Source: Beroe forskalii
Lineage: Eukaryota > Ctenophora > Nuda > Beroida > Beroidae
Assembly (NCBI GenBank): GCA_011033025.1
Contig: WFMF01000086.1
Coordinates: 248,001 to 312,000 of the forward strand
Direction: 5' to 3'
Length of the DNA: 64,000 nt
Position numbers and translations under genes: made by a program. Shown in pieces: positions 1 through 64,000 of the stretch. Positions within the stretch are counted from its first letter, which is position 1; each line of letters starts with the position of its first letter. Below the pieces are notes generated by a model that worked only from the letters and a program-made list of their open reading frames with translations, did no database searches and had not been told where the DNA came from.

Positions 1-3000
1 TAAAAGCTGTGGACTGATGAGTAAGGAGGGGAGCTCTGTCTTCTGCTGAGAGAGTAGGAAGAGAAGAGGAAATGGGAGGAGTAGAGGGGACAGGAAGGGA
101 AGAGGAAATGGGAGAAGGAGTAGAGGGGACAGGAAGAGAAGAGGAAATGGGAGAAGGAGTAGCGGGGACAGAAGGATCCGTGCTCCACTGGAAGTCGAGG
201 AATATCTCAATTCCTCGGTTCCTCATCGGACGAGAGAGGTCACCGTACCGTGGATCCATCGTCATGAACAGTCTGAGGGGAACTGGGTTTTTAAATACGT
301 GCAAAAATCGTGAAAAACTACCTTCAAGACATGTGAACATAAATTTCAAATAGATGAAAATAAGGTGACATCGGCATTCGGCGCTACATTACCTTACCTG
401 TACTCCAGCAAGATCCCGAAATTAGCAATTGACGAAACAGCGCGTAACTTGGCGGTCAAATCACGCGGAAATTTTTCAATGTCGACTGGACCTGAGGTCA
501 AGCTACTACGCCCCCGAACTGCATTAACCACGGATTATTACCTGAATTCAGGGTGCGGGGTAATGACAACAGGGCTGCCGTTGACATGCCCCCGTTCATC
601 CAGCACCAGCACTCCTCTCTGTTCCAGGAGAGGATTCAACCTGTCCAGCACACTCGGAGATATCAGGTTGGCGTTGTCCAACACCACCCACTTCCCTGTA
701 GAGTTGTTTAATACGTGAGAAAATCGTGAAACAATATACAGTGTATACCACAGACAAAACCGCAAGCGGTCGTCATAGCAACCCCCTCACAGAGTCACAG
801 GGCCGCCGCCTTTTTAATTGTTTGAGGTTATAACGATCTAAACATACGTTATTAGGCGTTCGAAATAGAAATCATTCGTTAAAATCGTTGAAATAGTAAT
901 TTCCCTAATTTCTACAAAACGTCCGCGTGAACTCACGTGCAAAATTTGTTTTATGGATCTGGAATCATGTTTCTCTATTGCATTGTGACTTGTTTCAATC
1001 AAATCAAGTCGAAAATTCGGTCTTAAGACTCAAATTTCAAATTTGCCTAATTTCTACAAAACTTCCACGTGAACTCACGTGCACTTCATTTCCATGGGCC
1101 ATTTCTAGTTATATTGCAGTACCAAGGAAATCAAAATGTTGATTCAGTCACTATAGTATAGCACAACAGCCCTGCACTTTTTGAATTCAGCCCGAAATTG
1201 GACTTAGCCAAATTTTCGACTTTTTCGCGCGGCTCAAATTAACGTTTTTGAGGTGCCACCACACCTTTCCCTTAAATCGGGACGACTTGAAACTTTTTAC
1301 CCTTGATATTTGATTGAAAAAGATCATTGATACGTCTAGAAAAGATGGAGCAATGTTCATGAGCTGAGATATAGATGCTCAAAGTCACCATATTTTGGCC
1401 TAGTAAGGATCCTCGGTTTTTGGAGGCCCCCCACGACCTCATTTTTTCACCAATCACCATGAAACTTCTTTTGTGGATAAACCTCGAGGTCTAGATGCTA
1501 CATGCGTCGGGAAATCATGACGCGGTAGAAAACTTCTCCGATACAGTGCTTCAAAGTGGTTCAAAATTACGTTTTTCGCTAAAAATCGTGATTTCATCGA
1601 TTTTCATGACGTCATAACAGCAAAAAAATCGATCCGCGAAACTTCCTACATAGCCTATTACATTCTCCCATCTTAGCGGAAAAGAACCCGCCCTCGATCA
1701 TGTCTGTATCTTTTATGGTTTTTGAGTTTACCCCGTCCTAAAAATCTCACGTCTATATATAACTAAATACGTATATATTCGTCCTGTGACATCGATACAT
1801 TACTATATAGTCCTGGCAAGGTTACGTTCGAGATATCTCGAGATTTAGGTATACGCATTCACTCGAGAGGGGTCGACTCCTACGTAAAATTTGACGAGGA
1901 ATCGTTTAAGATAGGTTTTGAAACTCTCAGATGCTTGCTTCACTATTTTCAAACGCAAGTTTTTTTTGTTTTTTGTTTTGTTTTTTTTTGTTTTTTTTCT
2001 TACTGTGAGGGGGTTGCCGTCCTTGCCAGGACGGAAATTAATATCCTCTCCTGGAAAAATAATACTTATAAAAACCGTCCTTCCTAGTCTGAGAGGAGAA
2101 CGGAAACAGGAATTACCAGAAAGTTTTGGGAGAGTCGGATGGTACTCGTACTAGAGTAGCAGAGAGGTGTTGAGTATGCACTTCATTGTCCACGGAATTT
2201 CTCGATGGAGGGTCTTTTGTTATTCAATTCTGAGCAAGAATCATCTAGGTACGCAATTTAAAACGTATTATGAACCCTGTGGGGCCATTTTTCTAATCGC
2301 CCTCAGGCGCATAGGCTGAAAATTCATATCTCTCGGTCCAGGAAGGTCGTAGAGACCATCTTGGGCTTAAACGAATCGCAATTGCCATGTTTTTTATACA
2401 ATTGTTCATGAAGATATGCCCTAAAATGCACAGGAAAAAAAGTTTTGGGCCAAAAACTGTTTTTCACCATAAGCGAGCCATTCATCAACAAAATTTTCAT
2501 ATCTTGGTCCACAAAACTCGTAGAGACTTCATCTTGGGCTCAAAAGAATCGCAATGGCCACATTTTTATACAACTTTTCATAAAGATATGTTCTAAAATG
2601 CTCATGAAAAGTTTTCGGCCAAAACTGATTTTTTCCACCATATGCGATCTATTTATGATCAAGGGAAGCTTCATATCTCAGTCCAGGAAAGTTGTGAGAC
2701 TTCGTCTGGGGCTCAAACGAATCTGAATGACCACATTTTTATGCAATTTTTCATGAACCTTTGTCCTTAAATGCACAGGAAAAAGTTTTTGGGCCAAAAA
2801 CTGTTTTTTCGCCATATGAGCCATTCATCACCAGTGGAAGTAAAATATATCGGCACAAGAAAGCCCCGGAAGCTTCATCTAGGGCTTGAGCAAATTGCAA
2901 TGGCCTGGCTATTTTAAAATATATAATAAGACTTATTAATAAATTACTCTCATCAATTTATACATCTGAATCCCTGTGAAGACTATAAGTATATATCCCT

Positions 3001-6000
3001 GTAAAAGTTATATATTGCTTCAATGACTGTAGAAGGGTCTTGGTAAGGCATGACAAATACCAAGGTGCTCCAAATTTAAGGTCACTGGAATGGCTTGAAT
3101 GTATTGAACCAATTATCAATTTTGCAACGTAACAATAGTACATAAATGTGAATTGTGGTGATACTCAAGATGATGTGGAGATGTGGCATTCTGAATCCTG
3201 AAGAGAGATCCTGTATTACTACTGTTATGCTCCTATTGAAGATCCTTCCTACTAAAGCAGTGAAATTATCATGAAATAGATAAATGACTCATTGCATACA
3301 GGACAATATTTTCTCTTGGAAATGTGTTTATTAATTAAAGTCTTGAATACCCTGAATCTTGAGCTCATTAACAAGCTACACTCTATGAAATGCGTTGTTG
3401 TCAGTAGTATTAGAATCGGAAGGTGAACTGCCAAGGTTACCTTGGCTCGTTTACCGCTTTCATGAGTGAGATTTGTCCAATCAGACTTGAACCCTGGATG
3501 TCGTGAATGACAGACCGCACAATTCTTATCCACTCAACCAAGCGCAGGATGAGGTTTTTTGCAATAAGGTTCATTTATTGAATGCCACTTCTGTGATGGG
3601 ACTGACCTTTAAATTCTTAAATTGGAGCACTTTTGCATAAATCATACCATACCAATGTATGTAGTTAAATTGGAGCACTTTTGGCATTAATCATCCCATA
3701 ACAATGTATGTACTTATGAACAGTCATTTTAGGCTTCAAATATTCCAGTCTTTTAGGGGCCCAGATATCCAGATATGTAAAAATTGCCCTTAATACAACT
3801 TGTGTGAGGTGAAAACAACAGTTTTTGGCCTATGTTTCGAGCGATTAGAGGCATAGGCTTATCAACAAGTAGTATACATGATATTAAAAATGGCCATTGG
3901 AAGTCACTTGAGTTCAAAATGAAGTTTTACGACCATTCTTTTTGGGGGCATATGTTATAGACAATTGTATAATAACAAGGCCATTACCTCATCACGAATC
4001 ATTTGAGCCCAAGACGAAGTCCATGCGACTGTCCTGGACTAAGATATGAAACTACTGCTGATCATTAACAGCTCGTGTATGGTGAAAAACAGTTTTTGGC
4101 CCAAAGGCAAAACGTTTTTCCTGAGCCATTAGGGCATATGCTCATGAAGAACTGTATAAAAATATAAAAATATCACCATTGCAATTCGTTTGAGCCCAAT
4201 ATAAGGTCTACACGACCTTAAATTTGGAGCTCCTTGTTATTTATCACACCATAGCCTGAACCCTGTACAGTCATTGAAGCCAAATATAGCCTCTACAGGG
4301 ATTCATTGATAAAAGCAATCAATCATTCAATCAATATGTCGTATACATATAAAAATGAATATTGCAATTCCCTCAAGCCCTAGATGAAGTCCCCAAGGCC
4401 CTCCAGTACCGAGATATGAAACCTCCACTGGCAATAAATGACTCATATATAATGGTGAAAAAACAGTTCTTGACCCAAAACGTTTTTCCTGTGCATTTTA
4501 GGACAAAGGTTCATGGAAAATTGCATAAAATGTGGCCATTCTGATTCGTTTGAACCCCAGACGAAGTCTCTGACTTTCCTGGACCGAGATATGAAGCTTC
4601 CCTTGATCATAAATAGCTCGCATATGGTGGAAAAATCAGTTTTTGGCCGGAAACTTTTTTTTCATGAGCATTTTAGAACATGTCTTTATGAAAAAGTTGT
4701 ATAGAAATGTGGCCATTGCGATTCTTTGAGCCCAAGATGAAGTCTCTACGACTTTTGTGGACCAAAATATGAAAATTTTTGCTGATGAATGGTTTGCTTA
4801 TGGCGAAAAACAGTTTTTTGGCCCAAAACTTTTTTCCTGTGCATTTTAGGGCATATCTTCATGAACAATTGTATAAAAACATGGCAATTGCGATTCGTTT
4901 AAGCCTCCAAGATGAAGTCTCTACGACCTTCCTGGACCGAGATATGAATTTTCAGCCTATGCGCCTGAGGGCAATTAGAAAATAGGCCCCACAGGGTTCA
5001 TAATACGTTTTTTAAATTGCGTACCTAGATGATTCTTGCTCAGAATTGAACAACAAAAGACCCTCCATCGAGAAACCCCGCGGACAACATAGCGCACACT
5101 CAACACCTCTCTGCTACTAGAGTACCGATACAATTTATTTCAAAATGATAACATACTAAAACAGTTTATGATATCACCAAGGTTTGTTTGGCAATGTTAG
5201 AATGTTCGCGGGGATTCTGTACAAAGCCTAATTGCTTGATACAAAATCACCGAAATTTAAACTGTTTTTATGGGAGTTTAACCTTGAATCAAAGCTTCAA
5301 CGAAAGGGCTGTTTCTCCATTCAAACATGCTGCTCCTATCCTTGTCCATGGTGTCCAGTAGGGACTTGAGTCTGCTGACCACACCACCACAGTTAAATGA
5401 AGCGTTTCCTAGGGATGGGTTGAATTGTTAACTTTCCTAATCAGTTATAGTCGACACCTGTTAGCAGTATTTAACTTGAAAGGGAACCGCCTTAAACGTC
5501 AATCACGATTCAATATGTTTTGATAACTTTCAAAGGCACCATAATAATATCCACTGATCTAAAGTTAATGCGATATCTTTGAGGGATAAAGAGAGTTATC
5601 ATTAATCAGTGTCAAGCTTGTCAAGCCCTAAAACAAGTCCTCAAATGGTGGCAATATATAATGAGTGTAGTGCTTTGAGAGGCATCCACCATGAAATGTA
5701 TATGGGGGCACAATATCAAACTTCATATGATCGACTCAATGATTGCAATAAATAATTCTTGGCACCGTTTGGCGTAGTCATGCGTGATGCGATATAATCC
5801 CATGAGAATTTTTTGAATCTTGGAATATACTGATTAGTGATTAGTGATTATTCTCCGGAATATTATACGAGATTCGCAGGATTATAGTACGATGAATGGC
5901 TTTAAATTTGATATTTGGAGTCAATTTTAAGTATTTTCAAAACTAAAATACTCAAAATTTTCATTGCTAAATTGCTAAAAACTAGCAAAACCCACGACCT

Positions 6001-7673
6001 CCGGTCGGGTGCTCGATTGGGTTGCGAGTGATGTCAGACCGGACAGACTGGGTCCTGCTAGAAAGCAGTACCTGGGACCTTATTCATAACATACTGTGAA
6101 TCTGCTGATGAGACAGTGTTTTAGTCTAATTGACCGGTGTCAAGGGTCTAATTTCACGTCTTCTGATACATTACGGAGTGGTGTCAGACCGGACAGACGC
6201 CAGACAAACATAATTACATAGATAAATATATATATGATGAAGAATTATCAAGAAGTTTATTAATAGGAATCATCCGTGCGTATTTAAATTCTGGTCGACA
6301 ATTAAGATACAAATGTTTATTTGACAAATTTTGTTATCAGTAATGTGCTTATTTTATTTATAAAGGAGCAAAATTTAAATATTTTCTTTTAGTATTGGAT
6401 TTTGTAAAATAATTTGTAAATATTTTGTACATAGCCGTGTAAATAGTTTGTAGATATTCTTTTAGTATGAATTTTGTAATTTAATGCGATATAAGACACT
6501 TTCTTTTATTAATTTTATTAAATTTCTTTTAATATGACATATTTGTTGCGTTGTTGATATTTTCTGTAGAGTAGTATTATTATATATTTTCATGTCTTAT
6601 AATTCAGGTACAAAATGTGAACCATGTATATCTAAACATCCCAAGAAGTGGTAAGGCTTCTAATGTACCTCATGCTGGAGTTTCATTTGGTTTAATATAT
6701 AGTAAGATTACAAAAATATGTTTTACTTTCACCAATATTATGTAAACCTGATTCAAGTAAACTGATTAGTTTTTCCGTGTACTTGACAAAGTCCTCCCCC
6801 TGACATTTCCTTACTTCTCGACAACACTCCAACACCGGTCCCTTTTCATTGCAGCTGCTTGTTATGACATTACGAGTGACATCAGTCACAAGTTCTTTGA
6901 TAGTTTCCATGGTACCGGTCTCAGAAACCTGTGAAGGAAACAGGGGCTAAGTCAATAGGAGACAGAAGCTGGACGAAAAAAGCAAATAGGCTCTGAAATT
7001 GGTGAAATCTATGACTATGGCGTCTTCAACTCTTCCTCCAACGATGACACCATTATTGTTTTTGTATTCTAAGAATTGCGATCATCTCTACGATTTGAAA
7101 ATCCACTTCACTACTTCATAATTGGACGTTTTAGCACCCAAACCTGCGAAAAGCCTCCCAGGAGGTCGGTGGTATCAAACACGGAACTGCAGGCAATCTC
7201 CAGGACATCCCGACCACACATTCCAGCCATTGTTCTCACAACAGAGCTTTTACCAGACCAGCTGGGTCCCACCTGCAAGGAAATGTTACATGCTTTCAGG
7301 ACCTATAATTGAGGTTTTAGTGGACTGCGGGCGTTTTTTGGTCAGAGAGTGACAGAGTAACCAAGCAGTAACCGATCAATGAGTTTGAAGTTAAAACTTA
7401 TTTTATTCAATAAATCTATTTCGGAATAAAACTCACTAAAATGGACATCCAGTTCATGTAGACAGCCTGAGCCAGAGTGTCGAGTACTCTTATCTGAGGA
7501 GCTGCCACTTTGAGACATTGCCGAGGATATGAGGATGAGGAGTGAGGATATGAGGAGTGGGAGTGGCGGGGGAGGGTGGTGAGACCAATCCTCACTCTGT
7601 CACGTGACATGAGAGGGAAGGGTGGAGGAGAGGCAGGCAGGGCTCCGAACACGCACTCTGCTGCAGCAACCAC
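1..7673 (-). CDS. MDN1: Midasin AAA6 module (exons 44-49, truncated at window edge)
   Basis: Exon 7673-7437 leads into Walker A GPSWSGKSS (7272-7144), followed by DTTDLLGGFSQ. Exon 6928-6727 and exon 5408-5283 (MFEWRNSPFVEAL) are the insert before Walker B. Exon 695-542 has WVVLDNANLISPSVLDRLN; DN in place of DE is normal for midasin AAA6. Exon 272-1 has LFMTMDPRYGDLSRPMRNRG and then runs to the edge with three copies of a ~39-nt coding repeat (Ser/Pro/Thr rich). The donor of exon 6928-6727 (GAAA|GTAAAA) has an in-phase alternative a few codons earlier (TCAG|GTTTAC). Confidence 0.9.
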
Positions 7674-10600
7674 CTGGGAAGAGTCAACTATAGTCTGAAA
7701 CTTTAACAGATTACCAATAATTTTAAGGGATTTAGCTCAAAAATCAATGTTATATCATGGTCATGATGGAAATTGGAATCAGAATCTCACGTATTGGAGT
7801 ATTCAATCAGTGGTTCCCATTCCTGACACCCCTTAGCTAACCTGATCCCTGTCTCGTGTGGCCCTGAACTTCAAGGTGTAGATGGTGTCGATGAAGAGGG
7901 TTGGATCACAAGGTGAGTAGGATGTCACCAGGTCACACCACCGTCTAATGTCCCGGAGGTTGAACTCCCAGGGGGAGCCGGACCTACCCCACTCACTCCT
8001 CACTACGACCTGGGAAGGGTATCCTCAAACTCACTGTAGAGATATGATTTAGAGCACTCGGCTCAGTTTCGCTTCGCCTCACTTTAAATCATTTAAATCT
8101 TATATAATTGCAGGCAATTGTATTGTCTGCGTGTTCGTCTTACGCCTCTAAAGTACATATTAGCGTAAACTGCCAAATTCGTTAGATAGATAGTTTTCCC
8201 AAGGCTGACATATAATTTTCAAAATTAAGTTTTCTTAAAAAGGAATGTGTGATTAAAATAAGGTTGGTAAAAATTAACGAGCACTTAATTAAGGTTAGAT
8301 TCGACACGATCACCTTAGTTAAGTGATACCTTAATTTCATGTAATAAGGATGCATGATCAGGAGGGACACTTAATGAGGGAGAACAGAAAGTTATTCTAA
8401 TATTCATCAATATTATGAAATTATAGTGCACGCTCGCTTTGATATGGAAAACGGCAGATAAATACCACGCGGACGTTTACAGTGTATGATCTACTTTAGG
8501 ACACTGGATCTTTGCCATGCAGGTTTGACGGATCAAAGTTAGAGCTTTATAACTTTTGCCTTGTTTGGATGTTAGGAGTTTCTACATGAAATTTTGGGAC
8601 GTCATGGGTATGTTCGATATAATTTTGCACCAAAAATTTGAATTTTCTAACTCAAAAAACAATTGCGCCTGCCAGTACAATTCTTACTGTCTGTTTTTAC
8701 CTTATGGAGTGTTCAATTTCCATAACCTGGAACCGTCTCTGACTTTAGTTAGTTATTCATGTATGATTCTTACACGAATTCTCCCTCATTTGCATTCATA
8801 TTACACTCTTTATGCCTGCCAGAAACAGTTCCTACTGTTCATTGTTACAATACGATGCCTGTCTCAAGGCGTGGAAGCCAATGTCTGATTCCATAAACTA
8901 AAGCCTTTCATTGAGTATACACACAGTTCTTCTCCTCATCCACAGAAGTCAGAACCGCAGTAAGACAATGAGATAATTACCAACGCTTCCTGGCCAAGTC
9001 TCCGACACTCTTGAGCATATACTCGCTAGGTAGATTAGAATGGCGTATTGTTGAAGTGAAAACGTCTATTTTGCGAAGTTGAGTCGGTGAAATAACCAAG
9101 GAGAATGTTCGTAATTTCATATCTTGTAAATCTTTGTGGTTGTAATATGTTTGGTTAGACTGAATAGTCTAGAATCATGACAAACGGTATGATCTTTGGC
9201 TACAGTTTATTGAACGATTTATTTTCTTATTTTTCATCTAACGGCTGGATTATTTTCATTTTTCATCGTTCTTCTTGTATGTATTTCAGTCAAAAGTATT
9301 ACCACCTTGAAATTCCCTTCTGTTGTAAAGCATGAAATTCTAACGCCATAAGAACGCTCCTCCACGAGCGTTGAGCAGGAATTCCGGGGATGGAATCGCC
9401 AAATGTCGAGGGTGCCATGGAGCGCTCGTCTATGTCCAACAGCTCCTACACAGACACTTGGGCACAGAATGGAACCTACACGTGGATAACTGGGTCATCT
9501 TCTTCAGGAAGTAGTTCTGTCGAGGATCATCTCAAGAATGCTTACGACATCTTTGTGATTCTATGTTCCTTCCTAGGAGATACAACAATCTTGGTGGCAT
9601 CAGTCAAATATAATGCCTTTAGAGTGCACAGATCCATATTGACAGTCATTCAGCACATGGCAGTGACTGATCTCCTCACCAGCTGTTGCTTCACCATAAA
9701 TCTTATTAAATATGCCTCTGGTTGGGACAAACTATGGTATTTCATGTTTAAGGTCGGATATAGTATCCAGGACATATGTATCAATGTTAACATCTTGCTA
9801 ACAGCAGCCTTAACCACAATTAAGCTTCTGATAGTCAAGTATCCATTCCATGCCCGTCTCTGGACGAAGCGTAAAACCCATATGGTATGTGCAACTATTT
9901 GGGTAGAATGCCTCCTGCATAACAATTCTTTGGGGATTATCAATGTCATACGGCGTTCTTTCCGTCAGATATAGGAAAATCGATACGTCAATCCATGTTG
10001 TGGTATGACTTGATCTTTTCAATACTCTTGCTTTTAGCAGTCATTGTCACATCGGCAGGGTCTGATATTGGAGGCTTATAAGGTTGTAACACAACGTGGT
10101 GATCGTCTCAAGAGAGAGGGACTATTGACAGTAATAACTACTGCGGGGGTCTTCTGTATCACTATGATCCCTTTAATAGTGATAAACTGTGTTTTTTTAT
10201 TAGATGACTATAAATATTTATTTATATTGTATTTCTGATGTATACTTCTACACAATAAGGATTAACTTGATGGCTAACTTCTTCATCTACAGTCTCACTA
10301 TAACAAGCTTCAGGAGGTTCCTCCTTGAGCGAGCTCGCTTTCTCATCAATGCTTGCTGCTGCTCATCTTCATCAGACGAGAACGTCAGATACGGAAGGGC
10401 TAACATTGAGCAAGTGGAGCGTACTATTACAACACAGAATGGTGAAACAGAAGTGTGAGATCATACGCAAGAATACAATATACATGATCAATGATCATTA
10501 GGGACACTAATATAAATATGGGTCTTAGAGGACAACCATAATATTGTATTTTATACTCATAAATATAGTTATGAAATTATAGCGCCCGCTCGCTTTGATT

Positions 10601-13600
10601 TAGATAAGCTGCTGAATTGAATAAAACACGCTTGAATGACGCAGGCGTGCACTATCTAATATGGAACACTGGATGTTTGCCCTGCTGGTTTGCCCGATTT
10701 GTGTGTTGAAAGCTGTTTAGTTTTTAGATTAAGTTTGAGAAAGTTGTAGTGTTGATTTTCCAGTTTTGATGAAGTGTTATAGGTTAGAATTGTTCAACGA
10801 ATTTATTGAATTTTGAAATAGCTTTGTTTGAGATGATCAAATAGAAAAAGTTTTTACACTCGATGATCAATCACTGATCAATCGAAGACAGTGTGAAATT
10901 CTCCAATCTCGGGTTTTCTATCATCTTATAACGTTCTTCTAGTTCTGACCTGTTCGTGCACGGATTGGTTGAAAGCAATCATCTTGTTGAGGGTTTCTGA
11001 AGTTAAGCCAGGATGGGTAGCAGACAATACCAGCATCAAGTCATCTGCTGTCAGTGTCTCGATGTAGACCTGCGACAGGAAAGGAAACATATGTGAGATT
11101 TGTAATTTACTCATTTTCATACATTAATTCAGGTTAATCTTAATTGGATAAATTGACAAATTGGATAAATTGACAAATTGGATAAATTGACAAATTGGAT
11201 AAATTGACAAATTAGATAAATTGACAAATTAGATAAATTGAAATATTAGCGATAAATTGGGTTCGTCAAAAAATGAAAAACAAAACAAGATGATGTCAAC
11301 TTAGATCTCCAATTTAAAATGCACGTAACCTTGACGAATCTGTTGAGGAATGACTTCGGCAGCCCCTTCCTCCCCCCGCCCTGATCCACAGGGTTCATGC
11401 AGGCAATGAACCGACTCCTGCCTGCACCACTGTCTATCTTGAAGGTCTTACATAGCTCGGGAATGTAGACCTCGCCTCTGTGATCCAAACACGCGTTGAG
11501 TCCTGAAAATACGGGTTTCTTTGGAGGGCGGAATCTGGAAATAGGGAAGAGATTATAAGTTGTGTAAAATCACTAGTAGGATGCAGTGATAGAACTGAAA
11601 TTAGCATAGGATCTCGAATACCTTCTAAGACAGCCTGACTAGCGAGATTCATCTCGTCCAGGAGGACCCAGTCACCGTTCCGGAGTGCTTTGAGCAGAGG
11701 CCCGTCCCGCCACGCGAAGCCTTTACCGTTCTCAGCTGGAAGATCACATCCGAACAGGTCTGACATGTCCTGCAGCGGTGTATATGATGTATCCAAAGGG
11801 AAAATGATATGCTTGTAACTTGTAAGATTGGAAAATGTGTAAACCTCTTTGAAGATGATCGTCAGGAAAATAGTTCTAAATTAAACTGATGTTAAAAAAG
11901 GTTTTCGCACTGTGATCGAGATAGAAGTTGAGTCTAGTAAAACGTACCGTTTGCTCGGACAGGTTTATCCGTGTGAGTTTGAAACCCAGCACTGCCGCCA
12001 GTGCAGTGGTGATGCTGGTCTTCCCAACTCCAGGGTGTCCTTCGAGCAGGATCGGCTTGTCAACCTGCGGTGAGTTACTCCTGAGTCCTTATTCGAGCTA
12101 TATAATCAGGAGGTACCGTGGCTTTTTGATGGGGCAATGAGAAAACTCGCAAATTCATATTATTGAAGTTGTATAAAAGACTTTGGAAATGCCACAGAAT
12201 ATTTAATGTCAGAGTTGGAAGCTGTCCATATTCCTTCAACTGGCCCCCTTACCTGTAGCTCCCTCACAATCCTCAGTGACCCCTTACCTGTAGCCCCCTT
12301 ACAATCCTCAGTGACCCCCTTACAATCCTCAGTGACCCCCTTACCTGTAGCCCCCTCATAATCCTCAGTGAGCCCCTTACCTTTAGCCCCCTCACAATCC
12401 TCAGTGACCCCCTTACCTGTAGCCCCCTCACAATCCTCAGTGACCCCCTTACTTGTAGCCCCCTCACAATCCTTAGTGACCCCCTTACCTGTAGCCCCCT
12501 CACAATCCTCAGTGACCCCCTTACCTGTAGCCCCCTTACAATCCTCAGTGACCCCCTCACAATCCTCAGTGACTCCCTTACCTGTAGCCCCCTCACAATC
12601 CTCAGTGACCCCCTTACCTGTAGCCCCCTCACAATCCTCAGTGACCCCCTTACCCGCAGCCCCCTTACAATCCTCAGTGACCCCCTTACCTGTAGCCTCC
12701 TTACAATCCTCAGTGACCCCCTTACCTGTAGCCCCCTCACAATCCTCAGTGACCCCCTTACCTGTAGCCCCCTTACAATCCTCAGTGACCCCCTTACCTG
12801 TAGCCCCCTCACAATCCTCAGTGACCCCCTTACCTGTAGCCCCCTTACAATCCTCAGTGACCCCCTTACCTGTAGCCCCTTACAATCCTCAGTGACCCCC
12901 TTACCTGTAGCCCCCTCACAATCCTCAGTGACCCCCTTACCTGTAGCCCCCTCACAATCCTCAGTGCATTAGCAGCAGTGGTGGGAGCTCCAAAGGAGAA
13001 GCCCTCCCCTCCTGTCTCCCCTCTGCTCGGACCCCGGGAGAGACCCAACCTCCCAAAGTAGACCATGTCCCCGTGGTGTGTCAGAGAGGTGTCCATGTGG
13101 AGCTCCTCCCCCGCACACTGCTGTGTCAGGAAGGCGCGACACTGCTCCCGGAGCACTCTGTCTGACAGACCGTCCACCAGGACTAGGTGTGCTCCGTGAA
13201 GGTAACGCTGGGTTAGGGGCAGGAGGGAGGGAGAGGTTCCTGTCTGGGTTAGGGGCAGGAGGGAGGGAGAGGTTACTTTCTGAGTTAGGGGAAGAAGGGA
13301 GGGAGAGGTTCCTTTCTGGGTTGTAAGATGGGGTTCTGTCTTGTTGAGGAAGGTAGCCCAGGTGAGGGCGTCACGAACTAGGAGAGAATCAGACATGAAA
13401 AGGCTGATAAAGCACAAAAGCACAAATTATGAATTTTCTGCGATCTTATTATTAAGATCTTGGGAGACTTTCAGATGGCGTTTTGATTTCTGAGTAATAT
13501 CTTAATATGCACTGTATAAGGTGTCTCAAGAGGAATTTAAAGAGAATCTCAATCAAACAAAATCGTGATGTTACCAAATTCCTGGAGCTCACTTACCAGT

Positions 13601-16600
13601 AACTAAGTGTTTGCCACTGCCCTGCGCTCTGAACCACTCAACGAACTGTAGGATGCGTGTAGCGAGAGCATCCTCTCTGGTGACACCAGGTTGTGATGCA
13701 CGATGGAGTGGAGTTCCTGGGAGCTGTCACCCGCACTACACCAGATCTCCGTGAACCGGTTCCTCAGGGCAGGGGACAGCTGGAAGTGGGAATTATATTA
13801 GGAAGCGATCGGTTTTAAACCGAACCGTAACCGGTACTTAACTGATGTTTATGGGCTTATCGAGACGGCAAATAAAGCGAAAAAGTTAAGATTGGTAACA
13901 GATATCTTCCAATGCCCTACAACAGCTCGGAAACTGTGCACGATTAATATCGATTTGCTGCTTTGATACATCAGATCCTATTATCTCACGCCGTTCAGAA
14001 ATTACCTCTTTCTTGCCGTAGTCTCCCCCAGGATTCATGGTGGCTATCACTCTAAAGTCCTTGTGTGCTGTGATGGTCACTGAGTCACTGCTCTCAGCTA
14101 GGGTCAGCTGCCGTTCAGGCTCTAGGACACTAGGGATTGGAGATGGGGGTTAAAATTATCTTACGCTCTGATTGGTTCATTTGGTATCATATACGAGGGA
14201 GATCACATGATAGGCTGTTGAAAATTCGACCAATCCGCCAATTTTGTAATACGCCGAGTATTATTACAAATACTCGGCGTATTTTGACGCTCTGTGGGAC
14301 CTGGTCGGATCTAAAGCGGATCTGTCCCCTGTTTAGTAGTGCAGGGTAAATCAGAAATCATCCTGAGTTACCCCTCGTCAATCATACACCGTCCTTTTTT
14401 TTCGGCTTTTCGGGACTCAAAAGTGAATCAGGGAGCGTCGTTAATATGAATCAAAGTCTGCATAATATGTCTGCATATATTTTGGTACCTATTGAGTCGT
14501 TCCAGCACAGAATCGTCAGCCAATGATATCTCGTCTAGTAGGATCATGTGACCATGTTTCATGGCTTCTACTAACGGACCATCCACCCACTCGAACAACT
14601 TATCTGCCTGGATCATGATATCACATAGTAAGGTGTTAGGTGGGATAAACTGATTTCATGTTTCAATAATCGGTATTCGTTGTGATTGCAGCATTTAAAC
14701 TTTTTAAAACTCGGTTTATTAACTTACAGAGTGGTCGCGGACAGGCCTCAAGCTGCCGATGAAATCAGCGGTATCAGAGTGCATGTGACAGTTTACTGTG
14801 TGAAGCTTCAGATTCATCAGCGCTGAAAGGACCTGGAGGAGGGCACAGAATATTGGGGGATAAAGCAAAAAAAACAAAAACCTACCGACTTCCCCAAACT
14901 TGAATAAATTTGAAATTTGAATTGAAATATCGAAAAGAAATGCAAAAGATCAAAAGCAAGGAAAAACTTTAACCTTTTATCCGGTTCAATTATTTTAATT
15001 TTCTCATTGTATTAGTTTTAACACGCTGGAAGTTAATCGCACCTGGCAGATGGTAGTCTTCCCGCAGCCAGTTTCCCCAACTAGCAGTACAGGCTCGTGG
15101 AAGTGTAGACTTCGACTAACAAGGGTCAGGAGACGTAACATGCTCGGAGTCCAGACCAGACCTTCGAACTGAGGGGGGGGGATGTCAGGTGCTATCACAC
15201 GAAATTCAACGCAAGGGCCGATCTGGGGAGCTTATTTCTTCAAGTTCTGAAAACCTTTGGATTTTGTCATATTTTGTATAATAAATTACTTGATAAAATT
15301 AAAATTAGAATTAGTGTAAATTTGATGCCACATGGTATATAAACCTCACTATTTTACACGATAAACCATTCACAGTTGCCAATTCAACGATGCCCAGAGA
15401 AAAATTCAAATTGAATTTCGATGAGGAAAATGTCACTTCTTCTGCTTCTTCAGACAAATGAACTCCGTTTTCAAGAAGAAAAATCGACTAATCTAAGACA
15501 AACACAGTTTTTGAAGTTGTCTTTTGGCAAAGGTTTTAAGTGGATTGGTCATAAACTGTAGGAGGGCAGGAGGCGTTTATGAGCGAAGTCCCTGCGACTT
15601 TGCTCATACCAGCAATATAAAATGCACAGTTATATTTAAACTTATTCAGCAACGTAAACTAAACATTCATCGTTCATTCGATTCCAATGAGACATAAGGA
15701 CATAATACATGATCATACCAAGAGCATGTCAAATATCATTGAGCATAGTCAAATAAAGCATATATTCTGATCATGTCAGTGGCAATGCAGTTTGCATTGA
15801 TGCACAAAATATCCGATCATGCCAAATATCTTCTCAACACGTGTTCTAAGTTGTGACGGTTGTTACTAATCCTTGTTTCCATCCTAGCCTTCATCTCTAT
15901 TCTCTAAGCTGAAACTGTTGTCACTAGACCCTTCATTTCAACCTCTGATTGCATATTTTCTAAGCTGAGGCTGTTGTCCCTAGACCCTTCATTTCAACCC
16001 CTGATTTCTAAGCTGAGGCTGTTGTCATTGTTGTCACTCCCACCCCCGCCTGCTTCTCTGCTCCCCTCCCAGCAACTACACCCCAAATCTTCTCCCTCAA
16101 CACCTTCTTCCTTCCAATCACAATGACCGGATCCAGAGCAGCTGTCAGGATGGGAACCCACGCAAACACGATCTCCCGGGTATTAAAAGTGAGGGATCCC
16201 CACTGAACTACCCCAATAAAGAAGATAGTGAGGATGTAGGGGAGGTTCATCAGCATGACCGTGATGCAGGAGTTAAGATACTCCTCTGCGGTGGTCGGGT
16301 TCTTCTCTCTGCCAGCCAGTAACCACCCCACTGTCAGCACTGAAGACACGACTCCGGCAATACAGTGGAGGAAGTAGGAGTAGAAGCAGATGCTTTCCAT
16401 CCAACCCATGATCTGCCTCATTTCCGTCGTTACTGGTCCCAGGAACGCGTCTATAACGTAGTACGTTCCGTTAGCCCCCGCCATGTACACGGAATGTAGA
16501 CACAGGTAGATGTAGACACCATGGAGGGGAAGGTAGCTGAACGGCAGACAGATCTTCACCATTCTCGTCACAGCCAGAGCAGCCGTGATAAACTGGGAAA

Positions 16601-19600
16601 TACACCCGAAGAGACACGCAATGGGCCGGGCGTTAAGGAGGATGAAACTGGAGCTGGGGTAGAGAGTTGGACTGAGCATCATGATGGTGTAAACTAGCGA
16701 GGTAACTATGTTAGTCAGGAAGTCTCCAGGGGCGGGGGTAAGGCAAACTTTGGCAAACTTTGGCAAACTTTGGCAAACACTTTTTTTGGCAAACTCCTAA
16801 ATTTAGGGATTAATTTGCCAAAATTTGCCAAAGTTTGCCAAAAATTACATGACTTCTCAAACCATTTGTAAGAATTTTTTCACTTGAATAAGTGTCAGAT
16901 GGCAATCCAATGTATTATCTATAGACTTATCAACATTCAGAGAAACGAAAAAGGCATCAGTTAGTCATTGAGTAAAGGATCGAGGTGATCTATATTGGTA
17001 TAAAAGATTAATTTTAAACCAGGAATGTAATATATAGGCTGATAGGGTCGGGTTATGGGTGGAAAGGGGTGAGTCATGAGTCGAAAAGGATGGGTTATGA
17101 GTGGAAAAAGATGGGTTATGAGTGTAAAGGGGTGGGTCATAAGTGGAAAAAGGAGGGGTTATGAGTGGAAAGGGGTGGGTTATGAGTGGAAAACGATGGG
17201 TTGTGAGTGTGAAGGGGTGGGTAATGAGTGGAAAGGAGTGGGATATAAGTGGAAAGGGGTGGGATATGTGTTGATTGGGCTAGGTTACGAGTGAAAAGGG
17301 GTGGGTTATGAGTGGAAAGGAGTGGGTTATGAGTGGAAAGGGGTGGGTTATGAGTGGAAAGCGTTGGGTTATGGGTTGATTGAGGTGGGTAAGAAGTTGG
17401 TCGGGGTGGGTAATGCGTTGCTTGGGGTGGGTTTTGAGTTGGTCAGGGTGGGTTATGAATTGATTGGGATGGGTTATGAGTTGATTGGGGTGCGTTAGAA
17501 GTGTATAGGGGTGGATTATCAGTGGAAAGGTATGGGTTATAAATAAGCCTAACACACTCCTAAATAGGCCTATCACACCCTAATTAAGCTTATCAAACTC
17601 CTTAGTTAGTCTATCACACCCCTAAGTAAGCCAATCACACTCCTAAGTGAGCCTATCACACTCCTAAGTAAGCCTTTCACACTCCTAAGTAAGCCTATCA
17701 CACTCCTTTGTTACCCTATCGCACTCCTAAGAAAGTTTATTGCCTAGCACACCCCTAAAGCCCTTATCAAGTTAATTGAAATCCTAAGATAGCATATCAT
17801 ACTCCTGAGTAAGCCTATCACTCTCCTGAGTGAGCCAATCACACTCCTAAGTTAGCCTATCACACCCCTAAGTAAGCCTATCACACTCCTAAGTGAGACC
17901 ATCACACTCCTAAGTTGGCCTATCACACCTCTAAGTAAGACTATCACACTCCTGAGTAAGCCTATCACACTCCTGAATAAGCCTATCACTCTCCTAAGTA
18001 AGCCTATCATACCCATTATTAAGCTTATTGCACCCATTATTGCACCCATTATTAAGCTTATTGCACTTAATATTCATTGGAAGTTTTCAAATTATGTTCT
18101 TTCGCCTACAAAAAGAGGCAGGTGCATGCTGTGTACCATGTAGATATATTTATTTATTTATTTATTTCCTATCACACCCCTGAGTAAGCCTATCAAACTC
18201 CTGGGTAAGCCAATCACACTCCATAGTAATAAGTAAGCCTATCACACCCCTGACTCAGCCTATCCTACTTCTAAGTAAGTATATTGTAATTGTACTGTAA
18301 AATGATATTCAAATTCAAATTCAAGCCTATCACACTCGTAAGTAAGCCTATCACTCTCCTAAGTAAGCCTATCACACACCTAATGGCATAAGTAAGCCTA
18401 TCACACTCCTAAGTGAGCCTATCACACTCATAAGTAGAAAGTAAGCCTATCACACTCCTCAGTTACCCTATCACACTCCTAAGTGGGCCTATCACACTCC
18501 TGAGTAAGCCTACCACTCCTTAGTGGGCCTACCATACTTCTAAGAAAGCCTATCTTACTCCAGAGTTAGCCTATCACACCACTTATTAAGCTTATCACAC
18601 GCCTTAGTTAGCCTATCACACCTTTATGTGAGCCTATCAAACTCCTAAGTGAGCCAATCACACTCCTAAGTTAGCCTATTACACCCCTAAGTAAGCCTAT
18701 CACACTGATAGGAGAGCCTTTCACACTTCTAAGTAGTAAGTAAGCCTATCACACTCCTCAGTTACCCTATCACACTCCGAAGTAAGCCTTTTACACCCCT
18801 AAGTGGGCCTATCACACTCCTGAGTAAGCCTACCACACTCCTAAGTGTGCCTAACATACTTCTAAGAAAGCCTATCTTACTCCAGAGTTAGCCTATCACA
18901 CTCCTAAGTATGCCTATCAGGTTTGATGCCTATCTGGGTAAATTGAGCGATCCGTCGAGGCCAGTATCACGCCAGTATCGCGCCAGAATCAGGCCAGTAC
19001 CACGCCAGTATCGCGCCAGTATCAGGCCTACCTCACGCCGTTATCGCGCCAGTAGCGCGCCAGTAGCACGCCAGTAGCACTCCAGTATCGCACCAGTATC
19101 ACGCCAGTACCGCGCCAGTACCGCGCCAGTAGTACGCCAGTATCACGCCAGTGGACACTAACTTATAGCCAGGACGCCAGTAGCACGCCAGTTTCAGATC
19201 ATATACTGGCGTGTTACTGGCGTCCTGGCTTAAAGTTAGTTCCGACTGGCGCGATACTGGCGCGATACTGGCGCGATACTGGCGTGCTACTGGCGTGCTA
19301 CTGGCGTGCTACTGGCGCGATACTGGCGCGATACTGGCGTGATAACGGCGTGAGGTAGGCCTGATACTGGCGCGATATTGGCGTGGTACTGGCCTGATAC
19401 TGGCGCGGTACTTGCGTGATACTGGCGCAATACTGGCCTCGACGGATCGCTCAATTTTTCCCTATCTGTTAACAAGATCTGTATATACTATATTTAAGCT
19501 CATCAACAATTTGGAACAAACTGAGTGATCTTATTTCAATTTTGCAATATTTTAAGGCTTTTTTGGCAAACTATGGCAAACTTTGGCAAACACTTTTTTT

Positions 19601-22600
19601 GGCAAACTCAAAAATTTAGGGATTAATTTGCCAAAGTTTGCCTTACCCCCCCCCCTCTCCAGCAGCTAACAGCTGAAAGAGACGCCGTGTTTTGTTCCGT
19701 TGTTGCTGGTAGAAGTTGAGGAGGAAGGGGTTGAGGGTGGTTGAGAAGAAGAAGGTGGTAAGGAAGAGCAGAGAGAAGATGTAGTTGATGGTCTTGTCGA
19801 GGGTAGTGAGGATGTAGTCGGGTCCAGGGTAGGTAGTGTTGGGTGGGAGGGTGTCAGGGGTGTAGCCAAACAGATACATATCCTCCAGAAACACAAGCTT
19901 CCAGAAGATCAGCATCTTTTAGCTAAATGATCAAATAATCAGATAAATTGGAACTAACTGTGTAACTAAATTTAAGTTCAGGAGTTCCAGCCTCCTGGCC
20001 GTTAAGTTTTTTGGAATTCATAAATTTGGTTTTGTTGATTCATTGCTCTTGCCTTCAAGAAAATCCGATGTTTCATGAATGGATTATCAACGTACGAGAA
20101 TGCCCATAGTAGTAAGAAAATCGAAAACAATCGGTGACGCGGGAAATGATCAAGGTAACTGTGCACAAAATAAATCAGTTTCGGACCAAAATGCTGCGCG
20201 CAAATATTGACTACTATCCTCATATATCAATCCGTGGTATAAGACAGAGTTTGTGAAAATTTGAAGCTTTTTCATCCGAAAATCAACAAGATATAGCAGA
20301 ATCACCAAGATATGTCAGTTTCGGACCGAAACTGCCAGTTTCGGTCAAAAACTGACTTTATATGCAATATCTTCTCCATTTATGGATGAAAATATTTCAA
20401 ATTTTCACAGGTACGCTGTCTTATGCCACAAACTGTATCCATGCAAATTTTAGTATCGATTGGACATTCACCAATGGTTCTATGAGTGAAATGGTCAAAA
20501 TTTGCGCGCAGCACATTCGGTCCGAAACTGACTTATGTTGAGCACAGTTATGATTTGGGAAACTATGTTATAACCATAAAATAACTATATATTAACTATA
20601 TAATACCCATAAAATAACTATATAACAACTATGTAATGACTACATAATACCTTTATAATAACACTTCGAATGCTTAATCGAGTACGCCACTCTGCATGCG
20701 GCAATAATTCGATTTGGGCGCTCTTCTTATTCAAATAACAATGGTGCCATACACCCATGAATTATCTAAATCATTTTAACTCACCTCCCCAATGAATAAA
20801 CGGTGGTGTCGTAAGGCAATTATTCACCCCGTAAAGCAATTATTCATCATCAGTCTTCACCATGGTAATACTAATGAAGTCACTCTAAACACGCCGTTTA
20901 TGGCCTTCTTTCAGGATCAAAACCAATGGTTTTGTCGGCCTGCTTCAAACTATTATCACCGGCAAAGTTTTAATTTGCTCATAAAATTTTCCTACAGTTT
21001 TTGACCAATTCATTCGGAACATTCGGTTTGTAGTAAATTTTCAATAACGGATCTCATTTGTCAGGAGAGGCAAATGTAATGAGCAGTTATACACGAGCTG
21101 TGACACTCATACTTCCCCACCCTGGGCAACTAGGATGATGATCCTTCGACCATTTTGCAGTCTGATGTGTCTTGAAATGGATAAATGTTGAAAATTTTAA
21201 CCTTCCCATTGAACACACCTCTGGAAATCGTTGAATAGTCGGCAATGAACAGACCCGTATTTTCCTGCGCTTAAAGTACTAGCAGTGGTTTATTGTAATG
21301 AATAAAATACAGTACAAAGTTGCAACGATTAGACCAACTCATGTCTCTGTGTTATGAATAATTTATATATAACGTGCTGGCCATCACTTCGACTGAATAG
21401 ATTAAATTGAGGGTATGAATGATATTTTCCACCCCATGAATATAAGGAACTAACACTTTTACTCTTGAAATCTAACGCCACCAGAGAGCCATCGTAGAAG
21501 GTATCGTTGTTAATCTTGCGCTTGAAGACGGATTCGAGAACGCTCTTGATCGTTTCCTCTTCTTCGGAACGTCTTACTTTACCGGACAGCAGCATGAAAC
21601 CTATGACGCCAAAGTCAACCACTCAACGGTAACTTTATTAAACAATTCACAAAAGATTAACATTCAACGCGGAGAATTTTCACTAGACTTCAGAAGGATA
21701 ATCCCGAGGGATGTATCCAGTTTAGGCCAAAGGGCCAAAGTCAGCATGGTTTCAAACCAACATAAAATACCCGATCAGCAGACGCCAAAGTAAACGTTAG
21801 AGATCAGTTGAAAGAATGCACAGATTTCATTGAAAAATTTCATGAAAAGCAAATTACAGCATTGCATGATCAGGCAAGTGTCTATATATTATGGTTTTTT
21901 TTCGACGGGTTCTATCGATGGATCCAGGGGTGTTATAGGTGCGTAATCGTCTATAACCACATGATTCTTACCATCGTTAGCGAGAATCTGATCCCAGTCT
22001 CTGACAGTGTCCGCCTCACTTAGTCGGTACCGGTCAGCCCATCTGAAGAGATCGCGGAGGGTGATGAGACCGTGTCTGCCCGCAAACACACCGGACTTCG
22101 TCCTGTTGCTCTGAGGGGAATGACTTTTTCAATATAATTGCAAACACTCCAGACTTTTGTCCTGTTGCTCTGATGGGAATGACTTCAATAATTGCAAACA
22201 CTTACAGTCTCGCCCACTGTTAAGCCCCCTAAGATCGATGGGTGTCGAAATGATTACAATTCCCGCGTATATGCAAGGGACTTTCTTATCACTTTATCAG
22301 TCAATTGACAGCAAAATTCCCCTGACCCCCAGTCCCCGTTTTTTACTTGATAGAAATGGTAAGTGTCCGTTTATGGGAGGATAAAGCGATCATTTGTGGA
22401 CAATATGAATAAAGGCTTTATTTCAAATTCAATATATTATCAATATCACACATAAATTGGTTTCGATTAACGTCCATACAATGATACATTTGACATGAAT
22501 AACTTAAATAGATTTGATAAAATACAAATCTGACTAGATACTGTCTCGATAGCTAAAAGTGAAAAAACAACTTTATTTACTATTTCATTACTTTCATTCA

Positions 22601-25600
22601 AAGAAAAGTAGTTTAACTTTATTCTAATATTCTTGGATAAAATTTACGGCAGTATCGGGAGGGACAGAAATTTTCTTAACATAAATATGAGAGCCTCACT
22701 CTCGAAACAAGAGAAATGATCGATCGAGAGCAGGTTCTGAGACCGAATTCTCTCGGTAAAACTTAAATCCTCGGCAAAAGCCGAGGCTGAGTCCTTGCTC
22801 AACCCTCAAACCGAGGAATGATACTTCCGACCGAAGAGCTGATTTCTCGGTTATTAAATCATTGAACAATGAACAAGTGCCTCACTCAACGAGTCGTATT
22901 GAGTTCGGCCATTTGCTGTCGGCGAGGCTAATTCACGCGATAACACAGAAGGGAGGAATATTCTGGACCATCAGACTCCTCTTGTCCACGTGAACACCGC
23001 TTACCGGCCCAAACCTCATTTTCCGCGCGTAATCCGCGAAAGGAGTATCAAAATGCACATCCTCAATCTTAATGGGGGTGTGCACAACTGTAGTCTGAAC
23101 TTTGGTGAGTTTGAGAGATCGAGGGAACTCCACATTCCTGAACGCCAGGAGCACATGGTTCTTCATGTCAGCAATCCTGAAGTAGTAGATGACGGGGTTG
23201 ATGGCTGCATTGAGGATCACGCAGAGCGGGTTGAGGAGGATTCCAAAGTAGGTGTTGAAGACACTGCCCTGCAGGCTCTGGTCTATGATCATGTTACAGA
23301 TCAGGTAGATCCAGTACGGCATGTTGAAGACGATGTAAACCACCGTGATGATGACGACTGTGATGGACGCCCGGCGTTTCAGGTTGCTTTTCACCACGCA
23401 CGCCAGCTGGCTGAGTTTGGGGGTTTCTGAGAGGGGGCGTGGCGAGGGGTAGGAGTCCATGATGCACTTGATGGACACACCGCAGCTGATCAGGACAGGT
23501 ACGGCAGGGAGGAGGAAGGGGAGGATGAGAGTCAGGACGAAGAGGGTGTAGTAAGGCGCGCTGGAGGGAGGGCTGATGTCCTCCAAATACCACAGACATA
23601 TGCCCCACACCTCATTGAACTCGTAGCTCTTTCCCCGGAAGTAGGGTATGGAGGCTTGGAGGAGCTGGATGGCAGCCATAACGAACAGAATGGACATGGG
23701 GATGACAGCCTCCACCTTCTTGAAGGGATACACCAGCGAGTAACTCCTGACTATGCTCTGAACTGCCACGATAAACACGCTCAGCCGGGAGGAGATGTTG
23801 TAGATAAAGCCGAGGAGGTTGCACCAAACTCCCGTCCCCAGGGCCTCCCCGAACCCAGGCCGAATTCGGGAGAGTCCGAAGTGGAACATGGAAAAGCAGG
23901 TGAGGAAGTCCACTGCCACCATCCACAGGTACACGTTGCTCGAGACCTTGTGTCGGTTCCGGGCGAAATACTTGACGGAGAAAAGGTTGGCGAGGGAGCC
24001 GAAGAAGCAGCTGATAAGAGCTGTAGTTCCGTAGATAATGTCGAGGGAGGGGAGGCCGGACGGCTGGATAGGGTGTCCAGTCGCTGCCGACGAATTCATA
24101 GGGCGATTTGAACTGGATATGGATAGATTTCAGCAAATGATATGTTAAATCTAACGAATTCATGGGTCGATTTAAACTGGACACATGGATACATTTCAGC
24201 AAATTACAAGTCAAATCTCACGATATTACGTAATTTATTACTAAATCTCGTACGATATTACGTAATTTATTACTAATTGCCAATTAAAAGAAAATAATTT
24301 GGATTATTAAATATGCCTCATAATTTATGCAGATTGATGATGATAATCGAAATAATATTTCCAGAAAGCTAGAAGTCGTCCTAAAATTAGACTACTAGAC
24401 TAGCGGCGCGCATCAAACAAGAGAAGAGAGCATCGACCGTTTCAAACCCAATTTAATTGGAATATACACGTTTAGCATTACAATGCCGAGCAGCTCGCTC
24501 TGTTTTAATCTTGACAGCGACAACAGGCAATCGGGTTATTACCAGGGGGCTGCGACTGTGGTGGCAAGCGAGAAGAGAGGCTCTGTGATGTCAGCAATTA
24601 GGCAATTTAAAGCATGGTAATGACGCATCTACCATCCACCAAATGATTAATGGTGTGTGCGACCAATGCTCGCGCTCCATTAATACTGATGTGAACAAAG
24701 CGCTGAAGATGCGAGTTCTTAGCAATATTGTGTGAGTAGTGAGTACACATATTGCTAGAGTTATGAGAGTTGTGACATATTAACGATAATAACAACAGCT
24801 CATTAAGTTATTTGCTGGAGTTTGGCAGCAGTCCTCCGACCTATGCTTAATAATAAGTTATATTGGGGGACTCTAACAGTTCACTTACAGTGGTATTAAT
24901 AACACCTTATTATATGTCACCTATAGCTGACACGTCAATAGAGGGCAAATCATGCTTTACTTCCCAATATTCACAGCTATTGCACAACTGCTGCAGCAAA
25001 GCATAAAGTAATAGCATGGAAGTGACCTCAAAGTCTCGCAGTTTCACCGATTCCCGTCTATAAGCACTCACAGAACACGTTGATCAAAAAAACTTTCGAT
25101 GCTTCCGGAAACTAAAAAGCAATTTAAAGTTGATAAATAAAACAGTAAAATATATATCAAACGGTGGCACTTTTAATAAACACTTTGATAAGTTGATACT
25201 TGATAGGATTTGCTCATGTGATGGGAGATCAGACACGCCTACCCTCCTGCGATTGGTGGTTCTGGGTGACGCAATTACCATGCTGAAAATGGTGATTTGA
25301 TGACGTCATTAAAGCGTTAAAAGCAGCTAAGTACCGATAAGATGGCACCTGATAAATATAGATAACACTAATAAGATGTTGCCAGAAAGACAAAACAATC
25401 AACAATGGCACAGATTGATGTGAGCAATCAGCACACCTTAGGATGATATGATATGATAAAAACATAACCCCTCATCCTCCATCTTTCTCAGAGCTCTTCC
25501 ATCTCATCTTCAGTGCTCGCCCTCTCAAAAATCAGGCGGTTAAACGTCATCAACGACCCAGTTTAAACTATGAAAATGACGTCATGCTAACCACTGTTAT

Positions 25601-28600
25601 ATTCTGCAACTCCCCCTTATCTCTGACTGACGGTTCCCTCACGTGACGCTTGATATGATTAAACACACACAGCGTGGACAATGCCTCACACTATACGGTA
25701 TACCGTATGTTCAGAGCTCGTACGATCAGAGCCTGCGAGCTCTGAGATACGCGGACCAAGAGAAATATGGCAGTTATTCAACCAACCGTCATCTGCTCGC
25801 TGTTCTTAACCCTGGCAATTCCGTCATTTTGACACGCTTTTCATATTGACGCATGATGGCCCGTATATATAAACACACGCATCTCTCTTGTTTCTGCCGG
25901 CGGACAAAGCCTCGAGGTCTCAACTAATTGGAGTGATTGCTTGTAAAATAAAATGAAGTGAGGAGGAAGCTCCGCGTGCTCGGCAGAGGATGATAGAGTT
26001 GGCAGAGGATGATAGAGTTGGCAAATGAGCAAGAATATAATACCGTGTGGTCAAATGAACTGTGTCCCACGGAGAGGCAACACCTTCCATTTGACGCTTG
26101 ATATTTACTATGCAATCAATATATGTGGAAAATTTGTTTGATGGAATACACCCAAACAAGGTATATTTTAATAGGACATGAACGGGGAAATAATTTCATC
26201 GAATAATAGGACCATTTTGAATACCTAAACGGCATTCACAGCGGGTAATTGACTTGTTTGATAGGAGAGTGAGACGCTTCAAGTTGAAATCTGAATGAAA
26301 ACGATTGGTTATCACCATGGTTACACAACATTATTGACAACGCAGCGCTACGTACCACCTGTGGTTACTACAATAGACTGAATAGAGGCCCATCTAATGC
26401 CGTTGAGCAAGTAACGCTAAACTAAGGGAACTAAACTGGTTGCAGAATAAGGATCCCGTCTCCAGGTGTCCACTGCATTGACCAGTGAAAACAGGGAGAT
26501 GTAATATACAAATACAGTATGTGAAATTATGTTGGTGATGTAAAAGTGTTATTAATGTTTACTCGATAATTGGTAAATCCTTAGCCTGTCCTGAACTAGA
26601 ATCTTGAACTCTCATGGGTCCTATAATTTGAGTTGATTGTATACCACAATGTTACATTGCTCTATAAAGACACACCTACACCGCCCACACCATTTGATGT
26701 CGAGTCTATGGAAAGCTTGGCGTCCACATGACTGAAGCAAGTGGAGCGAGAGCAAAGTAAGAGTAGTGACTTGATGAGAGAGAATTCTCGACTTATTGAA
26801 GCGGGGTGGAATTAATAATTATTCTTAAGAAATAGAATTAAAAGGATCACTAAATCCAATAAATTTAATTTACACTAAATACCCGTCTATTTTGCTGGAA
26901 TTGAGCCTCTAACTAGTACCTAGGGAGTCACTTTAACGCAATCCGGGACAATCCATTACTAGCAGGTCAGTCACTACCTAGTGACTCACTAGCTAGAAAG
27001 TCACTACCTAGTGAGTGACCAACGTTGCATACGGGCCTACGACGCGCATGGGTATTGATTTTTGCGCGCAAATGTTTCCTCTATTCGATAACAAATTGAA
27101 GCACATTTGCGCGCTGTCTCGCGCCAATGCGCGTCGTAAAACACCGCCCTCCAAAGGTCGAGACACCCGATGATTTCACAACTGAGAGAGTGAGCTAAGA
27201 GTGTGAGTAGTGAGCACATCCATACTCTTACCAATCTCAAGCAGAGCTAATATAATCACACCAGTAAAGGAGAACCATGATGAAACCCTGAAGCTTAATC
27301 AACAGATAGAGCTTCGAATAAATTACAACACGTGCCATTCATAACACCACTGTTCAGAGCGCCTTTTTAAAGTCATTTAAAAGCCATTTCGTGTGAGCAC
27401 AGAAGCAATGAATATAACATCACGGGACTGCACATCATCAGATTTTTAGAGGGACGGCTGTAATTATCGCGCAATTCAAAGAGGAGAATTGACCAAGTGT
27501 AACCTTTTCTTTTCACCGCATAAATTGCTATATTTCATGATGCACTAAAAGAATGTGTATTGTTGAGCCTGGGCGTAGCCAGGGGAAGGCAAGACAGACG
27601 ACTGCCTCCTCCTTTCTGGACAGGAGTTGCGAAAGTTTTATTCATTTTGTTATAATGAGAGCTTTGAGCCAAGCAAAATAAAACATTCAACAGGTTTTGA
27701 ATGTAACTCGCCGCCTCCTTTTAAAAAATCTGGCTACGCCCCTTTTGCTGAGGTAGAAGGTATTGTGGTACATGTCACCTATATTATATTGCATTTTCTT
27801 GCAGCTTCCAACATACAGAGTTGACGTTAGCTTTGCAATAAATCATAATATGTGACCCAGCGTACAATGGTTTTCCTTTGGGGGCGTATATCATTTATTA
27901 CAATTCTGACGGTTGGAACCACTCCCTTAGGAGTGTGCTTCTTTTGTGGGCGGTGAGAATGAAACTTTGACGTCAACCCAGTTTTCAGGAGGCAGTTTTC
28001 TATTGATTGGGGCGTGATTATCAAATAAGATGATAAAATACTGAAATATCAAGAAGTCTAAGCGAAAAATTTATTAAATCTAAGTTCAAATTAAGGTACT
28101 TTTATACCTATTGTGCCTTACGAAACTTCTAATAATAGTATAGTGAATGCATTGGAAAAACAAAAAGGTAAAGACAGCTGATATATTGTAAATTTGACAG
28201 TATAAAGCGCTTCACTACAGCCGTCACTGTCTATAATTATAGTATAGTAATATTAGTAATAGCAGCATCAAATTATGCTTTTGACAAATTCAAACTTTCC
28301 ACGAAACGTAAATTACACAGCCTAAAAATCACGCTTTAATTGTCAAATTGCATCGGAATTCGGGTCTTAAAAACCAGCCTACTACCTTACTAGAGAAGGC
28401 GAAAACTCATGTTCCTTTCAATTGTAAATTCACACTTTCATAGTTCAAGAAAAGCTAACTAACAATCGATTAGGTTGTGTTAATTGGTCTCGAGGCACAA
28501 ATTATGCCCTCTAAGGCGACTATAACTCTATAAGTATGGGAAGGGCAAAATGCCCTCGGAGTCGGGAAGACGACCCTAAAACAAGAGCACATGGCCTACA

Positions 28601-31600
28601 GATACACATAAACATTCCAAAGTTCAGATGATATATTGAAATAAGTAATGAGAATTCATAAGAATAAAGTTCAATTAAATAGCACGATACCTCCAAAGTT
28701 TTCCACAGGTAAATTGTTTAGAACGCGGTGATTTGAGAATAAAATATTTTGTAGAAAAGAACAACACACACGGTACAGTAGAAGGGAATATCTGAGGCAT
28801 GTCATCACATATCATGTTTGTTATTGGTATTTTCACTGTATGCGCCTGGCGTAAACACACTGTGTGAACTGTGATTCACCGAAACTCAAATACTCAGATA
28901 TCGGTGTATAAGTATACCTATAGTAGTGAATAACTTTGCGAAGGAGCATGTCTCATGGTTTCACTTTTGTGCTCCCTTTATCATATGCAGATCTGATGCT
29001 GGATTGGCATTGTGAGTTACGAATTGACAATAAGAAGCTAATTTGAACCGCATGATGGTGGGAGAATGATGAATTCTCATTATAAAACTCCAGGGTTGTT
29101 ACCTTCAATTACTAAGTATTCAGCGCAGGGAGGATGTACTATGATTTCCCGGGATATTCCCGGTCAAAAAGGGATAAATCCACGATAACCGGTCAAAAGT
29201 TGGAATATTGGCCGGGATCCGACCGATATTTGGGTAATATATTGGAGTAATTTCAGCAATCATTTCGACGTTACTATCAGACGTTACGTCATTATCAACG
29301 CATATAATCACTTTGTACCTGTAACTTCTCCATGACAGAGATCATCTTGAGGCTGTAGGAGGGAGGCAGCTGACACCGCTTCTCAATGATACTCCTGATC
29401 TCAAAGAGTGGCAAGTCCTCGTAGTGGAGTTCTATGAACCGGTTCCGGAACGCTCGAGACAACACCTTCCGACCCCCGTAACTACCTGCTGTAGGATGAT
29501 ATTAGCACCCCTACCCCCGTAACTACCTGGTATAGGGTGATATTAGCTTCCCTATCACCTTGCAAGAGACAACACCTTCCGACCCCCGTAACTACCTGGT
29601 GTAGGATGATATTAGCACCCCTATCGCCTACAAGATGCACCCCTACCCCCGTAACTACCTGGTATAGGGTGTTATTAGCTTGCTTATCGCCTTGCAAGAG
29701 CGATTACCCATGGCGCCCAATGAAAGCACCCGCTTAAGTACCCCGCACGATGCGTTAGTTCCATATTGCCATTTAAGAAAACAAAATCTACATTATCTGT
29801 GATTCTTCACACATACCTGCTGGGTTCTGGGTAGCGAAAAGCATGAAGTGAGGGTGCGCTTTGACCGTTGTCTGAGTTTCGGAGATGAAGAGTTCTCGGT
29901 TATCGTCAAGAACTCGGTTAAGAGCTTCTAGAACCTCAGTTGGGGCAAGGTTCAGCTCGTCCAGAATGAGCCAGTACCCGAACCTCATGGCTTCAACCAG
30001 TAAACCTGCGAAAAATAGCACATAAACCAGAAACGTTGCCAGAAAATGGACCATTCCATAATCCATAGACCAATCTGAACGATGATAATTTTGTCATGCG
30101 ACCGGTTTGTCATGCGACCGGTTTTCTTCATTATTCCAATGAAGCTTCTGTCCTTTTTCACTTTATCTCACCCTCCTTGAAGACTAGTTTCTCATTCTCG
30201 CCCACACAGTAACTCCCAACGTACTCCTGTAGGTCTGTGTGCTCGTGGTTATTAATCCGGATTACTTTAGTTCCCGTTAGTCCTGCAAGGTACTTCACCA
30301 CAGATGTCTTTCCTGAGGGATGAGTTGATAAATTGTTCCCGGATGGATTGATCGTGTGGCGATTGTCCTTCCAATTAAATCACAAATCAACATGATCTGC
30401 CACATTATTCACATTCGAGAAACTCTGACGATGCTGCCAATTATATATCTGTTCAACGAAGAGATCAAAAAACAGAAATTGATAACTAGCTAGTACAGTA
30501 AATTTAAACTCTATGAATTCAATCTCGCTTGAAAGGGCCCATGTTTATACGGTACCTGCGCTGGTGGGTCCCTGCAGAAGGACGGGGTACTCCGCAGAAC
30601 TCGCAGCCCGGGCCAAGTCCCGCAGGTTCTCCCGCACAGTAGGTGTCATGATGTAGCCCGGGGTGGGGTGGGGAGGGGCGTCATCCCCCGCCCGCAACCA
30701 GTACCCCTCCACCAACACGTAGCTGAGAGGGGGAGCAGGGGTTAAATGGGGGAGCAGGGGTTAAATTGGGGGAACAGGGGTTTAATGGGGAGCAGGGGTT
30801 TAAAGTAGGGGGTTTAATGGGGGAGCGGGGGGTTAAATGGGGGGAGCAGGGGGTTCAATGGGGAGGGCAGGGGGGTTAATGGGGGGAGTAGTTGTCATGA
30901 TGCATCCCGGAGTGGGGTGGGGTGGGGCGGAATCCCCCACCCGCAACCAGTATCCTTCCACCAACACGTAGCTGAGAGGGGGGAAAGGGGTTGAATGGGG
31001 AACCCATAATAGGGGAGGAGCAGGGGGTTAAATGGGGGGAGCAGGGGGTTTTATGGGGGAGCATAGTAGGACTAGGGGGTTAAAAAGAGAGTTGAGACGA
31101 ATCAGTGTGAACATTCACACGCAGATGCTGGTCAACTGCTCAAGCTTAACCTTGTTTTCACTGTGAATGTATAACTGTATTTTCATGACCATCACCACTG
31201 AAGCGATCATACCGTCCAATAAATCCATCTGGACTAATAGAATTTCCCATCCACAACCCCTTCAATTAACAACTAACAAGTCTCCACAGTCTCCCCGCAT
31301 ACCCCACGTACTTGTCTCCGGGTTGGGGTAGTTTGTGTCTCAGGATCTCCTTCACCCCACTCTCAGGCAGTAAGTGCTGGGCAATGAGACCCTTAACTCG
31401 CGGGTAACTCGTTCTATCCAGCTGGGTCAGGAAACTCAGACAGAAACCCTCGTAGAGGGACCGCAACACGTTACCACACGGGTTTCTAGCTGAGAATAGA
31501 GGTCAAGACCTTGTGATATATAGCTTGAAAGTTGAGAACTATAAGAATTCGGGAATGGGGATTTATCCTGTCTGCGTAGGGTTCAACGTTACAAATCTTG

Positions 31601-34600
31601 TTGAAATATAAATGTAAGGGTGAAACTGCAGATGGGTTTTCACTTTTCTGGGTGATTACCAATGAATTTGAGAGCTCGACAGAGAGTCCGGATGCTGTAA
31701 CAGGGCTTGTGACCCAGCCCATCTGTTAGACTCTGGTCTGCTTGTCTTCTTAGCTCAGTGTACAGAAACACCTGAAATAATGAGGACTTGTATTACAGAC
31801 CTAGACTACTGATAACCAAAAACGTCTAGTTTTTTGTTTTCTTAGAAAATCATCGTTCAAAATCATTCGTAATTCGTGTTAATGGTATTGATTCACAAAA
31901 GATTGCCAATTGTTTTTAGAAGATCACGCTTCGAATGGACAGGGCGAAGGAACTCACTATCTTAGAAATAAGTGCAGAGGGCAGGTTGAGATGGTGTAGG
32001 TAAGCTGCAGTCAGGGTCCTCAGATCATTCTCATCTGTCACCTCGTCAACGTAGATCTCAGTGAATCTGTTAAAGTTTAAAATCAAAGTGTAAAAATAAC
32101 AATTTTACAAAGGAATTAGTGCAGTCAGGCAAACAATATTTCAAAAGAAGACGGAACAATCAATATAAGGGGTAAAATACAAATTTAACTCACCGATTCT
32201 TGATTCCAACAGGCAAGTCTCTTTTCCCCACATCGGTCGAAGGGTTCATAGCCGCAAATAACCGGAAATTAGGGTGCTTTTTAACCATGTCCATCTGCCT
32301 GTAGGGTAACCCGGTATGAAAATCAAAACGCTAATGTATCCTGATACGCAGAACTGTTGTACGGTGTACATCCGTAAATTCGTGTTCCTTCGGATAAATC
32401 CAAAGAACACGAATTAACGGATGTACGACAAGTGGGTAGTTGAAATGCCGTATCGTGATAAAATATCTGTATAACTGAGATAAATCAAATTGTTGGTCCA
32501 TGACGAACCCTGATTCGACCACGAGAAACCCGGAGTCATCCAGGATTCCGTTCAAACTCTCCAGCAGCTCGGAGGGAGCCAAGTTGATCTCGTCCAGTAG
32601 AACCCAGTCCCCACGTCTCACGGCAGATACAAGGGAGCCCTGGGAGATGGTTATAGGGGCTAGGATATTTCAGAATGTCAAATGTCCAAGCTTAGCCATA
32701 TCTAAGATTGAAAAAAGCAGGGGAAACAGGAAGATTCTTCTTTAATTTTGATCAGCGAATTGTTTCGTCTCAAGTTCTGAACGGTGATGATTTAAAAATC
32801 CGCCACAATTACCTCAACGAAGGTGAAGGCGAAGGAGTCCTCGATCTGTTTGATCTGTTGACTGAGCTTCTCCAGCTCGTGTCTGAGTCGTATCCAGGCC
32901 TTGGTGCTCATCTTCCTGCTAATGTGGAGCATTGCTTGTAGTAGCGTGGTCCACTCCTTCTGACGCCAGCAGATCTGATGGGGTTACCATGGTAAGACTG
33001 GTACAATTGCTTGCAGAGGGGGTTACAGTGGTAAGACTGGTACAATTGCTTGCAGAGGGGGTTACCATGGTAAGACTGGTAATATTGCTTGCAGAGGGGG
33101 TTACAGTGGTAAGACTGGTACAATTGCTTGCAGAGGGGGTTACAGTGGTAAGACTGGTACAATTGCTTACAGTGGGGTTTACAGTGGTAAAACTGGTAAT
33201 ATTGCTTGCAGAGGGGGTTACCGTGGTGAGACTGGTACAATTGCTAGCAGAGGGGGTTACCGTGGTAAGACTGGTACAATTGCTAGCGGAGGGGGTTACA
33301 GTGGTAATACTGGTACAATTGCTTGCAGAGGGGGTTACAGTGGTAAGACTGGTCAAAATGCTTGCAGAGGGGGTTACAGTGGTAACACTGGTACAATTGC
33401 TTGCGGAGAAAGATTCGTGGGTTCGAAGCAATTCGGAATTGATCACATTGCTGTATGGATGAAAATGGAAGACAGAACCTGACAAGACGTCAAAGGACTA
33501 AATTTGACAAATTCCCAAATTAGCATAATCATAATATGGATTATGATATAAGGTATAACTTACCTGTACTTTCTTGAGGAAGCCAGCATTCTTTGTCACA
33601 GAGAACGATTCTTTGAAGAGAAGTTCAAATGACTCGTAGATTGGTTTCATTAGCTGGATTACGTCTTGTGGCTTGAACCTGTGTGGAAAAGCTGTGTTTG
33701 TGGAAACGTCGAGGACTGAGGAAAGAGGGAGCTGGACGTTTTGAGCATTATTTGTCAGGAATTTCGGCAAAAATTAAGGGATTTTTCAATATTGAAGTAA
33801 TTGTATGGCATGTGGGTTTGTCTTACCCGCCGATAAGATCAGATGAATCACTCTGCTGGGACATGTTGATGACGACCAGATTGTTACCAGTTCTTGCTGC
33901 CAAGTGTTGTACCGACGCCGTCTTGCCATTTCCTGTTACATGGCAGTCTGTCAGATCACATAGCAAACAAATAAACACAGCCCCTCCCTTTGCCTTCAAT
34001 CATGCAACAGTATAGCGTCGAGAAAACTTTTCCTAACTATGAAATTTCACTTTCTCCCTTACTCATAAGCTCATAATAGGATTTAGTTATTTCTACCTTA
34101 GCTCATCTCCCTACCCCTCCAAATGTCACCCCTTCACCCTCTTGTTAACCCCCATCCTCTTCAATCCCCTCCCCCCTCTCACTCACCCCTTGCCCTCCCC
34201 ACTCACTTGTCCCCCCTCACTCACTTGTTCCCCCCTCCTCACTCCCTTGTCCCCCTCACTCACTTGTCCCCCCTCCTCGCTCACCAGTTCCCCCTCCTCA
34301 CTCACCAGTCCCCCTTCTTCCTCGCTCACCAGTTCCCCCTCCTCACTCACTTGTTCCCCCTCCTCACTCACTTGTCCCCCCTCCTCACTCACTTGTCCCC
34401 CCTCCTCACTCACTTGTCCCCCCTCCTCACTCACTTGTCCCCCCTCCTCACTCACTTGCCCCCCCTCCTCGCTCACCAGTTCCCCTCCTCACTCACCAGT
34501 CCCCCTTCTTCCTCGCTCACCAGTTCCCCCTCCTCACTCACCAGTTCCCCTCCTCACTCACCTGTTCCCCTCCTTCCTACTCACCAGTTTCCCCGGTCAG

Positions 34601-37600
34601 TAGGACAGGTTCCCCGTGTACCACAGCACACCCCAACTTCTCCAGCAGAACCAAGGAATGCCGGGTTTGCGCATATACCTGAACAAACAAACTTTCATTT
34701 TAATCAGAAAGCTAAGAAAATATCAATAATCTAAAGTATTGTATTCACATCTGTTTAACAATTCATGGCATCCTAGACTTCATTCTGAAAATTCATGTTG
34801 ATGCAAAATAGATTTTATCTTAATACTTATAATTCTTCAAGCTTTTATGTAGAGTCTAGCAATACAAATGTAATTTGACCATATAGATTCTAATTATTAT
34901 GTTTCTCGTCAACTCAGATCACCTGTTCCGGTGTATTGGAGGTGGGTGTGGCTGATGGTAAGGTGCACCTCCCCACTGAGTAGTGAGTGGGGGACAATAC
35001 CACTGTCGGCTGGTAACACTTCAGGTAGCTGTCCACTTTGGAAAGAGTGATGTCATTACTAGGGGTAAGAATGGAGAATTGATGGCGTCCAAGCACACAT
35101 AGTTGCTTTTGATATCGAACTTCGAAGCAAATTAGAGCCAAGTGTTTCCATCTTGATTTGTGTTGAGAGCAGGTTGGAGCTTATTGTATCTAGATTATAG
35201 TTTTGATGGACGGGTAATTTTGAAGAAAACTAGTTATATTTTGTGATACAAAACGTACTTTGGTTCTAGGTAAGCTGAGGAAAGCTCCGATCTTGTGAGC
35301 TGTTTCATTCCTCTTGTCTTGGGAGGACTGCCAGCTGCAAAAGCAATCAACTGCCTCCAATAGTCAATACGTTAAACAATAGTCAACTGCCTGCAATAGT
35401 CAATAAGTTAAACATCGTGATACCTTATCTGTAAACGTCGGTAAATATGCAACTGAAAACACACAATTACTAGCTGATGGGGCTTTTGTAAAATTGTTGA
35501 AAAACAGATCTTGTTCAAATAAAAAGGGCTGAAAAGCGTTTCACCTCCAAGAAGACTTCCTTAGTCACAACTGTCAGGTTATGCGTGAGGTGTCCTTGGA
35601 TTCTAGTAGACCTGAGCGTATGAGGGTTCAGAACATTAAAAGTATCGTTTTAAGGTATTTTTGACTTATTAACAGAAAAATTAAAATTGAAACAGTTTGC
35701 AAGTAAAAAGTATTTGTTTCCTTCCGGAGCAAAAAGCACCCTGTTTACTGAATCACAGTGAGATTTAAACATAAGCTAACCCATGAAACATGGATCAGTT
35801 GTACCCAGGATTATCCGCAATCCAAAGTAATAATAATCGACATTTGACAGTCTAAAGTAATAAATCTCGCAGTCTAAGCATTAGACCATCTCATGAGCTG
35901 CCTCAGGGATCGGTGAGAGAGTGAGTTGTAGAGGTTGACGAGGCGTTCCGAACAACCAGACAAACTTGGGAACTTGCCACAAATCACCTGAATTTTGCGT
36001 TCGAATTAGGAACTATCGCGGAAATTCGGATACACAACAATGTGAATTGTGAATCCATTAAGAGCATGACTCACACTATCAAATATTACTCCTAATATGT
36101 CGCGGGAAAAACGTCAAATTATTGCTTCCCTTTTGTGTCTTTGTGAACTTTTTGATTGGAATACTACTTCAGATGTGAAGGGGTGACCATAATCAAGGAT
36201 GTCGAACAAGGGTCACAATTCTCAGCCGTACTCGATTTTAGAGTTGTCACTTTAATAAAGTAGGTTCTTTAAAAAAGTAGATTAGGTTCAGATTGCGATG
36301 AACTTGGGACATTAAATTCTTTATCGAAAAGGGATGAGTTATGAGCTGCAAAGTAGAATTTGTAAATTTTACCATCCTCGTCTCGGCTCAGCTCGAATTG
36401 GAGCGAGTCTTTTGACGTTTCACTTCTTCGGGGCAGAAAGAGAAGTATATATTGACCTGTTTGAGTTGAGCATCGTCGTAAGGGCTGAGTTTGACCAGGG
36501 AGAAGGTGTTGTCCAGCATGGTCAGGACGGGGTTGTAGTGGTAAGTGAACTCGCCTTCAGTTACCCTGGTGATATTATGGGGCCGGGGTCAGCGACCTTA
36601 TTAATGATAGTAGGATGTGGGGAAGAAGTGATTATAGGATGAATCATTATATGAATTGGACGTATGATATTTTTTGTTTCGCCTATTGTCACCATGAATC
36701 ACCTTGATTAGATGGGGGTTGGGACATTTAAACTCGATATTCGTACCTTTGGGTAAGGAATATCTTGAAATTAGGGTGTATTGATAAGCGGCTGGAGGGA
36801 GTTTGAATCCGTCTCGTCTCAATCACCGACTTTATCAGGGATATCTGAAAAAACCATGTTAACTTGACCTAAGAACGACGGAAACCATGACCATGGAACT
36901 GGCGCTGAAACTTCACGAAGTCTCATGTCTGTCCAAAAAGTGGTGAATTTGGTCATATTTTGCACTCACTATATAGGAGTAAGATTTAAGTCCGAATCCA
37001 CCCTATTTTAGCACTCACAATATCGGAGGGGGCGTGGTCGATGTCCTCGAATATGATCCATTTTCCGGACACTGCCGCCCTGCTGAGGAGCCCAGGCTGC
37101 CACACGTACTGCCCAGGTACCTCCGAGCACACGTAGCTACCTATCAAAACCTAGGGGAAGAAGAGGTGGAGAGGGTTGAAATAAGTTGAAAGGGTTTAAA
37201 TAAGTTGAAAGCGGGAGTGATAGATATGTTGAAAACTTGAGTGTTCGACATTTCTCCTCACTTATTTATGAATCCAGAATAGGTAAAAGAGTAAAAAGTC
37301 CGTGACACTTTTGCTTCTTCAAAACAATCAGTTTTCATCCAGAACAACCTATCTATTTCAAAACAAGGCCTGTGCGGGGTGTACAGTACCTTACTGTCGG
37401 TCTGATCGTCTACTTGGACTGACAGCATGTCACCCTCATTAATTCCAAACATCGCTCCCACATGCTCCAGCAGAGTAGTTTTCCCTGGGACACCGGGAAG
37501 CGTTATTTAACATATTCAATTGTTTTCTGAGGTGGTTGTTGTTATGTTAATATGAAGTGTGGGGACTTTGGGAGGTTTGATACTGCGTACGAGCCATGCG

Positions 37601-40600
37601 ACCTTGTGTCCTATTGTTGTTTCAAATATTGTTAGTTGCAACAAAGTAGGGTACAGGATCCTAACTTTGAGCTTTAAGAGAGTTTTGAATCAGCAAGAAA
37701 AACAGTTCATAATACATCAGAAATTGATGAATACAAGGTTAAAACTAAAAACATATCTCACTTTTATTATACCCATCATCTTCACGAGCATCAAAATATG
37801 AAAAACATAAAATCTCATGACGATTGCGTGGACTTTAAGTAATTTAACCAAAAAGGGCCCTTCAAGGGATAATGGATATGGTTTCATTTATATGCATGCT
37901 GCACCCTGCATGGTGAATTATTCTCGCTTTCTCGAAAGGGTTTTCAATGAATTTGGGCTTTGCTGTTTTGCATTGATCAGAATATTCAAATTATCCTAAT
38001 ATATCAATTGGGAAGGAGATCGATTTTGATCTTTAAAACTAATCTCTGCTGCAGCGAAGTTAATTTGACGTTAATTAACGCAAAGAATTTTAAGATTAAT
38101 ATATTTTTCATCTTCAAAAATATCGTTGCATTACTTTTGTCAATTGACAATAGGTATTTAGAAAATGTAAAACCCTTGCATTTCATTGTATTTTGGTCCC
38201 CACTTAACTTTACCCAACAGCAGGAAAACCATGATAGAATCTATAGCTGTGTTCTACCCCATCTTCTTGGGCTTTGTCAGTGGAGGGGATGGGAAATCTC
38301 TCCTCCCTGACATGACATCAACTGTCACTGGAACAGTCACACAAACGACCGATACTCAGGATCTTTATCAGCAGAACAGGAAGCTTGTATAACCTTCCAA
38401 GAAGCACAGAAACCAGCAGACGCCACAAGGTTCCTCCGCTCAGTATCTGTGGACAGCGAGCAGGCCTGCTGGATGCATTGCGAGTTGGAAATCCAGTGCA
38501 GCATCTTCACCTTCCAGCGCACTTCCAACTCCTGTTCCTTGTATAAACGAGTGTATACAGTCAGGGGTGCCTCGCAGCCGAATGACACCACTGCACTGGT
38601 GGTGGGAAGGCTGGATTGCCTCCAGTGTATCGGACATGATGTATACAGCCTCGTGGAGAAGATCCAACCAGGAGTTTGGATCGTGGATTACAGAAGGAAA
38701 TGTCTGTCCGGCGTCTGGCAAAGTGCCAAAGCAGAGAGTCCGAGTTTCAGAGTGGAGCTGGATTCCAGAGTGGAGCTGGATTGGGTAGCCTGTGCGGGAG
38801 CAGACTTGTGGACTGTCGCGTGGAATGGAAGCGTGTATGATAAGGAGGGACTGGCCATGCCTTTCGTGCAGATATCAGTCTATAATTCGTCGTGGAAGCT
38901 GAACTGGAAGCTGGTAGATTCGTTTTCGGGCTATCATGAGGTATACCTGTCAAACCAGAGCCACCCATTTAGAGAGGCGTTGGTAGTGCAGCCTGCAGTG
39001 GGAGAGGAGGACGACTGCAAGTTCAGCATCTTCGGACCGACCACGCTTTATGGAGGAAAATCTGTCCATCTCAATTTTGGTGAAAGGTTCTTCTATTTCC
39101 TGTCCAGCGTAACTTTCATAAATCCAACCGGAGTTCTCGGTGTGTCCACTGAAGCAATTTTCCGTGAAAAACGGATACGTTGTGAATAAAGAAAACTTCT
39201 TGTTTCTCTTGCCCGAGCAGGCAATTACAGTAAGGTGTAAACCTGGTTTTGGAGTGAGAGCTCTCAACTTTACCTCCTATCAGGATGTAAAATGTTCGAG
39301 AAACAGCCGACCTCGGCCTGCAGTGCCATTCCTACTGAGGGATCTGATGACCAGGAAACGTGCAGGTTCAATGTGCTCCCAATGCTGGTACTCTCACCAT
39401 TCTCCATGTTTCTCACTTTGATGGCAGTCTTCGTCTACAACCGAGTGTTTTGTGCACGGAATAAGGGGCGAGAGCGGCAAGATTTTGGGGAGACCGTCAA
39501 AACGGAAGAAACGGAAGATACGGATCAAACGCATCCTGAATCTTAGACCGATGCCAAATACGATAAACACAGCGATTTGCTATTTGGAACAATCAATTGT
39601 TTTACTTTTGCTTGTTATGATTGTAGTTCAATATCAGATGAATTGCTTATATATTTGATTCTATATCAGAATTTTACTTAGATCCACTCAAGCGATCTGA
39701 GTGTTATGAAAAGCAAAATCTATTTTGTAATTGAAAAAGTAAAAGAACACTAACCTGCTCCAATTAGGCCTTGAAGAAGAACTGGTTGACGCCTTTCTAT
39801 CGCTTCCCCAATATCAGCCAGAGCTTCAAGAATATTTGAAGTACACACAATGGACTTAACGGGGACCTAGATGGGATATAGAAGTACACGTATCTGTTAT
39901 ACTTAGGTTTATCAATTCAATGGGAAATTTAGTGAATTTAACAACTTCTATATCAATTACTTTCCTTGCATGAATCAAAATCAATTGGAACACAAACCAA
40001 GAGGGTATGAAATTTAACTCTTTAGGGGACCAAGTATAACCAACTCACATCAGCCTGTCGGATATGAATCACGTTTCTGCCGGTTGAAAAGAAGGGGGTG
40101 CGAAGTGACACACTCTGCGATGGGTCATCTGTTGTGGGCAGTGGTGGCTGTGTCTTTGAGTTGAACCTGAATCACGTGTAAATATTCGACAGGGAATTGA
40201 AGACACCGAATTATGACAAATACTCACATAGAAAAGGTAAGAATGGTAAATCAAGAAACAATAATACTCGAACTTTCTCGTTTATACTAACGATCAACTT
40301 TCATTCGTTGTGAAATGTGAAAATACAGTTTTACTGTATTACCTTTCTTCCAAATCTGATTGCAGGAGCTTTTCAGTCAATGCATCATCGCTTATACCGT
40401 TACACAGTGCCAGTAGACGTTCTGCTTGCCTGGAATTCAACACATCTCTCAAGACCGCGTGATTTGAAGATAAATGAGATAAAAAATAGCACATAGTGAG
40501 TATCCCATGCTATTTTTGCTCCCATGCTATTTTTGCTCCTAAAATACATGATTCATTTGGAAATGTGAAGCGGGGTCCGACACGCCATACCTGGCATCGA

Positions 40601-43600
40601 CCATGCAAAAAGGCCTGCGATCGATCGCAGTGCGCGCGCGCAATAAGCGCGCCAACTTTCGCTTGGTCATAAACCTCTGATTGACTTTTTGTCACCGCGC
40701 GTAACGCAACAGTAGATGAATCCCCGGAATTGCCAACATTTGTAACAAAATGTGACAAAATTGAAATCCGTGTTTCTGGCCCATTTCTGGTGTTCTGATG
40801 GGTTTAGATGATCAAGTACGGTAGTAGGAGGTCATTAGACACTGTCAGAGCCGTTTCAGAGTCGGTGATGACTCAGTGATGACATGATGACATCATGATG
40901 TCTCGAAAAAAATTTTTTTCAAAAACTTCAAAATTTGTTCGAAATTGCTTGAAAACCGTTTAGTTAGTCACAATATGTTACAAAAACATGATTTTGAGTG
41001 AAAATTTTCGATCTCGTCGGGAAAAATCGCGATATTGACATAGCCTGAAAATACGGCAAAAACCAAAAAATCGGTCATCACAGACGAAAAATCAACATTT
41101 TTGTTCAACTGGCGATTGATATCTTCTAGTTACCATTCAACTGACGTGCCTGCAAAATTTGGTGCTTCTAGCTACTCCAAAAGTCGAGATATGACACTTG
41201 TCACCATTTTCATGACCTCAGAGTATCCCCAAAATTGCCAACATTTGTAACAAAATGTGACAAAATTGAAATCCGTGTTTCTGGCCTATTTCTGGTGTTC
41301 TGATGGGTTTAGATGATCAAGTACGGTAGTAGGAGGTCATTAGACACTGTCAGAGCCGTTTCAGAGTCGGTGATGACTCAGTGATGACATGATGACATCA
41401 TGATGTCTCAAAAAAAATTTTTCAAAAACTTCAGAATTTGTTCGAAATTGCTTGAAAACCGTTTAGTTAGTCACAATATGTTACAAAAACATGATTTTGA
41501 GTGAAAATTTTCGATCTCGTCGGGAAAATCGCGATATTGACATAGCCTGAAAATACGGCAAAAAATCGGTCATCACAGACGAAAAATCAACATTTTTGTT
41601 CAACTGGCGATTGATATCTTCTAGTTACCATTCAACTGACGTGCCTGCAAAATTTGGTGCTTCTAGCTACTCCAAAAGTCGAGATATGACACTTGTCACC
41701 ATTTTCATGACCTCAGAGTATCCCCAAAATTGCCAACATTTGTAACAAAATGTGACAAAATTGAAATCCGTGTTTCTGGCCCATTTCTGGTGTTCTGATG
41801 GGTTTAGATGATCAAGTACGGTAGTAGGAGGTCATTAGACACTGTCAGAGCCGTTTCAGAGTCGGTGATGACTCAGTGATGACATGATGACATCATGATG
41901 TCTCGAAAAAATTTTTCAAAAACTTCAAAATTTGTTCGAAATTGCTTGAAAACCGTTTAGTTAGTCACAATATGTTACAAAAACATGATTTTGAGTGAAA
42001 ATTTTCGATCTCGTCGGGAAAAATCGCGATATTGACATAGCCTGAAAATACGGCAAAAAACCAAAAATCGGTCATCACAGACGAAAAATCAACATTTTTG
42101 TTCAACTGGCGATTGATATCTTCTAGTTACCATTCAACTGACGTGCCTGCAAAATTTGGTGCTTCTAGCTACTCCAAAAGTCGAGATATGACACTTGTCA
42201 CCATTTTCATGACCTCAGAGTATCCCCAAAATTGCCAACATTTGTAACAAAATGTGACAAAATTGAAATCCGTGTTTCTGGCCCATTTCTGGTGTTCTGA
42301 TGGGTTTAGATGATCAAGTACGGTAGTAGGAGGTCATTAGACACTGTCAGAGCCGTTTCAGAGTCGGTGATGACTCAGTGATGACATGATGACATCATGA
42401 TGTCTCGAAAAAATTTTTTTCAAAAACTTCAAAATTTGTTCGAAATTGCTTGAAAACCGTTTAGTTAGTCACAATATGTTACAAAAACATGATTTTGAGT
42501 GAAAATTTTCGATCTCGTCGGGAAAATCGCGATATTGACATAGCCTGAAAATACGGCAAAAAACCAAAAAATCGGTCATCACAGACGAAAAATCAACATT
42601 TTTGTTCAACTGGCGATTGATATCTTCTAGTTACCATTCAACTGACGTGCCTGCAAAATTTGGTGCTTCTAGCTACTCCAAAAGTCGAGATATGACACTT
42701 GTCACCATTTTCATGACCTCAGAGTATCCCCAAAATTGCCAACATTTGTAACAAAATGTGACAAAATTGAAATCCGTGTTTCTGGCCCATTTCTGGTGTT
42801 CTGATGGGTTTAGATGATCAAGTACGGTAGTAGGAGGTCATAAGACACTGTCAGAGCCGTTTCAGAGTCGGTGATGACTCAGTGATGACATGATGACATC
42901 ATGATGTCTCGAAAAAAAAAATTTCAAAAACTTCAAAATTTGTTCGAAATTGCTTGAAAACCGTTTAGTTAGTCACAATATGTTACAAAAACATGATTTT
43001 GAGTGAAAATTTTCGATCTCGTCGGGGAAAATCGCGATATTGACATAGCCTGAAAATACGGCAAAAAACCAAAAAATCGGTCATCACAGACGAAAAATCA
43101 ACATTTTTGTTCAACTGGCGATTGATATCTTCTAGTTACCATTCAACTGACGTGCCTGCAAAATTTGGTGCTTCTAGCTACTCCAAAAGTCGAGATATGA
43201 CACTTGTCACCATTTTCATGACCTCAGAGTATCCCCAAAATTGCCAACATTTGTAACAAAATGTGACAAAATTGAAATCCGTGTTTCTGGCCCATTTCTG
43301 GTGTTCTGATGGGTTTAGATGATCAAGTACGGTAGTAGGAGGTCATTAGACACTGTCAGAGCCGTTTCAGAGTCGGTGATGACTCAGTGATGACATGATG
43401 ACGGTTTTCAAGCAATTTCGAACAAATTTCGAAGTTTTGAGTCAAAATATGTTACAAAAACATGTCATTTTCATGTGAAAATTTTGAAATGGCTCTGACA
43501 GTGTCTTAATGACCTCCTACTGAAGTACTTGATCACAAAAAAACCCATCAGAACACCAGAAATGGCGATTGATATCTTCTTTACAATTTTGTCACATTTT

Positions 43601-46499
43601 GTTACAAATGTTGGCAATTTTGGGGATACTCTGAGGTCATGAAAATGGTGACAAGTGTCATATCTCGACTTTTGGAGTAACAAGCACCAAATTTGCAGGC
43701 ACGTCAGTTGAATGGTAACTAGAAGATATCAATCGCCAGTTGAACAAAAATGTTGATTTTTCGTCTGTGATGACCGATTTTTCGTTTTTTCGCTGTATTT
43801 TTAGGCTATGTCAATATCGCGATTTTTCCCGACGAGATCGAAAATTTTCACTCAAAATCATGTTTTGTAACATATTGTGACTAACTAAACGGGTTTCAAG
43901 CAATTTCGAACAAATTTTGAAGTTTTTGAAATAAAAAATTTTCGAGACATCATGATGTCATCATGTCATCACTGAGTCATCACCGACTCTGAAACGGCTC
44001 TGACAGTGTCTAATGACCTCCTACTACCGTACTTGATCATCTAAACCCATCAGAACACCAGAAATGGGCCAGAAACACGGATTTCAATTTTGTCACATTT
44101 TGTTACAAATGTTGGCAATTTTGGGGATACTCTGAGGTCATGAAAATGGTGACAAGTGTCATATCTCGACTTTTGGAGTAGCTAGAAGCACCAAATTTTG
44201 CAGGCACGTCAGTTGAATGGTAACTAGAAGATATCAATCGCCAGTTGAACAAAAATGTTGATTTTTCGTCTGTGATGACCGATTTTTGGTTTTTTGCCGT
44301 ATTTTCAGGCTATGTCAATATCGCGATTTTCCCGACGAGATCGAAAATTTTCACTCAAAATCATGTTTTTGTAACATATTGTGACTAACTAAACGGTTTT
44401 CAAGCAATTTCGAACAAATTTTGAAGTTTTTGAAAAAAATTTTTTTCGAGACATCATGATGTCATCATGTCATCACTGAGTCATCACCGACTCTGAAACG
44501 GCTCTGACAGTGTCTAATAACGTAATACTATCATATGATCTCATTCAAACTAGTTAAAGTACCAAGAAACTCGTTATTTTTCCTTGTCACGTTTTTGTCA
44601 CGTTTTTGTAACATGTTGGCAATTTGTTGGCAATTTTGGGGATTCATGAACTCTAACGCAAACGTTTTAAAATTATGGTACTGCCCCAGACTTCTTCCTT
44701 TCGGGGATTAAGTTGGCGAAGTTCGGCGGTGATTTTGACAACCTCACAACCCCTGCAAGGTTAACTAAGTGCCAGCAATAATTTCCACTAGAACTTACCC
44801 AATATTCTCCACTTAAGTAATGCCATATTTTCAAAAGTTTTTTCAACTATGGATTCGGCATACGTTAAACTACTAACTGACCTTCGCGTATCTTGGTCTG
44901 CTTGGGCGATAATTGACATCAAATCACTGACATTAACGAGGTCCTTGCATTGTGGAACTCCTTCGACAATACTAGAAAATATTTTGAATAAATATTGCAT
45001 AATGAATACTTATATGTCACATAGTATTGCCACATAGTATGGCAATAGTTAGACAGAAATTGCTGAAAAGAAATTGCTGAAAGGAACAAGACTTAACTGA
45101 AATGTTGAAACTTGAAAGTCTCAATTAGCCGAATCCCCTGTAATTGTAACCTGATGATGCCACGGAGAGTGAGCTGGATTTGGGTGGGTTGAGGTGGTCC
45201 CGCTAGGAGGTCAGGGTTCCTCTTCAGGTAATTGTAACATTCGCTGCGGGGATTCGAGGGATAGTATTCTCACTGTATGAAGTCCCCCCCATCCCCTTCC
45301 GTGAGCATGTGCCCATGGCAGTTGCATTTTTTGCGCAAAATCCACAGACCCCACGTCACTGCTTACGCAAGAGGCGGTAGCAGCTCTGAACAGCAGAAGG
45401 CTCTACTGGGACCCATGAATAGTCACTTATTCCAGACATTTAGACATAGGATGCGCCCTTGAAGTAGGGAAATGATTCCATGATAAAGCATAAACATCAA
45501 AACAATGGCGTGTGTCCTCAGTGTTTAAGCTTATCGAAATGGCCTGAAAATATTATAATACCCATGAAAAGAGGAAATTTGGCAGTCTGGAGGAACGCCG
45601 ACTCATCTTCGGCGATCCTAAGGCGGACTCGCTTAAGCGGACCTAAGGCGAACCTTAAGCTGAACTCGCATAAGCGGACCTGAGGCGGACCTACGATACA
45701 CTCCGCAAAACAAGGGTGACATGCCTCCCCTGGTGTCTGGCATCGTATGAAGATCGTATAAAGATCGGATCATCAATTTGGCAGTCACAGTTAACAGTAG
45801 AAAATCATATGGTATTGTTACTCACATGTCCAAGTTGCAGACACGACTTGTTTCACCCAAAGCAAAGGTGTAGATAGGATTACTTGATTCAGTATCATTA
45901 TCAACGATGAACAGCTGAAACATAAACTTAATATTGGCTGACAATTCAAATTCAAAAAGGATCAAAATCTGTCGTGAATTGTGATGCAATACAGCTGATT
46001 CCCGAAAAAGAAAACGTATATATTGCGACGCCTTATCATCAAATGATCATTCAGTAGTTGTTACCTTACTCAATCCACCACAGGCTTCCACCACTTTGGG
46101 TGTGAGCTGGGGTATCAGCCAACATTTCCTCAAATAGAGCAACACGTCATCAACACTTGCAGCTCCATTCTTTTTTGATAAAACACCATATCAATACACG
46201 GATATAGATAGTACTACAGGTTAGAATAATACCACTTTTGGTTTTTATATATCAGGAATTTGTAAAATAGTGTAGAGCGATGTACAAAATGGATAAAGTT
46301 ATCAAGCCTATGGTACACTCCCAGTGATTGTGTGGCATGCTACTTGCGTGAATATGTTTATAATAATGTGGTTTACCTTTTTTGATGGAAGGAATTCGCT
46401 CAAATCATCATGATTTACAGAACAGATGAATCTGCTATGGATTTCGTGAACTTTCAAGTTTATTTTATCCTTTTCAGTCGATGGATCAGCTCCTAGCAT
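1..46499 (-). CDS. MDN1: Midasin, giant dynein-like AAA+ ATPase of 60S ribosome assembly (5' part, 49 exons)
   Basis: Midasin (Rea1) is a nuclear AAA+ ATPase that pulls assembly factors off pre-60S particles. Exons, 5' to 3': 46499-46377, 46169-46065, 45914-45826, 45243-45151, 44971-44799, 44752-44692, 40429-40343, 40166-40049, 39866-39755, 37484-37390, 37150-37019, 36844-36747, 36565-36457, 35987-35887, 35611-35545, 35327-35259, 35105-34923, 34678-34585, 33932-33827, 33678-33564, 32974-32813, 32639-32509, 32298-32194, 32066-31958, 31771-31660, 31489-31312, 30722-30556, 30312-30172, 30005-29817, 29485-29319, 22110-21972, 21600-21482, 15222-15043, 14832-14728, 14607-14489, 14129-14006, 13779-13597, 13377-12941, 12064-11948, 11769-11622, 11502-11330, 11069-10950, 8009-7842, 7673-7437, 7272-7144, 6928-6727, 5408-5283, 695-542, 272-<1. 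Phases agree at every junction except a one-base frame break near 13,685. About 2,280 codons are present of a protein usually near 5,000-5,600; the linker, acidic region and MIDAS domain lie beyond the left edge. The start Met at 46,499 is inferred. Confidence 0.93.
2146..5127. mobile_element. 3-kb non-autonomous foldback/TIR element in a midasin intron
   Basis: The left end (tagcagagaggtgttgagt) and about 190 following bases (to 2,340) reappear as an inverted copy at 4,930-5,127, including ccctccatcgagaaa and the cgcctgagggcaattag segment. The interior consists of diverged ~130-bp units (ggccattgcaattcgtttgagccc and tttttggcccaaaa motifs) in both orientations. No transposase is visible. It lies in the intron between exons 5408-5283 and 695-542. 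Confidence 0.8.
3250..3545 (-). mobile_element. tRNA-derived SINE
   Basis: The minus strand from about 3,545 has an A-box-like TGGTTGAGTGG and, about 40 bases on, a B-box-like GGTTCAAGTCT, the spacing of a Pol III type-2 promoter. The flanks do not pair into an acceptor stem, so this is a SINE head and not a tRNA gene. The body extends to about 3,250. It is inserted inside the foldback element. Confidence 0.6.
5409..6726. other. Midasin intron, AT-rich, no gene seen
   Basis: I see only AT-rich sequence and two copies of a gtcagaccggacagac motif (6,033 and 6,184). Confidence 0.6.
7842..12064 (-). CDS. MDN1: Midasin AAA5 module (exons 39-43)
   Basis: Walker A is GHPGVGKTS followed by RINLSEQT (12064-11948). 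Exon 11769-11622 reads DMSDLFGCDLPAENGKGFAW and Walker B WVLLDEMNLASQ. Exon 11502-11330 has DHRGEVYIPEL, the sensor CMNPVDQGGGRKGLPKSFLN. Lid exons follow: 11069-10950 (MIAFNQSVHEQ) and 8009-7842 (SPWEFNLRDIRRWCDL). All ATPase residues are present. The 2.9-kb intron 8,010-10,949 holds a decayed receptor on the opposite strand. Confidence 0.93.
9390..10458 (+). pseudogene. Decayed class-A-like seven-transmembrane receptor inside a midasin intron
   Basis: An ATG at 9,390 opens 194 codons with an N-glycosylation-rich N-terminus (NSSY, NGTY) and TM1-TM4-like segments, ending at a stop at 9,972. A TM5-like run (LIFSILLLLAVIV) follows in a second frame from about 9,995. TM6 with its cytoplasmic lead (RGDRLKREGLLTVITTAG) is in a third register from 10,044. 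TM7 and the tail (MANFFIYSLT, SFRRFLLERARF, Cys cluster CCCSSSS) lie in yet another frame to 10,458. At least three frame changes without room for introns indicate a pseudogene, or less likely several sequencing indels. The ligand is unknown. Similar ~120-bp direct repeats flank the locus at 8,416-8,535 and 10,574-10,703. Confidence 0.7.
12247..12940 (-). repeat. 36-bp minisatellite carrying a 5' splice site in every unit
   Basis: About 19 units read on the minus strand CTGAGGATTGTGAGGGGGCT then ACAG|GTAAGGGGGTCA. The unit is the last eight codons of midasin exon 13377-12941 (LRIVRGLQ) plus its donor GTAAGG. A few units have lost their donor (for example GTAAGT to CAAGTAAG changes) or are shortened. 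It starts directly at the exon border and runs toward the next exon. Confidence 0.93.
12941..15222 (-). CDS. MDN1: Midasin AAA4 module and AAA4-AAA5 linker (exons 33-38)
   Basis: Exon 15222-15043 has Walker A GETGCGKTTICQ; its start could instead be 15,168, where a C-rich tract ends in CTCAG. Exon 14832-14728 reads DTADFIGSLRPVR; 14607-14489 has Walker B MILLDEISLADDSVLERLN; 14129-14006 has sensor ATMNPGGDYGKKE. Exon 13779-13597 (LSPALRNRFTEIW) carries the only reading-frame break in the gene, near 13,685. Exon 13377-12941 encodes the linker and contains three in-frame copies of a 12-residue unit (TSPSLLPLTQ core) before HLVLVDGLS. Confidence 0.92.
16008..19915 (-). CDS. Seven-transmembrane receptor interrupted by an introner-like element
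   Basis: Part one, 19,915 down to about 19,656, starts at ATG 19,915 and encodes an extracellular N-terminus (NTT site), TM1 (INYIFSLLFLTTFFFSTTLN) and the first cytoplasmic loop up to LLAAG. Part two, 16,729 down to the stop at 16,008, resumes DFLTNIVTSL and supplies TM2-TM7 (TM7 region AWVPILTAALDPVIVIGRKK) and a short tail. Removing the intervening element plus one 7-bp target copy gives a perfectly in-frame join (AAG-DFL). The predicted GT-AG splice is off by one base with the present 10-G run. It is a rhodopsin-like orphan receptor on the same strand as the host gene midasin, in its 6.3-kb intron. Whether it is still expressed is unknown. Confidence 0.75.
17040..17545. repeat. GGGTTATGAGTGGAAAGGGGT-type minisatellite
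   Basis: About 20-21-bp units of the form gggttatgagtggaaagggg repeat with substitutions, drifting into a ttgattggggtg variant at the 3' side. Open frames on both strands here are repeat artefacts. It lies inside the inverted-repeat element. Confidence 0.9.
17546..18930. repeat. 21-bp minisatellite, TAAGCCTATCACACTCC unit
   Basis: Dozens of ~21-bp units (taagcctatcacactcc plus taag variants) form the central part of the inverted-repeat element. Units are degenerate, with short unrelated interruptions near 18.05-18.17 kb, including a (TTTA) run. There are no unique spacers between units, so it is not a CRISPR-like array. Confidence 0.9.
18942..19458. mobile_element. Foldback element built of CGCCAGTATCA-type units
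   Basis: The left arm begins aattgagcgatccgtcgagg and the right arm ends with its complement cctcgacggatcgctcaatt. Each arm of about 240 bp is made of ~10-11-bp units (cgccagtatca, cgccagtagca). The centre near 19,195-19,210 is short and AT-rich, so the whole could form a long hairpin. It is nested in the larger inverted-repeat element. Confidence 0.8.
20157..20553. mobile_element. ~400-bp foldback element
   Basis: The left arm (aactgtgcacaaaataaatc, agtttcggaccaaaatgctgcgcgcaaat) is matched by an inverted right arm (atttgcgcgcagcacattcg, ending gttgagcacagttatga). The cagtttcggaccgaaactg motif near the centre is itself palindromic. No coding capacity; MITE-like. Confidence 0.7.
21482..30722 (-). 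CDS. MDN1: Midasin AAA3 module (exons 27-32)
   Basis: Exon 30722-30556 ends in GPTSAG and 30312-30172 begins GKTSVVKYLAG, so Walker A is split at the same place and phase as in AAA1. RINNHEHTDLQEYVG follows. Walker B is WLILDELNLAPTEVLEALN with sensor FATQNPAG in 30005-29817; NRFIELHYEDLP is in 29485-29319. Exon 22110-21972 (GLITLRDLFRWADRYRL) is separated from the previous exon by a 7.2-kb intron that contains a receptor gene. The donor of exon 21600-21482 (CTG|GTGGCG) is weak and was chosen by phase; a stronger-looking A|GTAAAAG at 21,462 is out of phase with the next exon. Confidence 0.92.
22083..22203. repeat. Tandem copy of the acceptor border of midasin exon 22110-21972
   Basis: The segment gtcctgttgctctgaggggaatgac spanning the exon start recurs about 60 bp upstream in the intron at 22,157-22,182 (gtcctgttgctctgatggg), with matching flanks (caaacac, aattgcaaacact). 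Confidence 0.8.
22933..24099 (-). CDS. Intact class-A (rhodopsin-like) orphan receptor, single exon, 388 aa
   Basis: The single uninterrupted frame starts at ATG 24,099 and stops at 22,933. It has a short N-terminus with one N-linked site (NSS), seven hydrophobic segments, a TM3 end reading VRSYSLVYPF in place of a canonical DRY, a long third cytoplasmic loop (SPRPLSETPKLSQ, KRRASITVV), and TM7 NAAINPVIYYF with the NPxxY-type motif. The length is typical of the family. It is intronless and sits on the same strand as the host gene in the 7.2-kb midasin intron 22,111-29,318, so it probably uses its own promoter. The ligand cannot be inferred. The long frames on the opposite strand are shadows. 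Confidence 0.9.
   Translation of the reverse strand: MNSSAATGHPIQPSGLPSLDIIYGTTALISCFFGSLANLFSVKYFARNRHKVSSNVYLWMVAVDFLTCFSMFHFGLSRIRPGFGEALGTGVWCNLLGFIYNISSRLSVFIVAVQSIVRSYSLVYPFKKVEAVIPMSILFVMAAIQLLQASIPYFRGKSYEFNEVWGICLWYLEDISPPSSAPYYTLFVLTLILPFLLPAVPVLISCGVSIKCIMDSYPSPRPLSETPKLSQLACVVKSNLKRRASITVVIITVVYIVFNMPYWIYLICNMIIDQSLQGSVFNTYFGILLNPLCVILNAAINPVIYYFRIADMKNHVLLAFRNVEFPRSLKLTKVQTTVVHTPIKIEDVHFDTPFADYARKMRFGPVSGVHVDKRSLMVQNIPPFCVIA
24215..29318. other. Remainder of 7.2-kb midasin intron
   Basis: Apart from the MITE at 27.57 kb and the receptor gene with its upstream region, I see no coding exon or clear regulatory element. An 18-bp tandem copy (gcagaggatgatagagttg) occurs at 25,982-26,018. 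The intron joins exon 29485-29319 to 22110-21972 in phase 0 with no missing residues relative to other midasins. Confidence 0.6.
27568..27745. mobile_element. Short MITE with GGGCGTAGCCAG ends
   Basis: The left end contains ctgggcgtagccagggg; the right end contains the inverted tctggctacgcccctt. The ~175-bp span between has no coding capacity. It lies in the long midasin intron. Confidence 0.6.
29456..29690. repeat. Duplicated border of midasin exon 29485-29319
   Basis: The exon start with its acceptor (acaccttccgacccccgtaa, then ctacctg) recurs at 29,571-29,598, with shorter partial copies (cccccgtaactacctggtat) at 29,514 and 29,645. Two unit types alternate at about 110 bp. Confidence 0.85.
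30723..31075. repeat. GGGGAGCAGGGGTTAAATGG minisatellite plus a partial exon copy
   Basis: About 20-bp G-rich units start right at the acceptor of exon 30722-30556. Embedded at 30,894-30,977 is an ~84-bp copy of the first half of that exon with its CTCTCAG acceptor (YVLVEGYWLR retained), ending before the Walker A half. Confidence 0.9.
31312..35105 (-). CDS. MDN1: Midasin AAA2 module (exons 17-26)
   Basis: Walker A is GETGNGKT, split by an intron after GETG (exon 34678-34585 to 33932-33827). SQQSDSSDLIGG follows, as in other midasins. Walker B is WVLLDEINLAPSE in exon 32639-32509, and the sensor region AAMNPSTDVGKRDLP is in 32298-32194. The lid includes NRFTEIYVDE, GHKPCYSIRTLCRALKF and RSLYEGFCLSFLTQLDR (exons 32066-31312). 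All catalytic residues expected of an active AAA2 are present. Two of the introns carry minisatellites that abut splice sites (33.0-33.4 and 34.19-34.58 kb). Confidence 0.93.
32980..33410. repeat. 39-bp minisatellite abutting the acceptor of midasin exon 32974-32813
   Basis: About eleven 39-bp units (ggttacagtggtaagactgg, then tacaattgcttgcagaggg) lie in the intron. The unit nearest the exon blends into the acceptor (minus strand ACCATGGTAACCCCATCAG|AT). Long frames on both strands are repeat artefacts. Confidence 0.92.
34187..34584 (-). repeat. 21-bp minisatellite copying the AAA2 exon donor
   Basis: On the minus strand the units read GGGAACTGGTGAGTGAGGAG or GGGGACAAGTGAGTGAGGAG. The first bases match the end of exon 34678-34585 (GGGGAAACTG|GTGAGT), so the donor is repeated roughly 17-18 times just downstream. 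Open frames through it on both strands are artefacts. Confidence 0.9.
35259..39866 (-). CDS. MDN1: Midasin AAA1 module (exons 9-16)
   Basis: Exon 39866-39755 ends in GLIGAG and exon 37484-37390 resumes GKTTLLEH, so the Walker A motif is split by a phase-1 intron of 2.3 kb that hosts a plus-strand gene. Exon 37150-37019 has the AAA1 Walker B region (WIIFEDIDHAPSD), which reads ED as is normal for midasin AAA1. Exon 36844-36747 holds the HPNF strand before sensor 1, and 36565-36457 to 35327-35259 form the helical lid (VICGKFPSL, SLRQLMRW). An inactive or weak ATPase site is the family expectation for AAA1. Confidence 0.88.
38231..39546 (+). CDS. Secreted/type I membrane protein with PAN/apple-like domain, nested in a midasin intron
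   Basis: Exon 1 (38,231-38,275) encodes a signal-peptide-like MIESIAVFYPIFLGF. A 104-nt intron (GTCAGT to GAACAG) joins in phase 0 to exon 2 at 38,380, which has the Cys pattern of a PAN/apple domain (EACITFQEAQ, ACWMHCELEIQC, NSCSLYK). A Trp-rich ectodomain follows with N-linked sites (NGS, NSS, NQS). A second short intron is likely at 39,142-39,220 (GTGTCC to GAGCAG, in phase). The C-terminus (39,340-39,546) has a transmembrane helix (MLVLSPFSMFLTLMAVFVY) and an acidic tail ending HPES, but it lies in a different frame from the exon at 39,221, so a further intron or a frameshift near 39,230-39,330 is unresolved. It lies on the strand opposite midasin. Function unknown. Confidence 0.65.
40049..46499 (-). 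CDS. MDN1: Midasin N-terminal helical region (exons 1-8)
   Basis: Eight small exons encode the region before AAA1. Similarity to known midasins is weak here, so the exons were chosen by open frame, GT/AG signals and perfect phase continuity into AAA1. Exon 1 could start at the ATG at 46,499, or a TACAG acceptor at 46,503-46,507 could make it an internal exon. The 61-nt exon 44752-44692 is the shortest; it is needed to reconcile phase 1 before it with phase 2 after it. The 4.3-kb intron between 44,692 and 40,429 is filled by the satellite array. Confidence 0.6.
40729..44635. repeat. ~0.5-kb satellite, about 5.3 direct then 2.4 inverted copies
   Basis: The landmark aattgccaacatttgtaac recurs at about 40728, 41233, 41728, 42230, 42734 and 43239 (spacing 495-505 bp). 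Near 43,395 the array switches to inverted copies, which run to about 44,520 with a degraded tail to 44,635. Units are nearly identical apart from short A/T-run length differences, and each contains the palindrome catgatgacatcatg. It fills the midasin intron between exons 44752-44692 and 40429-40343. No coding capacity. Confidence 0.95.
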
Positions 46500-46979
46500 C
46501 CACTGTATTGAATGATAACTGGTTAATTCTTTAATTTTAAAAACCAAAATATACTTAGTCATATTCAATATGCTTAGTCATATATTATCATCTCAGAATA
46601 CTAAGAGGCAAAATAAGCTATCACATCAATTATGACTACAAATTATAGAATACAAAAAAGTATTGTAACTCATGAAATTTCATATATTTTTATTTTATCT
46701 GTATATGACATCTTCTCTCGTGGTTACTAGATCTTAACTTAGATCTTAAAGAATTCAACTAAATTCACATTGGATGCAATCAAACACAAAATTAAAATAA
46801 ATAGCAAAGAAACATTGAGAACCTACACTGTTTTGATAACGCAGTAAAATTTGATGATATTAACTTTTCAGATCCATAGTTTCATAACTGATAAAGCATG
46901 ATCATACAATCAAAATTAAAATGAGATATTCTGTCACAGTTCAAGTAACATGAAAATATTGAAAAGCACAACAATCAGA

Positions 46980-47669
46980 TCACAGTTCATCAAGACCAGC
47001 TCCCATGTCACCCATATCAGGCAAACTACTGGGCTCACCAGACTGCTGTTTCTGCTGTGCTTCGTACATTGACTTAGCAATGGTCCGTTTCATCTCGTCA
47101 TCACCACTTTCATACATATGCTTCATAAGATTCATTAGACCTGCAGAGGGATCAGCATCCTTATCCACCTTGGGAAGTGAGTCATCTTTCTTCTCACCCT
47201 TGACAGCTTTAAGATTTGACCACAAACCAGAACTGGCTTTAGCCAGCGATATTGTAACTCCAGTTTTGGTGGTTTTAATTGAACAATCTTCAGGTGTTAT
47301 ATCTTTGCATAAGTTGAGTATCGACAGTGAATAATTTATGTTTTTTGGACCAACTTTCCGGAGGAAGACAGTGAATGACCTTGGTTCAAAATTTGACTCA
47401 ATGTTATCCTTTTCAATTATGTCATCAGCCTCTTTGATATTTGTTACATAAATCTTAACAAATTTATTACTCTCATCCCAAGCATAGTTGGAGATGTTCT
47501 TTGTTTGAGCACCAGATCTGACAATTGGTGTACTTTTTGGGGGTACTGATTTCATCTTTTCTTCTTGTTTCTTGAGCTCATCTTTCAAGATGTCTTGAAC
47601 AACTGTCTGTTTGCTTTGGCTGAGCAAGAATTTAAGTTCTTCTATAATTGCTCTGGTTTCATTTGCCAT
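46980..47669 (-). CDS. CACYBP: Calcyclin-binding protein / Siah-1-interacting protein (CacyBP/SIP)
   Basis: A single exon of 229 aa, close to the usual ~228 aa. Residues 1-60 form the helical N-terminal domain that binds Siah1. Residues ~66-155 form a p23-like CS domain (SNYAWDESNKFVKIYVTNI, LRKVGPKNINYSLSILNLCK, CSIKTTKTGVTISLAKA, W-SNLK). The C-terminal SGS region has MKHMYESGDDEMKRTIAKSM. The family links S100 proteins, Siah E3 ligase and Skp1 in beta-catenin turnover, and has chaperone-like and phosphatase activities. The start ATG at 47,669 gives the full domain. It lies about 480 bp upstream of, and on the same strand as, midasin; a minus-strand AATAAA is at 46,689-46,694. Confidence 0.95.
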   Translation of the reverse strand: MANETRAIIEELKFLLSQSKQTVVQDILKDELKKQEEKMKSVPPKSTPIVRSGAQTKNISNYAWDESNKFVKIYVTNIKEADDIIEKDNIESNFEPRSFTVFLRKVGPKNINYSLSILNLCKDITPEDCSIKTTKTGVTISLAKASSGLWSNLKAVKGEKKDDSLPKVDKDADPSAGLMNLMKHMYESGDDEMKRTIAKSMYEAQQKQQSGEPSSLPDMGDMGAGLDEL

Positions 47670-48772
47670 CTTTTGTCTGAATATCTAGTGAATAATCATC
47701 ATGTTAATAAATTATATAAGATATACTTCGCCTATTAGTAATCTGCTGGGCATATGACGTCATCTAGTACTGCTGCATGCTAGAAAAAATGCATAGCCTG
47801 GCAGAATACTAATACGCAAAGTATAATGCATGATAAAGGGAAGAGTTTCAGCATTAGTTGACAATCTTCTATGTGCCTGTTCTTAATTTTTTGATTTCTG
47901 ACAGCCTGTTTTCTGTCTGCTTTGTTTGTTTTGTCTGCTTTACACAATGGACCAAGACAGACAATTCAATTACATATTTTAATAGGACATTCAACTAAAA
48001 TATACCTACTGTCTACTTGTCTAGTACCTCTATAATCTTTTTATATTTAGACAAACTTGAAATCTGCTAAGAGGACCTTCCATAACAGCCTCCATGTATT
48101 TGAGAAAACGTAGGAGGGCAAGTTTTTCTTTAGAAAAAGAATGGCAAAAAGAAGGGCAATAGGTACCTTTTTGCCAATACCATTTTACTCGGTTTGCTGA
48201 ATAGCATTTTACTTTGCCACCTTTTTGGTGCTTATATAATTGTACATAGAGATAGCACGATACCTGATAAGCACAGCAAATTTGCCTGTGTTGTTATAGA
48301 AAGAGCAAGTTTTCTATAGTTCTAAGTGAAGCAGAAGTCTTGTTGATGAAACTCAATAAGAGAACATTCTGGTCAATTTTACTTCAGTTTTGCACAGGTT
48401 TTTGAAGAAAACACAAGTATTTGCAAGTCTGCCACAGAAAAGATTGATGAACTTAAATCCAAGCAAATCAAAAGTACATAAGGTTCTTGTACTTCAGAAA
48501 GATGAGAGTGAAGACAACTGTGAAGTCTGAACTGAGTGATTGTTGAAAAGTTGGTCAGAAGTGGTAAAGCAGAACACCATGCATGTTCAGAATAACTTTC
48601 TGACAACAACACAGAAATCAGTTAAACAGGTTATTGAAAATGTCACGAGATCTTTGGCCGACATGGATTGACTTTTACAGAGTTGGAAAGAAGCAAGAAG
48701 GAAAACACGGCCAATGAGACTCGACTGTCAAAATGCTGCTTTCAGAATTTTGCATTTTGACCAATTTAAAGG

Positions 48773-50580
48773 TTTAGAGCCTCATAAAAAACCCTAATTT
48801 TTGGCAATGAAATGGTGTTTTTGGACAATTTACACCCATATTACCATATAGTCCCAAACTATGGCTGAAAACTGTTTTCTGCAATGTCAAGGCATGACAC
48901 CAAGTCCACTAGAACTATAAAATCATTCAGCTATTCAGGTTTCTCTTCCTAGGTCCAAGTATCTTAAGATTTTTGGAAGTTTTGGGAAGTTTTTGGGATT
49001 TTCTGACCCAGGTGTCCATGGTCCAACAATCTTTTGTACTAGGGTTTAGGGTAAGGATTAAGGTTAGGGTTTTGGTTAGGGCAATAATTAGGTTTAGGAT
49101 ACAGAAAGATTGACATTTAGGTCTGTGACATCACTCAGCCGGAGTTACTGATGTGTGCTCATAGGTTGAAAGCAACAGGTGGAAAAGTAGGTTGAAAAGT
49201 AGGTTGAAAGTAGGTAGCAAGGGCTCAATAAAGACACTTCCTGGCTTGGAAATTGCAGATCATGCTTTCAATCTTCAAGAGAGATGAGGAAAAGATAGTT
49301 CCTGTTGTGAAATCCATCCAGACTGAGGCACAGTAAAATTCTACATGTCCTTTCGACCTACTTTTCAACCTGCTGTTTTCGACCTATGAAGACACATATG
49401 CGTTATATGGGACACATACCTTGGCCAGCTTGCTTGAACAGTGTGGAATTTGCTATTGTGCACACAGTGTGGTGATTGACTGGTGCACGTGGCTGTTGTT
49501 ATGGGTGGCACTTGAAGTCAAACAATACAATACTACGAATGTAATAATTGCAATCATGCTACCCTAGAGGCTAGAGTACCTTAAGCTGCAATCAGGTCGA
49601 CATGCAAAAAGCACCAACAGTCTATTTAATACAAACGAAAATTAATAATAATAATAATTTAAACTTTTATATTATAGTGGCACATCAACTTAATATTATT
49701 GCACAGCTGTGCCACGAAAACAATGTAACAATAAGCTGAACAGTGCTTCAATCAAATAATATTTACAGTTAAAATTAACAGCCAAAATCTCAACATTTTT
49801 GAAGCTATTTTAAAGGTAAGCACTGCCTTAAAGACACCAAAAATAAATAAATACAAATTTCAATAAAATAGTTAATTAAGGTAAATAAATTAAATGTCAA
49901 ATGCTTGATGAATAATTTAAACAAAATATGTTAGATGTCAAATGCTTGTTTAAATAAATGAGTTTTAAGAGCACACTTGAACAAACCAATAGTAGGACAA
50001 ACTCTCAATTCTAGAGGGAGACTATTCCAAAGTTTCGGCCCAGATTTCTCAAAAGCACGATCTCCAAAATTTGAATAAACTCTAGGTTCATGCAATTAAA
50101 TTTGCAAGCTTCAAATATTAAAACTGAAAACATGAATTAGTGAACTGTTTAAAGCATTTTTGGGTTATTTAAAGGGTCAAGGCGAAGAATTTTTATGTAA
50201 CTTAATTTCATTGTATTTCAAATTGATGATTAAGATAAATTTCTTTTCCTTAGAAATTTCTTTTCCTTACTAGTTTACTCATAAAACTTGATACATCATT
50301 CAAGTATGATCCAACTAAGAAAATACCACTATTGAAGTTTCACATTTTGGAATAGATTGGAACAGAATAATTTTGACATAACATCAACTAAACAGACCCC
50401 TTCAAACAATCTTCTCATCATTTCACTAATTTTGACTAATTCAAAGCTTTAGGGCCTCATAAAAACCTTAACTTTTGGCTATAAAATGTTGTTTTTGGAC
50501 ACTTTATGGCCATATAGACTCAAAATATGGCTGAAAACTGTTTTGTGCGATTTGAAGGCATGAAACCAAGTCCACTAAAC
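48773..50580. repeat. Pair of ~140-bp direct repeats flanking the LINE remnant
   Basis: The segment around tttagagcctcataaaaaacc, tggctgaaaactgttttctg and ccaagtccacta at 48,773-48,912 recurs, diverged, at 50,447-50,580. They may be ends of one older element or two copies of a short dispersed repeat. Confidence 0.6.
49620..50095 (-). mobile_element. 3' remnant of a CR1/L2-like non-LTR retrotransposon
   Basis: The minus strand from 50,092 to about 49,929 encodes the conserved C-terminal end of LINE reverse transcriptases: NFGDRAFEKSGPKLWNSLPL, then CPTIGLFKCALKTHLF and a stop. AT-rich sequence with an (AAT) run follows to about 49,620 as the likely 3' UTR. The rest of the reverse transcriptase is missing, a usual 5' truncation. 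Confidence 0.75.
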
Positions 50581-52024
50581 AATTACCTTATTGGGCTGGC
50601 CTTTATTCAACCAGCCCTTCAGGAAGGGCTGGGGAAGCGCGCCGCGCGAGCCACACAGGGATATACGTGTTTAGCAAGCGGCCGCGCAATTTGCTATTAT
50701 CAGACGGCGCGGTGCCTGATCCAATGATCCCCAGCCCTTCGATCGGCGTGAGCGTGCGACAAATGACACACGTTTCCTGGCCCCCTCCAGGCTCCACGTG
50801 CTCTGGCAACAAATTCGCGACATTCAGACAACCTAGTGACATGAACGTCGCACGCGAGGGGTCAGGAAACGCAACACCTGACAAAAATTGGCTGCCAAAA
50901 TGAAGAACATGGTTAATGGTTGCCAGGCGTTGCCTGGCCCCCTCGCGCGCGCGAAGCGCGCGCGCCCCGACTCGCAACGTCTGGCAACGTCTGGCTAGTT
51001 AATGGTTTGTTTTAAGGGCATCTAAAACTTACAATCTTAATTTTAGAGAACGTGAACCCGTAGAGATTAAACGTAAACTAAAATTTAAAAGAATTAATTT
51101 AAGTGTCAGTGACAGTTCTTGCCAGGCGTTGCCTGGCCCCCTCGCGCGCGTCTGGCTAGACAGTTCGACTTCGAACAGCCGTTTGCGCATCTTTTGAGTT
51201 CGCGGTGTACAGACAAAAGACATGTTATTCATATTGTGTTAACTTACTAATGCACCACGCATACTAAAGTCACGAAAGACTCGCACAGCGGAGTTCGAAC
51301 TGCCACTAGATTAGTTTAACTATTACTAGTATTAAGACTTATTTGTAAGATCAAAATTCAACTTGAATTTCAAGGATCGAAAGTAGGATCTAGGAAGTCT
51401 AAAAGCTTAAAGATCCACTCAAACTTCAATTGGTTAAACAATAACAGTCCCAACTTTCCAGCCGCTAAAATTAAATCGAAAAGTTGCCATCCATAAAGGA
51501 CTTCCGCGAAATTTCGGCTATTCAGACCCCTCCCTCCCCTTGACCAAATGTCCACAACCCGAAATACCCCCCTCCGGACGTTCGTATTTTCATTCACAAT
51601 CTTTTCATGACCATTTTCTCCAATATGGGGCCAGAAACAACTTCATTATCTGACTCAATGTCGAAAATCTGAGTCAAAATTCTGAATGATTCGACTATTT
51701 TGTAGCGAAAACTAGTCAAATCGACCAAAATTTTCATAAATGCGGACATCCGCATTTGGCCAAACACCCCCTTTCTTTACGTCCGCATTGGCCAGACTAC
51801 CTTCCCTCTCTTTGCGAACGTCCTTAACGGATGGCCCCTAATAAGCTCATATTAAGGATAAAATAAATGAAGACCACTTAATACCACATATTATCTCAAT
51901 TTGTCCCTGTTTATTTGCACGCAAGACTTTCTTTTGTAGTGTGAAGGGCGTCCTCCGTTCTCCCGTAGGGTCCCATTAATAGTGGTTGGTAGAGTAACTG
52001 CAACCACTTCACATTCAGGTGAAA

Positions 52025-63369
<11,345 letters not shown>

Positions 63370-63657
63370 CTGAAAAGGAAGCGTTATTTATTCCCAGTTT
63401 TATTTATTCCCAGTTTTAAACTTTACAACACTACTTTATACAATCAAATTTGAGGAACCCAAAGCTGAAAGCTCGTTTTGATAACAGATTGTCTGTGTGC
63501 AATTGGATCTAATCTAATTTGTACACCGTCCTTCTGCAATTCTTGTTTGAAGTCTTGGTGGGAGTGCATCAGGCGCTGGTGTAAGTGCAGTGGTTTTATC
63601 CCTGCCCTCTCGTCCTCAAGTTATTGTTTCAGCACTGTTTAGAGAGTGCATCCCACC

Positions 63658-64000
63658 ATGAACACAGCTGATGAAAGTGACAATGAAACAGACATTAGTC
63701 ACAACTTCACTCCTCTTCTTCACCTCTCTTCACGCCCTGCTACACCTCCACTCCCTTCAAAGCACCCTTCAACTCCCAGATCAAAGAAAGGTAACCCTGT
63801 TTGTACTTCCTCAACTATCATCAATGATTTTGGTATTTGTTGTGCCTGTAGTGATGAGAATGCACTGGACAAATGTGTGAATTGTCTATTCTGCAACAAA
63901 AACTTCCATGCCATCTGCAGAATGGAAAATGGTGGTTCTGATAATATTCTTTGTAACAAAACATTCCTGGAACATTTCACAAAACGGTCTGAAAAACAAT
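63658..64000 (+). CDS. 5' part of a Cys-rich (PHD-like) zinc-finger protein, runs off window
   Basis: An ATG at 63,658 opens a frame with no stop through the last base, too short of the edge to show its end. The N-terminus is acidic/Thr-rich (MNTADESDNETD), then Pro/Ser-rich, then a zinc-finger pattern CCACSDEN, CVNCLFCNKNFHAIC and a later Cys (LCNKTF). A PHD-like finger near the N-terminus is common in ORF1 of CR1/L2-type LINEs, so it may be a retrotransposon rather than a host gene. The identity is unresolved. Confidence 0.5.
   Translation, partial: MNTADESDNETDISHNFTPLLHLSSRPATPPLPSKHPSTPRSKKGNPVCTSSTIINDFGICCACSDENALDKCVNCLFCNKNFHAICRMENGGSDNILCNKTFLEHFTKRSEKQ

Follow-up and report, generated by a model that had tools for sequence, protein, structure and literature searches.

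What appears to be a cut-and-paste type DNA transposon, filled with minisatellites, lies within the single coding exon of a putative rhodopsin-like receptor gene of the ctenophore Beroe forskalii and probably inactivates it, so that the gene would be a loss-of-function allele created by a fairly recent insertion rather than an exon that has gained a clean new intron. The element was studied in a window of 64,000 nucleotides (the whole stretch of DNA analysed, to which the coordinates in Table 1 refer). In the course of events that we propose, an element with no visible transposase gene would have entered the exon, duplicated 6 bp of it (7 bp by the cut of the original prediction) and parted TM1 from TM2. 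Transcripts crossing the element should be truncated, either reading E-G-G-G-stop if it is retained or stopping after 93 residues if its GTAAGG is joined to the first AG, and it is from this truncation that we infer loss of function.

Table 1. Features of the transposon and its host receptor gene in the window.
Feature	Position	Strand	Remarks
Target duplication, left copy, TCTCCA	16723..16728		7 bp, to 16729, in the original cut
Target duplication, right copy, TCTCCA	19656..19661		7 bp, to 19662, in the original cut
Transposon body, 2927 bp	16729..19655		Sequence reading; many genomic copies
Left terminus: GGGGCGGGGGTAAGG, followed by GGCAAACTTT repeats that fold back on TTTGCCAAA repeats	16729..16843	+
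Right terminus: G10-TAAGGCAAACTTTGG on the minus strand	19562..19655	-
Internal array, 21-bp unit GGGTGGGTTATGAGTGGAAAG	17045..17540
Internal array, 21-bp unit TAAGTAAGCCTATCACACTCC	17540..18919
Two inverted 11-bp arrays (18960-19152 and 19245-19437) forming a long hairpin	18960..19437
Candidate donor GT (GTAAGG, after nine retained G)	19645..19646	-	Motif reading
Candidate acceptor AG in duplicated target, after CTTACCCCCGCCCC (branch-point-like CTTAC plus pyrimidine tract)	16724..16725	-	Motif reading
Receptor coding part 1: ATG 19915-19913, residues 1-86 up to ...LFQLLAAG	19656..19915	-	Open frame to junction
Receptor coding part 2: GDFLTN... to TAG stop 16010-16008	16008..16728	-	ORF 16008-16796

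Direct rereading of the sequence bore out the earlier description of a 2.9-kb element with inverted ends that splits a receptor exon. The left TCTCCA copy is followed by GGGGCGGGGG-TAAGGCAAACTTTGG and the right copy is preceded by GTTTGCCTTA-CCCCCCCCCC; read inward, both ends consist of a G-run and then TAAGGCAAACTTTGGCAAAC, the run being GGGGCGGGGG at the left and G10 at the right. In direct orientation the right terminus also resembles the left subterminal stretch, of which it is a near-copy (95%). The target duplication is present as described, and its length depends on the cut, being 7 bp if read as TCTCCAG (the length first given) or 6 bp if read as TCTCCA; under the 6-bp cut the left terminus is 10 nt long (GGGGCGGGGG), not 9. 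An Rfam scan of the window gave no match. Elsewhere in the window, a different repeat with a palindromic stretch of ~300 bp and at least 146 reported matches, on both strands, occupies 20155-20552 upstream of the receptor, and the long open frames of short tandem repeats at 12160-12972, 32908-33497 and 34043-34734, which are open in several frames, are probably minisatellites.

When the outer flanks are rejoined they meet in frame as LLAAG-DFL, the very empty site that had been predicted, and give a receptor of 324 codons; coding part 1 closes with the upstream copy of the duplication, whose 6 bases read TGGAGA on the coding strand, and coding part 2 opens with the 6 bases of the second copy. 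Neither coding part contains a stop, which fits a recent insertion but would fit a working gene as well. The hydrophobic stretches of the joined receptor, judged by eye from its hydropathy profile, are consistent with seven spans, and the insertion point falls between TM1 and TM2, one codon ahead of an Asp that is conserved in all three aligned sequences (the window gene and its paralogues on contigs C758 and C936). Both paralogues, that on C936 being intron-free, are uninterrupted through the insertion point. At two further motifs the alignment reads TRM/TRL/ARY and LDPVI/LDPLI/VNPII, and these positions are named here after the motifs of rhodopsin-like receptors: TM2 Asp, DRY-like and NPxxY-like. 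Although no Pfam family matches the receptor, hydropathy and paralogue alignment agree in suggesting that the host is a rhodopsin-like seven-span receptor gene. Comparison with the nearest paralogue, that on C758 (65% over the larger match), gave a dN/dS of 0.15 (dN 0.28 and dS 1.87, near saturation, over 296 codons), so the receptor lineage was constrained.

Introns are found near this point in other paralogues: C758 has one of 193 bp (L118, C758:254457-254649) 18 codons downstream of the insertion point, which is absent from the window gene and C936, and two C666 paralogues (L119-L121) share one about 5 codons upstream of it. Neither coincides with the insertion point. The C758 intron was considered as an introner and set aside, since at full length it matches only itself (single copy).

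The termini were read against the splice consensus motifs for donor, branch point and pyrimidine tract. Read along the coding (minus) strand, the element begins with G10-TAAGG, and an AG lies in the downstream copy of the duplicated target at 16725-16724, both as first reported, so splice-like motifs are present at the two ends: GTAAGG at the 5' end, and CTTAC, a pyrimidine tract and AG at the 3' end, where CTTACCCCCGCCCC is followed by CTGGAG. Such motifs suggested an introner, that is, an element spliced out as a new intron whose donor comes from the terminus and whose acceptor comes from the duplicated target, its G run really being 9 or some other frame-keeping length. Their splice-like look can be traced to the single inverted terminus, whose G-run plus GTAAG is a donor on one strand and, read the other way, is CTTAC plus a C-run, a branch-point-like motif with a pyrimidine tract; GGGGTAAG reverse-complemented is CTTACCCC, and by this symmetry the ends are intron-like in both orientations without any adaptation.

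The predicted products fit an introner poorly. Retention of the element is predicted to give ...LLAAGEGGG-stop, a protein of 90 residues whose stop is the TAA of the terminus, while splicing from GTAAGG to the first AG should leave a net +10 nt, which is the one-base frame shift already recognised in the original prediction, and a stop after 93 residues. The second and third downstream AGs likewise fail to give an open frame. The proposed rescue by a run of nine G holds as arithmetic (+9), but it would insert Glu-Gly-Gly (EGG) beside the conserved TM2-like Asp, and the argument that nine is the length at the other terminus depends on where an ambiguous boundary is drawn. Added codons do occur among introners, one case in Aureococcus gaining 12 bases (Gozashti et al. 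2022, PMC9860276), and run length varies within the family (below); even so, we consider a frame-keeping introner improbable at this site. Splicing might also occur and still destroy the receptor, through an out-of-frame or TM2-deleting product. The same motifs would serve, and the fourth AG (+65), the nearest in-frame acceptor, would give a 310-residue frame without 17 residues around TM2; on the other hand, the splicing of an insert of 2.9 kb that carries long hairpin arrays need not be efficient, and this outcome seems possible but rather unlikely. Inactivation of the receptor, with predicted stops at 90 aa (element retained) or 93 aa (first AG used), is the better of the two readings that the original prediction offered.

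The element is a DNA transposon that has no visible transposase gene and belongs to a numerous family. A 23-base terminal pattern (GGGTAAGGCAAACTTTGGCAAAC) has 124 forward and 132 reverse exact matches in the 216-Mb genome, and the reversed-pattern control has none; a genome search with the whole element gave at least 226 matches, internal arrays included. The copies studied comprise 31 with both ends (29 fetched copies, L009-L037, the window copy, L001, and L004) and 80 one-sided flanks (L038-L117), together 111 sites and 142 flanks, sampled from a family whose 256 terminal matches correspond to some 130 copies or more. A duplication of at least 6 bp flanks 29 of the 31 two-ended copies, so other copies do carry the termini and duplications that the original prediction expected of them. 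The best duplication length found by script was 6 bp in 16 copies, 7 in eight, 8 in four, 9 in one and none in two (L016 and L027), several of the 7-9 bp values including a G or C that may be part of the terminal run. These termini and duplications at independent sites, together with the empty site of L017 (below), fit a TIR DNA transposon. Misjoining of the element into the exon during assembly is conceivable for a sequence repeated in the genome, but is made highly improbable by the junctions themselves, where the target duplication is perfect and the inverted ends are complete, as at 29/31 two-ended copies.

The terminal runs have a characteristic length. Among interrupted ends, 80/89 are exactly 4+1+5 (10 nt), the interruption being A in 57 and C in 23. 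The 53 uninterrupted runs range from 7 to 15 nt (7 nt in three, 8 in two, 9 in eight, 10 in 16, 11 in 15, 12 in five, 13 in three and 15 in one); 10 is thus the commonest length, and 9, the run length proposed to keep the frame here, is present (8/53) but is not the norm.

The interiors are minisatellites, with 21-bp and 11-bp units in the window copy and periods of 21 to 63 bp in L024, and low-complexity frames predominate in the delimited copies scanned. No transposase-like frame was recognised by eye among frames of at least 90 aa in delimitable copies. Frames of 311 and 335 aa inside L027 and L029 had no convincing Pfam match, and by eye only they are LINE ORF1-like; the L027 frame scored best against an unrelated herpesvirus family, at that family's cut-off, and this was taken as chance coiled-coil similarity. 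A KDZ family search found no match, but its controls likewise found none, so it is uninformative on superfamily, and a literature search with the terminal repeat string gave no match. At L026:1460-1500 a family copy sits inside an 11-bp array resembling that within the window element.

The original prediction proposed searching for further copies inside coding exons. For each junction the adjoining open frame was extracted in all six frames (852 frames at the 111 sites), and the 82 of these that reached 38 aa and were of moderate complexity were scanned against Pfam. Matches were found to a Sep15 exon (L066), a reverse transcriptase, RVT_1 (L063), RNase H (L109) and an Ig domain (L047), and longer pieces of L020 also matched RVT_1; several of the sampled insertions are thus in transposon genes (L020, L063 and L109). 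By eye, L099, L089, L034, L044 and L102 also appear to be transposon genes; L099, L089, L044 and L102 had no Pfam match, and the assignment of L034 to a Helitron combines reading by eye with a Pif1 2B match that is weak (E 0.0039) and falls short of its cut-off. At L066 the residues nearest the junction lie outside the Sep15 domain, and we read the element as sitting in an intron. Clearly host-like coding exons were found at two of the 111 sites, the window receptor and L017, with L052 an ambiguous third (a 170-aa frame without a Pfam match that could be exon or intron). The search therefore turned up one further clear exonic copy and no gathering of copies in exons; exons that leave fewer than 38 aa at the junction would be missed, and for that reason no depletion from exons is claimed. 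Gene content, which includes Sep15, Siah-interacting protein, Ig and 7tm domains, points to an animal.

Two copies adjoin host splice sites. One has entered a splice donor (L028:1480-1500 and 4850-4870), its target duplication TAAGTG lying within GTAAGTGAG and a GTAAGT donor being rebuilt upstream; the other (L047:531-675) ends 12 bp before the acceptor of an Ig exon (TACCTGTTTCAG), for which its terminus may serve as branch point and pyrimidine tract. Two such copies in 111 may be chance.

Neither of two counts across the family favours introners. An AG occurs within six bases beyond the element end in 31 of 142 flanks, where 38.3 are expected from nearby sequence, and the net length is a multiple of three in 11 of 56 copy-orientations (28 of the 31 copies), the other two classes having 24 and 21. 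Neither is enriched; most of the net-length sites are non-coding, so that this count probes a built-in target preference, not selection. With no sampled copy shown to be an intron made in an exon, two (possibly three) of 111 copies exonic, no enrichment of AG or of frame-keeping lengths, and a shifted frame in the window, the introner claim is unsupported, and the mechanism originally put forward (donor from the G/T-rich terminal repeat, acceptor from the target duplication) is weakened, though possible. A broader version would make the terminus a symmetrical splice cassette, so that, whichever way the element inserts, a chance AG would suffice for its removal and slippery G-run length would set the frame; the family would then be an animal proto-introner in which run-length changes switch genes off and on. 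We think this very doubtful.

The second exonic copy, L017 (L017:1-7132, contig C192), interrupts an uncharacterised gene that rejoins to a 286-codon frame. A 99% identical copy of the gene on C242 has an uninterrupted 286-codon frame, and another on C269 (85%) has 284 codons. The C242 stretch (L122, C242:130880-131130) is an empty site with a single AGTAAA, and its flanks are identical to those of L017 at 41/43 and 204/208 positions. An empty site, such as the original prediction suggested looking for, exists for L017; for the window allele, a search with the upstream flank found the coding part matched by the window only, the other matches being a repeat. Splicing of L017 to the first AG is predicted to leave a net +13 with an in-frame TAA. 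The second AG (CTACAG) would keep the frame and replace K-L-Q by G-G-G, which makes L017 a better candidate than the window element for a spliced copy, and L017 with its uninterrupted near-copy provides a natural test within the genome.

Among known systems, the element resembles the non-autonomous TIR DNA transposons (MITE-like or minisatellite-bearing), with which it shares inverted termini, a short duplication, many copies, the lack of a transposase-like frame in the scanned copies and insertion into genes of other transposons; it differs from them in its poly-G 10-nt ends, one usually interrupted, its large 10- to 42-bp internal arrays and its 6- to 8-bp duplication, which could be assigned to no superfamily. 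Polinton/Maverick elements make a 6-bp duplication, like that seen here, but none of the seven DNA_pol_B_2 matches in the genome lies near the termini listed, the nearest on shared contigs being ~70 kb (C364) and 118 kb (C913) away, and this candidate was rejected. For introners, Gozashti et al. 2022 (PMC9860276) give family medians of 30-654 nt in length and report them from only two animal groups; a subset carries TIRs and duplications, some draw one splice site from the target duplication and one adds 12 nt. The present element is like the TIR/TSD introners of that account in its inverted termini, target duplication, donor motif in the terminus and AG in the duplicate, and differs in its length (2.9 kb), which argues against an introner, in showing no exon enrichment among the sampled sites and in the frame shift that canonical splicing would cause. 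Were it spliced, it would add to the few animal examples of DNA transposons turned intron; otherwise it is a clear if ordinary example of an exon holding a transposon whose ends look like splice sites, and can serve as a control for introner claims, for which splice-site-like termini alone are insufficient.
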